From Herbiconiux sp. VKM Ac-1786 (lineage in GTDB: Bacteria > Actinomycetota > Actinomycetes > Actinomycetales > Microbacteriaceae), in contig NZ_JADKSG010000001.1 in assembly GCF_015350805.1 (NCBI RefSeq), forward strand, positions 1,536,513-1,600,512: a DNA stretch of 64,000 nt, given 5' to 3'. The position numbers and the translations under genes are program-made. Positions 1 to 64,000 of the stretch are shown here, one piece after another (position 1 is the stretch's first letter; each line of letters starts with the position of its first letter). The notes beneath the pieces are model-generated. The model saw only the letters and a list, made by a program, of their open reading frames with translations. It did not search any database and was not told the origin of the DNA.

Positions 1-769
1 CGAGCAGGTCGGCGACCGAGTCGAGCACCTCGTCGGGGCGGAACGGGTACTTCGCGATCTCGCTCTCGTCGCTGATGCCCGTCATCACGAGGATGGTGTG
101 CAGGCCGGCCTCGATGCCGGCGACCACGTCGGTGTCCATGCGGTCGCCGATCATGCCCGTGTTCTCGGAGTGCGCGCCGATGCGGTTCATGGCCGAGCGG
201 AACATCATCGGGTTCGGCTTGCCCACGATGTAGGGCTCCTTGCCGGTGGCCTTGGTGATCAGGGCGGCGATCGCACCCGTCGCCGGCAGCGGGCCCTCGG
301 TGCTCGGGCCGGTGGCGTCGGGGTTCGTGACGATGAAGCGCGAGCCGTTGCCGATCAGGCGGATGGCCTTGGTGATCGCCTCGAAGGAGTAGTTGCGGGT
401 CTCGCCGACCACCACGTAGTCGGGGGCGGTCTCGGTCATGATGAAGCCGGCCTCGTGCAGGGCGGTGGTGATGCCGGCCTCGCCGATGACGAAGGCGCTG
501 CCGCCCGGCATCTGGTCGGCGAGGAAGGTGGCGGTCGCCAGGGCGCTCGTCCAGATGAACTCCTCGGGCACCTCGAGGCCGCTCGAACGCAGGCGGGCGC
601 TCAGGTCGCGGGGCGTGAAGATGGAGTTGTTCGTGAGCACCAGGTAGGGCTTGCCCTGGTCGCGCCACTGCTGCAGCAGCTCGGCGGCCCCCGGGATGGG
701 ATGGTTTTCGTGCACGAGCACGCCGTCCATGTCGGTGAGCCAGCATTCGATCTCGTCGCGGCGGGGCAT
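1..769 (-). CDS. HAD-IIA family hydrolase (NagD-like), 3' end outside window
   Basis: Haloacid dehalogenase superfamily phosphatase, class IIA, likely acting on small phosphorylated metabolites in the cytoplasm. The four HAD motifs are visible: LTDMDGVL with nucleophile D13 and acid/base D15, the VLTNNS threonine loop, a KPNP lysine region, and GDRMDTD for magnesium. The reading frame enters from the left edge, so at least 256 codons are present and the C-terminus is missing. The ATG at 769 follows an AAGGAAGG ribosome site. Substrate cannot be told from sequence; NagD-like UMP or sugar-phosphate phosphatase activity is family inference. Confidence 0.9.
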   Translation of the reverse strand, partial: MPRRDEIECWLTDMDGVLVHENHPIPGAAELLQQWRDQGKPYLVLTNNSIFTPRDLSARLRSSGLEVPEEFIWTSALATATFLADQMPGGSAFVIGEAGITTALHEAGFIMTETAPDYVVVGETRNYSFEAITKAIRLIGNGSRFIVTNPDATGPSTEGPLPATGAIAALITKATGKEPYIVGKPNPMMFRSAMNRIGAHSENTGMIGDRMDTDVVAGIEAGLHTILVMTGISDESEIAKYPFRPDEVLDSVADLL

Positions 770-847
770 GCTCGTCCTTCCTTCGTCGTCACGCCCAGGC
801 TAGCGGCCCCGCCTGAGCATCGGGGCCGGTCGGGCCTACCATGAGCT

Positions 848-1624
848 GTGCCTCGCCTCCCTTCCGCCGTCGCGGTCGCCCTGCTGTCGGTCGCGCTGCT
901 CGGTGGGGTGAGCGGATGCGCGCCCGCCGCTCCCGTCGCCGCCCCGGTCTCCTCCCCGTCGTCCTCCCCCTCCCCGCGGCCCATCGAGCAGGTGGTGCCC
1001 CTCGACCCCGAGGCGCCGCAGCTCGTGCAGGCGGCCCGCGACCTCGTGGCCGGCACGGACGGCTTCGCCCCCGGAGACGCGCGCACCGCCCTGCTCGCGG
1101 CCGCCGATCGGCTCGACGCCGACATCCAGGTCGTTCAGCTGTCGATGGCCGGCGGCCCGGCCGCCTCGCAGGCCACCCCTCCGGTCGACGAGGCGCTGCT
1201 CGCGACCCACACGGCCGAACTGCTCGCGGCGGTCGGCGCGGTGCGCGACGGTGTCGTCACCACTGCCGGCCAGGTCGTGAACGTCGACGCGGCCCAGGCC
1301 GAGCAGCCGCTCCGCGACGCGGTCTTCGCGGCGATCCAACCCGTGCAGACGGCGGCCCCCACCGCCGACACCCCGCGGCTCCTGCTCGAGCTCGTGCAGC
1401 AGGCCCGCGCGGCGCAGACCTCTCAGGCCGCCTACCTCGAGGAGCAGGCGCGCCTCGCGGCCGAGGCGGCTGCCGCTGCCGAATCCTCCGGCTCGTCGGA
1501 CTACACGGGCTCGCTCGATCCCTCCGCGCCCCTCGCCCCGCCAACCCCGCCCGCGTGGTTCTACGACCCTCCGGTCATCCACCTCCCCTGTCCGTTCGGC
1601 ATCTGTCCCGAACCGACGCCCTGA
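848..1624 (+). CDS. Putative secreted lipoprotein, unknown function
   Basis: A 258-residue protein of no recognised family. It opens with a hydrophobic signal segment ending in a lipobox (VSGC, about residue 24), followed by an Ala/Pro/Ser linker, so it is probably a lipid-anchored extracytoplasmic protein. The middle (about 60-210) is Ala/Val/Gln rich and predicted helical, the tail is Pro-rich with a PCPFGICPEP ending that has two cysteines. The GTG start is chosen because it gives the clean signal peptide; a TACCAT box lies 5 bases upstream. It is divergent from the HAD gene and just precedes a small unknown ORF. Confidence 0.65.
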   Translation: MPRLPSAVAVALLSVALLGGVSGCAPAAPVAAPVSSPSSSPSPRPIEQVVPLDPEAPQLVQAARDLVAGTDGFAPGDARTALLAAADRLDADIQVVQLSMAGGPAASQATPPVDEALLATHTAELLAAVGAVRDGVVTTAGQVVNVDAAQAEQPLRDAVFAAIQPVQTAAPTADTPRLLLELVQQARAAQTSQAAYLEEQARLAAEAAAAAESSGSSDYTGSLDPSAPLAPPTPPAWFYDPPVIHLPCPFGICPEPTP

Positions 1625-1651
1625 GGGGAGACCATCTGGCAGGGTGGGGGG

Positions 1652-1945
1652 ATGGATGACCGCCGGGCCGCCGAGGTGTACGACGTCGTGATGGTCGATC
1701 GGGAGGGCGGGCCGCTCAGGCGGGCCGCGCGGTGGGGCGGCACACTCGTGGCCGGGCTGCTCGACGGCGGCACGATGGCGCCGGCCGTGTCCGAGCTGGT
1801 CATCCGGCGTGAGGGCGTCGAGCTCCGACGGATCACCCCGTCGGACGTGGGGGAGCTGAGCAACCTGCACGAGCGCATCCTGCTGGAGCTCGAGACGAGC
1901 TCGCCCGAGGAGTTCGCAGCGTCGTGGGACCTCGCGGGGCGCTGA
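1652..1945 (+). CDS. Small hypothetical protein
   Basis: A 97-residue protein I do not recognise. It is rich in Arg, Glu and Asp in its second half with a short Ala/Gly/Leu stretch near residues 25-40 that is too short and polar for a sure membrane helix. It starts 27 bases after the lipoprotein gene in the same direction, so the two may be cotranscribed. Codon use looks like the surrounding genes. It converges on the aldo/keto reductase gene with a 28-base gap. Confidence 0.45.
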   Translation: MDDRRAAEVYDVVMVDREGGPLRRAARWGGTLVAGLLDGGTMAPAVSELVIRREGVELRRITPSDVGELSNLHERILLELETSSPEEFAASWDLAGR

Positions 1946-1973
1946 CGCGCCGGCGCGCGGCAGACGGGGCCGC

Positions 1974-2864
1974 TCAGGCCTCCGCGATCTCCATGTCGAA
2001 CATCTCGGGCCGCTCCACGTCGGGGTCGGGCCCGCTGCGGCGGCCGGTGTCGAGAGCATCGATCCGGGCCAGCTCCTCCGCACTCAACTCGAAGTCGAAC
2101 ACGTCGAAGTTCGACGCGATCCGGGCGGGGTTCGTCGACTTCGGGATCGCTGATCGCCCCTCCTGCACGTGCCACCGCAGCATCACCTGCGCCGGGCTCT
2201 TCCCGTGGTCGGCAGCGATCGCGGCGATCGTCTCGTCCTCCATCACGCTGACGCGCTTCTCGCCCCAGCCGGGGTAGAAGGTGATGCCGCCGATCGGGGA
2301 CCAGGCCTGCGTCAGGATGCCCAGCCGCGCATCCGCCTCTTGAAGCGCGGGCTGGGCGAAGTACGGGTGCAGCTCGACCTGGTTCACCGCGGGCACCACC
2401 GCGGTCTCGGCGAGCAGCCGCTCGAGGTGCGCCGGCGTGAAGTTGCTGACGCCGATCGAGCGCACGCGCCCGTCGCCGAGCAACGTCTCGAGAGCCTTGT
2501 AGGCCCCGACCGTGCGAGCGAACCGACCCGGCGCGGGCTGGTGCAGGATGAGCAGGTCGAGCGTGTCGAAGCCCAGCTTGCCGGTCGCCTTCTCGAACGC
2601 GTGCAGGGTCTCGTCGTAGCCGAAGTCGCTCACCCAGACCTTCGTCTCGATGAAGACCTCGTCGCGATCGACCTCTGAACGACGGATGCCCTCGCCCACC
2701 TCGCGCTCGTTGCGGTACGCCGCCGCGGTGTCGATGTGCCGGTACCCGGTGCGCAGCGCGGTCTCGACGGCCGCGGCGGTCTCCTCGGGGGCGCTCTGGT
2801 AGACGCCGAGCCCGATCGCGGGGATCTCGACGCCGTTGTTCAGGGTGAAGTTCGGAATGCTCAT
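1974..2864 (-). CDS. Aldo/keto reductase (AKR5-like)
   Basis: NAD(P)H-dependent oxidoreductase with a TIM-barrel fold, 296 residues, full length for the family. The catalytic tetrad is intact: D45 and Y50 in HIDTAAAYRNE, K75 in ETKVW, H108 in LLILHQP. The IGVSNF strand and the C-terminal IPKSTNPARI cofactor loop are present. It resembles 2,5-diketo-gluconate reductase type enzymes, but the real carbonyl substrate is unknown. A TAGCGT box ends 7 bases before the ATG, which suggests a leaderless transcript. It is divergent from the NAD operon with no obvious shared role. Confidence 0.93.
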   Translation of the reverse strand: MSIPNFTLNNGVEIPAIGLGVYQSAPEETAAAVETALRTGYRHIDTAAAYRNEREVGEGIRRSEVDRDEVFIETKVWVSDFGYDETLHAFEKATGKLGFDTLDLLILHQPAPGRFARTVGAYKALETLLGDGRVRSIGVSNFTPAHLERLLAETAVVPAVNQVELHPYFAQPALQEADARLGILTQAWSPIGGITFYPGWGEKRVSVMEDETIAAIAADHGKSPAQVMLRWHVQEGRSAIPKSTNPARIASNFDVFDFELSAEELARIDALDTGRRSGPDPDVERPEMFDMEIAEA

Positions 2865-2955
2865 GCCGCCGACGCTACGCCGCCCCCGCCCGCCGAGGGA
2901 GGCCCTGCGACCACCCCTCAGACGCCCCGGCGAGACCCCGGTTTGGGTTGCGGTG

Positions 2956-2989
2956 ACCTTAAGGGTTATAGTCGGGGCTACCTTTAGGG
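2956..2989. promoter_or_regulatory. nad operon promoter flanked by paired NrtR-like operators
   Basis: Two nearly identical, internally palindromic decamers, ACCTTAAGGG (2956-2965) and ACCTTTAGGG (2980-2989), sit 24 bases apart on either side of a TATAGT -10 box (2967-2972). This is the expected position for a repressor of the downstream operon. The Nudix-type regulator encoded next is the natural candidate; that link is inference. A clear -35 box is not seen. Confidence 0.5.
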
Positions 2990-3022
2990 CGGCCGGTGGT
3001 GGTCGCAGGGCGGAGAGTCGAG

Positions 3023-3745
3023 ATGGGCGAGCAACCGGGAGCCATCGCGCTGGCCGTGTCGACCGTGATCTTCGCGCTCAGGCCCGACCGGCCCGACGCG
3101 CCCCCGGGGCTGTGGCTGCCGCTGGTGCGGCGCATCCGCCTACCGTACGAGGGCGACTGGGCCCTGCCCGGCGGCCCGCTGACGATCGACGAGGACCTCG
3201 AGGACGCCGCGGCCCGCACCCTCGGCGACACCACCGCGCTCGAGCCCGGCTACCTCGAGCAGCTCTACGCCTTCGGCACCCTCGACCGCTCGCCCGAGGG
3301 CGCCGAGGACCGCGTGGTCTCGATCGTCTACTGGGCCCTGGTGAGCTCCGACGAGGTGGCGACGAGCGTCGGCGCCAACCCCGAGAACGTCAGCTGGTTC
3401 TCGGTCGACGACCTGCCCGACCTGGCCTTCGACCACGACGTGATCATTGAGTACGCGCTCTGGCGCCTGCGCAACAAGGTCGAGTACAGCCGCATCGCCC
3501 ACGCCTTCCTCGGCGACACCTTCACCCTCGCCGAGCTGCGCGAGGTGCACGAGGCGGTGCTCGGGCGCTCGCTCGACCCGGCGAACTTCCGCCGCCAGAT
3601 CGAGTCGTCGAACTCCGTCGTGCCCACCGGCAAGCGCGTGCTCGGCACGAGCTACCGGCCGCCGCGCCTCTACCGCTACAACACCTCGATCGCGCCCGTC
3701 GACCGCGGGCCGCTCGACCGCCTCCCGAGAAAGCCGCGACCATGA
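3023..3745 (+). CDS. nrtR: Nudix-type transcriptional repressor of NAD synthesis (NrtR/NdnR family)
   Basis: Regulator with an N-terminal Nudix-like ligand domain (about residues 8-140) and a C-terminal winged helix ending in a basic RPPRLYRYN tail, typical of NrtR. The Nudix box is degenerate (PGGPLTIDEDLEDAAARTL lacks the full catalytic REXXEE), as expected for a sensor of ADP-ribose-type NAD metabolites and not an enzyme. I place the start at the ATG at 3023 because GGAG lies about 8 bases before it; a GTG at 2996 is possible. Its stop overlaps the nadA start by 4 bases. In Corynebacterium the homolog NdnR heads the same operon and represses it. Confidence 0.85.
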   Translation: MGEQPGAIALAVSTVIFALRPDRPDAPPGLWLPLVRRIRLPYEGDWALPGGPLTIDEDLEDAAARTLGDTTALEPGYLEQLYAFGTLDRSPEGAEDRVVSIVYWALVSSDEVATSVGANPENVSWFSVDDLPDLAFDHDVIIEYALWRLRNKVEYSRIAHAFLGDTFTLAELREVHEAVLGRSLDPANFRRQIESSNSVVPTGKRVLGTSYRPPRLYRYNTSIAPVDRGPLDRLPRKPRP

Positions 3746-5040
3746 CCGCACGCCTCCTGTCCGTCGACGAAGAGATCCAGCTGATCGCAGCGAACACGGC
3801 CGCTGCGCCGGGCTCGACCGGGAGCACGTGCGCCCCCGAGCTCGCCGAGGGCCCCTGGGTCTTCGACCTGCAAACGCCCTCCTACGGCCCCGGCGCCTCG
3901 ATGGCCGACCCGCTCCCCGCCGAGGCGCGCCGGCAGGGTGTGCTCCCGGAGGAGTACACGACGGCCTCGAAGAGCGAGCTCGACACGCGCATCCGTCGTG
4001 CCAAGGAGACGCTCGGCGACAGCGTCGTGGTGCTCGGCCACTTCTACCAGCGCGACGAGGTGGTGCAGTACGCCGACTTCGTGGGCGACTCGTTCCAGCT
4101 GGCGAACGCTGCGAAGACTAGGCCGGATGCCCGCGCCATCGTCTTCTGCGGCGTGCACTTCATGGCCGAGACCGCCGACATCCTGGCGCAGCCGTCGCAG
4201 GCGGTGATCCTGCCGAACCTCGCCGCGGGCTGCTCGATGGCCGACATGGCCGACATCGACTCGGTCGAGGAGGCCTGGGAGCAGCTGACGTCCGTGTACG
4301 GATCCGAGCCCGACGCCGAGGGGCGGGTGCCGGTCATCCCGGTCACCTACATGAACTCCTCCGCCGAGCTGAAGGGCTTCTGCGGCCGGAACGGCGGCAT
4401 CGTCTGCACCTCGTCGAACGCGGCGACGGTGCTCGAGTGGGCCTTCGAGCGCGGGCAGCGCGTGCTGTTCTTCCCCGACCAGCACCTCGGGCGCAACACC
4501 GCCAAGGCGATGGGCGTGCCCGTCGAGCGGATGCCGCTGTGGAACCCGCGGAAGACCCTCGGCGGCTCGACCGCGTCCGAGCTGACGGACGCACGGGTCA
4601 TCCTCTGGAACGGGTTCTGCTCGGTGCACAAGCGCTTCACGGTCGCGCAGATCGAGCGGGCCCGGGCCGCACACCCCGACGTTCGGGTGATCGTGCACCC
4701 CGAGTGCCCGATGCCGGTGGTCGACGCGGCCGACGGCGCCGGCTCGACCGACTACATCGTCAAGGCCATCGCCGCCGCCCCCGCCGGCTCGACCTTCGCG
4801 ATCGGCACCGAGATCAACCTCGTGCAGCGCCTCGCGAACGAGTACCCGCAGCACACGATCTTCTGCCTCGACGACGTGATCTGCCCGTGCTCGACGATGT
4901 ACCGCATCCACCCGGGCTACCTCGCCTGGGTGCTCGAGTCGCTCGTCGACGGGGTGGTGCTGAACCAGATCTCGGTGCCGGCGTCGGTGGCCGAGCCGGC
5001 GCGGGTCGCCCTCGAGCGGATGCTCGCGGCCCGGCCATGA
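3742..5040 (+). CDS. nadA: Quinolinate synthase
   Basis: Condenses iminoaspartate (from NadB) with dihydroxyacetone phosphate to give quinolinate, the second step of de novo NAD synthesis, using an oxygen-sensitive [4Fe-4S] cluster. It has 432 residues with the N-terminal extension usual in actinobacteria. Cluster ligands appear to be C136 (FCGVHFMAETADIL), C222 (GGIVCTSSNA) and C381 or C383 (CPCSTMYRIHP); the DQHLGRN, HPECP and TEINLV substrate motifs are present. It overlaps nrtR and nadB by 4 bases at each end, so translation is probably coupled. Confidence 0.97.
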   Translation: MTARLLSVDEEIQLIAANTAAAPGSTGSTCAPELAEGPWVFDLQTPSYGPGASMADPLPAEARRQGVLPEEYTTASKSELDTRIRRAKETLGDSVVVLGHFYQRDEVVQYADFVGDSFQLANAAKTRPDARAIVFCGVHFMAETADILAQPSQAVILPNLAAGCSMADMADIDSVEEAWEQLTSVYGSEPDAEGRVPVIPVTYMNSSAELKGFCGRNGGIVCTSSNAATVLEWAFERGQRVLFFPDQHLGRNTAKAMGVPVERMPLWNPRKTLGGSTASELTDARVILWNGFCSVHKRFTVAQIERARAAHPDVRVIVHPECPMPVVDAADGAGSTDYIVKAIAAAPAGSTFAIGTEINLVQRLANEYPQHTIFCLDDVICPCSTMYRIHPGYLAWVLESLVDGVVLNQISVPASVAEPARVALERMLAARP

Positions 5041-6650
5041 CGACGGCCTCCCCTTCGGCGCAGCGCTCCCGGCGGCCGCGGGTGATCGTGGTGGGCAGCG
5101 GCATCGCCGGCCTGGTCGCCGCACTCGGGCTCGTGGACGAGGCCGACGTCGTCGTCGTCACGAAGGCCGCCGTCGACGACGGCAGCACGCGGTACGCCCA
5201 GGGCGGCATCGCGGCGGCCGTGATGCCGGGCGACTCCGTCGCCGCGCACGTCGCCGACACGCTCGCGGCCGGCGCGGGGCTCGGCGACCCCGAGGCCGTG
5301 CGGGTGCTCTGCTCGGAGGGGCCGGCGCGCATCCGGGAGCTCATCGAGCGGGGTGTCGCCTTCGACCGCGCCGAGGGCGACCCGGGCGGCGGTTTCGACG
5401 CGGGGCTCGAGGGGGCGCACTCGCGGCGGCGCATCCTGCACGCGGGCGGCGACGCGACGGGGCTGGCGGTAGAGACGGCGCTGGTGCGGGCGGTACGGGC
5501 TTCCGCGGTGCGGGTGCTCGAGCACACCATGCTCGTCGATCTGCTGACCGACGGTGCTCCGGGCGCGGGCGCGGGCGCGGGCTCGGGCGCCGACGGGCGG
5601 GGCCGGGTGGTCGGCGTGCGGGTGCTGCGCGCGGGACGGATCGAGGACCTCACGGCCGACGCCGTCGTGCTCGCCACCGGCGGCGCCGGCCAGCTGTACC
5701 CGTTCACCACGAACCCCTCCGTCGCGACTGGCGACGGGGCGGCCGCCGCGCTGCGGGCCGGGGCGCGCCTCGCCGATCTGGAGTTCGTGCAGTTCCACCC
5801 GACGGCGCTCGCCGTGCCGGGTTCCCCGCTGGTATCCGAGGCCGTGCGCGGCGACGGGGCGGTGCTGAGGAACTCGGCCGGGACGCGATTCATGGTCGAC
5901 GTGCATCCGCTCGCCGAGCTCGCCCCGCGGGACGTCGTCGCGCGGGCCATCGCCACCGAGATGCTCGCGACCGGCGCCCCGGTGCTGCTCGACGCCACCG
6001 CGGTCGACGACCTCGAGGCCCGGTTCCCGACGGTCACGGCGGCCTGCCGGGCGGCCGGGTACGACTGGGCGCGGGAACCCGTGCCGGTCGCGCCCGCCGC
6101 CCACTACTGGATGGGCGGCGTCGCCACCGACCTCGACGGCCGCACCTCGGTGCCCGGCCTCGTGGCCGTCGGCGAGGTCGCCTGCACCGGGGTGCACGGG
6201 GCCAACCGCCTGGCCTCGAACTCCCTGCTCGAGGGTCTCGTCTTCGCCCACCGGGCGGCTGCCGCCCTCTGCGCCGAGTTGCATTCCCCGAGCGGCATGA
6301 TCGCCCCGAGCCAGCCGTCGGCATCGGATGCGCGGCCCACCGCACCCTCCCACGAACCCACCCGGGCCGAGCTCCAGGCCCTGATGTGGCAGCACGCCGG
6401 TCTCCTCCGAACGGCGCACGGCCTGCTCGAGGCGCAGCGCACGCTCGACTCGTGGAGCGTCGACACGTCCCGCAGCACCGACGTCGAGCGGCTCGAGACC
6501 GCCAATCTGCTGCAGCTCGCGCGGGCGCTGGTGAGCGCCGCACTCGCACGCGAGGAGTCGCGCGGGGCGCACGCACGAGCCGACTTCCCGCTGCCCTCGC
6601 CCGACTTCGCGACCCGACCCCGCCGAACCAGAGAAGAGGTCAGCGTCTGA
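5037..6650 (+). CDS. nadB: L-aspartate oxidase
   Basis: FAD flavoprotein that oxidises L-aspartate to iminoaspartate for NadA. It has 537 residues. The FAD dinucleotide-binding motif VVGSGIAGLVAA is at the N-terminus, followed by RYAQGGIAAA, HAGGDATG, ATGGAGQLYPFTTNP, FVQFHPTAL and the C-terminal HGANRLASNSLLEG stretch, in family order. A Gly/Ala-rich linker around residue 180 is a local low-complexity insert. The ATG at 5037 overlaps the nadA stop, and the gene ends one base into nadC. Corynebacterium glutamicum lacks nadB in its homologous operon, so this operon is the fuller version. Confidence 0.96.
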   Translation: MTTASPSAQRSRRPRVIVVGSGIAGLVAALGLVDEADVVVVTKAAVDDGSTRYAQGGIAAAVMPGDSVAAHVADTLAAGAGLGDPEAVRVLCSEGPARIRELIERGVAFDRAEGDPGGGFDAGLEGAHSRRRILHAGGDATGLAVETALVRAVRASAVRVLEHTMLVDLLTDGAPGAGAGAGSGADGRGRVVGVRVLRAGRIEDLTADAVVLATGGAGQLYPFTTNPSVATGDGAAAALRAGARLADLEFVQFHPTALAVPGSPLVSEAVRGDGAVLRNSAGTRFMVDVHPLAELAPRDVVARAIATEMLATGAPVLLDATAVDDLEARFPTVTAACRAAGYDWAREPVPVAPAAHYWMGGVATDLDGRTSVPGLVAVGEVACTGVHGANRLASNSLLEGLVFAHRAAAALCAELHSPSGMIAPSQPSASDARPTAPSHEPTRAELQALMWQHAGLLRTAHGLLEAQRTLDSWSVDTSRSTDVERLETANLLQLARALVSAALAREESRGAHARADFPLPSPDFATRPRRTREEVSV

Positions 6651-7537
6651 TGCTCACCACCCACATCATCGACGACGTCGTCGCCAGGGCTCTCGCCGAG
6701 GACGCGCCCTGGGGCGACCTGACCTCCGAGCTGCTCATTCCCGAAGAGGCATGGGCGTCGGCGCGCCTCGAGGCCCGGGAGCCCGGGGTGTTCAGCGGGG
6801 GCGCCGTGTGGGAGGCGACGATGCGACGGGTCGACCCGCGCATCCGCTCGGCTCTGCTCGTCGACGACGGGGAGCGCTTCGAGGCGGGCGCCGTGCTGGC
6901 GACGGTCGAGGGGCCGGCCCGCGGCATCCTGCGGGCCGAGCGGGTCGCGCTCAATCTCGTGCAGCGGATGAGCGCCATCGCGACCGAGACCGCCCGCTAC
7001 GTCGCCGCGGTCGCGGGCACCGGTGCGCGCATCGTCGACACGCGCAAGACCACGCCAGGCCTGCGGGCCCTGGAGCGCGCGGCGGTACGGGCGGGCGGTG
7101 GGCACAACCACCGCTTCTCGCTGTCGGACGCCGTGCTCGCCAAGGACAACCACCTTGCCGTGCTCGCGCAGCAGCACGGGGGCGACGTGACCGAGGCCAT
7201 CCGCGCGGTGCGGGCGCAGCTCTCGCACACCACCCACCTCGAGGTCGAGGTCGACCGCCTCGACCAGATCGAGCCGGTGCTCGCGGGCGGCGTCGACACG
7301 ATCCTGCTCGACAACTTCACCCTCGACGAGCTGCGCGCGGGCGTCGCTCTCGTCGCCGGCCGCGCCCTCGTCGACGCGAGCGGCGGCGTGACCCTCGACA
7401 GCGTCGGCGCGATCGCCCGCACCGGCGTCGACCTCATCTCGGTCGGCGCGCTCACGCACTCGGTGCGCGCCCTCGACCTCGGTCTCGACATCGGGCTCCC
7501 GGAGGCGCGTCCGGCCGCCCCGCCGGCGCGACCGTGA
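6650..7537 (+). CDS. nadC: Nicotinate-nucleotide pyrophosphorylase (carboxylating)
   Basis: Quinolinate phosphoribosyltransferase, which converts quinolinate plus PRPP to nicotinate mononucleotide. 295 residues, normal length. Seen motifs: EDAPWGDLTSE at the N-terminus, ERVALNLVQRMSAIAT, the TRKTTPGLR substrate loop, GGGHNHR, AKDNH, EVEVDRLDQ, ILLDNF and the SGGV phosphate loop. The ATG shares its A with the nadB stop codon and the 3' end overlaps nadS by 4 bases, so the whole operon is translationally coupled. Confidence 0.97.
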   Translation: MLTTHIIDDVVARALAEDAPWGDLTSELLIPEEAWASARLEAREPGVFSGGAVWEATMRRVDPRIRSALLVDDGERFEAGAVLATVEGPARGILRAERVALNLVQRMSAIATETARYVAAVAGTGARIVDTRKTTPGLRALERAAVRAGGGHNHRFSLSDAVLAKDNHLAVLAQQHGGDVTEAIRAVRAQLSHTTHLEVEVDRLDQIEPVLAGGVDTILLDNFTLDELRAGVALVAGRALVDASGGVTLDSVGAIARTGVDLISVGALTHSVRALDLGLDIGLPEARPAAPPARP

Positions 7538-8673
7538 TCCACCTCGACGCGGCCGCCACCACGCCCGTGCGGCGTGAGGTGCTCGAGGCGATGTGGCCGT
7601 TCCTCACCGGGGAGTTCGGCAACCCGTCGAGCCACCACGCGCTCGGCGACGCCGCCTCCCGCGCGTTGGCGGGGGCGCGGCGCACGGTGGCCGAGTGGCT
7701 GGGCTGCCGTCCGGCGGAGCTCGTCTTCACCTCGGGCGGCACCGAGGGCGCCAACCTCGCGGTGAAGGGGCTGGCGCTCGGCAGCCCGCGGGGGCGGCAC
7801 GTCGTGCTGAGCGCGGTCGAGCATCCGGCGGTCGTCGAGTCGGTCGACCACCTGCGGAGGCTGCACGGCTTCGACGTCACCGTCGTGCCCGTCGACGGCA
7901 CGGGCCTCGTCGACCCGTCCGCGTTCGCCGATGCCCTGCGCGACGACACCACGCTCGCCAGCGTGATGCTCGCGAACAACGAGATCGGCACGGTGCAGCC
8001 CGTGACCGAGCTCGCGGCGATCGCCCACGCCCGGGGCGTGCCGGTGCACACGGATGCCGTGCAGGCCGCCGGCTGGCTCGACCTGCGCCTCGACACGCTC
8101 GGCGTCGACGCGGTGAGCATCTCGGGTCACAAGCTCGGCGCGCCCAAGGGCATCGGCGCGGTGGCGGTGCGCGGCCGCCATCCGCTCGAGCCGGTGCTGC
8201 ACGGCGGCGGCCAGGAGCGGGGCCGCCGCTCCGGCACCGAGAACGTGGCCTTCGCGGTGGGCCTCGCCCGCGCGGTCGAGCTCGCGGAGCCGGGCCGGGC
8301 CGCCGCCGTCACGCGCACGACCGCCCTGCGCGACGGCTTCGTCGCTGAGGTGCTGCGCCGGGTCGACGGGGCCGTGCCGACCGGGCATCCGGATGCCCGC
8401 CTGCCCTCGATCGCCTCGTTCTGCTTCCCGGGCACGAGCGGCGAGGCGGTGCTGCTCGGCCTCGAGGAGCGCGGGGTGATCGTCTCGAGCGGATCGGCCT
8501 GCGCCGCCGGCAGCGACGAGCCCTCGCCGGTGCTGCTCGCGATCGGACTCGACCCCGCCGTCGCCCGGACCGCCGTGCGCTTCACCTTCACCGCGGCGAC
8601 GACGGCCGACGATCTCGCGGCCGCCGCGGCCTCGCTCGAGGCGACGATCGCATCGCTGGCGACCCTGCGCTGA
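7534..8673 (+). CDS. nadS: Cysteine desulfurase supporting NadA cluster assembly
   Basis: PLP-dependent class V aminotransferase-fold enzyme of the NifS/IscS group, 379 residues. The PLP lysine is K200 in SISGHKLGAPKG and the sulfur-carrying cysteine is C323 in SSGSACAAGS; HLDAAATTPVR and TSGGTEGAN motifs are intact. It starts with GTG overlapping the nadC stop. Its place as last gene of the nad operon matches nadS, which in Corynebacterium is needed for the iron-sulfur cluster of quinolinate synthase. A dedicated role in NadA maturation is therefore well supported by context. Confidence 0.93.
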   Translation: MIHLDAAATTPVRREVLEAMWPFLTGEFGNPSSHHALGDAASRALAGARRTVAEWLGCRPAELVFTSGGTEGANLAVKGLALGSPRGRHVVLSAVEHPAVVESVDHLRRLHGFDVTVVPVDGTGLVDPSAFADALRDDTTLASVMLANNEIGTVQPVTELAAIAHARGVPVHTDAVQAAGWLDLRLDTLGVDAVSISGHKLGAPKGIGAVAVRGRHPLEPVLHGGGQERGRRSGTENVAFAVGLARAVELAEPGRAAAVTRTTALRDGFVAEVLRRVDGAVPTGHPDARLPSIASFCFPGTSGEAVLLGLEERGVIVSSGSACAAGSDEPSPVLLAIGLDPAVARTAVRFTFTAATTADDLAAAAASLEATIASLATLR

Positions 8674-8694
8674 CCGGGCCCCGTGCTCGCCCGC

Positions 8695-9423
8695 TCAGCC
8701 GACGCGCGAGATCAGCACGCTCACGAACAGCGCCACGATCACCGTGTTGAACGCGAACGAGATGACGCTGTTGCCGATGACGACGCGGCGCATGGCCGAG
8801 GTCGTGATGGTCACGTCCGACGACGAGAACGTGGTGCCGAGCTGCACCGCGAGGTAGACGTACTCGGTGAACGTCGGCCGCGCTCCGCCGGGGAAGTCGG
8901 CGCCGCCCTGCGCGACGTTCTCGCGCGCGAACCGCACGGCGTAGGCCGTGCTGGTGACGGCCCACGACGCGGCGATCGCCGCGACCGCGCTCCACGACAC
9001 GAACGGCGACGACGCGATCGCCGGGTTCAGCGCCAGGTAGACGACCGCGATCACCGCGATGATCGACCCCGTCAGCGCCCACGACACCGCCCCGCCGCCG
9101 AACCAGGCCCACAGCGCGCGTCGCGCCCGCCCCTCGGGCGGGGCGGTCGCCCGGATGCGCCGCTCGAGCTCCTCGGCCGGCACTCGACCGAAGGCGTGCC
9201 AGGTGAGCACCATCGCGCTCACCCCGTAGAGCGCCCAGAACAGCAGGATCGACGTCGCCCACAGCTCGGCCTGGGTGATCTCGGTCGTGAAGATCACGAC
9301 GACCTCGGCGACCATCGTGAGAACGAAGGCGGGCACCATCGCGAGGGTGCCCCGCACCACGTCGCTCGCCGACCGCGGAACCCGCGCCCCGTCGGCCCCG
9401 GTCGTCCTCGCGCGTCGGCCCAT
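8695..9423 (-). CDS. DUF1345 integral membrane protein
   Basis: A 242-residue membrane protein of the DUF1345 family, function unknown. About five hydrophobic segments are visible (roughly residues 25-50, 55-78, 105-132, 142-162, 215-240). The conserved family stretch EYVYLAVQLGTTFSSSDVTITTSAMRR is present before the last helix. A TAGGGT box ends 6 bases upstream of the ATG, so the mRNA may be leaderless. It converges on nadS with a 21-base gap and no terminator hairpin that I can see. Confidence 0.85.
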   Translation of the reverse strand: MGRRARTTGADGARVPRSASDVVRGTLAMVPAFVLTMVAEVVVIFTTEITQAELWATSILLFWALYGVSAMVLTWHAFGRVPAEELERRIRATAPPEGRARRALWAWFGGGAVSWALTGSIIAVIAVVYLALNPAIASSPFVSWSAVAAIAASWAVTSTAYAVRFARENVAQGGADFPGGARPTFTEYVYLAVQLGTTFSSSDVTITTSAMRRVVIGNSVISFAFNTVIVALFVSVLISRVG

Positions 9424-9534
9424 CCTCCGACCCTATAAGGCGGGCCGCCTCGGCGCCGTGTCCGGAGCCGCCCGGGTGCTGCCTGCTCGCCGGGAAAGGT
9501 GACGGGAGGTGCGCGGAGGGCGGAGGATGGAGGG

Positions 9535-10386
9535 GTGAAGATCCTCTCGATTCAGTCGGCCGTGGCCTACGGGCACGTCGGCAACTCCGCGGCCGTGTTC
9601 CCCCTGCAGCGCATCGGGGTGGAGGTGCTGCCCGTCTACACGGTGAACTTCTCCAACCACACCGGGTACGGCGCGTGGCGCGGTCCGCTGATCTCGCCCG
9701 AGGACGTGCACGACGTCATCCTCGGCATCGAGGAGCGCGGTGTGCTGCCGGAGATCGACGTGGTGCTCTCGGGCTACCAGGGCGGCGTCGGCATCGGCGA
9801 CGTGATCGTCGACGCGGTGCAGCGCGTGAAGGCCGCCAACCCGTCGGCGGTCTACGCCTGCGACCCCGTGATGGGCAACGCGAAGTCGGGCTGCTTCGTG
9901 GCCCCCGAGATCCCCGAGCTGCTGCGCGACCGGGTCGTGCCCGTGGCCGACATCATCACCCCGAACCAGTTCGAGCTGGGCTACCTCACCGGCACCGAGC
10001 CGGGTTCGCTCGAGTCGACCCTGGCCTCGGCCGATCTCGCTCGCGCGATGGGCCCGTCGACCGTGCTCGTCACCAGTGTCGAGCGCCCCGACCGCGCCCC
10101 CGACACCATCGAGATGCTCGTGGTCGACGACGCCGGTGCCTGGATCGTGCAGACCCCCCTCCTGCCGTTCAAGGCGAACGGGTCGGGCGATGTCACGGCG
10201 GCGCTCTTCACGGCGCACTACCGCTCGACCGGCTCGGCCGCGACGGCCCTCGAGCGCACCGTGTCGAGCGTCTTCGACCTGATCGAGGCGACGCACCGTT
10301 CGGGTCGGCGCGAGCTGCAGCTGGTCGAGGCGCAGGAGGCGTACGCGCATCCGCAGCTGCAGTTCACGGCGGTGCAGGTGCGCTGA
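9535..10386 (+). CDS. pdxY: Pyridoxal kinase
   Basis: Ribokinase-fold kinase that phosphorylates pyridoxal to pyridoxal phosphate in the B6 salvage pathway. The protein has 283 residues, close to E. coli PdxY. It opens with ILSIQSAVAYGHVGNSAAVFPLQ and has YACDPVMGN, TPNQFELGYLTG and the catalytic anion-hole motif NGSGDVTAALF. I use the GTG at 9535 because homologous sequence begins there and GGAGG lies upstream; an in-frame GTG at 9499 adds only a poorly conserved tail. The stop codon lies in a 21-bp tandem repeat. The product would supply PLP for enzymes such as NadS. Confidence 0.93.
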   Translation: MKILSIQSAVAYGHVGNSAAVFPLQRIGVEVLPVYTVNFSNHTGYGAWRGPLISPEDVHDVILGIEERGVLPEIDVVLSGYQGGVGIGDVIVDAVQRVKAANPSAVYACDPVMGNAKSGCFVAPEIPELLRDRVVPVADIITPNQFELGYLTGTEPGSLESTLASADLARAMGPSTVLVTSVERPDRAPDTIEMLVVDDAGAWIVQTPLLPFKANGSGDVTAALFTAHYRSTGSAATALERTVSSVFDLIEATHRSGRRELQLVEAQEAYAHPQLQFTAVQVR

Positions 10387-10438
10387 CGGGCGGGGCAGGT
10401 GCGCTGACGGGCGGTGCCGGTGCGCTGACGGGCGGGGC
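10376..10438. repeat. Three 21-bp tandem repeats across the pdxY stop codon
   Basis: Units at 10376-10396, 10397-10417 and 10418-10438 share the core GGTGCGCTGACGGGCGG with one or two substitutions. The first unit contains the last pdxY codons and its TGA, so the end of the gene has been duplicated twice into the intergenic space. Confidence 0.9.
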
Positions 10439-10504
10439 CGGAAGGTGTCCCTGGTGGGGATCTGCTCCGGCGCCGCCCGCTGAGGTACCGTGAGCGGATC
10501 CCCT

Positions 10505-10516
10505 CTCCGATCGGAG
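10505..10516. promoter_or_regulatory. Palindrome upstream of MmyB-type regulator
   Basis: CTCCGATCGGAG, a perfect 12-bp palindrome ending 10 bases before the ATG at 10527. Its position suggests an autoregulatory operator. It also contains the GGAG that could act as ribosome site, so a bound protein would block expression. Confidence 0.4.
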
Positions 10517-10526
10517 TGATCCCGAC

Positions 10527-11369
10527 ATGAATGCCCGATCCTCGGTTCTCGCGGAGTACCTGCGTGCCCGCCGGTCGCAGCTGGATCCGGCGTCGTTCGG
10601 GCTCGTCGACGACGGCCGGCGCGTGCCGGGGCTGCGGCGGGAGGAGCTGGCCACTCTGGCCGGGATCAGCCGCGACTACTACATCCGCCTCGAGCAGGGC
10701 CAGAACCATCAGATCTCGCACCAGGTGCTGAACAGCCTGGCGGAGGCCCTCTGCCTCGATCCCCTCGAGCGGAGCTACTTCTACCGGATCGCCCGGCCGG
10801 GCTTCTCGCCGTCGGCTCCGCGCGAGGAGCCGACGCCCGTGAGCGACGCGGTGCTGTCGCTGCTCGACACCTGGTCGGACGTGCCGGCGTTCGTCGAGGA
10901 CAGCAATCTCGACGTCGTCGCCATCAACGAGATGGCCGACGTCCTGATCCCGAGCGTCGAGCTGTTCGACGGCAATCTCGCCCTGGCGGCGTTCGCCAAG
11001 GTCGACGAGGAGCGCATCCACGACATCGCCCGCCGCGCGGTGGCGGCGCTGAGGTACCACGGCGACCCCGACAACAAGCGGTTCCAGGAGATCGTGGGCG
11101 AGCTGTCGATCACCAGCGCGGTGTTCCGGCGGCTGTGGGCCCGGCACGACGCCCGGCCGATGTCCCAGGGGACGATCCTCCTCGTGGTCGGCGACGACGA
11201 GCTGGTCGAGTTCCCGTGGCAGGTGCTGGAGGTGCCCGGCGGGTTCTTCATGACCGTCTGGCCGGTGGCGCAGGGCACGCGTGCCTTCGAGGTGCTCTCG
11301 TGCATCCGGGAGAACGCGCTCACCGGGCGGCCGGTGCGAGGGCCGCTCCGGGGCTGGCCGGCGCGCTAG
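10527..11369 (+). CDS. XRE-type regulator with MmyB-like ligand-binding domain
   Basis: A 280-residue transcription factor. The N-terminal helix-turn-helix has the typical actinobacterial signature RRVPGLRREELATLAGISRDYYIRLEQG (about residues 28-57). The C-terminal MmyB-type domain (about 105-270), a PAS-like fold thought to bind a fatty-acid-like ligand, has the VPAFVEDSNLDVVAINEMA strand and FREIVGELS-type helix. It converges with the next gene, sharing the CTAG stop overlap. Such regulators often control adjacent oxidoreductases; no obvious target lies next door except its paralogs. Confidence 0.88.
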   Translation: MNARSSVLAEYLRARRSQLDPASFGLVDDGRRVPGLRREELATLAGISRDYYIRLEQGQNHQISHQVLNSLAEALCLDPLERSYFYRIARPGFSPSAPREEPTPVSDAVLSLLDTWSDVPAFVEDSNLDVVAINEMADVLIPSVELFDGNLALAAFAKVDEERIHDIARRAVAALRYHGDPDNKRFQEIVGELSITSAVFRRLWARHDARPMSQGTILLVVGDDELVEFPWQVLEVPGGFFMTVWPVAQGTRAFEVLSCIRENALTGRPVRGPLRGWPAR

Positions 11370-11893
11370 CGCGTGCGCTCGAGCCGCTCCAGCGCCTGAC
11401 GGGAGTCCTCGTCGGCGGGGGCCCACACGATGAGCGAGTCGTCGGTGTTCTCGGGAACCCGCAGCACCTGGTAGTACAGCCGGACGGGCCCGACCGGCGT
11501 CTTGTCGAAGACGATCAGGTCGCGGCTCTTCGCGGCGAGCGTGTCGTCGGCCCACGCCACCGAGAAGCCCAGGCTCTTCGCCGAGAGCTCGCCCACGATC
11601 TCGCGGAACTCCCGGTCGCCCTTGTGCTGGTCGAGCGACTCCCGCAGCAGGGTCACCACCTGGTCGGCGGCGACGCCGTACATGGCGTGCTCCCGGTCGA
11701 CGGCCGGTTCGAGGAACGTGAACCGGGCGAGGTTCATGCCCACGGCGAAGCCCGGCGAGAGGGCCCGGGCCATCGCGTTCGACTCGAGCACCGTGAAGTG
11801 ACGGTCGCAGAGCAGGGCGGGGACGCCGTGCCAGCTCGACAGCATCGCCCGGATCACCGTGCGGGACTCGGCCAGCGTCTGCTCCAGATTCAT
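11366..11893 (-). CDS. Orphan MmyB-like ligand-binding domain without HTH
   Basis: A 175-residue protein matching only the C-terminal ligand-binding part of MmyB regulators: GVPALLCDRHFTVLESNAMARAL corresponds to the first strand-helix unit, FREIVGELSAKSLGFSVAWA to the central helix, and LYYQVLRVPE to the late strands. There is no DNA-binding domain and none in frame upstream. I choose the ATG at 11893 because TAAGGT ends 6 bases before it; an in-frame GTG at 11899 is possible. It sits between two complete paralogs, so it may bind the same ligand or form mixed dimers. That is inference. It could also be a truncated regulator that is kept. Confidence 0.75.
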   Translation of the reverse strand: MNLEQTLAESRTVIRAMLSSWHGVPALLCDRHFTVLESNAMARALSPGFAVGMNLARFTFLEPAVDREHAMYGVAADQVVTLLRESLDQHKGDREFREIVGELSAKSLGFSVAWADDTLAAKSRDLIVFDKTPVGPVRLYYQVLRVPENTDDSLIVWAPADEDSRQALERLERTR

Positions 11894-11922
11894 GGGCACA
11901 CCTTAACCGCTCGATCGCGACG

Positions 11923-12795
11923 TCAGCTAGTGCCTGGTGCAGGAATCGCAGTGGCCGGAGGGAGGAGGGCGGCGGCCATGCTCGCGAAGACCGCGGCCGT
12001 GAGGCTCTGGGGCGGTGCGGAGAGCACCGTGAGCAGGTAGCCCGGCATGCTGCGCACGGCGAAGTTCTGCACGTCGATCTCGAGCGTTCCGACGCCCTCG
12101 ATGAGCATGTGGAAGTGGGCCTCCTCGGGGCCCGAGACGTCGTAGCGCGACCACAGCCGCACGAAGTCCTCGTCGACCGAGAGCTGTTCGACGAGCTCCT
12201 TCAGGCGGGGGGAGAACGGGTCGGCGTCGCGCCGCAGGCCCGCCACGGTGGACGGCACCATCTGCTCCCACTCGACGAGGGTGCGCTTCATCCGCTCGTT
12301 GAACAGGTCGACCACGACGTTCGACCCGGTCGCGAGGCCTCCGTGGCCGAGGTTCGTCGCCAGGATGTTCGAGGCGACGATGTCGCGGTTGCTGTCGGAG
12401 ACGTAGGCCGGGGTGTGGGTCCACTGGCTCAGCACGCGGGCGACGCGGTCGGCCGAGTCCGCCGCGGGAGGCTCGGGGTGACGGTGCTCGCCGCTGGCCA
12501 CGCGGAACAGGTACTGGCGGGAGTCGGCGTCCAGCACCAGTGCCCGGGCGAGCGTGTTGAGCACCTGGTCGGAGGGCCGGGTGTTGCGGCCCTGCTCCAG
12601 CCGCAGGTAGTACTGCTCGCTGATGCCCGCGAGCCGCGCGACCTCGTCGCGCCGCAGCCCCGGAACCCGCCGTCTCGGCGCCCGCTCGAGCCCCACGTCC
12701 TCGGGCTGGGTGACGTTGCGCCGTGCACGGAGGAACTCGCCCAAGGCGAGAAGCTCCGCTGACACTCGCGCGACTCCCTCGTTCGGACGGACCAC
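11923..12795 (-). CDS. XRE-type regulator with MmyB-like ligand-binding domain
   Basis: A 290-residue paralog of the regulator at 10.5 kb. The helix-turn-helix reads RRRVPGLRRDEVARLAGISEQYYLRLEQG (about residues 40-69); the MmyB-type domain spans about 115-270 with TPAYVSDSNRDIVASN and LKELVEQLSVDEDFVRLW. The C-terminus is Ala/Pro rich. The GTG at 12795 is the longest start; a GTG about ten codons later is also possible. It lies 29 bases upstream of the orphan-domain gene on the same strand, so both may be cotranscribed. An inverted repeat just upstream is a likely self-operator. Confidence 0.87.
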   Translation of the reverse strand: MVRPNEGVARVSAELLALGEFLRARRNVTQPEDVGLERAPRRRVPGLRRDEVARLAGISEQYYLRLEQGRNTRPSDQVLNTLARALVLDADSRQYLFRVASGEHRHPEPPAADSADRVARVLSQWTHTPAYVSDSNRDIVASNILATNLGHGGLATGSNVVVDLFNERMKRTLVEWEQMVPSTVAGLRRDADPFSPRLKELVEQLSVDEDFVRLWSRYDVSGPEEAHFHMLIEGVGTLEIDVQNFAVRSMPGYLLTVLSAPPQSLTAAVFASMAAALLPPATAIPAPGTS

Positions 12796-12802
12796 CCCGT
12801 CT

Positions 12803-12822
12803 TCTGGAGCCGGGTCTCCAGA
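12803..12822. promoter_or_regulatory. Inverted repeat TCTGGAG-N6-CTCCAGA
   Basis: Perfect 7-bp arms with a 6-base spacer, 7 bases upstream of the GTG of the MmyB-type regulator. Placement and symmetry fit an operator for a dimeric regulator, probably the downstream gene product. No experimental motif is known to me for this protein. Confidence 0.5.
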
Positions 12823-12948
12823 TAAGGATGCTCGGTGCCGCGCCGCTCGTCAATCAGCTCTCCGCGGCACCCGACCCGGCCACGCGGTGCCCGGCCCCGG
12901 TCATCCGTTCGATCACGTAGATCGCGGCGTCGGCGCGCGAGCGCTGTG

Positions 12949-13830
12949 TCAGTCGTTGCCGTTCGCCGGCGGCGGCCCGAGCGCCTCGACCGCCGCGAAG
13001 AACCCGTCGGGCACGGGCGAGGCCAGAAGGCGGGGCAGGTCGGCGAGCCGCTCGGGCGTCGGCACGCCCACGACGGTCGTCGTGACCAGCGGGCTGCGCA
13101 GCGAGAACTGCAGGGCGGCGGCCGCGAGGTCGACCTCCGCGTCGTCCGCCAGCGCCCGCACCGCGGCCAGGTGCGCCGCGAACTCCGGGGGCATCGGCCG
13201 GTAGCCGTAGTCCGCCGAGGACCCGTTGGCGAGCGCGCCCCCGCCGAAGGGCGCCGCGTTGAAGACCGTCATCCCGAGCTCCCGGGCGAGGCGGAAGGTG
13301 GGCTCGGCCGAGCGGTCCACCAGGGTCAAGCGGTTGTGCGAGAGCACGGCGTCGAACACGCCGGTCGCCACGTACTCGTGCACCTGGCCGATCGTGCCCG
13401 CGGCGATGCCGACGGCGCCGATCACGCCCTCGTCGCGCAGGGCGAGCAGGGCATCCACCGGCCCACCGGGCGCCATCGCCTCGGCGAAGGTGATCGTGTC
13501 GGGGTCGTGCAGGTGGTAGAGCGGCAGGCTCGAGACGCCCAGCCGGCTCAGCGATTCCTCGAGCGAGCGGCGCACCCGGTCGCCGTCGAAGACGCCCGTC
13601 GCGACGTCGCGGTCGGCCTTGGAGTAGATGAGCTTCTCCGGCGGCAGCCCGCCGGCCCTCGCCAGCGCCCGGCCGAGCAGCGCCTCGCTGCGACCCTCGG
13701 CGTACATGTTGCTCGTGTCGACGTGGCCGAGCGGCGAGGCGATCAAGGCGTCGGCCAGGTCCTCGGCGTCGGGCCGCTCGCCGAGCCGCGAGGCTCCGAG
13801 GGTGATCGGGGTGGTGGTGACGGGGTTCAT
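12949..13830 (-). CDS. Aldo/keto reductase (sugar dehydrogenase-like)
   Basis: A 293-residue aldo/keto reductase. Tetrad residues are seen as D38 and Y43 (HVDTSNMYAEGRSE), K71 (IYSKADRD) and H108 (LYHLHDPDT). The pattern is like D-threo-aldose 1-dehydrogenase/L-fucose dehydrogenase enzymes, which oxidise free sugars, but substrate is inferred. The ATG overlaps the stop of the mutarotase-like gene by 4 bases, so the two are cotranslated. Together they could equilibrate sugar anomers and oxidise the beta form. The position beside a GH35 gene and a sugar ABC transporter supports carbohydrate use. Confidence 0.88.
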   Translation of the reverse strand: MNPVTTTPITLGASRLGERPDAEDLADALIASPLGHVDTSNMYAEGRSEALLGRALARAGGLPPEKLIYSKADRDVATGVFDGDRVRRSLEESLSRLGVSSLPLYHLHDPDTITFAEAMAPGGPVDALLALRDEGVIGAVGIAAGTIGQVHEYVATGVFDAVLSHNRLTLVDRSAEPTFRLARELGMTVFNAAPFGGGALANGSSADYGYRPMPPEFAAHLAAVRALADDAEVDLAAAALQFSLRSPLVTTTVVGVPTPERLADLPRLLASPVPDGFFAAVEALGPPPANGND

Positions 13831-14855
13831 GCTCGCTCCTCGATGGTGGTGACGGATGCTCGGGACGACGGCTCCGGCCCGAGCCGGATGCCCCACCGGG
13901 CGCTCCAGGCCTCTCCGGGCCCGATCCAGTGCAGCCCGCGGCCGGTGCGCAGCGCGTTCGGCGGCGCCGACATGGGTTCGACGGCGAGGGCGCTCCTGGT
14001 GCCGCGGTCGGTCGCGAACTGCGGAGCCCGGTAGACCTGCACCCAGCCGAACACGGCATCGGCCCACAGCTCCACCGCGGTGCCGTCGGGGGCCTCCAGC
14101 CGGTGCACCACCTGTCCGCCCCGACGGCGCAGCGCCGTGTAGCCCGAGTGCGGGTCGATCTCCGTCAGCCGACGACCGCCCCGCAGGTCCCACCGGGTGC
14201 CCTCGACCGGCCGCTCGCCCCGCGGGATCCATCCTTCGTCGAGCACCAGCGCGCGGTCGGCCTCGATGGTGAGCGTCAGCTCGTCTCCCGGGCGGTCGCC
14301 GATGCAGAGGTACGGATGCGCGCCCAGCGCGAACGGCGCCGCCTCCGCCGAGCGGTTGACCACGTCGTGCTGCACGGAGACGCCGGCACCGGTGCCGCCG
14401 GGGTTCGCGGCGTCGCCTGCGTTCCCGGTGCTCCCGGGGTCCAGGGCGTAGCGGGTCGTCAGCTCCAGCCGGAAGGGATACCCCGGGCTCGGCTCGAGCA
14501 CCGTGCGCAGCGTCAGGGCGTCGTCGTCGTGCCCGGCGACGTCCCAGTCGCGGTCGAGCAGGAGCCCGTGGTTGGCGTGCCCGTTCTCGGGATCGCCGAC
14601 CGGGAGCCGCCGCTCGACGCCGTCGAGCGTCCAGCGGGCGCCTTCCACCCGGTTGGGCCACGGGGCGAGCACGGCGCCGGCCGCCCCGGGGGCGGGCTCC
14701 GTCGACGCGGTCGGCTCCACGAGGTGCAGTCCGTCCACCGTGAGCAGCCGCAGCGCCGCGGCCCGGCGCGAGACGACGGCCTCGATCAGCCGCCCGTCGC
14801 GCATCCCGCGCAGGTGCAGACGAGCGCCTGTGCTCGGGGTCATCCCGGTGATCAT
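13827..14855 (-). CDS. Aldose 1-epimerase family protein (mutarotase-like)
   Basis: A 342-residue galactose mutarotase-fold protein, likely converting alpha and beta anomers of a hexose. Seen motifs: LAPWPNRVEGARW, NHGLL with a candidate catalytic histidine, GAHPYLCIG with the second histidine, and the C-terminal VEPMSAPPNA carrying the catalytic glutamate. A Gly/Asn/Thr-rich insert near residues 150-165 is a local expansion. The gene is divergent from the GH35 gene and overlaps the aldo/keto reductase gene downstream, forming a two-gene operon. Confidence 0.88.
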   Translation of the reverse strand: MITGMTPSTGARLHLRGMRDGRLIEAVVSRRAAALRLLTVDGLHLVEPTASTEPAPGAAGAVLAPWPNRVEGARWTLDGVERRLPVGDPENGHANHGLLLDRDWDVAGHDDDALTLRTVLEPSPGYPFRLELTTRYALDPGSTGNAGDAANPGGTGAGVSVQHDVVNRSAEAAPFALGAHPYLCIGDRPGDELTLTIEADRALVLDEGWIPRGERPVEGTRWDLRGGRRLTEIDPHSGYTALRRRGGQVVHRLEAPDGTAVELWADAVFGWVQVYRAPQFATDRGTRSALAVEPMSAPPNALRTGRGLHWIGPGEAWSARWGIRLGPEPSSRASVTTIEERA

Positions 14856-14942
14856 CGCGGTCGTCCACCTCGTCGCAGTCGCACCTCGACGGGTGGTGCT
14901 CCAGCCTCACCCGGGAGGCTGCCCGCCTCCATGGGCGATCCG

Positions 14943-14964
14943 GCGGAACCCCTGGACGTTCCGC
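14943..14964. promoter_or_regulatory. Inverted repeat in divergent galM-like/GH35 promoter region
   Basis: GCGGAAC-N8-GTTCCGC, perfect 7-bp arms, lies in the middle of the 193-base region between the mutarotase operon and the GH35 gene. The spacer holds CCTGGAC, which is also the start of the 13-mer found at the AraC and transporter promoters. A weaker repeat GGAGGC-N5-GCCTCC lies at 14914-14930. Likely operator for both directions; the regulator is not known. Confidence 0.45.
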
Positions 14965-15048
14965 TGATCGCGCCGGGGCGTCGAATCATCCAGGCGGTCC
15001 CGCGCAGGAGGCATTCCGTCGGCGGCGCCGGCACGGAAGGATCGGGAG

Positions 15049-17454
15049 GTGGCCCAGCTCAGCACGTCCGGAGCGCCGCGGCGCATCCGGCTCACCTCCG
15101 CCCCCGCCGATCCCTCGGTCTCCGCCCTGCGACTCGGCGACTCCGTCCCGGGCGACGCCGTCGTCGTGCGCCGCACCCACCTCGAACGGGGCGGGAGGCC
15201 GTGGTTCCCGGTCGCCGGCGAGTACCACTATTCGCGCACCGACCCGGCGCGCTGGCGCGAGGACCTCGCCGCCCTTCGGAGCAACGGCGTCACCCTGGTC
15301 TCGACCTATGCGATCTGGATCCTGCACCAGCCGACCCCGGGGGCCATCGACTGGTCGGGCGCCCTCGACCTGCGCCGCTTCGTCGAGACCGCCCGGGAGG
15401 TCGGGCTGGAGGTCGTGCTCCGGATCGGCCCGTGGGTGCACGGTGAGACCCGCAACGGCGGCTTCCCCGACTGGGTGCAGTCGGCCGACGTCGAGCTGCG
15501 CACCGACGATCCCGCCTACCTCGAGCTCGTCACCCCGTGGATTGGGGCGATGGCCGACGAGCTGCGCGGACTGTTCCGGAGCGCCGAGACCCCCGACGCC
15601 CCGATCATCGCCATCCAGGTCGAGAACGAGCTCTACGACCAGCCCGGGCATCTGAGCACGCTCCGGCGCGTGGCCGAGGAGGCCGGGATGAGCGCCCCGC
15701 TCTGGACCGCGACCGGCTGGGGCGGCGCGGAGCTTCCGCCCGACGAGTTCCTGCCGGTCTACGCCGGGTACGTCGACGGCTTCTGGGAGGACAGCGACGC
15801 GGGCTGGCCCGCGAACTACGCGATGCACTTCCGCTTCAGCGACGAGCGCGACGACCTCGGGGTGGGGGCCGACGTGCGGGCCGCGAGCGCCGCCGGCGCG
15901 GCCGGCGAGACCGACGCCGACGCCGACGCCGACGCGAACGCAGTCGCAGACCCCGGCACCGGCATCGACCCCGGCACCGGCGCCGTCCCCTACGCGACCT
16001 GCGAGCTCGGCGGCGGCATGCCCGTCGCCTACCACCGCCGCCCCCACGTCGACCCCGAGGACGTCGCGGCGGTCGCGCTCGCGAAGCTCGCCAGCGGCTC
16101 CGTGTTCCAGGGTTACTACATGTACCACGGAGGGGTGCAGGTGCCGGGCACGCAGGAGTCGCAGGCGACCGGCTACCCGAACGACCTCCCCCTCCGCGAC
16201 TACGACTTTGCCGCGCCCCTCGGCTCGTTCGGCCAGCGCCGGCGCCACGCCGACCTGCTCCGGCTGCAGCACCTGTTCGCGCAGACGGCGGCCGACGTCC
16301 TGGCGCCGGCCGTGCCGTCGTTCGCCGAGGGCGAGCCGCGGGCGTCCCTCCGCGCCGACGAGGAGCAGGGCTTCCTGTTCTTCTCGACCTACCAGCCCGC
16401 CGTCGCCCCGCTCCCCGCGGAGACCGTGCAGTTCGAGCTCACCCTCGGTGAGCACACGGTCGTCGTGCCGTCGGAGGCGGCCGAGGTGCCCTCGGGCGCC
16501 TCCTTCGTCTGGCCGGTGCGCCGCCTGCTCCCCGACGGCAGCCGCTTCTCGGCGACCGCGCAGCTCGTGACCGAGCTCGAGCTCGACGGCGTGCCCACGG
16601 TCGTGCTCGTCCAGACGGCTGGGCTGCCGGTGGAGGTCGTCCACGAGACGGTCGCCGGCCGCACCGACCACCACCCCGTGCATCCGGTGGCCGTGCCGAC
16701 CGTCGGGAACGGCCTCGAGCTCGGGGGCGCGCGGATGATCGTGCTCGACGCCGCCACCGCCGAGACGCTCTGGCGCGGCGAGGTCGACGGTGTCGAGCAC
16801 CTGGTGTTCAGCGCGGCCGACGTCGGCTTCGACGGCGGCCTGTCGATCCGCGTCGCGGACGGCCCCCAGACCCTCACGACGATCCCGGCCCTCTCCCGCC
16901 TCGGCGCCGGGGTGCAGCAGCTCGAGGGCCCCGACGGCCTCGGCGGCGTGTACCGGGTCGGACTCGACGGCGCCGACGGCACGGCCGACGAGGTGGTGGT
17001 CGAGCTGGTGAGCGAGGCGCGCGGCACGGCACCGGTGCGGCACGGCGGCAGCGGCGGCCGGCTCTCGGCGCCCCTCGACGAGGACTTCGCACTCGCCGCG
17101 CGCTACCGCCTGCGGTTGCCCGAGGCCCCGGAAACGGCCGAGACGCCCGAGACGCCCGAGGCGGCCGAGGGCGCCGGGCCGCGCGACCGCGTCATCCTCG
17201 ACCTCGACTGGGTCGGCGACGTCGGTCGCGCCCACCACGACGGGCTGCTCGTGTCCGACCAGTTCTGGAGCGGCCGCTCGTGGGAGATCGACGTCACGGG
17301 CCTGTCGGGCGAGCTCGAGCTGGCGCTGCTCCCGTGGAGCCCCGACAGCGCCGTGCACCTCGACGCCCGGGTGCGCCCGCTCGCCGACCGCGAGCGCCTC
17401 GCCGTGCACGGAGCGCGGCTTCACCGCTCCCGGCTCGTGCGCGTCACCGCCTGA
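15049..17454 (+). CDS. GH35 family beta-galactosidase-like glycoside hydrolase
   Basis: An 801-residue TIM-barrel glycosidase. The N-terminal catalytic domain has GEYHYSRTDPARWREDL, TYAIWILHQP, RIGPWVHGETRNGGFPDW and IAIQVENELYD, where E194 of the NE pair is the expected acid/base. E319 in TCELGGGMP is my candidate nucleophile. An Asp/Ala/Gly/Pro repeat (residues about 288-311) lies just before it and looks like a recent insert. Beta-sandwich domains fill the C-terminal half. No signal peptide, so it should act on imported oligosaccharide. GTG start with AAGG about 9 bases upstream. Neighbours supply import and mutarotation. Confidence 0.87.
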   Translation: MAQLSTSGAPRRIRLTSAPADPSVSALRLGDSVPGDAVVVRRTHLERGGRPWFPVAGEYHYSRTDPARWREDLAALRSNGVTLVSTYAIWILHQPTPGAIDWSGALDLRRFVETAREVGLEVVLRIGPWVHGETRNGGFPDWVQSADVELRTDDPAYLELVTPWIGAMADELRGLFRSAETPDAPIIAIQVENELYDQPGHLSTLRRVAEEAGMSAPLWTATGWGGAELPPDEFLPVYAGYVDGFWEDSDAGWPANYAMHFRFSDERDDLGVGADVRAASAAGAAGETDADADADANAVADPGTGIDPGTGAVPYATCELGGGMPVAYHRRPHVDPEDVAAVALAKLASGSVFQGYYMYHGGVQVPGTQESQATGYPNDLPLRDYDFAAPLGSFGQRRRHADLLRLQHLFAQTAADVLAPAVPSFAEGEPRASLRADEEQGFLFFSTYQPAVAPLPAETVQFELTLGEHTVVVPSEAAEVPSGASFVWPVRRLLPDGSRFSATAQLVTELELDGVPTVVLVQTAGLPVEVVHETVAGRTDHHPVHPVAVPTVGNGLELGGARMIVLDAATAETLWRGEVDGVEHLVFSAADVGFDGGLSIRVADGPQTLTTIPALSRLGAGVQQLEGPDGLGGVYRVGLDGADGTADEVVVELVSEARGTAPVRHGGSGGRLSAPLDEDFALAARYRLRLPEAPETAETPETPEAAEGAGPRDRVILDLDWVGDVGRAHHDGLLVSDQFWSGRSWEIDVTGLSGELELALLPWSPDSAVHLDARVRPLADRERLAVHGARLHRSRLVRVTA

Positions 17455-17482
17455 GCGACGACGACGAAGACGACGCGCACGA

Positions 17483-17518
17483 AAGAACGGCCCGGCTCTC
17501 GCGAGCCGGGCCGTTCTT
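17483..17518. terminator. Bidirectional terminator hairpin
   Basis: Perfect 16-bp stem (17483-17498 with 17503-17518) and TCGC tetraloop between the convergent GH35 and binding-protein genes. It opens with AAGAACGG and closes with CCGTTCTT, giving an A-run before and T-run after on each strand. Confidence 0.88.
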
Positions 17519-17537
17519 GCGTGCGAGATGCCGGGTG

Positions 17538-18881
17538 CTACTTGCCCGTCACCGTGAAGCCCTGCTCGTTGCCGTAGCTGACGAGCGACTCCTGCCACTT
17601 CATGAGGCCGGGGTTCAGATCGGAGTTGCTCGCGTACGCCTGTCCGACCGAGTCGGCGAAGATCGTCTGCGCGTAGGTCTGGAAGGGCAGGTACTGCCAT
17701 CCCTCCGGCACCGTGTCCGCGGCAGCCAGGAGCACCTTGTTGACCTGCTGGCCGCCGAAGTAGTCCGAGGTGGCCTCGGCGAACTCCGGGGCGGTCAGCG
17801 CGGCCACCGTCGACGGGAAGCTGCCCGAGTCCTGCAGGATCTGCACACCCTCGGGGGTGTCGTTGATCCACTGCACGAAGGCTGCGGCGAGGGCCGGGTT
17901 CTTCGTCTGCGAGATGACGCCCTGCGCGCTGCCGCCGAAGTTCGCGGACGCGGCGGTGCCGTCGTACGTCGGCATCGGGGCGGCCTGCCAGTCACCGGAG
18001 CCCTCGGGCGCCGCGGACTCGAGCAGGCTCGGCATCCAGGCGCCGCTGATCAGCGCCGCGATCTGGCCGTTGCCCAGCTGCTTGTACCAGTCGTCGGTGT
18101 AGCTCGGCGTCGGCGAGAGCAGCTTCTTCTCGACGAGGTCGTTCCAGACGCCCGTCCACTTGGCGGTCCCCTCGTCCTGGAGGTCGATGGTCACGTCGGT
18201 GCCGTCGACCTGGAACGGGTGGCCGCCCGCCTGCCAGATCATGCTGCTGGCGAAGTAGCCGTCGCCGCCGTCTGAGGTGAGGTACTGGTTCGGGTCGGCC
18301 GCATGCAGCTTCTCGGCGGCGGCGCTGAACTCGTCCCAGGTGGTCGGCACGCTGATGCCGTACTGGTCGAAGACGCGCTTGTTGTAGAACATCGCCATGG
18401 GGCCCGAGTCCTCCGGCAGCCCGAAGACCTTGTCGCCCGACGCGACGGCGCTCCACGAGCCGGGGATGTAGTCGTCCTCGAGGTCGCCGAAGCCGTAGCC
18501 CGAGAGGTCGACGAGGTTGTCGGCGAGGTAGAACTGGGGCATCGCCGTGTACTCGATCTGGGCGACGTCGGGAGCGCCGGTGCCGGCCTTGATCGCGTTG
18601 GTGATCTTGGTGTACTCGTCGACGCCGCTGCCGGCGTTGACGTAGTTCACGGTGACGTTGGGGTACTTCTCCTCGAAGGCCTTGGCCTTCGCCTCGGAGG
18701 CGGGGGCCCACGCCCAGTAGGTGATCTCGCCGCCCTTCTCGAGGGCTGCCTCGAGGTCGGCGGGCGAGCCGGAGCCGGCTGCGGCTCCGCCTCCGGCGCC
18801 TCCTCCGGGCGAGCACGCGGCGAGGCCGGTGCCGATGAGCGCTGCGGTCAGCACTGCTGCTGCGATCCTGGTGCGTTTCAC
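17538..18881 (-). CDS. ABC transporter sugar-binding lipoprotein (CUT1)
   Basis: Extracellular solute-binding protein of family 1, about 447 residues. A signal segment ends in lipobox GLAAC, followed by a Gly/Ala linker. The mature part opens ITYWAWAPASEAKAKAFEEKYPNV and has the PTTWDEFSAAAEKL and QTKNPALAAAFVQWI motifs of the group. I favour the GTG at 18881, which has GGAAG 8 bases upstream; a GTG at 18890 is also in frame. It is the last gene of the transporter operon. The ligand is probably an oligosaccharide, given the GH35 neighbour. No ATPase gene is here, so a shared MsiK-type ATPase is expected. Confidence 0.9.
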   Translation of the reverse strand: MKRTRIAAAVLTAALIGTGLAACSPGGGAGGGAAAGSGSPADLEAALEKGGEITYWAWAPASEAKAKAFEEKYPNVTVNYVNAGSGVDEYTKITNAIKAGTGAPDVAQIEYTAMPQFYLADNLVDLSGYGFGDLEDDYIPGSWSAVASGDKVFGLPEDSGPMAMFYNKRVFDQYGISVPTTWDEFSAAAEKLHAADPNQYLTSDGGDGYFASSMIWQAGGHPFQVDGTDVTIDLQDEGTAKWTGVWNDLVEKKLLSPTPSYTDDWYKQLGNGQIAALISGAWMPSLLESAAPEGSGDWQAAPMPTYDGTAASANFGGSAQGVISQTKNPALAAAFVQWINDTPEGVQILQDSGSFPSTVAALTAPEFAEATSDYFGGQQVNKVLLAAADTVPEGWQYLPFQTYAQTIFADSVGQAYASNSDLNPGLMKWQESLVSYGNEQGFTVTGK

Positions 18882-18972
18882 GGGTGTCACTTCCTTGTGT
18901 AGGGGTTCTCGGGTGGTGCGAGGTGAAGAGTGCGGGTGCGGGTGCGAGTGCGGAGCCGGTGCGGTTGCGCGG

Positions 18973-19854
18973 TCAGGCCTTGACGCTCCCGGCGGCCAGT
19001 CCCGACTGCCAGTAGCGCTGGAGGAGCAGGAACACGACCACCAGCGGGATGATCGCGAGCAGCGACCCGGTGATGATGAGGTTCTGGATCGGGTCGGCGT
19101 TCGTTCCGGTGGACTGCGCGTTCCACTGGGCGAGGCCGAGCGTCAGCGGGTACCACTTCGGATCGCTCAGCATGATCAGCGGCAGGAAGTAGTTGTTCCA
19201 CGTGGTCACGATCGAGAACAGCAGCACCGTCACGAGGCCGGGCGCCAGCAGGCGGATCGACACGGTGAAGAAGGTGCGGAACTCCCCGGCCCCGTCGATG
19301 CGCGCCGCCTCGAGGATCTCGCTCGGCACCGCCTCGCTGGCGTAGGTCCACATCAGGTAGAGGCCGAACGGGCTCACGAGCGACGGGATGATGATCGCCC
19401 AGGGCGTGTTCACCAGGCCGATCGAGCTGAACAGCAGGAAGGTCGGCAGCGCCAGGGCGGTGCCGGGGATGGCGACTGCTCCGAGCACCACGGCGAAGAC
19501 GGCGCTGCGACCGCGGAAGCGGAACTTCGCGATGCCGTACCCGCCGAGTGCCGCGAGGATCGTGGCGCCGCCCGCCGACACGACGACGTAGAGCACCGTG
19601 TTGAGGAACCAGCGGGAGTAGATGCCGTCGTTGTAGCTGAAGACCTCGCCGATGTTCTGGAAGAGGTTGAAGCTGGAGCCGAACGCCAGCCCGAACGAGG
19701 TGAAGAAGTCGTCCTGCGACTTGGTCGAGTTGATCAGCAGGTAGGCCAGCGGCACCAGCGTGTAGAGCACCAGCACGACCATGACGATCGTCAGGGCGAT
19801 GGAGGAGCGGGGGGCCAGCCGGGAGCGCCGGCGCTCGATCGGGGCGGCGTTCAT
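18973..19854 (-). CDS. Carbohydrate ABC transporter permease (CUT1, MalG-like)
   Basis: A 293-residue inner permease with six hydrophobic segments. The cytoplasmic EAA loop, which docks the ATPase, reads EILEAARIDGAGEFRTFFTVSIRLLAPGL. N-terminal basic residues precede the first helix. The ATG overlaps the stop of the partner permease by 4 bases, and the binding-protein gene follows 91 bases downstream. It forms the heterodimeric channel with the other permease. Confidence 0.94.
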   Translation of the reverse strand: MNAAPIERRRSRLAPRSSIALTIVMVVLVLYTLVPLAYLLINSTKSQDDFFTSFGLAFGSSFNLFQNIGEVFSYNDGIYSRWFLNTVLYVVVSAGGATILAALGGYGIAKFRFRGRSAVFAVVLGAVAIPGTALALPTFLLFSSIGLVNTPWAIIIPSLVSPFGLYLMWTYASEAVPSEILEAARIDGAGEFRTFFTVSIRLLAPGLVTVLLFSIVTTWNNYFLPLIMLSDPKWYPLTLGLAQWNAQSTGTNADPIQNLIITGSLLAIIPLVVVFLLLQRYWQSGLAAGSVKA

Positions 19855-20768
19855 CGGAGTTCCTTCCGGGTGCCCCGGAGCTGCACGACGTAGGCGATGA
19901 CGGCGGTGATGAGTCCCATCACGATCGCGATCGTCGCCGAGTAGTTGTACTGCTGACCGGTGAAGGCGAGGTTGTAGGCGTAGAGGTTGGGGGTGAACGT
20001 GCTGGTGATCGCGTTGGGGGCGATCGGCTTCAGCAGGTTCGGCTCGTTGAAGAGCTGGAAGCTGCCGATGATGGAGAAGATCGTGGTGATCACGAGGGCG
20101 CCGCGCAGCGCGGGCAGCTTGATCGACAGGATCGTGCGGAACGCCCCCGCGCCGTCGAGCGACGCCGCCTCGTAGAGCTCGTTCGGCACGGTGCGGAGCG
20201 CGGCGTAGAAGATCACCATGTTGTACCCGGCGAACTCCCACACGGCGATGTTCGCGATCGAGCCGAGCACCCACTCGGGGGTGAGGGGCGTGAAGATCTG
20301 GGCGCCGAGGAACGAGTTGATCGAGCCCACCAGCCCGAATCGCGGGCCGTAGATGAAGCCCCAGATGAGCACCGCGACGACGCCCGGCACCGCGTAGGGC
20401 AGGAAGAGCAGGATGCGGTAGAAGCCCGGCGCCCGCAGCCGGCCGCTGTCGATCGCGAGGGCCGCGATCAGCGAGAACACCAGCATGATCGGCACCTGGA
20501 TGATCATGAAGCCGAAGACCCGGCCGACACCGAACCAGAAGTCGGGGTCGGTGAGCGCCTGGGCGTAGTTGGCGAGGCCCACGAAGCTCGAGCCGCCGAC
20601 CAGCTGGTCGCGGAACAGGCTCAGGTAGATCGCGTAGACGACGGGCGCGAGGATGGCGATCGCGAAGAAGATCAGGAACGGGATCACGAAGGCCCATCCG
20701 CTGGAGATCACCGGCCGGCGACGGGGTCGCGCCGGGGCCTTGGATCCGCTGGCGACGGTGACAGCCAT
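19851..20768 (-). CDS. Carbohydrate ABC transporter permease (CUT1, MalF-like)
   Basis: A 305-residue permease with six transmembrane segments and the EAA loop ELYEAASLDGAGAFRTILSIKLPAL. First gene of the transporter operon. The N-terminal SGWAFVIPFLIFFAIAILAPVVYAIYLS helix is typical. Upstream lie a TAGGAT -10 box, a 14-bp palindrome and a 13-mer shared with the AraC promoter. The lack of an ATPase gene is normal for actinobacterial sugar importers. Confidence 0.94.
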   Translation of the reverse strand: MAVTVASGSKAPARPRRRPVISSGWAFVIPFLIFFAIAILAPVVYAIYLSLFRDQLVGGSSFVGLANYAQALTDPDFWFGVGRVFGFMIIQVPIMLVFSLIAALAIDSGRLRAPGFYRILLFLPYAVPGVVAVLIWGFIYGPRFGLVGSINSFLGAQIFTPLTPEWVLGSIANIAVWEFAGYNMVIFYAALRTVPNELYEAASLDGAGAFRTILSIKLPALRGALVITTIFSIIGSFQLFNEPNLLKPIAPNAITSTFTPNLYAYNLAFTGQQYNYSATIAIVMGLITAVIAYVVQLRGTRKELR

Positions 20769-20793
20769 GAGATGAACACTCCCTCGGGTCGGA

Positions 20794-20822
20794 TAGCCCG
20801 CGGGCTACAACGAGCGATCCTA
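20794..20822 (-). promoter_or_regulatory. Transporter operon promoter with 14-bp palindrome
   Basis: On the minus strand a GTGACG -35-like box, 16-base spacer and TAGGAT -10 box (20822-20817) would start RNA near 20810. Directly after it is the perfect palindrome TAGCCCGCGGGCTA (20794-20807). At that position it could be a repressor operator or a leader hairpin. Promoter boxes are a visual match only. Confidence 0.45.
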
Positions 20823-20866
20823 CGGAGCGGCGACGGCGCGTCACGATAGACAGAACGGATGATCGG

Positions 20867-20879
20867 CCTGGACATATCG
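20867..20879. promoter_or_regulatory. Putative AraC-regulator site 1
   Basis: CCTGGACATATCG, located about 45 bases upstream of the proposed transporter -10 box. It matches 12 of 13 bases with the complement of 21878-21890 in the araC/DUF5107 divergent promoter. Upstream placement suits an activator. Confidence 0.45.
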
Positions 20880-20956
20880 ACGAACGGGCGATCGACTCCC
20901 GGGCGCTCAGGCGCAATCACACGGCGACCGCGGTGCGATCGCCTGGACGGATCACC

Positions 20957-21850
20957 TCAGGGCTGCGGGTGCGCGCGGTCGCGGGCCGCGAGGCGGTAGC
21001 TGCTGGGGCTGGTGCCGTTGATCGCGCGGAACTGGCGCGAGAAGTAGAACGGGTCGTCGTAGCCGACCGCGCGGGCGATGTCGGCCACGGTGGCCTCGGT
21101 GGTGATCAGCAGCTCGCGGGCCCGGGCGCTGCGGAGGCGCTTGTGGTACTCCACCACGCCCATCCCGGAGGCCAGGCGGAACCGGGCCGAGAAGTGCGAG
21201 ATGCTGAGCCCCGCGATGGTCGCGAGCTCCGCCACGCTCGTGGTGGTCTCGAGATGCTCCCGCAGGTAGTCCTGCGCGGCGAGGATCGGATCGCCCGTCT
21301 CCTTCGCGCCCCGCGCCCGGTCGGCGGCGAGCTGGGCGAGCAGCCCCCAGGCGGCGCCCGCGGCGGCGAACAGGCTCGCGACCGTCTCGTCCCGCTCGAG
21401 GGAGACGAGGGCGTGCTCGAGGGCCGCCTTCGCCGCGTAGGGGTCGTGCACCTGCATCACGGGGATGAAGTCACCCGCGGCCTGCGTGATGGCGGTCGCG
21501 AGGTCGTCGGCGTCGGCGCCGGTCACGTGCATCCACCAGATCGTCCATGGGTCGCGCGGGTCGGCGCGGTAGCGGTGGGGTTCGCCCCGCGGGATGACGG
21601 CGACCTCGCCGGGTGACATCGGATGCTCCTCCCCGCGCACCTCGAGGTGACCGGCCCCTCCGGTGCAGAGGATGACCACCACCTCCTCCGCGCCCCGAGG
21701 CCGATCACGGCCGTGCGCCGCGGCGTGGGGGAAGTGGCCGGCGTCGGTCACGAGCATCCGCCCCGTGATGGGCGACGACAGCGCCTCGGCGACCCGCGGC
21801 CTCGGAAGCACCCGCAGGCGCTGCCCGGGGAATCCGTCTCGAATCAGCAC
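20957..21850 (-). CDS. AraC family transcriptional regulator of the sugar locus
   Basis: A 297-residue regulator with an N-terminal cupin-like effector domain (about residues 1-160; HLEVRGEEHPMSPGEVAVIPRGEPHRY) and two C-terminal helix-turn-helix units (about 195-290; SVAELATIAGLSISHFSARFR and TVADIARAVGYDDPFYFSRQFR). I take the GTG at 21850 because TAGACT ends 7 bases upstream, giving a leaderless mRNA; ATG codons at 21874 and 21895 are in frame but would place the shared 13-mer inside the gene. It is divergent from the DUF5107 gene and next to the ABC transporter operon, so it probably activates both in response to a sugar. Confidence 0.88.
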   Translation of the reverse strand: MLIRDGFPGQRLRVLPRPRVAEALSSPITGRMLVTDAGHFPHAAAHGRDRPRGAEEVVVILCTGGAGHLEVRGEEHPMSPGEVAVIPRGEPHRYRADPRDPWTIWWMHVTGADADDLATAITQAAGDFIPVMQVHDPYAAKAALEHALVSLERDETVASLFAAAGAAWGLLAQLAADRARGAKETGDPILAAQDYLREHLETTTSVAELATIAGLSISHFSARFRLASGMGVVEYHKRLRSARARELLITTEATVADIARAVGYDDPFYFSRQFRAINGTSPSSYRLAARDRAHPQP

Positions 21851-21857
21851 GGGCGAC

Positions 21858-21890
21858 AGTCTAGACAACCTCATCAGCGATTTGTCCAGG
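21858..21890. promoter_or_regulatory. Putative AraC-regulator site 2 and araC promoter
   Basis: On the minus strand CCTGGACAAATCG (21890-21878) precedes TAGACT (21863-21858), the araC -10 box. The 13-mer is nearly identical to the one upstream of the permease operon. TGGACA inside it could also serve as a -35 box with a long 19-base spacer, so operator and promoter may overlap. Confidence 0.45.
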
Positions 21891-21946
21891 TTCATCGGGA
21901 AGGCCACTATGGCGCGCACCGGCCCGCGCTCCCTAACCTCGACGCT

Positions 21947-24900
21947 GTGACGAAAGCCGACGACGCCCTCAGTCTGATCGACCTGCCCGCTGCGCCGCCC
22001 GAGCAGCAGGCCCTCATCGACCAGGGCGGGGTCGCCTGCTGGACGAGCGAGATCGAGATCGACAGCTACGAGCCGGGCGAGCCCGACCGCTATCCGCTCT
22101 TCCTCGACCGGCGGGTCTACCAGGGGTCCAGCGGCAAGGTCTACCCGATCCCGTTCGTCGACAGCGTCGCCGCGCAGAAGACGCCCCGTCGGTGGCGGGC
22201 GATCCACCTCGAGAACCGCTGGGTGCGGCTGATGCTCCTGCCCGAGATCGGCGGGCGCATCCACATCGGCTACGACAAGACCCGCGGCTACGACTTCTTC
22301 TACCGCAACAACGTCATCAAGCCCGCTCTCGTGGGCCTCGCGGGCCCGTGGATCTCGGGCGGCGTCGAGTTCAACTGGCCGCAGCACCACCGCCCGGCCA
22401 CCTTCCTCCCGGTCGAGACGAGCATCGAGCGCGCCTGCCCCGGCGACGTGACGGTGTGGCACAGCGACCTCGATCCCCTGCAGCGGATGCGCGGCGACCA
22501 CGGTGTGCGGCTGCGGGGCGACAGCGCCGCCATCGAGGTCGCGGCACGACTGCACAACCGCACCGACGAGCCCCAGACCTTCCTCTGGTGGGCCAACGTC
22601 GCGGCCCGCTCGCACGACGACTACCAGTCGTTCTTCCCGACCGACGTGCGCTTTGTGGCCGACCACGCCCGGCGCGCCATCACGGCGTTCCCGCGGGCCG
22701 ATCGGCCCTACTACGGGGTCGACTACCCCGCGCTGGCGGACGCCGAGCAGCCTGATGCCGACCGGATCGACTTCTACGGCAACATCCCGGTGCCGACCTC
22801 GTACATGGTCACCGACACCGAGCAGGGCTTCTTCGGCGGCTACGACCACCGCGAGCGCGCCGGCTTCGTGCACTGGGCCGACCGCTCGATCTCGCCGGGC
22901 AAGAAGCAGTGGACCTGGGGCGACGGGCCGATCGGTCACGCATGGGACGCCCAGCTGACCGACTCCGACGGGCCGTACGTCGAGCTGATGGCCGGGGTGT
23001 TCACCGACAACCAGCCCGACTTCAGCTACCTCGCGCCCGGGGAGACCCGCACGTTCAGCCAGTACTGGTTCCCGATCCAGGAGATCGGCCCGGCGCACCA
23101 GGCGACGAAGGAGCTCGCCGTGCGGCTCGACGTCGACGGCCCCGAGGTGCGGGTGGGCGTGGCGAGCGCGGTGCGGCTCGTCGACGCGCGGCTGGTGCTC
23201 GAGCGCGCGGCGGAGGGCGCCGAGGGAAGCGCGCCCGCGGTCGTCGCCGAGTGGACGATCACGGTGGGGCCGGGGGAGCCCTTCCTCGCCGTGCACCCGG
23301 TCGCAGCCCAGGGAGGGGCCCTGACCCTGCGCGTGCTGCGCGGCGACGAGGAGCTGATCGCGTTCGCGTCCGGTGCGGCCGACGCCGAGGGTGCCGACGA
23401 CGACCGGCCCGAGCCGTGGGCGGCCACCGAGCCGCCGCAGCCCGGCGAGATCGAGAGCGTCGACGAGCTCTACCTCACCGGCGTGCACCTTCAGCAGAAC
23501 CGCCACCCGACCCGCTCGGCGGTGCCGTACTTCGAGGAGGTGCTGCGGCGTGATCCCGGCGACTCCCGGGCGTCCGTCGCCCTCGGCGCCGTCGCCTACC
23601 GTCGCGGCGAGTACGACGCCGCGCGATCGCACCTCGAGCGCGCCCTCGAGCGCCTCACCCGCCGCAACCTCAACCCCGCGAGCGGCGAGGCGAGCTACCG
23701 GCTGGGGCTCGTGCTCGAGCGTCAGGGCGAGCTCGGGGCCGCCGCCGTGCACGTCGGCAAGGCCGGATGGGATGCGGCGTGGGCGCTGCCCTCCGAGCTC
23801 GCGCTGTCCCGCATCGCGCTCCGCGAGGGGCGGGGTGAGGATGCTCTGCGGCACGCCCGCGCGGCAGAGGCGCACGACGCCTCGAACCCCGACGCGGCGC
23901 ACCTGGCGATCCTGGCCCTGCGCGCGCTCGGCCGTGACACCGAAGCCGCCTCCGCGCTCGCCGCCCGCCGGGAGTCGGATCCTCTGGACGCGGTCGCCGC
24001 GGTGCTCGCCGGCCTGGAGCAGGGCGAGGTCGCCGGGTTCGCCGACCCGAAGACCGTCCTGACGGTCGCCGTCGACCTGGCCCGCCGCGGGCAGTGGCGC
24101 GCGGCGCTCGCCGCGACCGAGGCGCTCGCCGCATCAGCCGGGGGCGCGGGAGGTTCTCGCGGCCACGCCTTCGGCAACCCCGTCCCCGTCGCGCACTACC
24201 TCCGGGCGACCTGGTGGGAGGCCCTCGGGGAGCCGGAGCGCGCCGCCGCCGAGCGCCGTGCCGCGCGCGCCGCCGACTCCGCCCTCGCGTTCCCCTTCGG
24301 TCTCGACGAGCACGACGCCCTCCGCGCGGCGATCGCCGCCGACGCGACCGACCCCGTCGCCCCGGCCCTGCTCGGGTCGTGGCTGCTCGACGCCGGACGC
24401 ACCGAGGACGCCCTCGCAGCCCTGCGCGACGCCCTCGCGCTCGGCAGCACCGATCCGGTGGCCTGGCGGAACGCGGCGATCGCGACCGTGAACACCGGCG
24501 GCTCCGGCGACGCGGCCGACGAGCTGCTCGCGCGGGCCCTCGAGCTGAGCCCCGCCGACCCGCGCCTGGTCTTCGAACGGGACGTGCTGGCGCGCATCCG
24601 GGGCATCGGGCCCGCGGAACGACTGCAGGAACTCGACCGGCACGGCCTCCCGGTCGTGCTGCGCCGCGACGACCTCACGGTCAACCACCTCGAACTGCTC
24701 GTCGCCACCGGCAGCCCCGACGACGCGCTCGTCGTGCTCGCCACGCGCACCTTCCGGCCGTTCGAGGGCGGCGAGGGCCGGGTGATCGCCGTGTACGACG
24801 CCGCCACGATGGAGGTGGCGAGGCGGATGCTCGAGCAGCAGCCGCGCGAGGCGGCCGAGCTCCTGCGCTCCGGCGTCGCCGTCCCCGCCAACCTGGGGGA

Positions 24901-25309
24901 GGGACGCCACCCGGCCGACAGTCTGGCCGAGCGCTTCGTGCTCCTCGGCGACGCCCTGGAGCGGGCCGGGGAGACCGAGCCGGCCCTTGCCGCCTGGCGC
25001 CGGGCCCGGGACGGCGCCGGCGCCCTCGCGGTCGCACCGCGCCCGGCGGAGCCCGCCGACTACTGGGTCGGCGTCGCCCACCTGCGCCTCGGCGAGCCCG
25101 ACGCCGCGGAGCGCGTCTGGACGGCCCTCGAGGAGCGCGCCGCCGCGGTCGAACGCGAGAAGGACGCCGTCGACTACTTCGCGACGTCGCTGCCCGAGCT
25201 GCTGCTGTTCGACGTCGACACCGAGGCCTCCCGCCTCGCCCTCGCCGCCCGGCTGCGCGAGCTTGCGCAGCGCGGCCGGACGGCGGCCTCCGTGCCGACC
25301 CGGGCCTGA
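21947..25309 (+). CDS. DUF5107 domain protein with C-terminal TPR array
   Basis: A 1120-residue cytoplasmic protein. The N-terminal half (about residues 45-480) is DUF5107, whose LMLLPEIGGRIHIGYDKTRGYDFFYRNN segment resembles galactose-mutarotase-like beta-sandwich enzymes; GGVEFNWPQHHRP with two histidines and WWANVAARSHDDYQ follow. The second half (about 500-1115) is Ala/Leu/Arg-rich tetratricopeptide-type helix pairs, e.g. AVPYFEEVLRRDPGDSRASVALGAVAYRRGEYDAA. GTG start, 7 bases after TAACCT (leaderless). No signal peptide. Divergent from AraC, in a sugar locus, so a carbohydrate-active enzyme is likely, but no activity can be assigned. Confidence 0.8.
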   Translation: MTKADDALSLIDLPAAPPEQQALIDQGGVACWTSEIEIDSYEPGEPDRYPLFLDRRVYQGSSGKVYPIPFVDSVAAQKTPRRWRAIHLENRWVRLMLLPEIGGRIHIGYDKTRGYDFFYRNNVIKPALVGLAGPWISGGVEFNWPQHHRPATFLPVETSIERACPGDVTVWHSDLDPLQRMRGDHGVRLRGDSAAIEVAARLHNRTDEPQTFLWWANVAARSHDDYQSFFPTDVRFVADHARRAITAFPRADRPYYGVDYPALADAEQPDADRIDFYGNIPVPTSYMVTDTEQGFFGGYDHRERAGFVHWADRSISPGKKQWTWGDGPIGHAWDAQLTDSDGPYVELMAGVFTDNQPDFSYLAPGETRTFSQYWFPIQEIGPAHQATKELAVRLDVDGPEVRVGVASAVRLVDARLVLERAAEGAEGSAPAVVAEWTITVGPGEPFLAVHPVAAQGGALTLRVLRGDEELIAFASGAADAEGADDDRPEPWAATEPPQPGEIESVDELYLTGVHLQQNRHPTRSAVPYFEEVLRRDPGDSRASVALGAVAYRRGEYDAARSHLERALERLTRRNLNPASGEASYRLGLVLERQGELGAAAVHVGKAGWDAAWALPSELALSRIALREGRGEDALRHARAAEAHDASNPDAAHLAILALRALGRDTEAASALAARRESDPLDAVAAVLAGLEQGEVAGFADPKTVLTVAVDLARRGQWRAALAATEALAASAGGAGGSRGHAFGNPVPVAHYLRATWWEALGEPERAAAERRAARAADSALAFPFGLDEHDALRAAIAADATDPVAPALLGSWLLDAGRTEDALAALRDALALGSTDPVAWRNAAIATVNTGGSGDAADELLARALELSPADPRLVFERDVLARIRGIGPAERLQELDRHGLPVVLRRDDLTVNHLELLVATGSPDDALVVLATRTFRPFEGGEGRVIAVYDAATMEVARRMLEQQPREAAELLRSGVAVPANLGEGRHPADSLAERFVLLGDALERAGETEPALAAWRRARDGAGALAVAPRPAEPADYWVGVAHLRLGEPDAAERVWTALEERAAAVEREKDAVDYFATSLPELLLFDVDTEASRLALAARLRELAQRGRTAASVPTRA

Positions 25310-25469
25310 GCCCGAGCGGGGTGGGGGGCACCGGCGCCGACCGGCGCAGCCCTGCCCCGGGGCGGTCGCGCCCCCGTGATCCCGGGCCGCGCCGCCGGCC
25401 CAGGGTGGCGAAGCGCGGCCAACACACGGCCGCAACGCGGGTGAAACAGGGGCGTCCTACTCTTCGAGC

Positions 25470-27140
25470 GTGACCTTCTCACCCGCCTCCCGCGCCTCCG
25501 TGGTGATCTTCTCGGGGCCCCGCGCCACCATCCAGAACAGTGCAGCGCTGCGCACGAGCCAGTCGGTGCGCCAGGCGCGCGGGCTCGCCGGCGCCGATGC
25601 GAGCCTGCCCGAGTCGCTGCGCGCCCAGCAGCTGGCCGCGCCGGTGACCGCGTACGTCAAGGCCTTCTCCGCGCATCCGCTCGAGAAAGACGCTCAGGAG
25701 CTGTACGGCCCGGTCGACGGCTGGCTCGACCCGGCGTCGGGCGAGTTCAGCGCCGACGCGCGCGACGGCTGGACCCCCGTCTACGAGGTCACCCTGGACC
25801 CCGCGAAGGGCCCGTTCCCGCTGCCCTACGCGGCGACCCAGGCGAACGGCGAGCCGTGGGACGGCCCGTTCGACGACAACGGCACCGCCCGGCAGCTGTT
25901 CTACCCCGACGCCTCGCGCATCGTGGCCGAGATCGACCGTTTCGGCCTCGACGGCTACGGCGGCAACAACCTGATGAGCGGCGTGGCCGACTTCGACTTC
26001 GTGCGGGCGGCGCCCTCGGGCGGCTACACGAAGGGGCAGCCGGCGGCCGAGCGCACCGACTCCGCGCTCCTCGGAAGCGAGCACGGCGACCTGCCGCCCG
26101 AGGTGCTCGGCGAGGACTTCTTCCCCTACATGCCGATGCGCCAGGAGCCCGCGCTGCCGACGCTCGCCGCCCTGACGAACATCGTCTACGACACCCTGAC
26201 GAACGGTGACTACGACGGCGCCATCTGGCTCGAGGGCAGCCCCACCACCGAGGAGACGGTCTACTGGTTGAACCTCGTCATCCCCACCCGCCGCCCGCTG
26301 ATCGGCAACTGCTCGCAGTACGGCCACGGCGTCTTCGGCAACGACGGCGACCACAACCTCGTGCAGTCGGTCAACTACATCGCCTCGGGCGTCTGGGCCG
26401 ACGAGCAGGGCGACGACCGGGTCGGCGCCGTGATGATCCAGAACGGCCAGGTCTTCACCAGCCGCGAGGTGCAGAAGGCGGATGCCCGTCCCGGCGGCTA
26501 CATCGCCTACGGCGGCCACGGCGGCATCGTGGGCAACACGGTCGAGGACCCGGTGCTCTCCTTCGTGCCGGTCGCCCGCCACACGTCCACCTCGGCGCTC
26601 CGCCTCGACCGGCTTCCGGATGCCGTGACCGGCCTCCACGGCGACGCCGTCGTGACCCGTGACGACGCCGGGCACCTCCGGCCCGAGGCGATGCCCAAGG
26701 TGACCATCGCCCGCTACGTCAACTACGGGCAGGACGACTTCAGCGACAGCGCCGACAGCGAGGTCGAGATCCTCGCCCGGATCGAGAAGAACCTGCGCGA
26801 CCATCCGCTCTCCGGTCTCGTGGCCGAGGGCTCGGCGCCCTACGGCGGCGTCTACGAGTCGATGCGGGCGTCGCTGCTGAAGGGCGTCTTCCGAGGGATG
26901 CCCGTGGTGGCGGTCGGCCGCGGCGGAGGCGGCTACGCGTTCGGGCAGTCGACGATCGGCGGACTGTTCATCCGGGGCAGCAACCTCTCGGCGCCGAAGG
27001 CCCGCATCCTGCTGATGGCGTGCCTGCTGAAGTTCGGGGCGCTGCCGCTGCCGGCCGACCCGGAGGCGCCGACGCCGGCCGAGCTCGACGCCATCCGCTC
27101 CGCGGTGGCCGAGTACCAGACCATCTTCGACACCCACTAG
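25470..27140 (+). CDS. Asparaginase-like amidohydrolase, divergent
   Basis: A 556-residue protein related to the L-asparaginase I/II fold. GPRATI near the N-terminus corresponds to the GTGGTI nucleophile loop and keeps the threonine. GAIWLEGSPTTEETVYWLNL corresponds to the VITHGTDTMEETAYFLDL region, but the catalytic T-D pair is replaced by S-P. A roughly 150-residue insert separates the two. The C-terminal GLVAEGSAPYGGVYESMRASL matches the small domain. So it is probably an amidase or a related hydrolase with another substrate. GTG start, 6 bases after TACTCT. First gene of an operon with two flavin monooxygenases. Confidence 0.7.
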   Translation: MTFSPASRASVVIFSGPRATIQNSAALRTSQSVRQARGLAGADASLPESLRAQQLAAPVTAYVKAFSAHPLEKDAQELYGPVDGWLDPASGEFSADARDGWTPVYEVTLDPAKGPFPLPYAATQANGEPWDGPFDDNGTARQLFYPDASRIVAEIDRFGLDGYGGNNLMSGVADFDFVRAAPSGGYTKGQPAAERTDSALLGSEHGDLPPEVLGEDFFPYMPMRQEPALPTLAALTNIVYDTLTNGDYDGAIWLEGSPTTEETVYWLNLVIPTRRPLIGNCSQYGHGVFGNDGDHNLVQSVNYIASGVWADEQGDDRVGAVMIQNGQVFTSREVQKADARPGGYIAYGGHGGIVGNTVEDPVLSFVPVARHTSTSALRLDRLPDAVTGLHGDAVVTRDDAGHLRPEAMPKVTIARYVNYGQDDFSDSADSEVEILARIEKNLRDHPLSGLVAEGSAPYGGVYESMRASLLKGVFRGMPVVAVGRGGGGYAFGQSTIGGLFIRGSNLSAPKARILLMACLLKFGALPLPADPEAPTPAELDAIRSAVAEYQTIFDTH

Positions 27141-27198
27141 CCGTGCCGGCGGCCGAGCCGCCCAGCCCATCGTCAGCACCCAGAACAGGAGCACCACC

Positions 27199-28266
27199 AT
27201 GGTCAGCTACGGCGTCTTCCTCCCCGTCGGCAACAACGGCTGGATCCTCTCCACCACCTCGCCCCAGTACGAGCCGACCTTCGCCCTGCAGCGCAGCATC
27301 GTCGAGAAGGCCGAGCACTACGGCCTCGACTTCGCCCTCGCCATGCTGAAGTACCGCGGCTACGGCGGTGAGACCCAGCACTGGAACCACACGATCGACC
27401 CGATGACCCTGATGGCCGCGCTCGCCCCGATCACCAGCAGGATCAAGCTCTACGCCACCGTCTCCCCCCTCAGCTACAACCCGATCGTGGTGGCGAAGAT
27501 GGCCCAGCTGATCGACGAGGTCTCCGGCGGCCGCTTCGGCATCAACCTCGTGGCCGGCTGGAACCGCAGCGAGTATGCCCAGATGGGCGCCTGGCGCGGC
27601 GACGACTACTACGGCTACCGGTACGACTACCTCAGCGAGTTCACCCAGATCCTGCTCACCGCGTGGGAGACCGGCCGCGTCACCTTCCACGGCGAGTACT
27701 TCGACATCGAGGACTGCGAGGTGCTGCCCACTCCCGTCGGGCACATCGACCTCATCTCGGCCGGCTCCTCGCCGCGCGGCCGCCGCTTCGTGGCCGAGTA
27801 CGCCGACTACCACTTCGGCTCGGGCCAGAGCGCCGAGGAGGTGGCCGCCTCGAACGCCCACCTCGCGGCCGAGAGCGAGAGCCTCGGCCGCACGCCCGGC
27901 TCCTTCGCCACGACCCTCGTCGTGATGGGCGACACGGATGCCGATGCGGCCCGCAGGGTCGAGCTCTACCAGCGCGGGGTCGACCGGGGTGCGGTGGAGG
28001 GCATGGTGCGCGAGTACTCCAACGACACCAGCACCGACGGCTCGAGCGCGGCGGTCGCCGCGAGCCACCGCGCCGACGTCTCGCCGTTCTACGGCGGGCG
28101 CGCCCTCGTCGGCTCGCCGCAGACGGTGGCCGACCACCTCAACGCCATCGCGGCGGTGCCCGGGACTGCGGGCACAATGCTCACCTTCGACGACTTCGAG
28201 GAGGGCCTCGACCGCTTCGGCACCGAGGTCATGCCGCTGCTCGACCACCTGCCGACGAAAGGCTGA
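27199..28266 (+). CDS. RutA-like FMN-dependent monooxygenase
   Basis: A 355-residue luciferase-like flavin monooxygenase. It closely resembles E. coli RutA, which opens the uracil ring: VFLPVGNNGWILSTTSPQY, IVEKAEHYGLDFALAM, GGRFGINLVAGWNRSEYAQMG, GDDYYGYRYDYLSEF and the late MLTFDDFEEGLDRFG. RutA uses reduced FMN and oxygen in an unusual N5-peroxide type reaction to cleave an amide C-N bond. Here the other rut genes (B, C, D) are missing, so uracil itself may not be the substrate. AGGAG lies 7 bases before the ATG. FMN reductase genes are 5 kb downstream. Confidence 0.85.
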   Translation: MVSYGVFLPVGNNGWILSTTSPQYEPTFALQRSIVEKAEHYGLDFALAMLKYRGYGGETQHWNHTIDPMTLMAALAPITSRIKLYATVSPLSYNPIVVAKMAQLIDEVSGGRFGINLVAGWNRSEYAQMGAWRGDDYYGYRYDYLSEFTQILLTAWETGRVTFHGEYFDIEDCEVLPTPVGHIDLISAGSSPRGRRFVAEYADYHFGSGQSAEEVAASNAHLAAESESLGRTPGSFATTLVVMGDTDADAARRVELYQRGVDRGAVEGMVREYSNDTSTDGSSAAVAASHRADVSPFYGGRALVGSPQTVADHLNAIAAVPGTAGTMLTFDDFEEGLDRFGTEVMPLLDHLPTKG

Positions 28267-28273
28267 CCCGCCC

Positions 28274-29620
28274 GTGCCCTACCAGATGAGCCTCGCCCTC
28301 GACCTCTCGTTCTCGCACCACCAGGGCCGCTGGCGGCTGCCCGGCTCGTGGGAGGGCCGCACCTTCCCCGACCTGCGGATGTACACCGAGCTGCTGCTCG
28401 CCGCCGAGCGCGGCTGCCTCGACATGGTGTTCTTCGGCGACGGCTCCGGCATCCCCTCCACCTATGGCGACTCGATCGACGCGGCCGTTGAGTGGGGCAT
28501 CGGCTACCCGCGCCAGGACATGAGCCCGTTCATCGCGGCCCTCGCGCAGCAGACGCAGCACATCGGCTTCGGGCTGACCTACTCGTCGACCTTCATGCAT
28601 CCGTTCTACGTCGCCCGGCTGCTGAACTCGCTCGACCTCGTCACCCAGGGCCGGATGGCGTTCAACGTGGTGGCCTCCAGCCGGGGAGCGGATGCGGCCA
28701 ACTACGGCTTCGACGCCCTGATGGACCACGACGCCCGCTACCGCCGGATGGAGGAGTTCGTCACCGTCTGCCAGGAGCTCTGGCGGAGCGTCGACCGCGA
28801 CGCCTTCGTCTGGGACAAGGAGACGGGGATGGTCGCCGAGCCCGGCCGCATCCGGCCGATCGATCACGCGGGGGAGTTCTTCCAGGTGAAGGGGCCGCTG
28901 AACTCGGTGCCGAGCCCGCAGCAGGCGCCCGTGCTGATCCAGGCGGGCGGGTCGCCGCGGGGCATCCGGGCCTCGTCGGGCTTCGCCGACGTGGTGTTCG
29001 GCGGCGCCTTCGACAACGGCGACCGCGCGAGGCATCGCGCCGCGCTCGACGAGGCGCTGCTCGAGCAGGGGCGCGACCCGTCGCGGGTCGGCATCCTCTG
29101 GGACCTGCAGCTGATCGTCGGCGAGACCACCGACGACGCGCTCCGCCGCAAGCGGCAGCTCGCCGACCTCCTGCCGCCCGAGGCCGCCGCGGCGCAGTTC
29201 GCCAACAACACCGGCTACGACTTCGCCAAGCTGCCGGCCCGGTTCACGCTGACCGAGCTGACGGCCGAGGTGATCGCGAAGCAGGCCAGCCCGATGGGCT
29301 TCCGCGACCTCGTGAACGAGCACGGCGCCGACACCGAGCTGAGCCGGGAGGAGTTCTTCGACTCGCTCTGGAAGGTCGCCACCGGCTACGAGCACACGGT
29401 CGCCGGGAGCGCGGCCGAGGTGGCCGACTACCTCGAGGAGTCGTACGAGGCCACCGGCAGCCGGGGCGGCTTCATGGTCGCGCATCCGCAGGTCACGCCC
29501 CGCGACCTGATCGACGTGGTGGGGCTGCTCGTGCCCGAGCTGCAGCGGCGCGGACGGTTCCGCACCCGCTACGACGGCACGACCCTCCGCGACACCCTCG
29601 GGGTGCCCGCCTTCGCGTGA
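28274..29620 (+). CDS. NtaA/SnaA/DszA-type FMN-dependent monooxygenase
   Basis: A 448-residue long-form luciferase-like monooxygenase. Typical motifs: FFGDGSGIPS near residue 55, RLLNSLDLVTQGRMAFNVVAS, DHDARYRRMEEFVTVCQELW, HAGEFFQVKGPLNSVPSPQQAPVLIQAGGSPRGI. Family members cleave C-N or C-S bonds (nitrilotriacetate, dibenzothiophene sulfone) and need reduced FMN from a partner reductase. It begins 7 bases after the RutA-like gene; GTG at 28274 is chosen from AAAGG upstream, though an ATG at 28286 is possible. It should act in the same pathway as the RutA-like enzyme. Confidence 0.87.
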   Translation: MPYQMSLALDLSFSHHQGRWRLPGSWEGRTFPDLRMYTELLLAAERGCLDMVFFGDGSGIPSTYGDSIDAAVEWGIGYPRQDMSPFIAALAQQTQHIGFGLTYSSTFMHPFYVARLLNSLDLVTQGRMAFNVVASSRGADAANYGFDALMDHDARYRRMEEFVTVCQELWRSVDRDAFVWDKETGMVAEPGRIRPIDHAGEFFQVKGPLNSVPSPQQAPVLIQAGGSPRGIRASSGFADVVFGGAFDNGDRARHRAALDEALLEQGRDPSRVGILWDLQLIVGETTDDALRRKRQLADLLPPEAAAAQFANNTGYDFAKLPARFTLTELTAEVIAKQASPMGFRDLVNEHGADTELSREEFFDSLWKVATGYEHTVAGSAAEVADYLEESYEATGSRGGFMVAHPQVTPRDLIDVVGLLVPELQRRGRFRTRYDGTTLRDTLGVPAFA

Positions 29621-29632
29621 GAGTCTGAGACC

Positions 29633-30433
29633 GTGAGCCCCGAGAACCCGACCGGCCGCCCCGCCGGACCGCCGCGGCGGCGCAGCTTCACCGAGGACAA
29701 GATCCTCGACCTCGGCCAGCACCGCCGGCAGGACGAGGCGCGGCGCCTGCGCGACCTCGTCTCGGCCTTCGTGCTCTCGGGCGCGACCGACGGGGAGCGG
29801 CTGCCGAGCGACGAGGAGATCGCCCGCGAGTTCTCGTGCACCCGCAACACGGCCCGCATCGCGATGCAGATGCTCGTGCAGGAGAACACCATCGGCCGCA
29901 CCGCCGGCCAGGGCACCTACGCGAACCCGCGCCCGCTGACCTGGCGCACCGACCGGCTGCTCGATCAGCTGAAAATCGATCCGGCGCCGCTCGACCACGA
30001 CTACGTGCTGATCGGCTGGCGCGAGACCACCGCGGTGCCGACTCCGATGGCTGCCCTGTTCGACGAGACGGTCGACCGGATGGCCGTGTTCGAGCGGGTC
30101 ATCCTCTACAAGGGGCGGGCCGGTTCGCTGCGCACCTACTACCTGCCGCTGCGTCCCGGCGACGAGTTCGGGCGGGCCGACGCGAACGACGACGTGTTCG
30201 AGATCATCGAGAGCCGGTTCGGGCATGAGCGGCTGACGGCCGACCGCCAGATCAGCGCCATCTCGGCCGACCTCTCGGCCGCCGAGCTGCTCGCGACCGA
30301 GGTGGGCACGCCGCTGCTGTTCATCGAGACGACCGTGCGGGAGCCGGGCGGTACCGTGGTGATGATCTACCACGGGCGGCAGCGCTCCGATCAGGTGCGG
30401 ATCGCGCTGGAGCCGTCGCGCGGCGACCTGTAG
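29633..30433 (+). CDS. GntR/HutC-family regulator with UTRA domain
   Basis: A 266-residue regulator. The winged helix (about residues 38-100) reads RLRDLVSAFVLSG...RLPSDEEIAREFSCTRNTARIAMQMLVQENTIGRTAGQGTY in pieces typical of GntR. The UTRA effector domain (about 115-262) ends RQISAISADLSAAELLATEVGTPLLFIETTVREPGG. It is the fourth gene of the monooxygenase operon (12-base gap), so it likely senses the substrate or an intermediate and represses the cluster. Its GTG start has no strong ribosome site. It converges on the MFS gene with a 6-base gap. Confidence 0.9.
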   Translation: MSPENPTGRPAGPPRRRSFTEDKILDLGQHRRQDEARRLRDLVSAFVLSGATDGERLPSDEEIAREFSCTRNTARIAMQMLVQENTIGRTAGQGTYANPRPLTWRTDRLLDQLKIDPAPLDHDYVLIGWRETTAVPTPMAALFDETVDRMAVFERVILYKGRAGSLRTYYLPLRPGDEFGRADANDDVFEIIESRFGHERLTADRQISAISADLSAAELLATEVGTPLLFIETTVREPGGTVVMIYHGRQRSDQVRIALEPSRGDL

Positions 30434-30439
30434 GGCCGG

Positions 30440-31651
30440 TCACGGCGTGCCGGGGCGGCGGGCCACCGCGGGCGCGAGCAGCACGAGCGCCGCGACGAGC
30501 ACCGCCGCGATGACCGAGACCGCCGCGAGGGCGCCCGCCGCGTCGGCGAGCGCGAACACCGCGAGCGGACCCACCGCCGCGCCGACGTCGCCGGCGGTGC
30601 GCGTGAGCCCCACCACCGCGCCCGCCGCCGCCGGCTCGAAGCGCTCGCCGGTGACGACGTTCGGCACCACCCCGGCGACGCTGGTCGAGACGTAGTAGAC
30701 GACGATCACGGCGCCGAAGGCGAGCGGCGCGTTCACGATCGGGAAGAGCATCAGGGCCCCCGCCCCCACGAGCGCCGAGGGCAGCAGCACGCTCAAGCGT
30801 GCGCCCCGGTCGACGACCCGGCCCACCACGGGCAGGGCGGCGATGCTGATGAGCGTGCCGGCGGCCATCGCGACGCCGAGGGTCAGCGGCGTGAGTCCGC
30901 CGGTGTCGTACGCGAGCACCGGGATCAGTCCCTGCTCGCCGGCGAAGCGGGCCAGGAAGGTGGCGAACGAGACCGCCACGAGCCCCACGACGAGGGCGCC
31001 GGCGCCGGTGGGGAGACGGCGGCGCGGACGGGAGGCGGCGGCGCGAGCATCCGTCGTCTCGTCGCCCGCATCGGGGGCGGAGGGCTTCGGCGCGAAGGCC
31101 GCCCAGTAGTGCGTCGCCGGCCGCGCGAGGTCGACGACGAGGCAGGCGACGAGCGGCAGCACCGCCACCGCGAAGGCCCCGGCCACCCCCAGCACCGTGA
31201 CCGCGGCGCCGCCGAGCAAGGCGCCGACGGCGGATCCGCTCATCATCACCACGGTCGCCGTCGACATGGTGCGGCCCCGGCGCTCGGGCGGGGCACCCGC
31301 GACGAGCACCGAGAAGCCGATCGTCACGGCCGCCCCGCCGAGCACGCCCGCCACCAGCCGGGCGACCAGCAGTAGCGGCTCGCTCGGCAGCAGCCCGGTC
31401 ACCGCGGTGACCAGCGCGAGCAGCACCGAGACGAGCTGCAGGAAGCGCCGCGGCGGCACCCGCCGGAGCGCCAGCCCGGCCGGCACGTTCGCGATCACGC
31501 GGCCGATCGCGAACGCCGCGATCAGCAGCCCGATGCTGCCCGTGCCGATGCCGAAGCGCTCGACCAGCAGCGGCAGGGCCGGCACGATGACGCCCCAGGT
31601 CATCTGCGCCGACGCGATGAACGCGCAGACGAGGATCGCCTGCGCGTTCAT
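30440..31651 (-). CDS. MFS transporter
   Basis: A 403-residue major facilitator with about 12 hydrophobic segments and a charged central loop (about residues 185-215, rich in Arg, Asp and Ala). The loop 2-3 motif is seen as GRVIANVPAGLALRRVPPRR. Drug-exporter-like. It lies 41 bases downstream of the solute-binding lipoprotein gene on the same strand, so both seem to form one operon facing the monooxygenase cluster. It may export products or take up the substrate; direction cannot be told. Confidence 0.88.
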   Translation of the reverse strand: MNAQAILVCAFIASAQMTWGVIVPALPLLVERFGIGTGSIGLLIAAFAIGRVIANVPAGLALRRVPPRRFLQLVSVLLALVTAVTGLLPSEPLLLVARLVAGVLGGAAVTIGFSVLVAGAPPERRGRTMSTATVVMMSGSAVGALLGGAAVTVLGVAGAFAVAVLPLVACLVVDLARPATHYWAAFAPKPSAPDAGDETTDARAAASRPRRRLPTGAGALVVGLVAVSFATFLARFAGEQGLIPVLAYDTGGLTPLTLGVAMAAGTLISIAALPVVGRVVDRGARLSVLLPSALVGAGALMLFPIVNAPLAFGAVIVVYYVSTSVAGVVPNVVTGERFEPAAAGAVVGLTRTAGDVGAAVGPLAVFALADAAGALAAVSVIAAVLVAALVLLAPAVARRPGTP

Positions 31652-31692
31652 GCCCAGCGGGCGCCCCGCGAGGGGGCCGGGGGTGCGGTCGG

Positions 31693-32871
31693 TCAGTCGG
31701 TCATCCCGATCGTCGTGTCGAGGAACTCGTTCGTCACGAGGTCGGCCGGGGTGAGACCGTCGGCGGGGGTGACTCCCTGCGTCGTGTAGACCGGGATCAC
31801 CTTGTCCATCAGGTCCTGCACGCGGGCCTCGTCGAAGTCGCCGAGGGTGTCGTTGTCGCCGTTGCCCGAGATGCCGTCCTCGATCATCGTCTTCACCGCG
31901 TAGTCGGCGACGCCCTGCGAGTAGACCCAGCCGGTGTCGTACTGCTCCGCCAGGTCGAGGATCAGCGCGTTGGCCTCAGCGGGATCGGCGAAGTAGTCGA
32001 CCTCCGCCTGCTGCAGCACCGGCACGATGGCCTTCAGGCACTCGGACTGCTCGGTGACGTCGGCCGAGCGCACGACCACCGGGTCCTGGTAGGGCCGGAA
32101 GCCGAGGTCGTCGATGAGCTGGTAGGCCACGGGCTTCATCCAGTTCTCCACCTCGTTCTCGTAGATGTAGGGCTCGGCCGAAGCGTAGCCCTGCTGCGCG
32201 TCCTTGCCATCGGCGGCCACGAAGTTGGCCGGGGTGCCGTCGTACGAGGCGTCGGTCTGCTCAGCGGGGATGACGCCCGCCGAGGTCAGGTACTGCATGT
32301 AGGCGGTGTCGGCGAAGTAGCGGATGATCGCCCCCGACTCCACCAGCTCGGGCACGGTCGTGACGTCGGGGTAGGTCTCCGGGTCCCACATGATCATCAG
32401 CGGGCTGATGTCGTGCGAGGCGAACACGGCCGTCGTGGGCATCTCGGCCGACTGCGCGATCGACTCGTCGGTCGAGACGTAGCCGAGCAGGATGTCGGGG
32501 TCGGTGTACATCAGGCTCGACACGGGCTGGAACCCCGTCGCCGGGCCGCCCGCCCGGATCTCGACGTCGACGCCGGTGTACTCGCCCGCCGAGTAGAGGG
32601 GGCCCGAGACCGACTTGGCGGTCGTGTCGATCACCGGGTCGGGGCCGAGCAGCTCGTAGAGGTGGCCGTGCTCGGCCTCCGGGTTCCAGCCCGTCTGGAT
32701 GACGACGGTCGCCGGGCAGACGCCCGACAGGTCGACGTCGCCGACGGCGGCCGCCGGCGTGGAGCCGCCGGACTCCTCGGCCGAGCTGCCGGAGCTGCAG
32801 GCGCTGAGAGCCAGAGCCGTCACGGCGACGAGGCCGACGGCTGAGGCGAGGCGGGGAACGGATCGGGGCAT
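31693..32871 (-). CDS. ABC-type solute-binding lipoprotein (NitT/TauT-like), orphan
   Basis: A 392-residue extracytoplasmic binding protein. The signal peptide ends in lipobox LALSAC, followed by a Ser/Gly linker. The mature domain opens CPATVVIQTGWNPEAEHGHLY and carries NFVAADGKDAQQGYASAEPYIYENE, like NMT1/THI5-type proteins that bind sulfonates, pyrimidine precursors or aromatics. No permease or ATPase gene is in the window, and the next gene is an MFS transporter. Its partner transporter must be elsewhere, or it acts as a sensor. ATG at 32871 is chosen for the signal peptide. Confidence 0.8.
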   Translation of the reverse strand: MPRSVPRLASAVGLVAVTALALSACSSGSSAEESGGSTPAAAVGDVDLSGVCPATVVIQTGWNPEAEHGHLYELLGPDPVIDTTAKSVSGPLYSAGEYTGVDVEIRAGGPATGFQPVSSLMYTDPDILLGYVSTDESIAQSAEMPTTAVFASHDISPLMIMWDPETYPDVTTVPELVESGAIIRYFADTAYMQYLTSAGVIPAEQTDASYDGTPANFVAADGKDAQQGYASAEPYIYENEVENWMKPVAYQLIDDLGFRPYQDPVVVRSADVTEQSECLKAIVPVLQQAEVDYFADPAEANALILDLAEQYDTGWVYSQGVADYAVKTMIEDGISGNGDNDTLGDFDEARVQDLMDKVIPVYTTQGVTPADGLTPADLVTNEFLDTTIGMTD

Positions 32872-33273
32872 GGCGTCTCCATCTGTCGAAGGGCGCTCCG
32901 GTGGGGCGGAGGCGCGGGAATGGTGCAGGTGGTGCGAGCGGAGCCAGTCTGTCCTGCCGTCGTTGCACCGGTGTTTCGGCACCGCGAAGGATCGATTGCG
33001 CCACTTCCTCCGCGCCAGAACGCGCGGCGGGCGAGCGGCTGCGCCACCGTCGGCGCCGGCCCGGCGAGCGGATGCGCATCCGCTCTCTGACGGATTGTTA
33101 CTGGCGAAATACGCCCGAAACCTCGGGTGCCGATACTGGAAGGGCAACGTAAGCCGTTGCGGGCCCACCGAGCCACAAGACCTCGGTGGAGTGTTGAGCG
33201 AAGTGGATGTCTCGCGCTGCGGCTCGCGTCACCGCTTCCTCATTTCCTGTCAATCGGTATGAAGTGAGAAGCA
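32872..33273. other. 402-bp divergent regulatory region
   Basis: No convincing gene lies here. It separates the binding-protein/MFS operon (leftward) from the flavin reductase operon (rightward). The right half holds three hairpins (see next entry) and a GATACT -10-like box at 33132-33137. It is less GC-rich than neighbouring genes. An operator for the GntR regulator would be expected here, but I find no palindrome shared with the promoter before 25470. Confidence 0.6.
33114..33189 (+). promoter_or_regulatory. Candidate structured 5' leader upstream of FMN reductase
   Basis: Three consecutive perfect hairpins: CCCGA/TCGGG (33114-33127), GCAACG/CGTTGC with a 5-base loop (33144-33160) and CCACCGAG/CTCGGTGG with a 9-base loop (33165-33189). 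They end 84 bases before the FMN reductase ATG. I do not recognise a known riboswitch class. It may be an attenuator, a new ligand-binding leader, or simply protein-binding sites. Confidence 0.4.
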
Positions 33274-33816
33274 ATGGCACTGAAGGTCACCATCGTCGTC
33301 GGCAACCCGAAGCCGCGCTCGCGCACGCTCAAGGTCGCCGAGACCCTGGTCGAGAAGCTGCTCGTGCCGGGATCGTACGAGCTCGAGATCATCGACCTCG
33401 CCGATCACACGGGCGAGATCTTCGCGTGGCCCTCCGAGACGATGGCCGCCCTGAACGAGCGGGTCGCCGCGAGCGACCTGGCCGTGTTCGCGTCGCCGAC
33501 CTACAAGGCGACGTACACGGGGCTCCTCAAGGCGTTCCTCGACCGCTATCCCGCGAACGGCCTCGCGGGGGTGACGGCGATCCCGGTGCACACCGGGGGC
33601 GACCTCACCCACGCCATGGGCCCGACCGTGAACCTCGCACCGCTGCTCGTCGAGCTCGGTGCGGTGGTTCCGGGGCGCGGGTTCTACTTCGTCGCCGGCC
33701 AGATGGACCATCTCGACGAGATCGTGTCCCAGGCCGCGGCGGAGTATGCGCGGAACCTCGCGCGGCTGGCCGTGGTGGCCGGCGCCGCCGCTTCTTCCTC
33801 TGCACCGGTTGCGTGA
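33274..33816 (+). CDS. NADPH-dependent FMN reductase
   Basis: A 180-residue flavodoxin-fold reductase of the SsuE/MsuE type. The phosphate-binding loop GNPKPRSRTLKVA is near residue 10, and SPTYKATYTGLLKAFLDRYP is the isoalloxazine-binding segment. It makes reduced FMN for two-component monooxygenases and is well placed to serve the RutA-like and NtaA-like enzymes 4-6 kb upstream. The C-terminus is Ala/Ser rich. A ribosome site is weak (GTGAGAAGCA before the ATG). First gene of a two-gene operon. Confidence 0.92.
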   Translation: MALKVTIVVGNPKPRSRTLKVAETLVEKLLVPGSYELEIIDLADHTGEIFAWPSETMAALNERVAASDLAVFASPTYKATYTGLLKAFLDRYPANGLAGVTAIPVHTGGDLTHAMGPTVNLAPLLVELGAVVPGRGFYFVAGQMDHLDEIVSQAAAEYARNLARLAVVAGAAASSSAPVA

Positions 33817-33832
33817 CCGCAAGGAGACGGAC

Positions 33833-34402
33833 ATGACCATCGCACCAGACCGCGCGCTCTCGGGCGCCGCACCGGACATCGCCTCGGGCGGCGCCCCGGG
33901 CCTCGCCCCGGCGGCCATCGACCCGCGGGTGTTCCGCGACACGCTCGGGCACTACGCCTCGGGCATCACCATCATCGGCGGCATCGAGGACGGCGCCCCC
34001 GTCGGCTTCACCTGCCAGTCGTTCTACTCGGTCTCGACCGAGCCCCCGCTGGTGTCGTTCAGCGTGATGACGACGTCGACGACCTACCCGCGCATCCGCT
34101 CGACCGGCCGCTTCTCGGTGAACGTGCTCTCGCACCACCAGCACACCGTGTCGAACCAGTTCGCGCGCTCGGGCACCGACAAGTGGGCGGGCATCGACTG
34201 GTCGCCCGCCGCCTCGGGCAACCCCGTGATCGCCGACACCCTGATGTGGCTCGACTGCGACATCTGGGCCGAGCACGAGGCGGGCGACCACCTGATCGTG
34301 ATCGGGCGGGTGAACGAGATGAGCCCGGCGTCGTGGCACAGGCACGACCCGCTGCTGTACTTCAAGGGGAAGTACCGGCACCTTCGGGAGGTGGAGGGGT
34401 AG
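33833..34402 (+). CDS. Flavin reductase family protein (RutF/HpaC-like)
   Basis: A 189-residue flavin reductase-like domain protein with a split-barrel fold. After an Ala/Pro/Gly-rich N-terminal extension of about 28 residues comes FRDTLGHYASGITIIGG, then GFTCQSFYSVSTEPPLVSFSV, FSVNVLSHHQ and the H-rich end. It supplies reduced flavin to a partner oxygenase using NAD(P)H. AAGGAG lies 6 bases before the ATG, and the gene follows the FMN reductase by 16 bases. Two reductases match the two monooxygenases of the cluster. Confidence 0.92.
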   Translation: MTIAPDRALSGAAPDIASGGAPGLAPAAIDPRVFRDTLGHYASGITIIGGIEDGAPVGFTCQSFYSVSTEPPLVSFSVMTTSTTYPRIRSTGRFSVNVLSHHQHTVSNQFARSGTDKWAGIDWSPAASGNPVIADTLMWLDCDIWAEHEAGDHLIVIGRVNEMSPASWHRHDPLLYFKGKYRHLREVEG

Positions 34403-34414
34403 AGGTTCGCGCGT

Positions 34415-35077
34415 CTACGCCGTCAGCCAGATGGCGTCGAGGGCGTCGGCCGGGACTTCGGTTCGGGCCGACGCCGTCGTCGTCGCGTCCAACTGCTGCA
34501 GCGTGACGGCCGGCTCGGTCGCCACCCGCACCGCGGTGCCCGGCCCGATGCCCTCGGCCGCGAGCGAGCGCAGCAGCGCCGGGTCGCGGTCGCTGATGCG
34601 CACGACCCGCCCCTCGTGGCCCGCGGGCGCGTCGGCCAGCAGCAGCGCGTCGAAGCTCGGCACGGTGCCCCTCGCCGTGGGGATCGGGTCGCCGTGCGGA
34701 TCCTGCAGCGGATGCCCGAGCCGCTCGTCGATCGCTTCCAGCAGCCGCTCGCTGATCGCGTGCTCGAGCACCTCGGCCTCGTCGTGCACCTCGTCCCAGC
34801 CGAAGCCCATCTCGCGCACCAGCCAGGTCTCGATCAGCCGGTGCCGGCGCACCACGCCCATCGCGCGCAGCCGGCCCTCGGCCGTGAGGGTGAGCGGTCC
34901 GTAGGGCACGTGGGTGAGCATCCCGCCCGCCGCCAGCTTCTTCACCATCTCGGTCACCGAAGACGGCGCGACCCCGAGCCGGCCCGCCAGCACCGAGGGG
35001 CTGATCGGCACGGGCTGCCACTCGGTGTGGGCGTAGATGGCCTTGAGGTAGTTCTCGGTGGCCGTGTCCTGGCTCAT
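34415..35077 (-). CDS. DtxR/MntR-family metal-dependent regulator
   Basis: A 220-residue repressor. N-terminal winged helix (TATENYLKAIYAHTEWQPVPISPSVLAGRLGVAPSSVTEMVKKL, shown in motif pieces as ENYLKAIY and VAPSSVTEMVKKL), then the metal-binding and dimerisation domain with RRHRLIETWL, GFGWDEVHDEAEVLEHAISE and a C-terminal SH3-like domain (about 145-215). Iron- or manganese-dependent. The best target in the window is mntH 10 kb away, whose start lies in a DtxR-type palindrome. That link is inferred. It converges with the flavin reductase gene, 12-base gap. Confidence 0.9.
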   Translation of the reverse strand: MSQDTATENYLKAIYAHTEWQPVPISPSVLAGRLGVAPSSVTEMVKKLAAGGMLTHVPYGPLTLTAEGRLRAMGVVRRHRLIETWLVREMGFGWDEVHDEAEVLEHAISERLLEAIDERLGHPLQDPHGDPIPTARGTVPSFDALLLADAPAGHEGRVVRISDRDPALLRSLAAEGIGPGTAVRVATEPAVTLQQLDATTTASARTEVPADALDAIWLTA

Positions 35078-35123
35078 GATGCGTCAAGCCTAGCGAGCGG
35101 ATGCCCGGGGATACGCTCGGGGG

Positions 35124-35903
35124 ATGAGCGCTGCATCTCCCTCACCTTCGTCGTCCTCGTCGTCTCTGGAGGAGCTGCTGCAGGCCGCGGCCACCGACCG
35201 GGGTGCCGCGCCGGCGTTCGTGGAGGCGCTGCGGGAGAGCACGGTGATCGTGCCGGGACGGGCATCCGATGATCGCACCGTCACACTGGCCGATCTGCGG
35301 GGCCCCGACGGGCGCTCGGTGCAGCCGTTCTACACCTCGGAGGAGCGGCTGCGCGAGACGCTCGAGGCCGTGCCGGGGTTCGAGCGGGCGTTCCTCGGGA
35401 TGCCGTGCCGGGCGCTCTGGGAGATGACGCGCGGGGCGACTCTCGTGCTGAACCCGCACTCGCCGTACGGCAAGGAGTTCCTGCCGGGGGAGATCGGGCA
35501 GCTGCTCGACGGGGCCGCGGCGCTGACACCGCGAGAGGTTCCGGCCGGCACGCGGGTGCTCGTGGGGGAGCCGGCGCAGGTGCCGCCGGGCATGACGGAC
35601 GCGCTCGCCGCGGTGTTCGCGGGGCATCCGGACGTCTCGGAGGCGGTGCTCGGGTGGACGGTCACGCCGCCCTCGGACTCGAGCTACCTGCTCGTCGTCG
35701 TGGGGCCGCCGTCGCTGCGCTCCTCGCTGGCGGCCGACCTCGGCCGGGCGCTCGCGACGTTCTCGACGGCGGCGCCGGTCGACGTACTCTACGCGTCGCC
35801 GGGGGCGCGGCACCTGCTGCACGGGGTGGCGCCCTTCTACCGCGCCGCCGCCCGCCCCGCCCCCGGCCCCCGCCCCCGCCGCGGCCTCTTCGGGCGCCGC
35901 TGA
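35124..35903 (+). CDS. SseB family protein
   Basis: A 259-residue protein of the SseB (enhanced serine sensitivity) family. A Ser-rich N-terminus leads into the SseB N-terminal domain (about residues 15-130; PAFVEALRESTVIVP, FYTSEERLRE, LWEMTRGATLVLNPHSPYGKEF), and a second SseB-type C-terminal domain covers about 140-240 with VDVLYASPG. The tail is Pro/Arg rich. Function in serine tolerance is known only loosely from E. coli. A TACGCT box ends 6 bases before the ATG (leaderless). Confidence 0.82.
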   Translation: MSAASPSPSSSSSSLEELLQAAATDRGAAPAFVEALRESTVIVPGRASDDRTVTLADLRGPDGRSVQPFYTSEERLRETLEAVPGFERAFLGMPCRALWEMTRGATLVLNPHSPYGKEFLPGEIGQLLDGAAALTPREVPAGTRVLVGEPAQVPPGMTDALAAVFAGHPDVSEAVLGWTVTPPSDSSYLLVVVGPPSLRSSLAADLGRALATFSTAAPVDVLYASPGARHLLHGVAPFYRAAARPAPGPRPRRGLFGRR

Positions 35904-36021
35904 CCGTGGCCGCGTGTGGCACCTGGGTACCGCGGCTGCAGTAGCCGACCCGGTCCCTCAGGACGATCCGCCGCTCGCTCGCACGCGGAAGTCTGGACCC
36001 ATGCCTCCGAAAGGACTCCCC

Positions 36022-36540
36022 ATGGCCGCCTCGCTCGCCACCGCCACCGCCACCACCGCCCCCACCGCCACCGCGCCGCCCGTAGCCACCGCGCCGACCC
36101 TCGTCTGGACGTCGCCCGAAACGAAGCTCTGGGTTGCGACCCTGTCCGGAGAGTTCGCCGGCTACGTCGAGTTCACCGCCGGCCACTACGAGGTCACCGA
36201 CGCCACCGGCCACCCCCGCCCGCCCCACCCCACCCTCCGCGCGGCCCAGTCCTCCCTCACCCCACCCCCCACCGCTTCCGACGTGCCCCCCACCACCAAT
36301 GCGACGATGCTCGCCACCGCCGACGCTGTCACTGCGACCAGCGATGTCGCCACCGACGCCGACGCAGCAGCCACCGCCTTCGCGGTCGCCACCCGCATGC
36401 CCGGCGCATCCGGCCACCTATCCGGCCACGTATCCGGCCTTGGCCCGGCGCTCACGCCAGCGCTCGCGGCGACCGCTATCGCCCTCGCGGGCGCGGCCCT
36501 CGGTACCCTCGCGCTGGCCCTCAACGTGCTCGCCCTCTGA
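36022..36540 (+). CDS. Hypothetical protein with C-terminal membrane segment
   Basis: I do not recognise this 172-residue protein. It has a low-complexity Ala/Thr/Pro N-terminus, a folded-looking block LVWTSPETKLWVATLSGEFAGYVEF about residues 25-60, another Thr/Pro/Ala-rich stretch and a hydrophobic C-terminal helix (last 30 residues). The ATG at 36022 has AAAGGA 6 bases upstream; in-frame starts at 36001 and 35914 are less likely. It could be a tail-anchored membrane protein. Confidence 0.5.
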   Translation: MAASLATATATTAPTATAPPVATAPTLVWTSPETKLWVATLSGEFAGYVEFTAGHYEVTDATGHPRPPHPTLRAAQSSLTPPPTASDVPPTTNATMLATADAVTATSDVATDADAAATAFAVATRMPGASGHLSGHVSGLGPALTPALAATAIALAGAALGTLALALNVLAL

Positions 36541-36586
36541 CGGAGCCACCCGCAGACCCACCGCACCACGCCGAGCCCTCGCCGAG

Positions 36587-36595
36587 TTATCCACA
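36587..36595 (+). promoter_or_regulatory. Isolated consensus DnaA box
   Basis: TTATCCACA, an exact match to the 9-mer DnaA box, in the 105-base gap before the DUF3800-like gene. No second box, AT-rich stretch or dnaA/dnaN gene is near, so it is not an origin. It may be chance or a DnaA-controlled promoter. Confidence 0.35.
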
Positions 36596-36645
36596 GATCC
36601 CACCGCGCCTCCCCACGCGCCCGGCCGCCCTGCCACCATCGCCGG

Positions 36646-37230
36646 ATGCCCCACCCGGTCCTCCACGCCTGGATCGACGAGAGCATGCGAACTGTCGGCG
36701 TCCCCCGCCCCTCCTACCTCCTGGGCGGCCTCCTGACCGACCCCACCCTCTGCGACCCCTACCGCGCCGAGCTCACCCGGCTCCGCACCACCGGCGTCAA
36801 ACTCCATTGGCGCGACCTCGACTCTCGTCACCGGCGTCGCGCCGTAGAGGTGTTGGCGGGCTTCCGAGCGGAGTTCATGGTCGTCGTCGCAGCGCCGATG
36901 GACCTTCGTAAGCAGGAGCGGGCGAGGGCGATCTGTCTCGAGCGACTGGCATGGGAGCTGCAGCAGCGCGGTGTCGCCAGGGCGTTCCTCGAGGCCAGGT
37001 CGACCAGGCTCATGCGCAAGGACGACCAGACGATCGAGTACCTCCGCGGTCGGCGTTCCATCGAGCCGGGCATCCGTATCGAGCATCGGCTGCCGAGCGC
37101 CGAGCCGATGCTCTGGGCCGCCGACATCGCCCTGGGGGTCGTCGGGGAGCAGCTGGCCGGTGATCGCCGGATGGTCGACTCCCTGGACGGTCTCTCCGAC
37201 CGGGTCTCGATCGTGCAGATCGATCTCTAG
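36646..37230 (+). CDS. DUF3800-like protein
   Basis: A 194-residue protein that resembles DUF3800. It opens HAWIDESMRTVG, like the FIDESG motif of that family, keeps YLLGGLLTDP, KLHWRDL and ends with MLWAADIALGVVGEQLAGD, like the conserved QLADLIAG-type segment. DUF3800 proteins have an RNase H-like fold and unknown function, often on accessory DNA. No ribosome site is clear. Codon use shows fewer G/C-only runs than neighbours in the second half. A terminator follows closely. Confidence 0.6.
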   Translation: MPHPVLHAWIDESMRTVGVPRPSYLLGGLLTDPTLCDPYRAELTRLRTTGVKLHWRDLDSRHRRRAVEVLAGFRAEFMVVVAAPMDLRKQERARAICLERLAWELQQRGVARAFLEARSTRLMRKDDQTIEYLRGRRSIEPGIRIEHRLPSAEPMLWAADIALGVVGEQLAGDRRMVDSLDGLSDRVSIVQIDL

Positions 37231-37238
37231 AAAGCGCG

Positions 37239-37277
37239 AAAGCCGGGTCCCGTCAAAGGGCGGGGATGCCGGCTTTT
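37239..37277 (+). terminator. Rho-independent terminator
   Basis: AAAGCCGG (37239-37246) pairs with CCGGCTTT (37269-37276), with an inner CCCG/CGGG pair, followed by TTACTTCT. It is 8 bases after the DUF3800-like stop codon and also serves the convergent YitT gene. Confidence 0.8.
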
Positions 37278-37349
37278 ACTTCTCGACCTCCCAGCAGGAG
37301 CGAGCGGGTTCACTGTACCCGAAACGGACGCGAAAGAGAAGAGGAATGC

Positions 37350-38063
37350 TCAGGCTCCCGTGTAGCGGCCCGGGCGGTGGTTGAGGGCCAGCACGAGGTT
37401 GAGGAGGATCGCGCCCGCCGCCGAGAGGAGGACGGTGAGCGGCGGCACGACCGCGAAGGCGCAGACGACGACCGCGACGTCGAGCGCCATCTGCACGTAC
37501 CCCGCGCGCCACCCGAGCTTGTCCTGCGCGATCAGCGCGAGGATGTTGAACCCGCCGAGGCTCGAGCGGTGCCGGAACAGCACGAGGAGCCCGATGCCCG
37601 CGAGCAGGTTCCCGGCCAGCACCGCGTACACCGGGTCGAGCCGGTCGACGACGAGGGCGAGCGGGTTCAGCAGCGAGAACGCCGAGAGCAGGGCGACGCT
37701 CGCGATCGAGCGGAGGGTGAAGGAGAGCCCCTTCATCCACAGCGCGAGCCCGAAGAACGGCACGTTCAGCAGGAAGAACACGACCCCGAACGGCAGTGGC
37801 ACGACGTAGCTCAGCAGCAGCGCCAGCCCCGCGGTGCCGCCGGTCACCGCCCCGCTCGACTTCAGCAGGAAGAGACCGAGCGAGGCCGTGAACGTCCCGG
37901 TCAGCACCCCGAGCACGTCCTCCGCGAACGAGTGGCGCAACGGGTTGCGCGTGGCCGCCGCCGGGCCGGCAGAGGCAGAGGCGGCGGGGTCGGCGCCGTG
38001 AGGGGCGGGCGAGGGCGCGGCCGAGGGGTCGGATGCTCGCCCCGCACGATCGAGCGAGGTCAC
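37350..38063 (-). CDS. YitT-family membrane protein
   Basis: A 237-residue membrane protein. A hydrophilic Ala/Pro/Ser N-terminus of about 40 residues precedes five hydrophobic segments with SGAVTGGTAGLALLLSYVVPLPFGVVFFLLNVPFF and the HRSSLGGFNILALIAQDK motif of the family. Function unknown; family members are possible transporters. The GTG start overlaps the stop of the aminotransferase gene by 4 bases, so they are coupled and may share a substrate such as an amino acid. That is inference. Confidence 0.85.
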   Translation of the reverse strand: MTSLDRAGRASDPSAAPSPAPHGADPAASASAGPAAATRNPLRHSFAEDVLGVLTGTFTASLGLFLLKSSGAVTGGTAGLALLLSYVVPLPFGVVFFLLNVPFFGLALWMKGLSFTLRSIASVALLSAFSLLNPLALVVDRLDPVYAVLAGNLLAGIGLLVLFRHRSSLGGFNILALIAQDKLGWRAGYVQMALDVAVVVCAFAVVPPLTVLLSAAGAILLNLVLALNHRPGRYTGA

Positions 38064-39175
38064 GCGAAGACCTCCGACGTGGGCAGCGCGGCACCCGGAG
38101 CCACCCCGGCCAGCACCGCCACCACCCGATCGGTGGCCGACGCGTCGGCGATCGAGATGCGCACCCCGTCGCCGGGATACCCCCGCACGAGGATGTGGTT
38201 CGCCGCCAGCAGGTCGACGAGGGCCTCGCGGTCGGCATCGGGCATCCGGAGCCAGACGAAGTTGGCGCTGCTGTCGGGTACGACCCAGCCCTGCGCGCGA
38301 AGGGCCGCCGTCAGACGCGAGCGCTCGGCCACGACCTCGGCGACCCGCAGGCGCATCTCGGCCGCCGCCGCCGGCTCGAGCGACGCGAGGGCGGCGCGCT
38401 GCGCGAGGGCGCTGACGGCGAAGGGCAGCCCGGTGCGGCGCAGTCCGTCGGCCACGACGGGTGCGGCGATCGCGTAGCCGACCCGCAGCCCGGCCAGCCC
38501 GTAGGCCTTCGAGAACGTGCGCAGGATGCAGATGTTCGGATGCCGCCGGAAGAGCGCCACCGAGTCGACCGCTCCGGAGCCCGAGTACTCGATGTACGCC
38601 TCGTCGATCACCACGAGCACGTCGCTCGGCACCCGCGCGAGGAACGCGTCGAGCTCGGCGGCATCGAGCGGCACGCCCGTGGGGTTGTTCGGCGTGCAGA
38701 GCAGCACGACCCGCGTGCGCGGCGTGACGGCGGCCGCCATCGCCTCGAGATCGTGCGCCTCGTCGGCCCGCAGCGGCACCGCGACCGGCACCGCGCCCGC
38801 GAGCCGCGCCAGGATCGGATACGCCTCGAACGACCGCCACGCGAACACCACCTCGTCGCCCGGGTCGCACAGCGACGCGAGGATCTGCTGCAGCACCCCC
38901 GTGCTCCCCGCCCCCACCACGGTCTCCTCGACGCTCACGCCGAACAGCTCGGCCAGCCGCTCGCGCAGTGCGGTCGCGGCCGTGTCGGGGTAGCGGTTCA
39001 CCGCCGCGCTCGAGTGCGCCAGCACCTCGAGCACCGCCGACAGCGGCGGGTGGTGGCTCTCGTTCGAGGCGAGGGCGGCGGTGAGCTCGTGCTCGGCGCG
39101 GCGTCCGGCAACGTAGGCGGGCAGCGCGAGCACGGCGTCGCGGGGGCGCGGGGCGCGGGCGGGGGTTTCGGGCAT
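38060..39175 (-). CDS. HisC-family aminotransferase (histidinol-phosphate or aromatic)
   Basis: A 371-residue class I/II PLP aminotransferase. It has NESHHPPL near the N-terminus, GAGSTGVLQQIL for cofactor phosphate, CTPNNPTG, VVIDEAYIEYSG, the PLP lysine in LRTFSKAYGLAGLRVGY and the RIS arginine motif. The main histidine operon is not here, so a role as aromatic amino acid (Pat-like) aminotransferase is likely. A divergent Lrp/AsnC regulator 89 bases away and a cotranslated YitT transporter support amino-acid metabolism. Confidence 0.85.
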   Translation of the reverse strand: MPETPARAPRPRDAVLALPAYVAGRRAEHELTAALASNESHHPPLSAVLEVLAHSSAAVNRYPDTAATALRERLAELFGVSVEETVVGAGSTGVLQQILASLCDPGDEVVFAWRSFEAYPILARLAGAVPVAVPLRADEAHDLEAMAAAVTPRTRVVLLCTPNNPTGVPLDAAELDAFLARVPSDVLVVIDEAYIEYSGSGAVDSVALFRRHPNICILRTFSKAYGLAGLRVGYAIAAPVVADGLRRTGLPFAVSALAQRAALASLEPAAAAEMRLRVAEVVAERSRLTAALRAQGWVVPDSSANFVWLRMPDADREALVDLLAANHILVRGYPGDGVRISIADASATDRVVAVLAGVAPGAALPTSEVFA

Positions 39176-39239
39176 GAGCCCAGTCTGAGAACGGATGCGC
39201 AGCGGCGCAATCGCCTCGGCCTCCGTTGAGCATCCTGTG

Positions 39240-39267
39240 CATTCTGCGCGTTCTGGGTGACAGAATG
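39240..39267. promoter_or_regulatory. Inverted repeat over the Lrp gene start
   Basis: CATTCTG (39240-39246) and CAGAATG (39261-39267) are perfect inverted arms 14 bases apart. The right arm contains the ATG of the Lrp-type gene. This suits autorepression and control of the divergent aminotransferase operon. Confidence 0.45.
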
Positions 39268-39744
39268 ACCAGCGTGAACCTCCTCGACGACCTCGACGCC
39301 CGCATCCTGCTCGCCCTCGACGAGAACCCGGATGCGACCGTGATGCACCTCGCCCAGACCCTCGGCGTCGCGCGCAACACCGTGCACGCGCGCCTGCGCC
39401 GCATGACGGAGGGCGGCGCGCTCGGCTCGTTCAGCAAGCGGATCGCGCCGGCGGCACTCGGCTATCCGCTCGTGGCCTTCGTCTGGATCGCGATCAGCCA
39501 GGCCTCGGACAGCGCGGCGATGGCGAGCCTCGCGGAGATCCCCGAGATCGTCGAGATGCACGCCACCACCGGCGACGCCGACCTGCTCGCGAAGGTCGTC
39601 GCGCGCGACCCGCAGCACCTGCACAGCCTGACCAGCCGGATGCTGCGCATCGACGGCGTCATGCGCACGAGCACGGCGCTGTCGCTCGTGGAGGCGATGC
39701 CGCACCGCGTCCGCGGCCTCCTCGAGGGCGTCGCGCGGGAGTAG
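39265..39744 (+). CDS. Lrp/AsnC family regulator
   Basis: A 159-residue regulator with N-terminal helix-turn-helix (LDARILLALDENPDATVMHLAQ and VARNTVHARLRRM, about residues 8-48) and C-terminal RAM ligand domain (about 70-150; VAFVWIAISQ, EIPEIVEMHATTGDADLLAKVVARD). Lrp family members sense amino acids. ATG at 39265 is used, with GTG at 39274 or TTG at 39226 as alternatives. It is divergent from the HisC-type aminotransferase, the probable target. Confidence 0.9.
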   Translation: MTSVNLLDDLDARILLALDENPDATVMHLAQTLGVARNTVHARLRRMTEGGALGSFSKRIAPAALGYPLVAFVWIAISQASDSAAMASLAEIPEIVEMHATTGDADLLAKVVARDPQHLHSLTSRMLRIDGVMRTSTALSLVEAMPHRVRGLLEGVARE

Positions 39745-39848
39745 GCGGGGCGGCGTGGGCGCGGCCGGCCGGTTGGGCGCGGGCGCCCGGGATCGCAGGC
39801 CGAGCGGCCGGGCCAGCGGATCACCGCGCGCCGCGGCGGGAGCGGGGG

Positions 39849-41168
39849 CTAGGGGCGGGGACGGGCCGCGTGGGGGCGGCGGGCGGCGGCGGCTGCCGCG
39901 AGGGCGCCTGCGGCGAGCACCGCGAGGGCGGCGAGCACCAGCGGCAGGGGGTCGCGGCCCGTCGCCGCGAGGGCGGGATGCAGGGCGTCGGCGCCCGGAT
40001 CCGCGCCCGAAGGCGCCCCGACCGAGGGGCCGGCGGACGACGTCGGCGCCGGAGCAGCCGACGAGGGCGCCGCGGGTGACGGCGACGGCGCGGGCGACGG
40101 CGCGGGCGACGGCGCGGGCGACGGCGCGGTCGGCCCGACCGCCTCCGCGACCGCCGCCCCCACCTCCGTCGCCAGGAACCCCACCCCGGCTGCATTCGGA
40201 TGCAGCGCCCCCAGCGCCACCGACAGCCCGTCGACGCCCGACGGCGTTCCGGCGCCGACGGTGAGCGTCACCCCGTCGATGTACGGATCGGTCGTCGAGC
40301 ACGCCGAGTGGCTCTCCGTCGCGGCGAGGGTCGAGACGTAGGTGGCGCCGGCCCCCTCGGCCGCCGCCCGGATCGCCGCGTCCAGCCGCACCTCCGTCTC
40401 GTGCAGGTACCCGGTGTCGACGTCGGTGAACGGGAACGCGTTGGCGGGGAAGGTGCTCCCGCCGGTGACGAGAGGCGTGAAGCATCCGCCCGCCGGCACG
40501 TTCGCCACGTCGGGCGCGATCGACGGATACCCGACCACCACCACCCGCGCGTTCGGCGCCTTCGCGGCGATCAGCGCGAAGGTCTGCGCGAGCGCCGGCG
40601 CCACCGTGCCGTCGAGCTTCGCCTTCAGCGTGTCGACCTCGAACTCGCCCGAGCCCTCCACGTAGAGCGCGCGGCAGTTCGGCAGGTCGAGGGCGAGCAG
40701 CGGCCCCTCCGCCGACTGGGCGAGGCACGCGGTGGCGACGGTCGAGAAGCCGAGGTCGTTGCCGCCGATCGTCACGGTCACCACGTCGGTGTCGGCGCTG
40801 AGCGCCTCCGACTGCACGGGCGCCGTGCCGGCCCCGGTGATCGTCGTCTGCGGCGTGTCCCGGATGTTCGCCGTCACCGCCCCGCTGCACGTCCGGTCGG
40901 TCAGCGCGAGGCCGAGCGCATCCGCCACCAGGTGCGGGTAGTTCGCGACCGCCTGGTAGCAGCCCGCCGCCGGCTCGTCGCTGAACGGCACGAGCCCGAA
41001 ACCGGCCGAGTACGAGTCGCCGAGGGCCACGTACTGCACGGGGTCGGCGACGGATGCGCGGCCCGCCCCGTGCGCCGAAGCCGCCTGGGCGCCGAGCGCC
41101 AGGGATCCGACGACGAGGGGCAGGGCGGCGGCGGCCGCGACGATGCGGCGGAGACGGGGCGAGGGCAC
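39849..41168 (-). CDS. Secreted SGNH/GDSL hydrolase with sortase-type tail
   Basis: A 439-residue exported esterase/lipase-like protein. A signal peptide ending about ASAHG precedes the GDSL block I VALGDSYSAGFG, block III GGNDLGF and block V ALHPNAAG, so Ser, Asn/Gly and His active-site groups are present. Several cysteines suit disulfides outside the cell. After a Pro/Ala/Ser repeat spacer comes LAATG, a hydrophobic helix and an Arg-rich end: the pattern of class E sortase substrates (LAXTG). GTG start, 6 bases after TACCGT. It should sit on the cell wall and cleave lipids or acyl esters. Confidence 0.88.
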   Translation of the reverse strand: MPSPRLRRIVAAAAALPLVVGSLALGAQAASAHGAGRASVADPVQYVALGDSYSAGFGLVPFSDEPAAGCYQAVANYPHLVADALGLALTDRTCSGAVTANIRDTPQTTITGAGTAPVQSEALSADTDVVTVTIGGNDLGFSTVATACLAQSAEGPLLALDLPNCRALYVEGSGEFEVDTLKAKLDGTVAPALAQTFALIAAKAPNARVVVVGYPSIAPDVANVPAGGCFTPLVTGGSTFPANAFPFTDVDTGYLHETEVRLDAAIRAAAEGAGATYVSTLAATESHSACSTTDPYIDGVTLTVGAGTPSGVDGLSVALGALHPNAAGVGFLATEVGAAVAEAVGPTAPSPAPSPAPSPAPSPSPAAPSSAAPAPTSSAGPSVGAPSGADPGADALHPALAATGRDPLPLVLAALAVLAAGALAAAAAARRPHAARPRP

Positions 41169-41244
41169 GCCATCACGGTAGCCGCCCTCGTTCGCCGGCG
41201 GAAGGAGCTCGTCGGCCGCATGGGTGCGGCGAGCATCCGCGTGA

Positions 41245-41673
41245 CTAGTCGGCCAGCAGGCCCGACTGCATCACGCGCTCGACGTCGATCGCGATGACCA
41301 CGCGCTGCGGGTTCTCGCGCGGCTGGCGGTAGCGGCCGGCGTAGCGCTCGACGGCGTCGGCCACGGCGTCGGGCTCCTCGAGGATGCGCGCGGTGCCGGC
41401 GAGCGTGATCCAGCGGGCGCCGTCGACCTGGCAGACGCTCGCGCGCCCGTCGCGGCGCACGTTCAGCACCTTCTGCGACGGCCCGTTCGTGATGATGCGC
41501 ACGGTGCCGATGGAGCCCCCCGGCCCCGCCTCGGCGCCGGCCTCGGCCCGCGGCTCGAACGTGAAGCCCACGGGCACCACGTGCGGGAACCCGTCGGGCA
41601 GCAGCGTCGTCAGCGTCGCGAGATGGCGCACGGTCACGAACTCGAGGGCGGCGGCGTTCAGCGGTGCGGTCAC
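41245..41673 (-). CDS. PPOX-class flavin/F420-dependent protein
   Basis: A 142-residue split-barrel protein of the pyridoxamine 5'-phosphate oxidase-like group, similar in shape to actinobacterial F420-dependent oxidoreductases. LATLTTLLPDGFPHVVPVGF begins the fold, then VRIITNGPSQKVLNVRRDGRASVCQVD and the WITLAGTARIL strand. Cofactor could be FMN or F420. A Glu/Ala/Gly insert near 45-52 is local. GTG start, 6 bases after TAGGCT, so leaderless. Confidence 0.82.
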   Translation of the reverse strand: MTAPLNAAALEFVTVRHLATLTTLLPDGFPHVVPVGFTFEPRAEAGAEAGPGGSIGTVRIITNGPSQKVLNVRRDGRASVCQVDGARWITLAGTARILEEPDAVADAVERYAGRYRQPRENPQRVVIAIDVERVMQSGLLAD

Positions 41674-41739
41674 CCGATCAGCCTAGTTCGGCCCGCCGAC
41701 CACCCGCCCGCCGAGCGGATGCCCGCCCCTGCGACCTCG

Positions 41740-42054
41740 TCAGGCCAGCGTGACGGCCGTGCCGTACGCCACGACCTCCTGCGCGTTCTGCCCGACCTCG
41801 CTCGCGTCGAAGCGCATGGCGATAACGGCGTCGGCGCCGAGGGCTGTGGCGGCCTCGATCAGCCGCTGCTTCGCCTCCTCGCGGCTCTGCATGAGCTGCT
41901 TCGTCAGCCCGGCGAGCTCGCCGCCCACGAGCGCCTTCAGCCCGGCGCCGAACTGCACCCCCGCGTTCCGCGACCGCACCGTCAGCCCCGTCACTTCCCC
42001 CAGCACCCCGGTGATCTGGCGGCCGGGCACATCGTTCATCGTCGAGATCAGCAT
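41740..42054 (-). CDS. YbjQ family (DUF74) protein
   Basis: A 104-residue protein of the YbjQ/DUF74 family, of usual length. It has TGVLGEVTGLTVRSRNAGVQFGAGLKALVGGEL, then REEAKQRLIEAATALGADAVIAMRFD and the GTAV ending. The fold forms homopentamers; a role in metal binding has been proposed but is not settled. A CATGAT box lies 6 bases before the ATG. Confidence 0.88.
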   Translation of the reverse strand: MLISTMNDVPGRQITGVLGEVTGLTVRSRNAGVQFGAGLKALVGGELAGLTKQLMQSREEAKQRLIEAATALGADAVIAMRFDASEVGQNAQEVVAYGTAVTLA

Positions 42055-42138
42055 GGCGCGATCATGGCAGACATCGCCCCGGCCGCGCGTCCCCCGTGCG
42101 CCACCCCCGTCCCGAAACCGAACCGGGCCGTGCTGGGC

Positions 42139-42202
42139 CGGGCACCGGGCGGCCGCTCAGGGTGTCGGCCCGGGCACCGGGCGGCCGCTCAGGGTGTCGG
42201 CC
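42139..42202. repeat. Perfect 32-bp tandem duplication over the ABC-F stop codon
   Basis: 42139-42170 and 42171-42202 are identical. The second copy holds the last codons and TGA of the ABC-F gene (minus strand), and the first copy repeats them in the spacer before the ybjQ-like gene. Exact identity points to a recent slippage event. Confidence 0.9.
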
Positions 42203-43799
42203 CGTCGAGGGTCAGCCGCGCATCCAGCCCCAGGCGGTCGAGGAACAGCTCGTCGTGGCTCACGACGACGAGGCCGCCCCGCCACGCGCGGAGCACGTCG
42301 ACGAGATGGTCGGTCGTCGCCAGGTCGAGGTCGTTGGTCGGCTCGTCGAGCACGAGCAGCTGCGGCACGGGGCGGGCGAGCACGAGGCCGGCGAGCGCGA
42401 CCCGGAACCGCTCGCCGCCCGACAGCGTGCGCGTCGGCCGGGTCACCACCTCGCCGCGCACCAGCAGGCGGGCGAGCGCGTCCCGAAGCTCGCGGGCGGT
42501 GGCGGTCGGGGCTTCGCGGGCGATGTGCTCGAGCACGGTGCGATCGTCGCCGAGTCGGCCGTCGCGGTGCTGGGGCAGCCAGCCGATGCGGTCGGTGAAC
42601 GCCGTCGCGCCGGTGTCGGGGAGGGGATGCGCCCGCCGGCCGTCCGCGCCGACGAGCTGTTCGAGCAGGGTGGTCTTGCCCGTGCCGTTCGCGCCGACGA
42701 CCGCGAGGCGTTCGGGCCACTGGAGCACGGTCGGTCGGCCCCGCACGGTGAACTCCGCGAGCCGTCGCGCGGCGGGCACCCCCGGGTCGGGGAGGTCGAT
42801 CTTCACGTCGTCGTCGTGCCGCACCCGTCCGGAGGCCGCGTCGACCAGCTCCCGGGCCCGCGCCTCGGCGTCGGCGTGGCCCGACCTCAGCTTTCCGGCC
42901 GTCGTCTCGGCGCGGTTGCGCCGGCCGTTGGCGAGGATCTTCGGCATCGATCCGGCGGATCTCTCGCCCGCCTTCGCGCGCCGGGCGATCGTGGTCTCGG
43001 CCTCCACCCTTCGTCGGCGCTCGGAGCGGAGCACCTGCTCGGCGGCGCGGAGGTCGCGCTCCGCGGCCGCGTGCTCGACGTCGAGACGGCTCTCGAAGGC
43101 CGACCAGGTGCCGCCGAAGGTGCGCAGCGACCCGTCCCGCAGCTCGGCGATCTCGTCGACGTGCTCGAGCAGCTCCCGGTCGTGGCTCACGACGACGAGC
43201 ACGCCCGGCCACCGGTCGACGAGATCGAGCAGCCTCTCCCGGGAGCGCCGGTCGAGGTTGTTCGTGGGCTCGTCGAGCACCGCGACCGGGTGACCGCGCA
43301 GCTTCACGCCGGTGACGGCCGCGAGCACCGCCTGCCCGCCGGAGAGGGTCGCGACCGGTCGCCGCAGCTCGTCGACGGTGAGGTCGAGGCCGGCCTCGCC
43401 GAGCGCGGCGACGGCCCGGGTGTCGACGTCCCAGTCGTCCTCGAGGGCGTCGAGGTGCCGCGGATCGGTGTCGCCCGCGAGCACGGCCTGCAGGGCGTCG
43501 AGGCGCTCCCGCACGCCGAGCAGGTCGGCGACGGTGTCGTCGGGGCCCCGCGCGAAGCGCTGCGGCAACAGGTCGACGGTGCCGGTCGTCGAGACGCTGC
43601 CCCCGGTGGGCCGGAGCTCGTCGGTGACGAGCCGCACCAGCGTTGATTTGCCGGCGCCGTTCGCGCCGACGAGGCCGGTGCGGCGGCGCCCGAAGGCCGC
43701 GGTGACGTGATCGAGCACGACCGACCCGTCGGGCCAGGCGAACGAGCAGTCGGTGAGGACGATGGACGGTGTGCTGAGGGTGCTGGAGGGGTTGGGCAT
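42189..43799 (-). CDS. ABC-F family ATPase
   Basis: A 536-residue protein with two fused nucleotide-binding domains and no membrane part. Domain 1 (about 12-240): Walker A GANGAGKST, signature LSGGQ, Walker B VAVLDEPTNNLD. A basic linker (about 240-310) with RRRRVEAETTIARR and RNRAETTAGKL. Domain 2 (about 330-530): GANGTGKTT, LSGGE, LVLDEPTNDLD. ABC-F proteins bind the ribosome E site and either tune translation or protect against antibiotics. A 259-base leader with hairpins suggests attenuation control. ATG with GGGAG upstream. Confidence 0.93.
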   Translation of the reverse strand: MPNPSSTLSTPSIVLTDCSFAWPDGSVVLDHVTAAFGRRRTGLVGANGAGKSTLVRLVTDELRPTGGSVSTTGTVDLLPQRFARGPDDTVADLLGVRERLDALQAVLAGDTDPRHLDALEDDWDVDTRAVAALGEAGLDLTVDELRRPVATLSGGQAVLAAVTGVKLRGHPVAVLDEPTNNLDRRSRERLLDLVDRWPGVLVVVSHDRELLEHVDEIAELRDGSLRTFGGTWSAFESRLDVEHAAAERDLRAAEQVLRSERRRRVEAETTIARRAKAGERSAGSMPKILANGRRNRAETTAGKLRSGHADAEARARELVDAASGRVRHDDDVKIDLPDPGVPAARRLAEFTVRGRPTVLQWPERLAVVGANGTGKTTLLEQLVGADGRRAHPLPDTGATAFTDRIGWLPQHRDGRLGDDRTVLEHIAREAPTATARELRDALARLLVRGEVVTRPTRTLSGGERFRVALAGLVLARPVPQLLVLDEPTNDLDLATTDHLVDVLRAWRGGLVVVSHDELFLDRLGLDARLTLDGPTP

Positions 43800-44058
43800 T
43801 GCGCTCCCGGTGGTCGCGTCGGCGCACGACGACGACCGGGCTCCGGCAGGAGGGGCGGGAGCGCGGGCCCCGCCCGGTCAGCGGGCGGCGGCGGACGGCG
43901 TCAGTGCGAGGGCAGCTGCTGCGTCGTGGACGCAGTACCGGTGACGTTGCGCAAGAGCCGATCTTCCGTGCGGGGAGCCCCCGTGTCCGCGAGCCGTCCG
44001 GTCGGCCGGTGTGGTGGCCGCACCGACGTCGCGGCCCGCGACGAGGTAGACCTCGATG
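43800..44058 (-). promoter_or_regulatory. 259-nt leader of the ABC-F gene
   Basis: Between the lactonase stop and the ABC-F start. Read on the minus strand it has a hairpin CTGCGTC-N3-GACGCAG (43935-43919) and a GC-rich hairpin GGGCGGG/CCCGCCC (about 43875-43853). A short frame from GTG at 44023 ends at a stop near 43901, before the second hairpin. This arrangement fits ribosome-mediated attenuation, known for resistance ABC-F genes; here it is only a suggestion. Confidence 0.35.
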
Positions 44059-45243
44059 CTAGGCGCGGGCGGGTTCCGCCGCAAGCACGGTGGGCGAGCC
44101 GAGGGGGAGGCGGGCGACGATTTGCGTGGGCAGGCCGTCGGGGGAGAGGGCGTGGGTGGTGAGCTCGTCGGAGTCCTGGTGGGCGACGTGCAGGCGGTCG
44201 CCGTCGATGAGGTGGTGGCGGGGGGTGCGTCCGCCGCTCGGTACCTGGGCGACCGGGCGCAGCGCGGGGCCGTCGAGCTCGAGCGTGGCGAGGAGGTCGC
44301 TGCCGCGTACGCCGACGTAGACGTGCCGGGCGTCGGGGGAGAGGGCGATCTCGGCGGCGCTGTCGCCGGGCGTGGGGCCGTCGGCGAGCACGGGCACCAT
44401 CCCCGCCAGACGGTAGGGGGCGCCGGGCGCGGTCGTCGGCTCGAGCACCGCCACCTCCACCGAGTACTCGGTCACCACGAGCAGGCGCCCGTCGGGGGTG
44501 CGGACGAGGTGGCGGGGCCCGGATCCGAGCGGGAGCACCACCTCGCCGAGCGGCGAGAGCGACCCCGGGCCGGCGGCATCCGGGGCGGCCGGGCCTGCGG
44601 TCGGTGCGGCGGCAGCGCCCGGGGCATCGGCATCCGAGGCCGAAGCCGTGCCCGCCGCGACCGCGGGCGGCGACCACGCCCAGAAGCGCACGAGGTCGTA
44701 GCCGAGGTCGGTGGTGGCGAGCATCCGGGAGCCGTCGGCCAGCGGATCGAGCACGAGCGTCATGTGCGCCTGACTGCGCGGTGCGGCCCCGGTGTGCCCG
44801 TCGACGGCCGGGCGCGAGGCGGCGTACGGGTCGGACGCGGCCGCAGCGAGCACCGGCGAGCCGAGCCGCCCCGCCCCGTCCAGCGGATAGATCAGCACCC
44901 GCCCGTCCCCCCAGCACGTCGCCGCCACGAACCCGCCGTCGGGGTCGACCGCAACGTGGCACACGGCGGGCCCGGCCGGCTGCGATCCGAGCGACGTCAG
45001 CGCGGCGCCCGAGACGGCGAACGCCGAGACCGTCGAGCGGCTCTCGTCCGCGGTGTACAGCACCGCGAGCGACGGATGCGCGACCGCGAAGCTCGGCGAC
45101 GCCGTCGTGTGGGCGGTCCCGGCCACCGCGTGCCCGCCCGAGTCGTCGCGCGTGAGCGGCGTCAAGCCGAGGCCGCGCCCCGGGAACTCGGCGGTGTACG
45201 ACCCCGCCCAGAGCAGGGACGGGGCGGCGTGGTCGTCGGTCAT
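44059..45243 (-). CDS. Lactonase family protein (seven-bladed propeller)
   Basis: A 394-residue beta-propeller resembling 6-phosphogluconolactonase of the Pgl (YbhE) type. It starts LLWAGSYTAEFPGRGLGL and has repeated blade motifs such as FAVAHPSLAVLYTADE, VCHVAVDPDGGFVAATCWGDGRV, GSGPRHLVRTPDGRLLVVTEYS and EIALSPDARHVYVGVRGSD. An Ala/Pro/Gly-rich insert sits near residues 190-225. It may hydrolyse sugar lactones in the cytoplasm, but the family is broad. GAGGAG precedes the ATG. Divergent from mntH. Confidence 0.85.
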   Translation of the reverse strand: MTDDHAAPSLLWAGSYTAEFPGRGLGLTPLTRDDSGGHAVAGTAHTTASPSFAVAHPSLAVLYTADESRSTVSAFAVSGAALTSLGSQPAGPAVCHVAVDPDGGFVAATCWGDGRVLIYPLDGAGRLGSPVLAAAASDPYAASRPAVDGHTGAAPRSQAHMTLVLDPLADGSRMLATTDLGYDLVRFWAWSPPAVAAGTASASDADAPGAAAAPTAGPAAPDAAGPGSLSPLGEVVLPLGSGPRHLVRTPDGRLLVVTEYSVEVAVLEPTTAPGAPYRLAGMVPVLADGPTPGDSAAEIALSPDARHVYVGVRGSDLLATLELDGPALRPVAQVPSGGRTPRHHLIDGDRLHVAHQDSDELTTHALSPDGLPTQIVARLPLGSPTVLAAEPARA

Positions 45244-45293
45244 CTCCTCATTCTGTCGTGACGCGACCCCTGGGCGCCGGGGGCTTGACGTGC

Positions 45294-45317
45294 TAATTTT
45301 TCGGCATGCCTAAAAAT
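45294..45317. promoter_or_regulatory. DtxR/MntR-type operator overlapping the mntH start
   Basis: A 22-bp palindrome (45296-45317) with core GGCATGCC, flanked by T5 and A5 runs and one mismatched pair (45302/45311). A TAATTT -10 box (45294-45299) ends 6 bases before the ATG at 45306, so the mRNA would start at the ATG and the operator would cover -10, start site and first codons. A TTGACG lies at 45285-45290. The DtxR-family protein at 34.4 kb is the likely binder. Confidence 0.7.
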
Positions 45318-46814
45318 GTGGACGAGGCCGAGCGGGCAGCGACGCCCGAGGGCCCGCCCCGTGCATCCGCCCCCCGCCCCCGCTGGTGGCACCCGCTGGC
45401 GATGCTCGGGCCGGCGTTCGTCGCCTCGATCGCCTACGTCGACCCCGGCAACGTCGCCGCGAACCTCACCTCGGGCGCGCAGTACGGCTACCTGCTCGTG
45501 TGGGTGCTGGTGCTGGCGAACCTGATGGCGATGCTGATCCAGTACCAGTCGGCGAAGCTCGGCATCGTCACGGGGCGCACGCTGCCCGAGCACGTGGGGG
45601 CGCGCATCCGTCGCTGGCCCCGGCGCGCGTACTGGCTGCAGGCCGAGCTGGTGGCCGCCGCGACCGACATCGCCGAGGTGATCGGCGGGGCGATCGCGCT
45701 GAACCTGCTGTTCGGGCTGCCGCTCGTGCTCGGCGGGCTGATCGTCGGCGTGGTGTCGATGGGGCTGCTGCTCGTGCAGTCGTCGCGGCGGCAGCGCACC
45801 TTCGAGTTCGTGATCATCGGGATGCTCGCCGTCATCGTCGTCGGCTTCCTCGCCGGCACGGTCGTCTCCCCGGTCAGCTGGCCCGACGCCGCCGCCGGCC
45901 TGGTGCCGCGCTTCGAGGGCACCGGAACCGTGCTGCTCGCCGCCAGCATGCTCGGTGCCACGGTGATGCCGCACGCGATCTACCTGCACTCGGCCCTCGC
46001 CCGCGACCGCCACCACGCCGAGTGGGCGCGGGTGGCCGAACGCACCGACTTCACTGCTCAAGATGCCCGTCCCGCGTCGCCGGCCGCCCCCACCCCCGCC
46101 GCCCCGTCCGACGAGGCAGCCGACCCCCGCCGCGCTGCCGACCCCCGTCGCGCTGCCGACCCCCGTCGCGCTGCCGACCCCCGTCGCGCTGCCGACCCCC
46201 GCCGCGCGACCGACTGTGTCGCCGCCGATCCCCGCCCGCACGGCGCCGACGTCTCGCGGCTGCGCACCCTCCTCCGCGCCACGCGCACCGACGTGCTGAT
46301 CGCGCTGCTGCTCGCCGGCGTCGTCAACATCGCGATGCTGCTGCTGGCCGCCGCGAGCCTCCGCGGAGTCGCCGGCACCGACACCATCCCCGGGGCGTAC
46401 GACGCCATCCGCGCGGCACTCGGCCCCGTGATCGCGACCATCTTCGCGATCGGCCTGCTCGCGTCGGGCCTCGCGTCCACCAGCGTCGGAGCGTATGCGG
46501 GCTCGGTGATCATGAAGGGGCTGCTGACGATCCGGGTGCCGATCCTGCTGCGCCGCGCGGTGACGTTGATCCCGGCGCTCGCGGTGCTGGCGGCCGGCAT
46601 CGACCCGACCTGGGCGCTGGTGCTCAGTCAGGTGCTGCTGTCGGTGGGCATCCCCTTCGCGTTGATCCCGCTCATCCGTCTCACCGGGGATCGCCGCGTG
46701 ATGGGCGGCTTCGTCGACCGGATGCCCGTGCGCATCGCCGCGTGGACCGTCGCCGCCCTCATCGTCGCCCTCAACGTGGTGCTCATCGTGCTCACCCTCA
46801 CGGGCGCGGGCTGA
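45306..46814 (+). CDS. mntH: Nramp-type manganese/divalent metal transporter
   Basis: A 502-residue proton-coupled metal importer with about 11 hydrophobic segments. Metal-binding motifs are intact: D46-P-G-N49 in helix 1 (YVDPGNVAAN) and M221-P-H in helix 6 (TVMPHAIYLHS). The loop between helices 6 and 7 is enlarged to about 75 residues by five copies of ADPRRA, unlike the roughly 410-440 residues usual for the family. Expression should be repressed by manganese through the palindrome over its start. Convergent with the methyltransferase gene. Confidence 0.94.
   Translation: MPKNVDEAERAATPEGPPRASAPRPRWWHPLAMLGPAFVASIAYVDPGNVAANLTSGAQYGYLLVWVLVLANLMAMLIQYQSAKLGIVTGRTLPEHVGARIRRWPRRAYWLQAELVAAATDIAEVIGGAIALNLLFGLPLVLGGLIVGVVSMGLLLVQSSRRQRTFEFVIIGMLAVIVVGFLAGTVVSPVSWPDAAAGLVPRFEGTGTVLLAASMLGATVMPHAIYLHSALARDRHHAEWARVAERTDFTAQDARPASPAAPTPAAPSDEAADPRRAADPRRAADPRRAADPRRAADPRRATDCVAADPRPHGADVSRLRTLLRATRTDVLIALLLAGVVNIAMLLLAAASLRGVAGTDTIPGAYDAIRAALGPVIATIFAIGLLASGLASTSVGAYAGSVIMKGLLTIRVPILLRRAVTLIPALAVLAAGIDPTWALVLSQVLLSVGIPFALIPLIRLTGDRRVMGGFVDRMPVRIAAWTVAALIVALNVVLIVLTLTGAG
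46119..46208 (+). repeat. Five 18-bp in-frame repeats encoding ADPRRA
   Basis: Units at 46119, 46137, 46155, 46173 and 46191, consensus GCCGACCCCCGTCGCGCT, with only synonymous changes and one altered last base. They add 30 charged residues (272-301) to the cytoplasmic loop of MntH. Near-identity of the units suggests recent expansion. Confidence 0.95.
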
Positions 46815-46828
46815 GCGCAGCCGGGGTA

Positions 46829-46870
46829 GCGCAAAGGGCCCTCCCCGCGGCCACGAAGGGCCGTTTGCGC
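46829..46870. terminator. Inverted repeat between convergent mntH and methyltransferase genes
   Basis: 14-bp arms with one mismatch: GCGCAAAGGGCCCT (46829-46842) and its near complement AGGGCCGTTTGCGC (46857-46870), 14-base loop. Fits a bidirectional terminator. Confidence 0.7.
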
Positions 46871-46889
46871 GACCGCGCGAAGGCGCGGG

Positions 46890-47705
46890 TCAGGTGCGCG
46901 CGACCTCGAGGCGCAGCTGCTGGAAGCGGAAGACGTGGTCGGAGCCCGCGACCTCGGCGTAGGCAGCCGTCACCTCGCGCACGAAGGCGGGCCGCGCGTC
47001 GGCCGGGAGGTGCTCGGTCCAGGCCGTGAAGCCCACAGTGCACCAGGCCTCGAACGCCGGCGCGGTGCCGAAGTCCCACGCGAGGTCGCTCACCTCCGCG
47101 CCCGAGACGGCGAGCCCGGCGCCGGCCGCGAGCGCGCGCCATTCCGACGCCGTGCGGTGCACGTGCGGCGCGTCGACGCCGGCGAAGTGCGACCCCCACG
47201 CCGGACCGGTCGCCACCCTCTGGGCCACGTCCTCGAGCGAGGGCCGCGCGCCCTCCGAGACGAACTGCGCCACGAGCCGCCCGCCGGGTCGCAGCGCGTC
47301 GCGCAGGTGCGCCAGCGCGGCGGCCGAGTCGCGCACCCAGTGCAGCGCGTTCAGCGAGACCGCGAGGTCGAACGGATCCTCGGCGACGAACGTCGTGACG
47401 TCTCCCGCCTGGAACACGACGCCGGGAGCACCCGACGACGAGGCCCCCTCGACCGCCACACCCGACGACGACGACGAGGCCTTCGACACCATCAGCGGCG
47501 ACGGGTCGAACCCCAGCACGTCACCGACCCACGGCAGCGCGGCGATCATCCGCGTCACGACCCCGTCGCCGCACCCCGCGTCGACCACCCGGGCCGCCCG
47601 ACCGCCCGTGCCCGCGACCGGCCGCAGCGCCTCGGCGAACCGCCGCCCGAGCTCGTGCTGCAGGGTGGCGACCTCGGCGTAGCGCTCGCCGTCCCATCCG
47701 GGCAT
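46890..47705 (-). CDS. Class I SAM-dependent methyltransferase
   Basis: A 271-residue methyltransferase. Motif I VVDAGCGDGVVTRM binds SAM, then VLGFDPSPLMVSKA, DVTTF and FDLAVSLNALHWVRD; the C-terminal half is substrate-binding and resembles trans-aconitate methyltransferase-like proteins (SEWRALAAGAGL, DFGTAPAFEAWC). A Ser-rich insert lies after motif I. Start at 47705 is firm: AGGAGG is 5 bases before the ATG. Substrate unknown. Confidence 0.87.
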   Translation of the reverse strand: MPGWDGERYAEVATLQHELGRRFAEALRPVAGTGGRAARVVDAGCGDGVVTRMIAALPWVGDVLGFDPSPLMVSKASSSSSGVAVEGASSSGAPGVVFQAGDVTTFVAEDPFDLAVSLNALHWVRDSAAALAHLRDALRPGGRLVAQFVSEGARPSLEDVAQRVATGPAWGSHFAGVDAPHVHRTASEWRALAAGAGLAVSGAEVSDLAWDFGTAPAFEAWCTVGFTAWTEHLPADARPAFVREVTAAYAEVAGSDHVFRFQQLRLEVART

Positions 47706-47929
47706 CGGCACCTCCTGGGTCTCGCGGGTCGGGCTACCGACACCCTCGCACGCACCCCCGACACGGGCAACCGCGGGCGGCGACGGATGCGCGGGCCGGC
47801 CCATCGCGGTCGGCGACCCCGCCCCCGCGGGCCGGGCGAGCGGATGCGCGGGGTGGGCGTCCGAGGCGGGCGCCGCCGCGCATCCGCCCGGTCACCATGC
47901 GTTCATCTGCCCGACGTACGCTCGCCCCC

Positions 47930-48988
47930 ATGCCCCTGATCGACAACGCGGTGTACGTCGCCGGCCGCCGCGCCCGCACCCCCCAGAGCCTCGACGACAC
48001 CTACGCGCTGATGCGGCAGGACGGCGGCATGGCCTGGATCGGCCTCTACCGCCCCGACGAGGCCGAGGTGCACTCGCTCGAGACCGAGTTCGACCTGCAC
48101 CACCTCGCCGTCGAGGACGCCCTCACCGGACACCAGCGCGCCAAGCTCGAGCGCTACGGCGAGACCCTGTTCGTGGTGCTGCGGCCGGCCCGCTACGTCG
48201 ACTCGAGCGAGGAGGTAGAGTTCGGCGAGGTGCACGTGTTCATCGGGCCCGGCTTCGTGGTGACCGTGCGGCACGCCGAGTCGCCGAACCTCGCGGCGGT
48301 GCGGCACCGGCTCGAGGGCAACCCCGAGCTGCTGGCGCTCGGGCCCGAGGCGGTGCTCTACGCCATCCTCGACGAGGTGGTCGACGAGTACTCGCCCGTG
48401 GTGCGCGGGCTGCAGAACGACATCGACGAGATCGAGAAGCAGCTGTTCGGCGGCGACACCGACGTGTCGCGGCGCATCTACGACCTCCTGGGTGAGGTGA
48501 TGGATTTCCAGCGGGCCGTGCATCCGCTGATCACCATGCTCGAGGCGCTGCTGCGCGGGGCCGACAAGTACGCGGTGGACCTCGAGGTGCAGCGGGGGCT
48601 GCGCGACGTGCTCGACCACGTGCTGGCGGTGGCGGGGCACGCCGACGCTTTCCGGGCGACGCTGCAGAACGCGCTCACCGTTCACTCGACGCTCACCACG
48701 CAGCGTCAGAACGACGAGATGCGGCGCATCTCCGAGGCGAGTCTCGCGCTCGCGGATGACACACGGAAGCTGTCGGAGACGAGCATCCAGCAGGGCGACG
48801 AGGTGAAGAAGATCTCGGCGTGGGCGGCCATCCTGTTCGCGCCGAGCCTGATCGGCACCGTCTACGGCATGAACTTCGACCACATGCCCGAGCTGCACTG
48901 GACGTTCGGGTACCCGCTGGCGCTCGTCGCGATGGTGGGGATGGGCGTGGGGCTGTACCTCGTCTTCAAGCGCAACCGCTGGCTGTAG
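47930..48988 (+). CDS. CorA-like magnesium/cobalt transporter
   Basis: A 352-residue 2-TM-GxN family channel. The long cytoplasmic N-terminal domain (about 1-285) includes EDALTGHQRAKLERYGETLFVVLRP; the two C-terminal helices flank the pore motif YGMNFDHMPEL, with a final KRNRWL. Pentameric Mg2+ or Co2+ uptake is the family role. A TACGCT box ends 7 bases before the ATG, so the mRNA is likely leaderless. Confidence 0.92.
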   Translation: MPLIDNAVYVAGRRARTPQSLDDTYALMRQDGGMAWIGLYRPDEAEVHSLETEFDLHHLAVEDALTGHQRAKLERYGETLFVVLRPARYVDSSEEVEFGEVHVFIGPGFVVTVRHAESPNLAAVRHRLEGNPELLALGPEAVLYAILDEVVDEYSPVVRGLQNDIDEIEKQLFGGDTDVSRRIYDLLGEVMDFQRAVHPLITMLEALLRGADKYAVDLEVQRGLRDVLDHVLAVAGHADAFRATLQNALTVHSTLTTQRQNDEMRRISEASLALADDTRKLSETSIQQGDEVKKISAWAAILFAPSLIGTVYGMNFDHMPELHWTFGYPLALVAMVGMGVGLYLVFKRNRWL

Positions 48989-49027
48989 CCGCCCGCTTTC
49001 GGCCGTTCCGGTCGACTTCGGCCGGCT

Positions 49028-50092
49028 CTAGCTGCCCTCGGCCGGCATCGGGGCGGATGCTCGGCCGCCCCCGGGCTCGAGGCCGTCGTGCCGCGGCAGC
49101 ACGGCCCGTCGGCGGAAGTGCCCGAGGGTCATGAGCAGCACGCCCAGCGCGATCCACGCGGCCAGCACCAGCCACGCCGCCCACGTCGGCGCGGCCGGGA
49201 AGTAGGACAGGTCGCGCAGCAGCGTCGCCCCCGCCCCCGGAGGCAGGAACTGACCCACCGCACCCCACGGCGCGGGCAGGAACTGCACCGGCTGCGCCGC
49301 CCCCGAGATCGGGTTGCCGACGAGCATCGCGAGCACCGCACCCACTGCGATGCCGGGCGGGCCGATCAGCGAGGTCATGCCCACGATGAAGGCGCTGACC
49401 GAGACCACCGCGGCCCCCACGGCGAGCCCGTTCAGCACGGGGTTCCCCTGCAGGATGCCGAACCACCCCTGCCCGATCACCACCACCACGGCGCCGACCA
49501 CCACCCCGTAGGCGAGCACCCCGACGAGCCGTCGCCAGACCCCCGCGACCAGCAGCGAGACCGCGATGCCGCCGATCATGCCGCCGATCACCAGGGGGAA
49601 GGCGAGGGCCGTGAGACCGGATCCCCGCGCATCCGTCGCCGCCAGCGGAACCACGTCGGTGACCTCGATCGTGGGCACGGCATCGGCCGCGACGCCCTGC
49701 GCCTCGAGCTGCTGCGCGAAGACGCCCTGCAGCTGCGCGGCGAGCTGCGTGAAGACCTGGCTCGCCGCGACCCCGTTCGCCGAGGCGGTCAGCACCTCGG
49801 GCACCGACTCGTCGGCGATGACCGCGCCGAGCACCGCGCGGCTCTCGATCAGGGCGACGGCGTCCTCCCTCGAGGATGCCCGGCTCACGTCGAACGTCGC
49901 CGACGCCACGGTGTCGAGCTGCTGCGCGAGCGCCTCGGCCGCCGCGCCCTCGCCGGTGACGACCACGGGAACCGCGTGCACGGTCGATGTGACCGACGGC
50001 CAGGTGAAGGCGAGCACGAACACGCCGACCACGGCGGCGGCGAGCACGCTCACCACGGCGACGCGGCTCCAGCGGGTGACGGGGCGGTTCAT
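49028..50092 (-). CDS. ABC-2/YhgE-like multipass membrane protein
   Basis: A 354-residue membrane protein. One N-terminal helix (about 12-35) is followed by an extracytoplasmic region of about 135 residues (VVVTGEGAAAEALAQQL, VLGAVIADES) and five or six C-terminal helices (about 165-335). This layout is that of YhgE/Pip-like and ABC-2 permease proteins. No ATPase gene is adjacent. GGAG lies just before the ATG. Function unknown. It converges on the CorA gene. Confidence 0.7.
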   Translation of the reverse strand: MNRPVTRWSRVAVVSVLAAAVVGVFVLAFTWPSVTSTVHAVPVVVTGEGAAAEALAQQLDTVASATFDVSRASSREDAVALIESRAVLGAVIADESVPEVLTASANGVAASQVFTQLAAQLQGVFAQQLEAQGVAADAVPTIEVTDVVPLAATDARGSGLTALAFPLVIGGMIGGIAVSLLVAGVWRRLVGVLAYGVVVGAVVVVIGQGWFGILQGNPVLNGLAVGAAVVSVSAFIVGMTSLIGPPGIAVGAVLAMLVGNPISGAAQPVQFLPAPWGAVGQFLPPGAGATLLRDLSYFPAAPTWAAWLVLAAWIALGVLLMTLGHFRRRAVLPRHDGLEPGGGRASAPMPAEGS

Positions 50093-50176
50093 CGGTCTCC
50101 TGGGGTTCGGGCGCGGGCGCGGGGTGCGGCTTCCGCGTGCGGGGGCACCCTCCATCATCGCCGGTAGCCTGGGCGG

Positions 50177-50866
50177 GTGACGGATGCGCGCGCGAACGAC
50201 GAGGGACGAGCATCCGCCGACCACCCCACGCCGCCCGAGCCCGGCCCCGGCCCGAGCCACGAGCTGAGCGCCGGCGGCGTCGGCCCCTGGATCGGCGAGC
50301 GGCCCACCGACCCCTGGTACGACCCCGAGCTGCTCGAGCGCGGGGACACGCGGAACGTGGTCGACCGCTTCCGCTACTGGCGGATGGACGCGATCGTCGC
50401 CGAGCTCGACCGCACCCGGCACCCCTTCCACGTGGCGATCGAGAACTGGCAGCACGACCTCAACATCGGCTCGATCGTGCGCAGCGCCAATGCCTTCGCG
50501 GCCGAGACGGTGCACATCGTGGGCCGCCGCCGCTGGAACAAACGCGGCGCCATGGTGACCGACCGCTACCAGCACGTGCAGAACCACCCCGACGTGGCGG
50601 CACTCGTCGCGTACTGCGCCGCCGAGTCGCTGCCGATCATCGCGATCGACAACGTGCCGGGCAGCGTCATCATCGAGACGTTCGACTTCCCGTCGCGGTG
50701 CCTGCTGCTCTTCGGCCAGGAGGGCCCGGGCCTCTCGCCCGAGGCGCTGGCGGCGGCGGATGCGGTGGTCGAGATCTCCCAGTTCGGCTCCACCCGCTCG
50801 ATCAACGCCTCGGCAGCCGCGGCGGTGGCGATGCACGCCTGGATCCTCCAGCACCACCCCTTCTGA
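50177..50866 (+). CDS. TrmH/SpoU family RNA 2'-O-methyltransferase
   Basis: A 229-residue SPOUT-class enzyme that methylates ribose in tRNA or rRNA. A Pro/Glu-rich N-terminus (about 1-55) precedes the knot domain: motif 1 NIGSIVRSANAF, motif 2 LLLFGQEGPGL, motif 3 ISQFGSTRSINASAAAAVA. These hold the catalytic arginine and SAM pocket. GTG start, 6 bases after TAGCCT (leaderless). The target nucleotide is not known. Confidence 0.92.
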   Translation: MTDARANDEGRASADHPTPPEPGPGPSHELSAGGVGPWIGERPTDPWYDPELLERGDTRNVVDRFRYWRMDAIVAELDRTRHPFHVAIENWQHDLNIGSIVRSANAFAAETVHIVGRRRWNKRGAMVTDRYQHVQNHPDVAALVAYCAAESLPIIAIDNVPGSVIIETFDFPSRCLLLFGQEGPGLSPEALAAADAVVEISQFGSTRSINASAAAAVAMHAWILQHHPF

Positions 50867-50943
50867 CCGTCGGCACGGGAGGAGAATCGCGCCGATGGGC
50901 CCGTATACGGGCTATCGCCCGGATTCTCCTCCCGTGCCGACGG
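50867..50943. terminator. 22-bp perfect inverted repeat between convergent genes
   Basis: Arms 50867-50888 and 50922-50943 are perfectly complementary; the 33-base interior holds a second palindrome, CCCGTATACGGG. The left arm starts right after the trmH-like stop codon and the right arm encodes the last residues of the EamA protein. Likely bidirectional terminator. Confidence 0.8.
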
Positions 50944-51931
50944 CGGCGGGGCGCTCGCCGAGGGGCGGCTCGGCGGCGGCGGCGCGCTCGCCGACGGGCG
51001 GCCCGGCGGGCGCGGGACGGGGCGGGCGGCGGCCGCGCCACGGGACCGTCGCGATGAGCACCCCCGCGATCACGATCGCGCCGCCCACCAGGTCGCCGAC
51101 GTTCGGCACCTCCCCGAGGATCAGCCACGCACTCGTGAACCCCGCCACCGGCACCAGCATCGAGAACGGCGCGACGCGGCTCGACGGGTTGCGCTTCATC
51201 AGCGTCACCCAGATGCCCGAGCCGACGACCGTGCCGAGCAGCACCGTGTAGGCGAGCCCGATCAGAGCGGGCAGCGCGTCGAGCGTGAACGCGGTGGCGA
51301 GCGACTCGCCGATGCGCTCCGGCCCCTCGACGAGCAGCGACAGGATGAGCAGGGGCACGGGCGGCACGACCGACATCCACATCGTGAGCCCGAGCGGGCT
51401 GACCGGCTTCGCCTGGCGGCTGCAGATGTTGCCGAACGCCCAGCCGAGCGCGCCGAACAGCGTCAGCACCACCGGCAGCAGCGCTGAGACGCCCGCCCGT
51501 TCGGCCGCGATCACGCCGAGCCCGGCGACGGCGATCAGGATGCCCACCCCCTGCACCACGGTCAGCCGCTCCCGAAGCCACAGCGCGGCCAGCACCACCG
51601 TGAACGGCGCCGAGGCCTGCAGCACGAGCGAGGCCAGCCCGGGCGGCATGCCGGCCGACATCCCCGCGTAGAGGAACGCGAACTGCAGGATGCCGAACCC
51701 CAGCCCGTACCCGAGCAGCCACCGCACCTTCACGCCGGGCCACTTCACGAACAGCACCGTCGGGATCGCCAGCACCAGGAACCGCAGCGCCACCAGGAAG
51801 AACGGCGGGAAGTGCTCCAGCGAGAAGTGGATCGCCACGAAGTTGACCCCCCACAGCACGGCGACGAGGGCGGCGAGGAGGCGATCGCGGAGGGGCACGG
51901 TGTCAGCCTCGCGGTGGGCGTCCGGCTGCAC
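50912..51931 (-). CDS. EamA/DMT-family transporter
   Basis: A 339-residue drug/metabolite transporter with ten hydrophobic helices in two EamA halves (AALVAVLWGVNFVAIHF; LLPVVLTLFGALGWAFGNICSR). RhaT/YdcZ-like exporters of amino acids or metabolites belong here. The C-terminal tail is Pro/Gly/Glu rich with a repeated PPVGER/PPLGER unit. GTG at 51931 is used; a GTG at 51898 is also possible. A palindrome abuts the start. Confidence 0.9.
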   Translation of the reverse strand: MQPDAHREADTVPLRDRLLAALVAVLWGVNFVAIHFSLEHFPPFFLVALRFLVLAIPTVLFVKWPGVKVRWLLGYGLGFGILQFAFLYAGMSAGMPPGLASLVLQASAPFTVVLAALWLRERLTVVQGVGILIAVAGLGVIAAERAGVSALLPVVLTLFGALGWAFGNICSRQAKPVSPLGLTMWMSVVPPVPLLILSLLVEGPERIGESLATAFTLDALPALIGLAYTVLLGTVVGSGIWVTLMKRNPSSRVAPFSMLVPVAGFTSAWLILGEVPNVGDLVGGAIVIAGVLIATVPWRGRRPPRPAPAGPPVGERAAAAEPPLGERPAAVGTGGESGR

Positions 51932-51946
51932 AAGCGATCATCGCTT
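51932..51946. promoter_or_regulatory. Palindrome directly upstream of the EamA gene
   Basis: AAGCGAT-C-ATCGCTT, perfect 7-bp arms around one base, immediately before the GTG at 51931. Probable operator; no regulator gene lies next to it. Confidence 0.4.
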
Positions 51947-52058
51947 CACCGACGATGTGGCGCAGGTTCACAGTGGGGCGGATGCGCGGCGGGGCCGCGG
52001 CGCGGGTGCCGTGCGCGCATCCGCTCGTCACCCGCGCCCGCGAGCCGCCGCGCGAGGG

Positions 52059-52322
52059 TCAGCGGCCGTGCTCGGCGAGGATCGTGTCGAGGTCGATGCG
52101 TTTCAGGAGGCCGGCCCAGTCGAAGGAGCGGGCGGCGTCAATCGCGTCGTCCTCGGCGACGACCTTGCCGTTGCGGTGCACGGTGACGCCGGCCGGCGCC
52201 TCGGCGTTGACGATGCGCAGGATCTCGTCGTTCACCGCCTCGGTGTCGAAGTCGGCGCCGTAGCGGGCGTAGACGTCGGCGTTCACGGTGTAGTTCAGCA
52301 CGGTGATGTCGGTGTGGGTCAT
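52059..52322 (-). CDS. Small hypothetical protein (87 aa)
   Basis: An acidic, soluble-looking small protein I do not recognise: MTHTDITVLNYTVNADVYAR opens it and it ends with a helical LLKRIDLDTILAEHGR. Codon use is like its neighbours and the coding frame is clean. GAGG lies 2-6 bases before the ATG. It is divergent from the Tat-secreted protein gene. Confidence 0.6.
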   Translation of the reverse strand: MTHTDITVLNYTVNADVYARYGADFDTEAVNDEILRIVNAEAPAGVTVHRNGKVVAEDDAIDAARSFDWAGLLKRIDLDTILAEHGR

Positions 52323-52487
52323 CGCCTCAGTCTGACGCAGAGGCGGCGGGCGCGCATCCGTCGGATGTCTGAGGCGGATGGCTGAGGCGGGTGTGCGAGG
52401 CGGGTGTGCGAGGCGGCCTGTCCTGTTGCGGACATGTCCGGAAGCGGCGGTTGTCCTGGGCCCGGGCCGCCGTGAGACTCGGCTGTG

Positions 52488-53330
52488 ATGACCATCGACT
52501 CCCTCGCCCCCGTGCCCTCCGGTGTCGGCCGGCGCACCCTGCTGGGCGCGGCCTGGTCGGCCCCCGTGATCCTCGCGGCCGTCGGCGCTCCCCTCGCCGC
52601 CGCCAGCGACGGCGGGCTCACCGCCACGCTGACCTGGGTCGACCCGCCCGGCGTGCAGAAGGAGTCGTCGCTGCTGCTGCTCACGCTGAAGCCCGGCGTG
52701 GGCGGCGCACCGGTGGTGCGCGGAACCGGCACGCTGACCCTGACGGTGGTCGAGGGCTACGCCGAGCCGGCGAAGGACGTCGTCGCGCCGTCGGGCTGGA
52801 CGGTCTCGAAGAACGGGCGCTCGATCACCATCGTCGCCCCGCCCGGCGTGACGGCGGGGGCCAAGGGGTTCAACGTCGAGTTCGGCGAGCTGTCGGGCAA
52901 CTGGACGACGCTCGCGACCTGGACCGAGAGCGGCGCCACCGGGTCGGTGACCTCGAGCATCGAGGTCGGTCCGCGCGGGTTCCCGACGATGGCCTGGACC
53001 ACGAACCCCGCGGTGCACGGAGGCACGTCGACCCTGCGGCTGACGGTTCCGTCGAACAGCTATGCGCTCGGCTACCAGGGGGTGCTCATCATCACCCCGC
53101 TGTCGGAGGACTCGGTCGTCACCCTGCCGAGCGGCTGGACGTTCGAGGAGCCGTACCTGGGCGGCCAGCTCTTCTCCGGGCCGCTCACGACCGCCGGAAC
53201 GTTCGACTTCCCGGTCGCGTTCGCCGCGGGCACCGAACCGGTGACGGTCAATGCGCAGTGGATCGCGCCGAGCGCGCCGGGCGCGACTCCGGCCACCGCG
53301 AAGCCGGTGCTGCAGCTCGCGCCGGCCTGA
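52488..53330 (+). CDS. Tat-exported hypothetical protein
   Basis: A 280-residue protein. GRRTLLGAAWSAPVILAAVGAPLAAAS (residues about 15-40) is a twin-arginine signal with a hydrophobic core, so the protein should be folded before export. The mature part is beta-rich with two repeated Ig-like units (GTLTLTVVEGY, STLRLTVPSNS). No anchor at the C-terminus. ATG at 52488 is preferred over the overlapping GTG at 52485. Copies of the sequence around its stop codon continue downstream. Confidence 0.65.
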   Translation: MTIDSLAPVPSGVGRRTLLGAAWSAPVILAAVGAPLAAASDGGLTATLTWVDPPGVQKESSLLLLTLKPGVGGAPVVRGTGTLTLTVVEGYAEPAKDVVAPSGWTVSKNGRSITIVAPPGVTAGAKGFNVEFGELSGNWTTLATWTESGATGSVTSSIEVGPRGFPTMAWTTNPAVHGGTSTLRLTVPSNSYALGYQGVLIITPLSEDSVVTLPSGWTFEEPYLGGQLFSGPLTTAGTFDFPVAFAAGTEPVTVNAQWIAPSAPGATPATAKPVLQLAPA

Positions 53331-53382
53331 GTCCATTCGGCCTGAGTCGCGCCTGCGTCGTGCCGAGTCGCGGGCCTGAGTC
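53323..53382. repeat. Short repeats of GGCCTGAGTC over the Tat protein stop codon
   Basis: CGGCCTGAGTC at 53323-53333 (with the TGA stop), again at 53338-53348, and GGCCTGAGTC at 53373-53382, with a partial copy after it. The stop context has been multiplied in the spacer. Confidence 0.75.
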
Positions 53383-53471
53383 GGGCCTGACCCGTCCCGG
53401 CGTCCGGCCGCTGAAGGGCTTCGTGGCGCCGAGCCCCTTGCGGGTCGGGATGACCGGCATAGCGTGAGGGC

Positions 53472-53711
53472 ATGGACAACTCAGACATCCGCTGGAACGA
53501 CGAAGCGCGCGCCAAGATCCTCGACGACGCCGACAACGTGCTGCGCGAGGCCGTCTCGGCCGTCGCGGCCTCCCACTCCGACGCCACCTCCGACGAGGCG
53601 TACGCCGAGCTGAACCGGCTCCTCAAGGACCGGTTCATCGACTACGAGCCGGGGCCGGACGTGCGGAAGTACGCGGACGCAATCGTCGCGGGCGAGGTCT
53701 CGGCGGGCTGA
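53472..53711 (+). CDS. Small hypothetical protein (79 aa)
   Basis: An acidic, helical 79-residue protein (MDNSDIRWNDEARAKILDDA at the start). Not recognised. A TAGCGT box ends 6 bases before the ATG, which supports it as a real leaderless gene. It converges on the metallo-beta-lactamase gene. Confidence 0.6.
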   Translation: MDNSDIRWNDEARAKILDDADNVLREAVSAVAASHSDATSDEAYAELNRLLKDRFIDYEPGPDVRKYADAIVAGEVSAG

Positions 53712-53762
53712 CCCGGGCGTCAGCCCTCGGCCGATGAACCCGGGGCGTCAGCCCTCGGCCGA
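53711..53762. repeat. Tandem duplication over the metallo-hydrolase stop codon
   Basis: 53711-53734 and 53738-53762 are copies of about 25 bases (core CGTCAGCCCTCGGCCGA) that differ by one inserted G. The second copy holds the TGA of the minus-strand gene. Confidence 0.85.
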
Positions 53763-54593
53763 CAGGGCGGCGTAGCCCGCGCGGAGTGCCGAGCGCAGGG
53801 ACGCGTCCGGCCACAGCCCGAGCAGCTCGGCCGGGAGTTCGGCGCCCGCGACCGTCGCACCGGAGTCGTGGGCCCGCCGCACGAATGACGCCACCTGCTC
53901 AAGCCGGTCGGCCTGGCGCTCGCCGAACGCCCGGTCGACCACCGCGCCGTGCCCCGGCACGATGACGTCACCGTCCCCGATCCGCCCGAGGACCGAGCGC
54001 AGCGCCGCCGGCCACCCCAGCGGGAACGAGCCCGAGCCGAACATCGGCGCGCCCGACTCCTCGATCACGTCGCCGAGGAACCAGACCCCCGCGTCGGGCA
54101 CGTGCACGGCTAGGTCGGTGTCGGTGTGTCCCGGGTCGATCGGCAGCAGCTCGATCATCCGCTCGCCCGGGTCGATCGTGAGGGGTGCGTCGACGAGCAC
54201 TGTCGGCGGGGTCAGGTGCACGCCCGCCCAGTTCTTGTCGGGCTCGCGGGTCGGGTCGGCCTGCACGGCGGCGAGCCGCGGGGCCTCGTGCTGCTCGAAG
54301 TGCCGCGGAACGAGCACATGCCCGTAGATGCCGACCCCGTGCGCGGCGAAGCGCTCGTTGCCGAAGGTGTGGTCGTAGTGGGCGTGCGTGTTGATCGCGG
54401 CGACGACCGGGCGCCGGAACTCGGCGACCACGTCGCGCAGGATCTCGTCGCCCTCCTCGGGGCTGTTCCGCGTGTCGACGATGGTCACGCCGGTCGGCCC
54501 CACGATCGCCCCCACCGACACGTCGACCGGCTCGTACCGCCGCACGAAGACCCCGTCGCCGACCTCGGCCCATCCGCTCACGTCGCTCGTCAT
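53748..54593 (-). CDS. Metallo-beta-lactamase fold hydrolase
   Basis: A 281-residue zinc hydrolase. The metal motif NTHAHYDHTFGNE (HxHxDH), PGHTDTD, FLGDVIEES and IVPGHGAVVD are all present. The family covers glyoxalase II-like, lactonase and other hydrolases; no substrate can be assigned. ATG at 54593 follows TACCGT by 7 bases. No signal peptide. Confidence 0.9.
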   Translation of the reverse strand: MTSDVSGWAEVGDGVFVRRYEPVDVSVGAIVGPTGVTIVDTRNSPEEGDEILRDVVAEFRRPVVAAINTHAHYDHTFGNERFAAHGVGIYGHVLVPRHFEQHEAPRLAAVQADPTREPDKNWAGVHLTPPTVLVDAPLTIDPGERMIELLPIDPGHTDTDLAVHVPDAGVWFLGDVIEESGAPMFGSGSFPLGWPAALRSVLGRIGDGDVIVPGHGAVVDRAFGERQADRLEQVASFVRRAHDSGATVAGAELPAELLGLWPDASLRSALRAGYAALSAEG

Positions 54594-54741
54594 GCGGGTC
54601 ACGGTATCCGGATGCGCGCCGCGCCGCCCGGGCCCCGCCCCCCTCGTGGCGCCGCGCGCCCGCCGCTGCTGCTGCCCGTCCCACTCGTGGTGCCCCGCCC
54701 CTCCCATCCGCCGCTGGGGCGGCGGCGCCTAGGATCGAGCG

Positions 54742-55149
54742 GTGACCTCCTCCGCCGCCCCGACCGCTCGCCGCGCATCCGCTCGGGCCGTCGTGATCGC
54801 GGCCGTCGTCGACCTCGTGCTGGTGCTGCTGTTCGTGGCGATCGGGCGACGCAGCCACGACGAGGGCGACGCGCTCGCCGGATTCGCCGTCACCGCGTGG
54901 CCCTTCGTCGCGGGCGCGGCGGTCGGCTGGCTGGCCTCTCTCGGCTGGCGCCGCCCCCTCGCCGTGTGGCCCACCGGCGTCGTGGTGTGGCTGGCGGCGG
55001 TCGTGCTCGGCATGCTGCTGCGCGTCGCGAGCGGCCAGGGCGTGCAGCTGAGCTTCGTCATCGTGACGACGATCGTGCTGGGCGTCTTCCTCGTGGGCTG
55101 GCGCGCGATCGCGGCCCTCGTGCGCCGCCTCCGCGCCCGCCGCCGCTGA
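54742..55149 (+). CDS. DUF3054 membrane protein
   Basis: A 135-residue membrane protein of DUF3054 with four hydrophobic helices; WPFVAGAAVGWLASLGWRRPLAVWPTGVVVW is characteristic. The tail is Arg rich (inside-positive). Function unknown. GTG start, 6 bases after TAGGAT. Confidence 0.85.
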   Translation: MTSSAAPTARRASARAVVIAAVVDLVLVLLFVAIGRRSHDEGDALAGFAVTAWPFVAGAAVGWLASLGWRRPLAVWPTGVVVWLAAVVLGMLLRVASGQGVQLSFVIVTTIVLGVFLVGWRAIAALVRRLRARRR

Positions 55150-55285
55150 CCGCGTGCCCTGACTCGCCGCCGCTGAACGGCCGCACCTCCCGGGCCACCA
55201 CCGCGCCGGCCGCGCCACGCCCACGCCCACGCCCGCGCCACCACCGCGCACGGCGCACCCCCAGGCCCGGGTACGAAGATGAGGC

Positions 55286-57055
55286 ATGCGCTGGAAACTC
55301 TGGGCCGCCGCCGCGGGCCTCGCCTCGGCCGCCGCCGTGCTCGCGATCGCCGAGGTCATCGCGGTGTTCGCGGGCGCGTCGACGAGCCCGCTCTTCGCGG
55401 TCGGATCCCTCGTCATCGACCTCGCCCCACCCGGCGTGAAAGACCTGGTCATCCAGCTCTTCGGCACCGGTGACAAGGCCGCGCTGCTGACGCTGCTCGG
55501 CGTGGTCGTGGCGGTGCTCGCCGCCCTCGCCGGCCTGCTCGAACGGCGTCGCACCCCGTTCGGCGTAGCCCTCCTCGTGCTCGTCTCGGGCATCGCGGTG
55601 CTCGCGGTCACCACCCGCTCCGGCGCCGGCCCCCTCTCGGGCCTGCCGACGGTCGTGGGCATGATCGCCGGTGCCCTCCTGCTCCGGATGCTCGCCCAGC
55701 GCCTCCGCGCCTGGCAGGCCTCCACCACCCGCCCCCTCGCCGCCCCCGCCCGCGTGCCCGTCGCCGCCCGGGCGGCCGCTGCTCCAGGCGCCTCCCGCAC
55801 CTCCACCTCCGCGGACGCGACCCAGGCCCCCACCGTCCCCGCCACCTCCCGCGCCTCCACCACTGCGGATGCGACCCGGGCCCCCACCGTCCCCGGAGGC
55901 CCGGCCGCCGACAGCGCGTCCCCCTCTTCCGCCGGCCCCGCCACCCAGACCGCGACTCCGGCCGCCGCGCCCGGCGCAGCCCGCGTCGATCGGCGGCGGT
56001 TCCTCGTCGCGACCGGCGTGACCGCCGTCGGCGCCGTGTTCGCCGGCGTCATCGCCCGCAGCATGAACGCCGCGGCGTCGGCGGTCACCGCCGCCCGCGA
56101 GGCCATCACCCTCCCCGCCGCCGCCACCCCCGCGCCCGCCGCCCCAGCCGGAGCCGAGCTCGGCCTCGACGGCCTCGCCTCCTACATCACCCCGAACGCC
56201 GAGTTCTACCGCATCGACACCGCCCTCCAGGTGCCGAGCGTCGACGCGAGCACGTGGTCGCTGAAGATCACCGGCATGGTCGAGGAGGAGATCGAGCTGT
56301 CGTGGAACGATCTCGTCGCGCTGCCGCTGGAAGAGCATCCGGTCACCCTCGCCTGCGTCTCGAACGAGGTCGGCGGAGACCTGATCGGCAACGCGCTCTG
56401 GCTCGGCTACCCCATTCGCGAGCTGCTCGCCCGTGCGAAGCCGCTGCCGGGCGCCGACATGGTGCTCAGCCGCAGCATCGACGGCTTCACCGCCGGAACC
56501 CCGCTCGAGGTGCTGCAGGACCCGGATCGCGTCGGCATCCTCGCCGTCGGCATGAACGGCGAACCGCTGCCCGTCGAGCACGGATTCCCCGTGCGCGTCG
56601 TCGTCGCCGGCCTCTACGGCTACGTCTCGGCGACGAAGTGGGTGACCGAGCTGCAGCTCACGACCTTCGCCGAATCCGAGGGCTACTGGACGCCCCGCGG
56701 CTGGTCGGCCCTCGGCCCGGTCAAGACCGAGTCGCGCATCGACGTGCCGCGCGCCGGCACCTCGATCTCGGCCGGCACGGTGCCGATCGCGGGCGTCGCC
56801 TGGGCCCAGCACACCGGCATCGAGAAGGTCGAGGTGCGCGTCGACGACGGCCCCTGGGCGGATGCGCGGCTCGCCGACACCGCCGGCATCGACACCTGGG
56901 TGCAGTGGGTCTACGAGTGGGACGCCACCTCCGGCGACCACACCGTCTCGGTGCGGGCGACCGACCGCTCGGGCTACACCCAGACCTCCGACGAGGCGCC
57001 CCCGGCCCCCGACGGCGCCTCGGGCTGGCACACCCGCACCCTCACGGTCTCCTAG
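55286..57055 (+). CDS. Membrane-anchored sulfite-oxidase-like molybdoenzyme
   Basis: A 589-residue protein. Residues 1-145 have four hydrophobic helices. A Thr/Pro/Ala linker follows with two copies of an about 17-residue unit (from residue 169). Then a Tat-like RRRFLVATGVTAVGAVFAGV segment, and the molybdopterin domain (about 290-470) with the Mo-ligand C357 in TLACVSNEVGGD and GYPIRELL. A C-terminal Ig-like dimerisation domain ends the protein. It faces the outside and may oxidise or reduce sulfur or nitrogen oxides. Redox partner not nearby. Confidence 0.88.
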   Translation: MRWKLWAAAAGLASAAAVLAIAEVIAVFAGASTSPLFAVGSLVIDLAPPGVKDLVIQLFGTGDKAALLTLLGVVVAVLAALAGLLERRRTPFGVALLVLVSGIAVLAVTTRSGAGPLSGLPTVVGMIAGALLLRMLAQRLRAWQASTTRPLAAPARVPVAARAAAAPGASRTSTSADATQAPTVPATSRASTTADATRAPTVPGGPAADSASPSSAGPATQTATPAAAPGAARVDRRRFLVATGVTAVGAVFAGVIARSMNAAASAVTAAREAITLPAAATPAPAAPAGAELGLDGLASYITPNAEFYRIDTALQVPSVDASTWSLKITGMVEEEIELSWNDLVALPLEEHPVTLACVSNEVGGDLIGNALWLGYPIRELLARAKPLPGADMVLSRSIDGFTAGTPLEVLQDPDRVGILAVGMNGEPLPVEHGFPVRVVVAGLYGYVSATKWVTELQLTTFAESEGYWTPRGWSALGPVKTESRIDVPRAGTSISAGTVPIAGVAWAQHTGIEKVEVRVDDGPWADARLADTAGIDTWVQWVYEWDATSGDHTVSVRATDRSGYTQTSDEAPPAPDGASGWHTRTLTVS

Positions 57056-57091
57056 CCCTGGGCCCCGCCCCCGCCCGCCCGCACCCCGGAA

Positions 57092-57160
57092 CCTTCGCGA
57101 GTGGTCACTTTTGGCGGTGACACGCTGCGACTTCGCGCCGAAAGTGACCACTCGCGAAGG
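57092..57160. terminator. 20-bp perfect inverted repeat between convergent genes
   Basis: Arms 57092-57111 and 57141-57160 pair perfectly and extend through one G-T wobble to about 25 bp (loop about 57117-57135). It lies between the molybdoenzyme gene and the YhgE gene and probably ends transcription from both sides. Confidence 0.8.
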
Positions 57161-57235
57161 GGAAGGGGGCGAGGGGGAGGGGGAGGGGTGGCGGGCGCGG
57201 GCGCGGGGTGTGGCGGGCGCGGGCGCCGGCCCGCG

Positions 57236-59302
57236 TCAGCCGATGAGCGAGGGGCGGAGGTCGCGCAGCGTGCGGTGCCGCGTCATGCGCCGCGCCCCGA
57301 GGTACGACACGAGCAGCGCCCCGAGCAGCCAGAACACGAGCGCCCCGGCGTCGGCCCCCGCGAGCGACACGTCGCCTCCGTACATCAGCTGCCGGATGCC
57401 GTCGACCGCATGACTCATCGGCAGCACCTGGTGCAGCACCTGCAGCGGCCCGGGCAGCGTCTGCCACGGGAACGTCCCGCCCGCCGTCACCAGCTGCAGC
57501 ACCATCAGCACCAGCCCGAGGAACTGCCCGACGCTGCCGAGCAGGATGTTCAGGGCCAGGATGATCGTCGCGAACGTCGCCGAGGTGAGCACCATGAAGC
57601 CGAGCATCCCCCACGGGTGCTCGACCTGGTAGCCGAGCGCGAGCGTGATGATGCCGAACACCGCGAGCATCTGCACCGCACCGAGGAGCGCAGGCGCGGC
57701 CCAGCCGGCGGTGGTCGCCGTGAAGGGCTTCTTCATCGCGGTCAGCGCGCGGCGCGACAGCGGCTTCACGATCAGGAACAGCGCGTAGATGCCGATCCAG
57801 GCCGCGAGGCTGATGAAGAACGGCGCCATGCCGGCCCCGTAGTTGCTCGCCTTGGTGACGGCGTCGTTGTCGACCGCGACCGGGTCGGAGATGGTCTGGG
57901 CCGCGGTCTCGCGCTGGTCGGCGGTCTGGTTCGGCACGTCGTCGAGTCCGGATGCGAGGCCGTCACGCAGCTCGTCCGCCCCGCTGTCGAGGGTGCCGAG
58001 TCCGCCCGCGAGGTCGAGCGAGCCCTGGGCGAGCTGCGTCACTCCGCCCGCCAGCTGGGACGCACCGGACGCCGCGGAGGCGATGCCGTTCGTCAGCGTG
58101 GGGGCGGCGTCGGCGAGCTGCTGGGTTCCGGCGGCGAGCTGCGAGGCTCCGGAGGCGGCGGTCGCGATGCCGCCCGAGAGCTGCGGAGCCGCGTCGGCCA
58201 GCTGCTGCGTTCCGGCGGCGACGGCTGCGCTTCCGGCGGCGAGCTGGCCGATCTGGGTGTTGGCGGCCTGCACCTTGGTGTTGCCGTCGTCCACGGCGGT
58301 GGCGATCTGCGCGATGTCGGCGAGGAGCGCCTGCTTCTCGGCGTCGGTCAGGCCGGGGGCGGCGGCGATGGCCGCCTCGGCGTCGGTGCGCACGGCCGCA
58401 GCCTGGTCCACCGCATCCTGAACCTGGGTCGCGAGACCCGAGGCCGTTGTCGCGAGCTGGGCGTTGCCCGCCGCGACCTGCTGCGCGCCGTCGTTCAGGC
58501 GCGCGGTGTCGTCGGGCAGGGAGGCCGAGCCGGCCTGCAGCTGCTGCAGCCCGCCCGAGAGCTGCTGGGCGCCGTCGTTCAGCTGATTGGCCTGGTCGGG
58601 CAGCGCGGCCGAGCCGGCTTGGAGCTGCTGCAGCCCGTCGGCGAGCTGGAGCGCGCCGATGTTCGCGGTGCCCGCCCCCGAGGCGAGCTGCTGGCCGCCG
58701 TCGCTCGCGGTCGCAGTGCCGTCGGCGAGCTGGTCGGCGCCGTCGACGGCGGTCGTGAGGTTCTGGCGCACGGTGGCGAAGCCGTCGAGGAGCTTCAGCG
58801 CCGCCTCCTTGCCGACCTGCTCGGTGATGCTGGCGCGCACCTTCTCGGCGACCTGGCCGGCGATCGTGGTGGCGAGGAAGCTGTTGGTGTCGTTCGTGGT
58901 GAGCTCGACGACGGCCTGGGTAGGGGCGTCGCCCTCGGCGCTCGTGAGCGCGGTCGAGAAGTCGGGGCCGAGCGTGAGGATGAAGTCGTAGGTGCCGTCG
59001 CGCACGCCCTGTTCGGCGGTGTCGGCGTCGGTGACGATCCAGCCGACGGACTCGTCCTCGAGAAGCTGGTTCTCGACCTGCGTGCCGTAGTCGACCGGTT
59101 CGCCGTCGACGGTGGCGCCGGTGTCCTCGACGACGAGCGCGACGGGCACGTCCTTGAGGTTGCCGTAGGGGTCGTTGTTGGCCCAGAGGTAGAGCCCGGC
59201 GTAGAGCACGGGCACGAGCATCAGGGCGACGAGGGCGAGCTTCGCCATGCCGGTCGCGGTGAGCCGCTTCAGCTCGGTGGCGACGAGGTGGTAGATCTTC
59301 AC
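57236..59302 (-). CDS. YhgE/Pip-family membrane protein
   Basis: A 688-residue protein. An N-terminal helix (about 18-40) is followed by an external domain and a long coiled, Gly/Gln/Leu repeat region (about 210-480) with units such as LADGLQQLQAGSAAL and LNDGAQQLSGG, then five or six C-terminal helices (about 500-680). YhgE/Pip proteins are phage-receptor-like or exporter-like and are related to ABC-2 permeases and type VII secretion EsaA. The GTG start overlaps the upstream pseudo-ATPase stop by 4 bases, so they are coupled. Confidence 0.9.
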   Translation of the reverse strand: MKIYHLVATELKRLTATGMAKLALVALMLVPVLYAGLYLWANNDPYGNLKDVPVALVVEDTGATVDGEPVDYGTQVENQLLEDESVGWIVTDADTAEQGVRDGTYDFILTLGPDFSTALTSAEGDAPTQAVVELTTNDTNSFLATTIAGQVAEKVRASITEQVGKEAALKLLDGFATVRQNLTTAVDGADQLADGTATASDGGQQLASGAGTANIGALQLADGLQQLQAGSAALPDQANQLNDGAQQLSGGLQQLQAGSASLPDDTARLNDGAQQVAAGNAQLATTASGLATQVQDAVDQAAAVRTDAEAAIAAAPGLTDAEKQALLADIAQIATAVDDGNTKVQAANTQIGQLAAGSAAVAAGTQQLADAAPQLSGGIATAASGASQLAAGTQQLADAAPTLTNGIASAASGASQLAGGVTQLAQGSLDLAGGLGTLDSGADELRDGLASGLDDVPNQTADQRETAAQTISDPVAVDNDAVTKASNYGAGMAPFFISLAAWIGIYALFLIVKPLSRRALTAMKKPFTATTAGWAAPALLGAVQMLAVFGIITLALGYQVEHPWGMLGFMVLTSATFATIILALNILLGSVGQFLGLVLMVLQLVTAGGTFPWQTLPGPLQVLHQVLPMSHAVDGIRQLMYGGDVSLAGADAGALVFWLLGALLVSYLGARRMTRHRTLRDLRPSLIG

Positions 59303-60069
59303 GCGTGTGACTCCGGTTCGGTGTCGGTGAGTTCAGTGGTGGGCGCCGGCGCGGGTGGCGCGGCGAGGTGGGCGGCAGGATGCGCGGGAGGGGCGCTCGC
59401 GGCGGCCGTGGGCTCAGCGGCCGCGGCTTCGGCGGCGGCGCGGGCGGCCGCCTCGCGGGCCGCGGCCTCGCGGGCGTCGAGGAGGGGGCGCACGAGCTGC
59501 GCCGAGGGGGCGCCGCAGACCACGAGCACCGCGAAGTCGCGGGCCGCGAGGTCGTCGGCGATGTCGAGCCACTCGTGCGGGTCGCCGCCGTGCCGGTCGG
59601 GCGAGGCGAGCACGAGCGCCCGCACCCCGCGCCGGAACGCGGCCAGCTCCACCATCAGCCGGATGCGCAGCGCCGCCGGCACGTCCCCCACCCGCACCGT
59701 CGCGTAGTCGCCGGCACCGGCGTCGGCCAGCATCTGGGCGACGGCCGCGCGGGAAGCGGCGCGATCCGAGAACATCAGCTCCTCGCGCACGACGTCGCGC
59801 AGCTGCAGGTCGGCGGCGGGCTCGCTCACGTCGGGGGCGTCGACGAGGGCGACGAGTTCCCGGATGCGCGCCGAGTCGTCCACGCCGTCGAGCGTGACCG
59901 AGCCGCTGTCGGGCGTCATCCGCCCGCTCAGGATGAGCGAGAGCACGGTCGGCTGGTCGCCGACCTCGGCCTCGGCGACGGTGACCCGCCCGGTCTCGAA
60001 CTCCACGTCGCGCTGCGGCAGCGGGATGCCCGCGTGCCCCTTGCTCACGCCCTGCGCCACGATCCTCAT
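59299..60069 (-). CDS. Degenerate ABC ATPase-like protein
   Basis: A 256-residue protein that aligns to an ABC ATPase but lacks its key sites. Where Walker A should be it reads EAEVGDQPTVLSLILSGRM (no GxxGxGKS/T); TPDSGSVTLDGVDDSARIRELVALV matches the A-loop/Q-loop part; the signature LSGGQ and a clear Walker B are missing (VPAALRIRLMVELAAFRRG; ALVLASPDR). The tail is Ala/Pro rich. Translationally coupled to TetR and YhgE. It probably has no ATPase activity and serves as a structural partner of YhgE. Confidence 0.75.
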   Translation of the reverse strand: MRIVAQGVSKGHAGIPLPQRDVEFETGRVTVAEAEVGDQPTVLSLILSGRMTPDSGSVTLDGVDDSARIRELVALVDAPDVSEPAADLQLRDVVREELMFSDRAASRAAVAQMLADAGAGDYATVRVGDVPAALRIRLMVELAAFRRGVRALVLASPDRHGGDPHEWLDIADDLAARDFAVLVVCGAPSAQLVRPLLDAREAAAREAAARAAAEAAAAEPTAAASAPPAHPAAHLAAPPAPAPTTELTDTEPESHA

Positions 60070-60752
60070 GCCCGGCCCCCTTCGTCAGAAGCGTCAGAGG
60101 AGTCGGTGTCCCCGGCACTCCACGGCGCGAGCACCGCCGCCGGGATCGACTCCACCAGCGCATCCGCCTCCCGCCACGACAGCCCCGCGACCGACAGCCC
60201 GACGGTCATCACGAGCCGCCGCCCCTCGGCCTCGTCGAGGTCGGTGCGCACGGCGACGTCGAGCACGCCGATCGCCGCATCCTCGATCAGTTGCGCGAGC
60301 GACTCGACGGGCACGCTCTCGCGAAAATAACCCTGAGAGACGCCCGCGCGGGTGGCCCGGCGAACGGATGCGCGCACCGGCGACAGGGCCGACGCCACCG
60401 TCTGCTCGAGCGGCCCGTGCACCGCGAGCTGGGCGAGCACGCGCACCTGCTGCACCTCGGCCCAGATGGCGGCGCCGATCAGGGCGAGGTGGATGCGCGG
60501 GTCGTCGTGGTGCACGTCGGCCAGCGCCTCGGAGATGCGGGTGCCGCCGCGGGTGAGCAGCTCGGCGAGCAGCTCGTCGCGGGAGGAGAAGTGGCCGTAG
60601 AGGGCGCGGCGCGAGAGACCGGCCTCGGCGGCGACGGCGTCGAGCGACGCCTCGGGGTCGCGGCGGAAGACGACCGAGGCGGCGAGCACGATGGCCTCGC
60701 GGTTCTCGAGGGCGTCACGCCGCGGGGCGCGGGGGGAGAGAGTGGTGGACAC
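60066..60752 (-). CDS. TetR family regulator of the YhgE operon
   Basis: A 228-residue repressor. The HTH region is SLDAVAAEAGLSRRALYGHFSSRDELLAELL (about residues 36-66). The C-terminal ligand domain has no clear family. I choose the GTG at 60752: TAGAAT ends 7 bases before it and a TTGCAC -35 lies 17 bases further, inside the operator. It overlaps the pseudo-ATPase gene by 4 bases, so the operon is autoregulated. Confidence 0.9.
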   Translation of the reverse strand: MSTTLSPRAPRRDALENREAIVLAASVVFRRDPEASLDAVAAEAGLSRRALYGHFSSRDELLAELLTRGGTRISEALADVHHDDPRIHLALIGAAIWAEVQQVRVLAQLAVHGPLEQTVASALSPVRASVRRATRAGVSQGYFRESVPVESLAQLIEDAAIGVLDVAVRTDLDEAEGRRLVMTVGLSVAGLSWREADALVESIPAAVLAPWSAGDTDSSDASDEGGRA

Positions 60753-60767
60753 GCCCCCGATTCTACT

Positions 60768-60791
60768 AACTTGCACACTACTGTGCAAGTT
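60768..60791. promoter_or_regulatory. TetR operator over the -35 box
   Basis: AACTTGCACA-N4-TGTGCAAGTT, perfect 10-bp arms. On the minus strand it contains the -35 TTGCAC (60788-60783); the -10 TAGAAT is at 60765-60760. Binding would block RNA polymerase. It also touches the last two bases of the LysR stop codon. Confidence 0.85.
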
Positions 60792-61704
60792 ATCCCGTGG
60801 TGGACGCCCGCCACGAAGCCGCCGAGGCCTCGAGGGCCGCCCGCAGCGCGCTGATCGCCGACGATCCGCTCGCCGAGGCCCGGTGCGCCGTGAAGATCGT
60901 GCGCCGCGGGGCGCCGGGCGGCGTGACCAGCCGGCAGGTGGTGGGCCGCCCGGCCCAGACCAGCTCGGGCATGAACGCCACGGCGTTGCCCGTCTCGATC
61001 AGCCGGATCTGCGTCTGCAGATCCGCCGTCTCGTAGCGCACGTCGGGTTCGAAGCCCGCGACGCGGCAGAGCTGCTCGGCGAAGTGGCGACTCGCGGTGC
61101 CCTGAGGTTCCATCACCCAGGGCATGGTGCGGGCATCCTGCATCGTGGCCAGCGGATGCGGGCTGGCCGCCTCGCCCGGCAGCGCCAGCTCGACCGCGTC
61201 GCTGGTGAGGTCGTGCCGCTCGAGACCGCTGAGCCAGGGGGCCGAGTGCGCCGGGTACTCCTCGCCGACCACGAGGTCGAACTCCCGCGCCCAGGTGTCG
61301 TGCAGCGCCTGGCCGGGTTCGCGCTGCGCCATCTCGATGCGCACGTTCGGATGCTCGTCGGTCATCGATCGCAGGGCCGGGGGCATCAGGGTGAGCGCCG
61401 CCGACTGGAACACCGCGACCCGCAGGGTGCCGCTGACCGTGTCGAGCGAGGACTGCAGCGCCACGTCGGCGCGCTCGAGCGTGTCGAGCAGCTCGGCGGC
61501 GGAGGCCACCAGCACCTCGGCCTGGGGAGTGAGCTGCAGGCGTCGTCCGGTGCGGCGGAACAGGGGCACGCCCGCCTCGCGCTCGAGGGCGCTCAGCTGC
61601 TGCGACACGGCCGACGGGCTGAAGCTGAGCGCTTCGGCGACGGCCGCGATGGTGCCGCGGATCGCCAGTTCGCGCAGCAGCACGAGTTTGCGCACGTCGA
61701 GCAT
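60790..61704 (-). CDS. LysR family regulator, likely of putA
   Basis: A 304-residue regulator. HTH: LLRELAIRGTIAAVAEALSFSPSAVSQQLSALEREAGVPLF in family pattern; effector domain about 90-290. AGAAGGG lies 6 bases before the ATG. It is divergent from putA (88 bases apart), the classic arrangement for a LysR-controlled catabolic gene, so it may sense proline or an intermediate. The 3' end abuts the TetR operator. Confidence 0.88.
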   Translation of the reverse strand: MLDVRKLVLLRELAIRGTIAAVAEALSFSPSAVSQQLSALEREAGVPLFRRTGRRLQLTPQAEVLVASAAELLDTLERADVALQSSLDTVSGTLRVAVFQSAALTLMPPALRSMTDEHPNVRIEMAQREPGQALHDTWAREFDLVVGEEYPAHSAPWLSGLERHDLTSDAVELALPGEAASPHPLATMQDARTMPWVMEPQGTASRHFAEQLCRVAGFEPDVRYETADLQTQIRLIETGNAVAFMPELVWAGRPTTCRLVTPPGAPRRTIFTAHRASASGSSAISALRAALEASAASWRASTTG

Positions 61705-61744
61705 CCGGACCCTTCTCTGTTCACGTCAGCTTACGCATATGCAT

Positions 61745-61765
61745 CAGCAACCATCGCTTTTGCTG
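61745..61765. promoter_or_regulatory. Inverted repeat CAGCAA-N9-TTGCTG in the lysR/putA spacer
   Basis: 6-bp arms, 28 bases before the putA ATG. Also GCATATGC nearby (61735-61742). Either could be a LysR binding site. Confidence 0.4.
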
Positions 61766-61792
61766 AGGCTTGCCGTGACGGAGCATTGCTGC

Positions 61793-64000
61793 ATGACCGA
61801 TCTGACGGATGCGCCCCGCGCCACGACCGATGCCGCTGTGACCGGAGCCGCCACGACCGATGCCGCCGCTGCCCGCCGCGAGCAAAGCACCGACACCGCC
61901 GCCCTCGCCGACGAAGTCGTCGCGCTGGTGCGCCGCTGGCTGACCGAGGCCGCGAGCCACGAGTCCGACGCCTCGGCCACGCGCCTGGCCGGCGTGCTCG
62001 CCGACCCCAAGGGCCTCGATTTCACGGTCGGGTTCGTCGACGGCGTGGTGCGCCCGGAGGACCTGAAGGTCGCCGCCGCCACGCTCGCCCGCATCGCCCC
62101 CGACGTGCCCGCGTTCCTGCCGCTGCCGCTCCGCGCCGCGGTGCGCCTCGGCGGCGTGATGGCGCCGGTGCTGCCCGGCGTCGTGGTGCCGATCGCGCGC
62201 CGTGTGCTGCGGCAGATGGTCGGCCACCTCGTGATCGACGCCACGGACACCAAGCTCGGGCCGGCGATCGCGAAGATCCGCAAGCCGGGCACGCGCCTGA
62301 ATGTGAACCTCCTCGGCGAGGCCGTGCTGGGCGAGCAGGAGGCCGGGCGACGGCTCGGCGGCACGATCCGGCTGCTCGGCCGCGACGACGTCGACTACGT
62401 CTCGATCAAGGTCTCGTCGACGGTCGCCCCGCACGCGCCCTGGGCCTTCGAGGACTCGGTCGCCGACGTGGTGGCGAAGCTCATCCCCCTCTTCGCCGAG
62501 GCCGCGAAGCCGCTGAAGAACGGCCGGCCTGCGAAGTTCATCAACCTCGACATGGAGGAGTACAAGGATCTCGACCTCACCCTCGAGGTCTTCATGCGCC
62601 TGCTCGACCGGCCCGAGTTCCGGCAGCTCGAGGCCGGCATCGTGCTGCAGGCCTACCTGCCCGACGCGCTCGCCGCGATGATGCGCCTGCAGGAGTGGGC
62701 GGCGAAGCGCCGAGCCCACGGCGGCGCCGGCGTCAAGGTGCGCCTGGTGAAGGGCGCGAACCTGCCGATGGAGCAGGTCGAGGCCTCGCTGCACGGCTGG
62801 CCGCTCGCCACCTGGGGCACGAAGCAGGACTCCGACACCAACTACAAGCGCGTCCTCGACTACGCCCTGCACCCCGACCGCATCGGCAACGTGCGGCTCG
62901 GCGTCGCGGGCCACAACCTCTTCGACCTCGCCTACGCCTGGATCGTCGCCGGCCGCCGCGGCGTGCGCGACGGCCTCGAGTTCGAGATGCTGCTCGGCAT
63001 GGCGCAGGGCCAGGCCGAGGCGGTCAAGCGCGAGGTCGGCTCGCTGCTGCTCTACACGCCGGTGGTGTCGCCGAAGGAGTTCGACGTGGCGATCGCGTAC
63101 CTGATCCGGCGCCTGGAGGAGGGCGCGTCGCAGGAGAACTTCATGTCGGCCGTCTTCGAGCTGAACGACCGGCCCGAGCTGTTCGAGCGCGAGCGCAGCC
63201 GCTTCACGGCGTCGCTCGAGGCCCTCGACACCGCGGTGCCGCCGGCCCGCCGGGTGGCCGACCGCTTCGCGGAGGTGGGCCGATCGGCGCCCGGCCGCTT
63301 CGTCAGCACGCCCGACACCGACCCGTCGGTGGCCGTCCACCGCGAGTGGGCCGACGGGATCCTGGCAAAGATCGAGGGCAGCACCCTCGGCATCGACACC
63401 GTCGCAGCGGCACGCGTCGAGACCGAGGCCGAGCTCGAGCGCATCGTCGCCGCAACCGTTCAAGCCGGTCGCGCGTGGGCGGAGCTGGGGGCCGCCGAGC
63501 GCGGCGCCATCCTGCACCGCGCCGGCGACGTGCTCGAGGAGCGCCGGGCCGAGCTGATCGAGGTGATGGCCGCCGAGGCCGGCAAGACCATCGACCAGGC
63601 CGACCCCGAGGTCTCGGAGGCCGTCGACTTCGCCCACTACTACGCCGAGCGCGGCCTCGAGCTCGAGGCCGTCGAGGGCGCGACGTTCGTGCCCGCCCGC
63701 CTGACGCTCGTCACCCCGCCGTGGAACTTCCCCGTCGCCATCCCGGCCGGCTCGGCGCTGGCGGCGCTCGCCGCGGGCTCACCCGTGCTGTTCAAGCCGG
63801 CGGGCCTGTCCGCCCGCTCGGGCGCGCTCGTCGCCGAGGCGCTCTGGGCCGCCGGCGTGCCCGCCGACGTGCTGCGGCTCGTCGACGTCGACGAGGAGAC
63901 GCTCGGCCGCCAGCTGGTCTCGCACCCCGCCGTCGACCGGGTCATCCTGACCGGCGCGTTCGAGACGGCCGAGCTGTTCCGCTCGTTCCGCCCGTCGTTG
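61793..64000 (+). CDS. putA: Bifunctional proline dehydrogenase / P5C dehydrogenase, 3' end outside window
   Basis: At least 736 codons. Oxidises proline to glutamate in two steps. The proline dehydrogenase domain (about residues 100-480) has YVSIKVSSTVAP, FINLDMEEYKDLDLT, VRLVKGANLP, and the FAD-binding YKRVLDYAL and GMAQGQAEAV regions. The aldehyde dehydrogenase domain starts about 510; PPWNFPVAIPAGSALAALAAGSPVLFKPA is the NAD-binding part. The window ends before its catalytic Cys. N-terminal Ala/Thr-rich extension. GGAG is 9 bases upstream of the ATG. Regulator LysR is divergent. Confidence 0.95.
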   Translation, partial: MTDLTDAPRATTDAAVTGAATTDAAAARREQSTDTAALADEVVALVRRWLTEAASHESDASATRLAGVLADPKGLDFTVGFVDGVVRPEDLKVAAATLARIAPDVPAFLPLPLRAAVRLGGVMAPVLPGVVVPIARRVLRQMVGHLVIDATDTKLGPAIAKIRKPGTRLNVNLLGEAVLGEQEAGRRLGGTIRLLGRDDVDYVSIKVSSTVAPHAPWAFEDSVADVVAKLIPLFAEAAKPLKNGRPAKFINLDMEEYKDLDLTLEVFMRLLDRPEFRQLEAGIVLQAYLPDALAAMMRLQEWAAKRRAHGGAGVKVRLVKGANLPMEQVEASLHGWPLATWGTKQDSDTNYKRVLDYALHPDRIGNVRLGVAGHNLFDLAYAWIVAGRRGVRDGLEFEMLLGMAQGQAEAVKREVGSLLLYTPVVSPKEFDVAIAYLIRRLEEGASQENFMSAVFELNDRPELFERERSRFTASLEALDTAVPPARRVADRFAEVGRSAPGRFVSTPDTDPSVAVHREWADGILAKIEGSTLGIDTVAAARVETEAELERIVAATVQAGRAWAELGAAERGAILHRAGDVLEERRAELIEVMAAEAGKTIDQADPEVSEAVDFAHYYAERGLELEAVEGATFVPARLTLVTPPWNFPVAIPAGSALAALAAGSPVLFKPAGLSARSGALVAEALWAAGVPADVLRLVDVDEETLGRQLVSHPAVDRVILTGAFETAELFRSFRPSL

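Follow-up and report, generated by a model that had tools for sequence, protein, structure and literature searches.

Gene content of the locus

What compound is consumed by an operon that places two flavin monooxygenases beside an asparaginase-fold protein? This question is raised by eight genes within a 64,000-nucleotide stretch of the Herbiconiux genome (the window), and our answer, which we consider probable, is that they form an operon that acquires nitrogen from a small cyclic amide or imide, the likeliest being a uracil-like N-heterocycle. The operon is read on the forward strand and comprises a 556-aa asparaginase-fold protein, here called ASN, which is a candidate amide hydrolase (25470-27140), a 355-aa RutA-like flavin monooxygenase (27199-28266), a 444-aa flavin monooxygenase of the NtaA/DmoA family (28286-29620), and a GntR/UTRA regulator matching PF00392 and PF07702 (29633-30433). 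Convergent with it, on the reverse strand, lie an MFS transporter (30440-31651; PF07690) and a solute-binding protein (31693-32871), followed on the forward strand by an SsuE-like FMN reductase (33274-33816; PF03358, 85.9 bits) and a second flavin reductase (about 33833-34402; PF01613, 141.8 bits). Two ORF calls were scripted, and in DNA this rich in GC such calls can overlook genes or place them wrongly. All eight genes lie within the interval given by a preliminary description of this DNA and, except for the solute-binding protein, their superfamilies match those it named; the host is Herbiconiux rather than Microbacterium, the genus for which it had cited a precedent, and ASN is 95% identical to that of H. 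gentiana.

The solute-binding protein had no match in Pfam or NCBIfam, and its label stands only as a remote NMT1-type likeness seen by profile comparison (probability 97.0, 5 vs 6 sequences); a structure prediction from 5 sequences (pLDDT 41) was too poor for use. No ABC ATPase or permease was found among the genes of the locus. The SsuE-like reductase scored 81 bits against the SsuE model (cut-off 164). For the second reductase, previously called RutF-like, HsaB was the best model (189.1 bits, cut-off 230) and fits better than RutF (TIGR03615; 74.6 bits, cut-off 254.75), and HsaB-like is the better label.

Conservation of the gene set

The order ASN, RutA-like, NtaA-like, GntR was kept in all nine distinct genomes examined, which together hold ten loci of this type (type A), and the three enzymes were found at 70% identity or more in the same 8 of 299 Microbacteriaceae genomes. 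A related set on an Agrobacterium vitis plasmid combines ASN, an NtaA that is 59% identical, and a different type of RutA, which is 34% identical to the RutA-like protein and differs from it at L65, R71, and W139. Because the order held in all nine genomes and a related set occurs on this plasmid, the gene set represents more than a chance arrangement and, judging from these comparisons, is inherited together among relatives. The neighbourhood check proposed in the preliminary description thus found the genes conserved together in other genomes. In addition, a search of the 299 genomes showed that every NtaA-like gene with 55% identity or more adjoined a RutA-type gene (28/28).

An asparaginase fold with an altered active site

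ASN passed the cut-off of PF00710 (33.4 bits, cut-off 22.5), fell below that of PF17763 (24.9 bits, cut-off 34.6), and scored far below that of the type II L-asparaginase (AnsB) model TIGR00520 (41.2 bits, cut-off 314.3). An AlphaFold2 model (pLDDT 82) had L-asparaginases as its nearest solved structures, the best PDB match reaching an E-value of 4.5e-16 and a TM-score of 0.72 by target and 0.42 by query, and ASN thus has an asparaginase fold, in keeping with its earlier description as an asparaginase-like hydrolase. T20, S257, and K336 are kept across a large family (S257 and K336 in 57/57 members), with T20 and K336 corresponding to AnsB's catalytic Thr and Lys. However, the Thr89-Asp90-Lys162 triad (type II L-asparaginase numbering) is not reproduced: a profile alignment places Ser-Pro and Lys at these positions, with Pro (P258) in place of Asp90 in 56 of 57 family members. 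ASN is also about 230 residues longer than AnsB, and its neighbours are not asparagine genes.

The ASN family was found in 199 stretches of one species-level genome collection, and its records carry the name asparaginase domain-containing. Urease, formamidase, or amidase genes were present in 22 of 85 ASN loci, and the nitrile hydratase alpha subunit accounted for 7 of 83 further neighbours. The latter tally covers 83 of the 86 nearest same-strand neighbours at 56 loci (three very long ORFs were excluded); of the 85 loci, 20 that had been described already were omitted from the outset, and a further 9 lacked any neighbour in range. Individual relatives lie near a cytosine deaminase and a RutA-type gene (locus L111), a Mo-hydroxylase and a RutA-type gene (L032), or an isochorismatase (L118). 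Hence ASN relatives are often found near enzymes of amide, urea, nitrile, or N-heterocycle metabolism, and hydrolysis is the reaction that ASN itself probably performs. Together with the co-conservation above, these neighbours support the earlier proposal of a catabolic operon joining oxidative cleavage to probable amide hydrolysis.

A RutA-type gene was present in just 8 of 85 ASN loci, and the two other actinobacterial ASN loci from a class search had no gene labelled RutA or NtaA nearby. ASN is therefore not specific to ring cleavage, which counts against the reading favoured here. The idea that ASN simply substitutes for the isochorismatase hydrolase was rejected, as both occur in one stretch in L118 (by a Pfam test) and in L119, L120, L121, and L076 (by similarity).

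The RutA-like monooxygenase and the uracil route

The RutA-like protein scored 384 bits against the RutA model TIGR03612, below its cut-off of 498.3, compared to 606 bits for the RutA of another Microbacteriaceae genome (L162) and 684 for that of a rut operon (L158); its RutA-like label in the preliminary description is right all the same. All six O2-pocket residues named in excerpts of PMC7662398 and PMC10005588 are kept (L65, T105, N134, V136, W139, F224). The locus shares with the pyrimidine operon rutA-F a RutA-type monooxygenase with this pocket, a flavin reductase, a candidate partner amide hydrolase, and a likely use in nitrogen supply. It departs from that operon in that ASN and the NtaA-like protein stand in place of rutB-E among the eight genes, none of which encodes RutC, RutD, or RutE. 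The preliminary description had also raised the possibility of rut genes elsewhere; for rutB, a genome search found no match above cut-off (best 57.1 bits, cut-off 377.95), while RutB exceeded it in 2 of 14 control genomes.

One could ask whether the locus is an alternative uracil or thymine utilisation operon, with uracil itself as the ring opened by the RutA-like enzyme and with ASN in place of RutB for the ureidoacrylate amidohydrolase step. Ten of the 13 RutA positions read, O2 pocket included, are identical to E. coli RutA, the other three (145, 149, 164) vary in the RutA of a rut operon as well, and the clade of the RutA-like protein neighbours rut-type and Rhodococcus RutA. We nonetheless regard this as unlikely: the model score is well short of those of the two RutA proteins above, no RutB exceeds its cut-off, and an NtaA partner is needless for the uracil route yet kept in all nine type-A genomes.

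A GlnR-type box at the operon promoter

One new observation of this analysis concerns the promoter, which carries a GlnR-type box. In the window this box reads AACAC-n6-GCAAC-n6-GAAAC (25421-25447, forward strand); it was aligned across the genomes and is followed by a putative -10 element, TACTCT (25458-25463, forward strand), 6 nt before the GTG start of ASN. With both strands scanned, a strict pattern for the box had one match per locus in 10/10 type-A loci and a single match in the 64 kb window; GCAAC-n6-GAAAC was present at the operon promoter in 9/9 genomes (as GCAAT in L117). Relative to the consensus gTnAc-n6-GaAAc given in excerpts of PMC10704036, the window box has C for T in its GCAAC half-site, and its upstream half-site is AACAC; the same C for T occurs in the first half-site of a glnII site, GCAAC-n6-GAAAT, in excerpts of PMC3087709. 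TAnnnT was equally distant from GAAAC in 9/9 genomes, with the start codon 6 nt later in 7/9, which suggests a leaderless transcript. Across the genome, GTNAC-n6-GAAAC had 13 sites vs 1 for a reversed control; one precedes glnA, 9 of the 13 do not precede an evident nitrogen gene, and no box was seen at amtB on the sense strand. Sigma-70 and terminator scans returned no more matches than shuffles. The conserved box and the excess of sites over the control suggest that GlnR may regulate the operon; the AACAC half-site, the 9 sites away from nitrogen genes, and the amtB result count against it.

The box is not a general mark of RutA modules, as the strict pattern was absent from 7/7 type-B and 5/5 other RutA loci. 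Separately, the genome's own type-B RutA module carries a GTNAC-n6-GAAAC site.

The preliminary description had left the substrate as an N- or S-heterocycle. Given the GlnR-type box, a nitrogen source is favoured over a sulfur source.

The NtaA-like monooxygenase and other substrates

The NtaA/DszA-type label holds, the protein passing the cut-off of TIGR03860 (366.3 bits, cut-off 279.7) with DszA as its nearest solved protein. Among the two-component FMN monooxygenases of the NtaA/DmoA/DszA types, it retains Thr106 and Asn135 of DszA (alignment counted by hand; residues from excerpts of PMC11134501); it stands apart from them in that, at 55% identity or more, it was paired with a RutA-type gene throughout the 299 genomes.

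This likeness to DszA could point to a sulfur-acquisition operon, in which both monooxygenases, acting like DszA, SfnG, and SsuD, would cut a sulfone or sulfonate at its C-S bonds, and the RutA-like protein (159 bits against the SfnG model, cut-off 383) and the SsuE-like reductase show weak matches of the same kind. We find this improbable, as the promoter carries a GlnR-type nitrogen box, the RutA model fits the RutA-like protein far better than SfnG does, and ASN and the neighbours of its relatives point to amides. Still less probable is a pathway that breaks down an aminopolycarboxylate or N-alkyl compound and relies on the NtaA-like enzyme, as an N-dealkylase, for its main step: the family model is passed, and EDTA and nitrilotriacetate monooxygenases are among the structural relatives, but DszA outscores the EDTA enzyme, and the RutA-type gene always found alongside is needless for such pathways.

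A proposed route for nitrogen acquisition

For the nitrogen-acquisition operon that we favour, expression would be controlled by nitrogen limitation (via the GlnR-type box) and by the substrate (via GntR/UTRA). The compound would be taken up by the binding protein and/or the MFS transporter, and the two reductases would provide FMNH2. The RutA-like enzyme would then form a flavin-N5-peroxide and cut the ring at an amide C-N bond, a second oxidative cut (N-dealkylation or another ring bond) would fall to the NtaA-like enzyme, and ASN, in the role of RutB in uracil catabolism, would hydrolyse the exposed amide or ureide and free ammonia. Both this order of reactions and the substrate class are what we infer from sequence. 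If so, the locus offers a short, testable gene set for a nitrogen source, with two flavin-N5-peroxide enzymes probably coupled in one pathway.

More tentatively, ASN may represent a widespread class of asparaginase-fold amide hydrolases with a Thr-Ser-Lys site that, once the Asp holding the amino group of the substrate was lost, would therefore act on amides or ureides other than amino acids, and which with the obligate RutA and NtaA pair would form a new two-monooxygenase route opening an N-heterocycle of not yet known degradation. This draws attention to a large family named after asparaginase in which an asparaginase active-site residue is replaced.

In the trigonelline (Tgn) and pyridine (Pyr) pathways, a flavin monooxygenase opens the ring and an amide hydrolase follows, a logic shared with the route proposed here at the level of general descriptions of these pathways rather than of their genes; to our knowledge, an ASN-type hydrolase is not part of them. 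The titles and abstract openings listed by searches of the open-licence literature contained no description of this gene set, which does not prove its absence from print; the 4-hydroxypyridine degradation described in excerpts of PMC7356986 is different from it.

Gene layout and conservation of the operon

All eight genes of the locus at 25470-34402, carried by a 3.89 Mb Herbiconiux-like genome, fall inside the coordinates assigned to them in the preliminary description. The gene for ASN, the asparaginase-fold protein (556 aa), starts with a GTG codon at 25470 and is followed on the same strand by RutA-like, NtaA-like and GntR genes; genes for an MFS transporter and a solute-binding protein are convergent to these four, and past that pair come genes for two reductases, one SsuE-like and the other a flavin reductase. 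The most likely role of this operon is to supply nitrogen from a cyclic amide or a heterocycle resembling uracil, via a route that would combine N5-peroxide cleavage of the substrate with amide hydrolysis. Its individual parts are of known kinds; what is new is how the genes are combined, the protein family with the asparaginase fold and the constancy of the RutA-NtaA pairing, and a literature search of open-licence papers (titles and abstract openings) returned no description of this gene set.

The earlier expectation that these genes would be kept together across genomes was borne out. Neighbourhood comparison yielded the order ASN, RutA-like, NtaA-like, GntR (the type-A module) in 9/9 distinct genomes (the window, L034 to L037 and L114 to L117; L036 and L122 represent one genome, as do L037 and L123). 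Across 299 Microbacteriaceae genomes, with scoring limited to the best few candidates per genome, ASN and the RutA-like gene (each at ≥70% identity) and the NtaA-like gene (≥77%) were each found in 8, and these carriers were the identical 8 genomes, spread over three genera; all three genes were absent from 3 of the 7 genomes of the window's genus in this set. ASN from Herbiconiux gentiana is 95% identical to that of the window. Transport genes differ between type-A genomes: the window's solute-binding protein occurs in 7/9, while L116, and by similarity L117, encodes an ABC system of the NMT1 type and a different MFS transporter. The reductase pair adjoins the operon in the window and L034, and L116 has one flavin reductase nearby. 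A class-wide draw of 394 genomes recovered, at set thresholds, ASN in 3 and the NtaA-like gene in 5, the window's genome being among both; neither of the two other ASN loci had a RutA or NtaA gene labelled nearby, and a lower-identity ASN group (L118 to L121) is present without monooxygenases.

Genome G143, a congener of two type-A genomes, contains a 37-residue ASN fragment (L027, 1501-1611; 54% identity) inside a 46-aa open frame, which may be left over from an operon that was lost.

Pairing of the two monooxygenases

NtaA-like genes at ≥55% identity were found at 28 places in the 299 genomes, and at all 28 the start lies no more than 2.3 kb from a RutA-type gene (positions compared by eye; a stop codon falls within two of the 28). 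Eight belong to the ASN module and 20 to a second module, type B, which has another RutA type; type-B RutA also adjoins the NtaA-like gene in 3/3 loci from other actinobacterial families. The window's genome itself carries a type-B module on another contig (L137; contig C2 296000-314000, module at 4806-7893), comprising an NtaA-type gene, an isochorismatase-type hydrolase and a RutA-type gene unlike the window's, with an NMT1/Ssu-type ABC permease and a further NtaA-type gene nearby. Such a hydrolase lies between the NtaA-RutA pair in L137 (43 of 370 bits against the BiuH model) and L213, and none was identified there in L212 or L214.

The RutA-like enzyme failed the membership test of the RutA model (384 bits, cut-off 498.3), against which RutA proteins from a rut operon (L158), Rhizobium (L160) and another Microbacteriaceae genome (L162) scored 684, 622 and 606, and in a tree it forms a separate branch beside rut-type and Rhodococcus RutA. 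Mutation of RutA T105, N134 or V136 destroys activity, T105S excepted (PMC7662398), and W139 has been added to this set (PMC10005588). With the numbering offset fixed by us from the T105, N134, V136 pattern, 10 of 13 positions read are identical to E. coli RutA; the other three (145, 149 and 164) vary in L158 RutA too. Because residues critical in RutA are kept, the enzyme probably works in a RutA-like way despite the failed test. No RutB passed its cut-off in the window's genome (best 57 bits). The NtaA-like enzyme passed the NtaA/DmoA model (366 bits, cut-off 280); its closest solved protein is DszA, and it retains the Thr and Asn included in the DszA O2 pocket (PMC11134501).

Elsewhere, RutA genes in L160 (8992-13616), L162, L163 and L164, of which those of L160 and L162 were scored and lie above the cut-off, are accompanied by amidases and by an isochorismatase-type hydrolase whose match is weak. 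A Rhodococcus sp. PD04 plasmid (L157, 39-13955) combines a RutA-type gene with genes for two reductases, a hydrolase resembling cytosine deaminase, an Opp ABC system, a formamidase and an amidase, and is likely another N-heterocycle cluster.

The asparaginase-fold protein and its genomic company

ASN scored 33.4 bits against the asparaginase domain and failed the type II asparaginase model (41 of 314). Confidence in its structure model, built from 57 sequences, is fair to good (mean pLDDT 82; poor at 118-143 and 488-492), and the best 50 of 609 PDB matches are all asparaginases or glutaminase-asparaginases (top match E 4.5e-16, about 20% identity over ~340 columns). In the profile alignment, asparaginase Thr89-Asp90 is replaced by Ser-Pro and Lys162 is retained; Asp90 of asparaginases holds the substrate amino group. 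Among the 57 family members, T20, S257 and K336 are invariant and P258 is Pro in 56. We read T20, a position outside the alignments, as the counterpart of the asparaginase nucleophile, and infer that ASN is a candidate hydrolase for amides other than amino acids.

Relatives of ASN were found in 199 of 255 candidate stretches of the genome collection (genome_contigs). The best 80 of these, the window and four plasmid loci gave 85 loci, tallied by similarity to named proteins with near-duplicates included: urease genes occur in 12, formamidase in 14, amidase in 20 and any of the three in 22, RutA-type genes in 8 and NtaA-type genes in 6. The 83 nearest same-strand neighbours at 56 other ASN loci include nitrile hydratase alpha (7), amidase (5) and formamidase (2), among 70 families matched overall, the majority once or twice. 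The family therefore leans towards amide and nitrile chemistry, without being tied to ring cleavage.

In L038, L043, L045, L046, L050, L052 and L067, mostly deltaproteobacterial MAGs, the gene after ASN encodes nitrile hydratase alpha (tested individually against Pfam for L045 only, where the protein is extended by about 150 aa at its N-terminus), with a small beta C-terminal domain gene next in five of the seven. In L030, L033 and ten more loci, mostly from Hyphomicrobiales, ASN shares an operon with amidase and urease genes, an Opp-type ABC system and, in most, formamidase; such operons also occur on plasmids of gall-associated Rhizobium.

A conserved promoter resembling GlnR-type sites

The pattern [AG][TA]CAC-n6-GCAA[CT]-n6-GAAAC-n10-TAnnnT precedes the operon's first gene in 9/9 genomes (in L116 and L117 an ABC permease gene), with the start codon 6 nt downstream of TAnnnT in 7/9. 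A slightly wider pattern occurs once per locus in 10/10 loci (18 to 64 kb, both strands), and 100 random sequences that match the window in dinucleotide frequencies contain the narrower one 0.0 times per 64 kb. At the sequence level the motif resembles the GlnR box, given as gTnAc-n6-GaAAc in PMC10704036; PMC3087709 gives a glnII site as GCAAC-n6-GAAAT. GTNAC-n6-GAAAC has 13 sites in the window's genome, against 1 for the reversed control. Four precede, respectively, glnA (653 bits, cut-off 429), the type-B module L137, a cytosine-deaminase-like gene (below its cut-off) and a DUF1989 gene; the remaining 9 have no evident nitrogen gene downstream (downstream protein scanned for 7 of the 9). No box was seen at amtB of this genome on the sense strand, and in other genomes the strict pattern is missing from seven loci of type B and from five further RutA loci.

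Relatives outside the class

One stretch of an Agrobacterium vitis plasmid encodes a flavin reductase, GntR, an ABC system, RutA-type and NtaA-type proteins, a small protein and ASN, its NtaA and RutA being 59% and 34% identical to those of the window. In Rhizobium lusitanum (L111) and on a Neorhizobium plasmid (L032), a RutA-type gene adjoins ASN, whose reading frame is broken into pieces in L032, and the NtaA gene is absent. An FMN reductase and a hydrolase of the M20 type are encoded at both loci. L111 encodes a cytosine deaminase that passes its cut-off (563 vs 403) and a TRZ/ATZ-type hydrolase below its cut-offs; L032 encodes a hydrolase related to the latter by clustering only, together with a molybdenum hydroxylase and an amidohydrolase.
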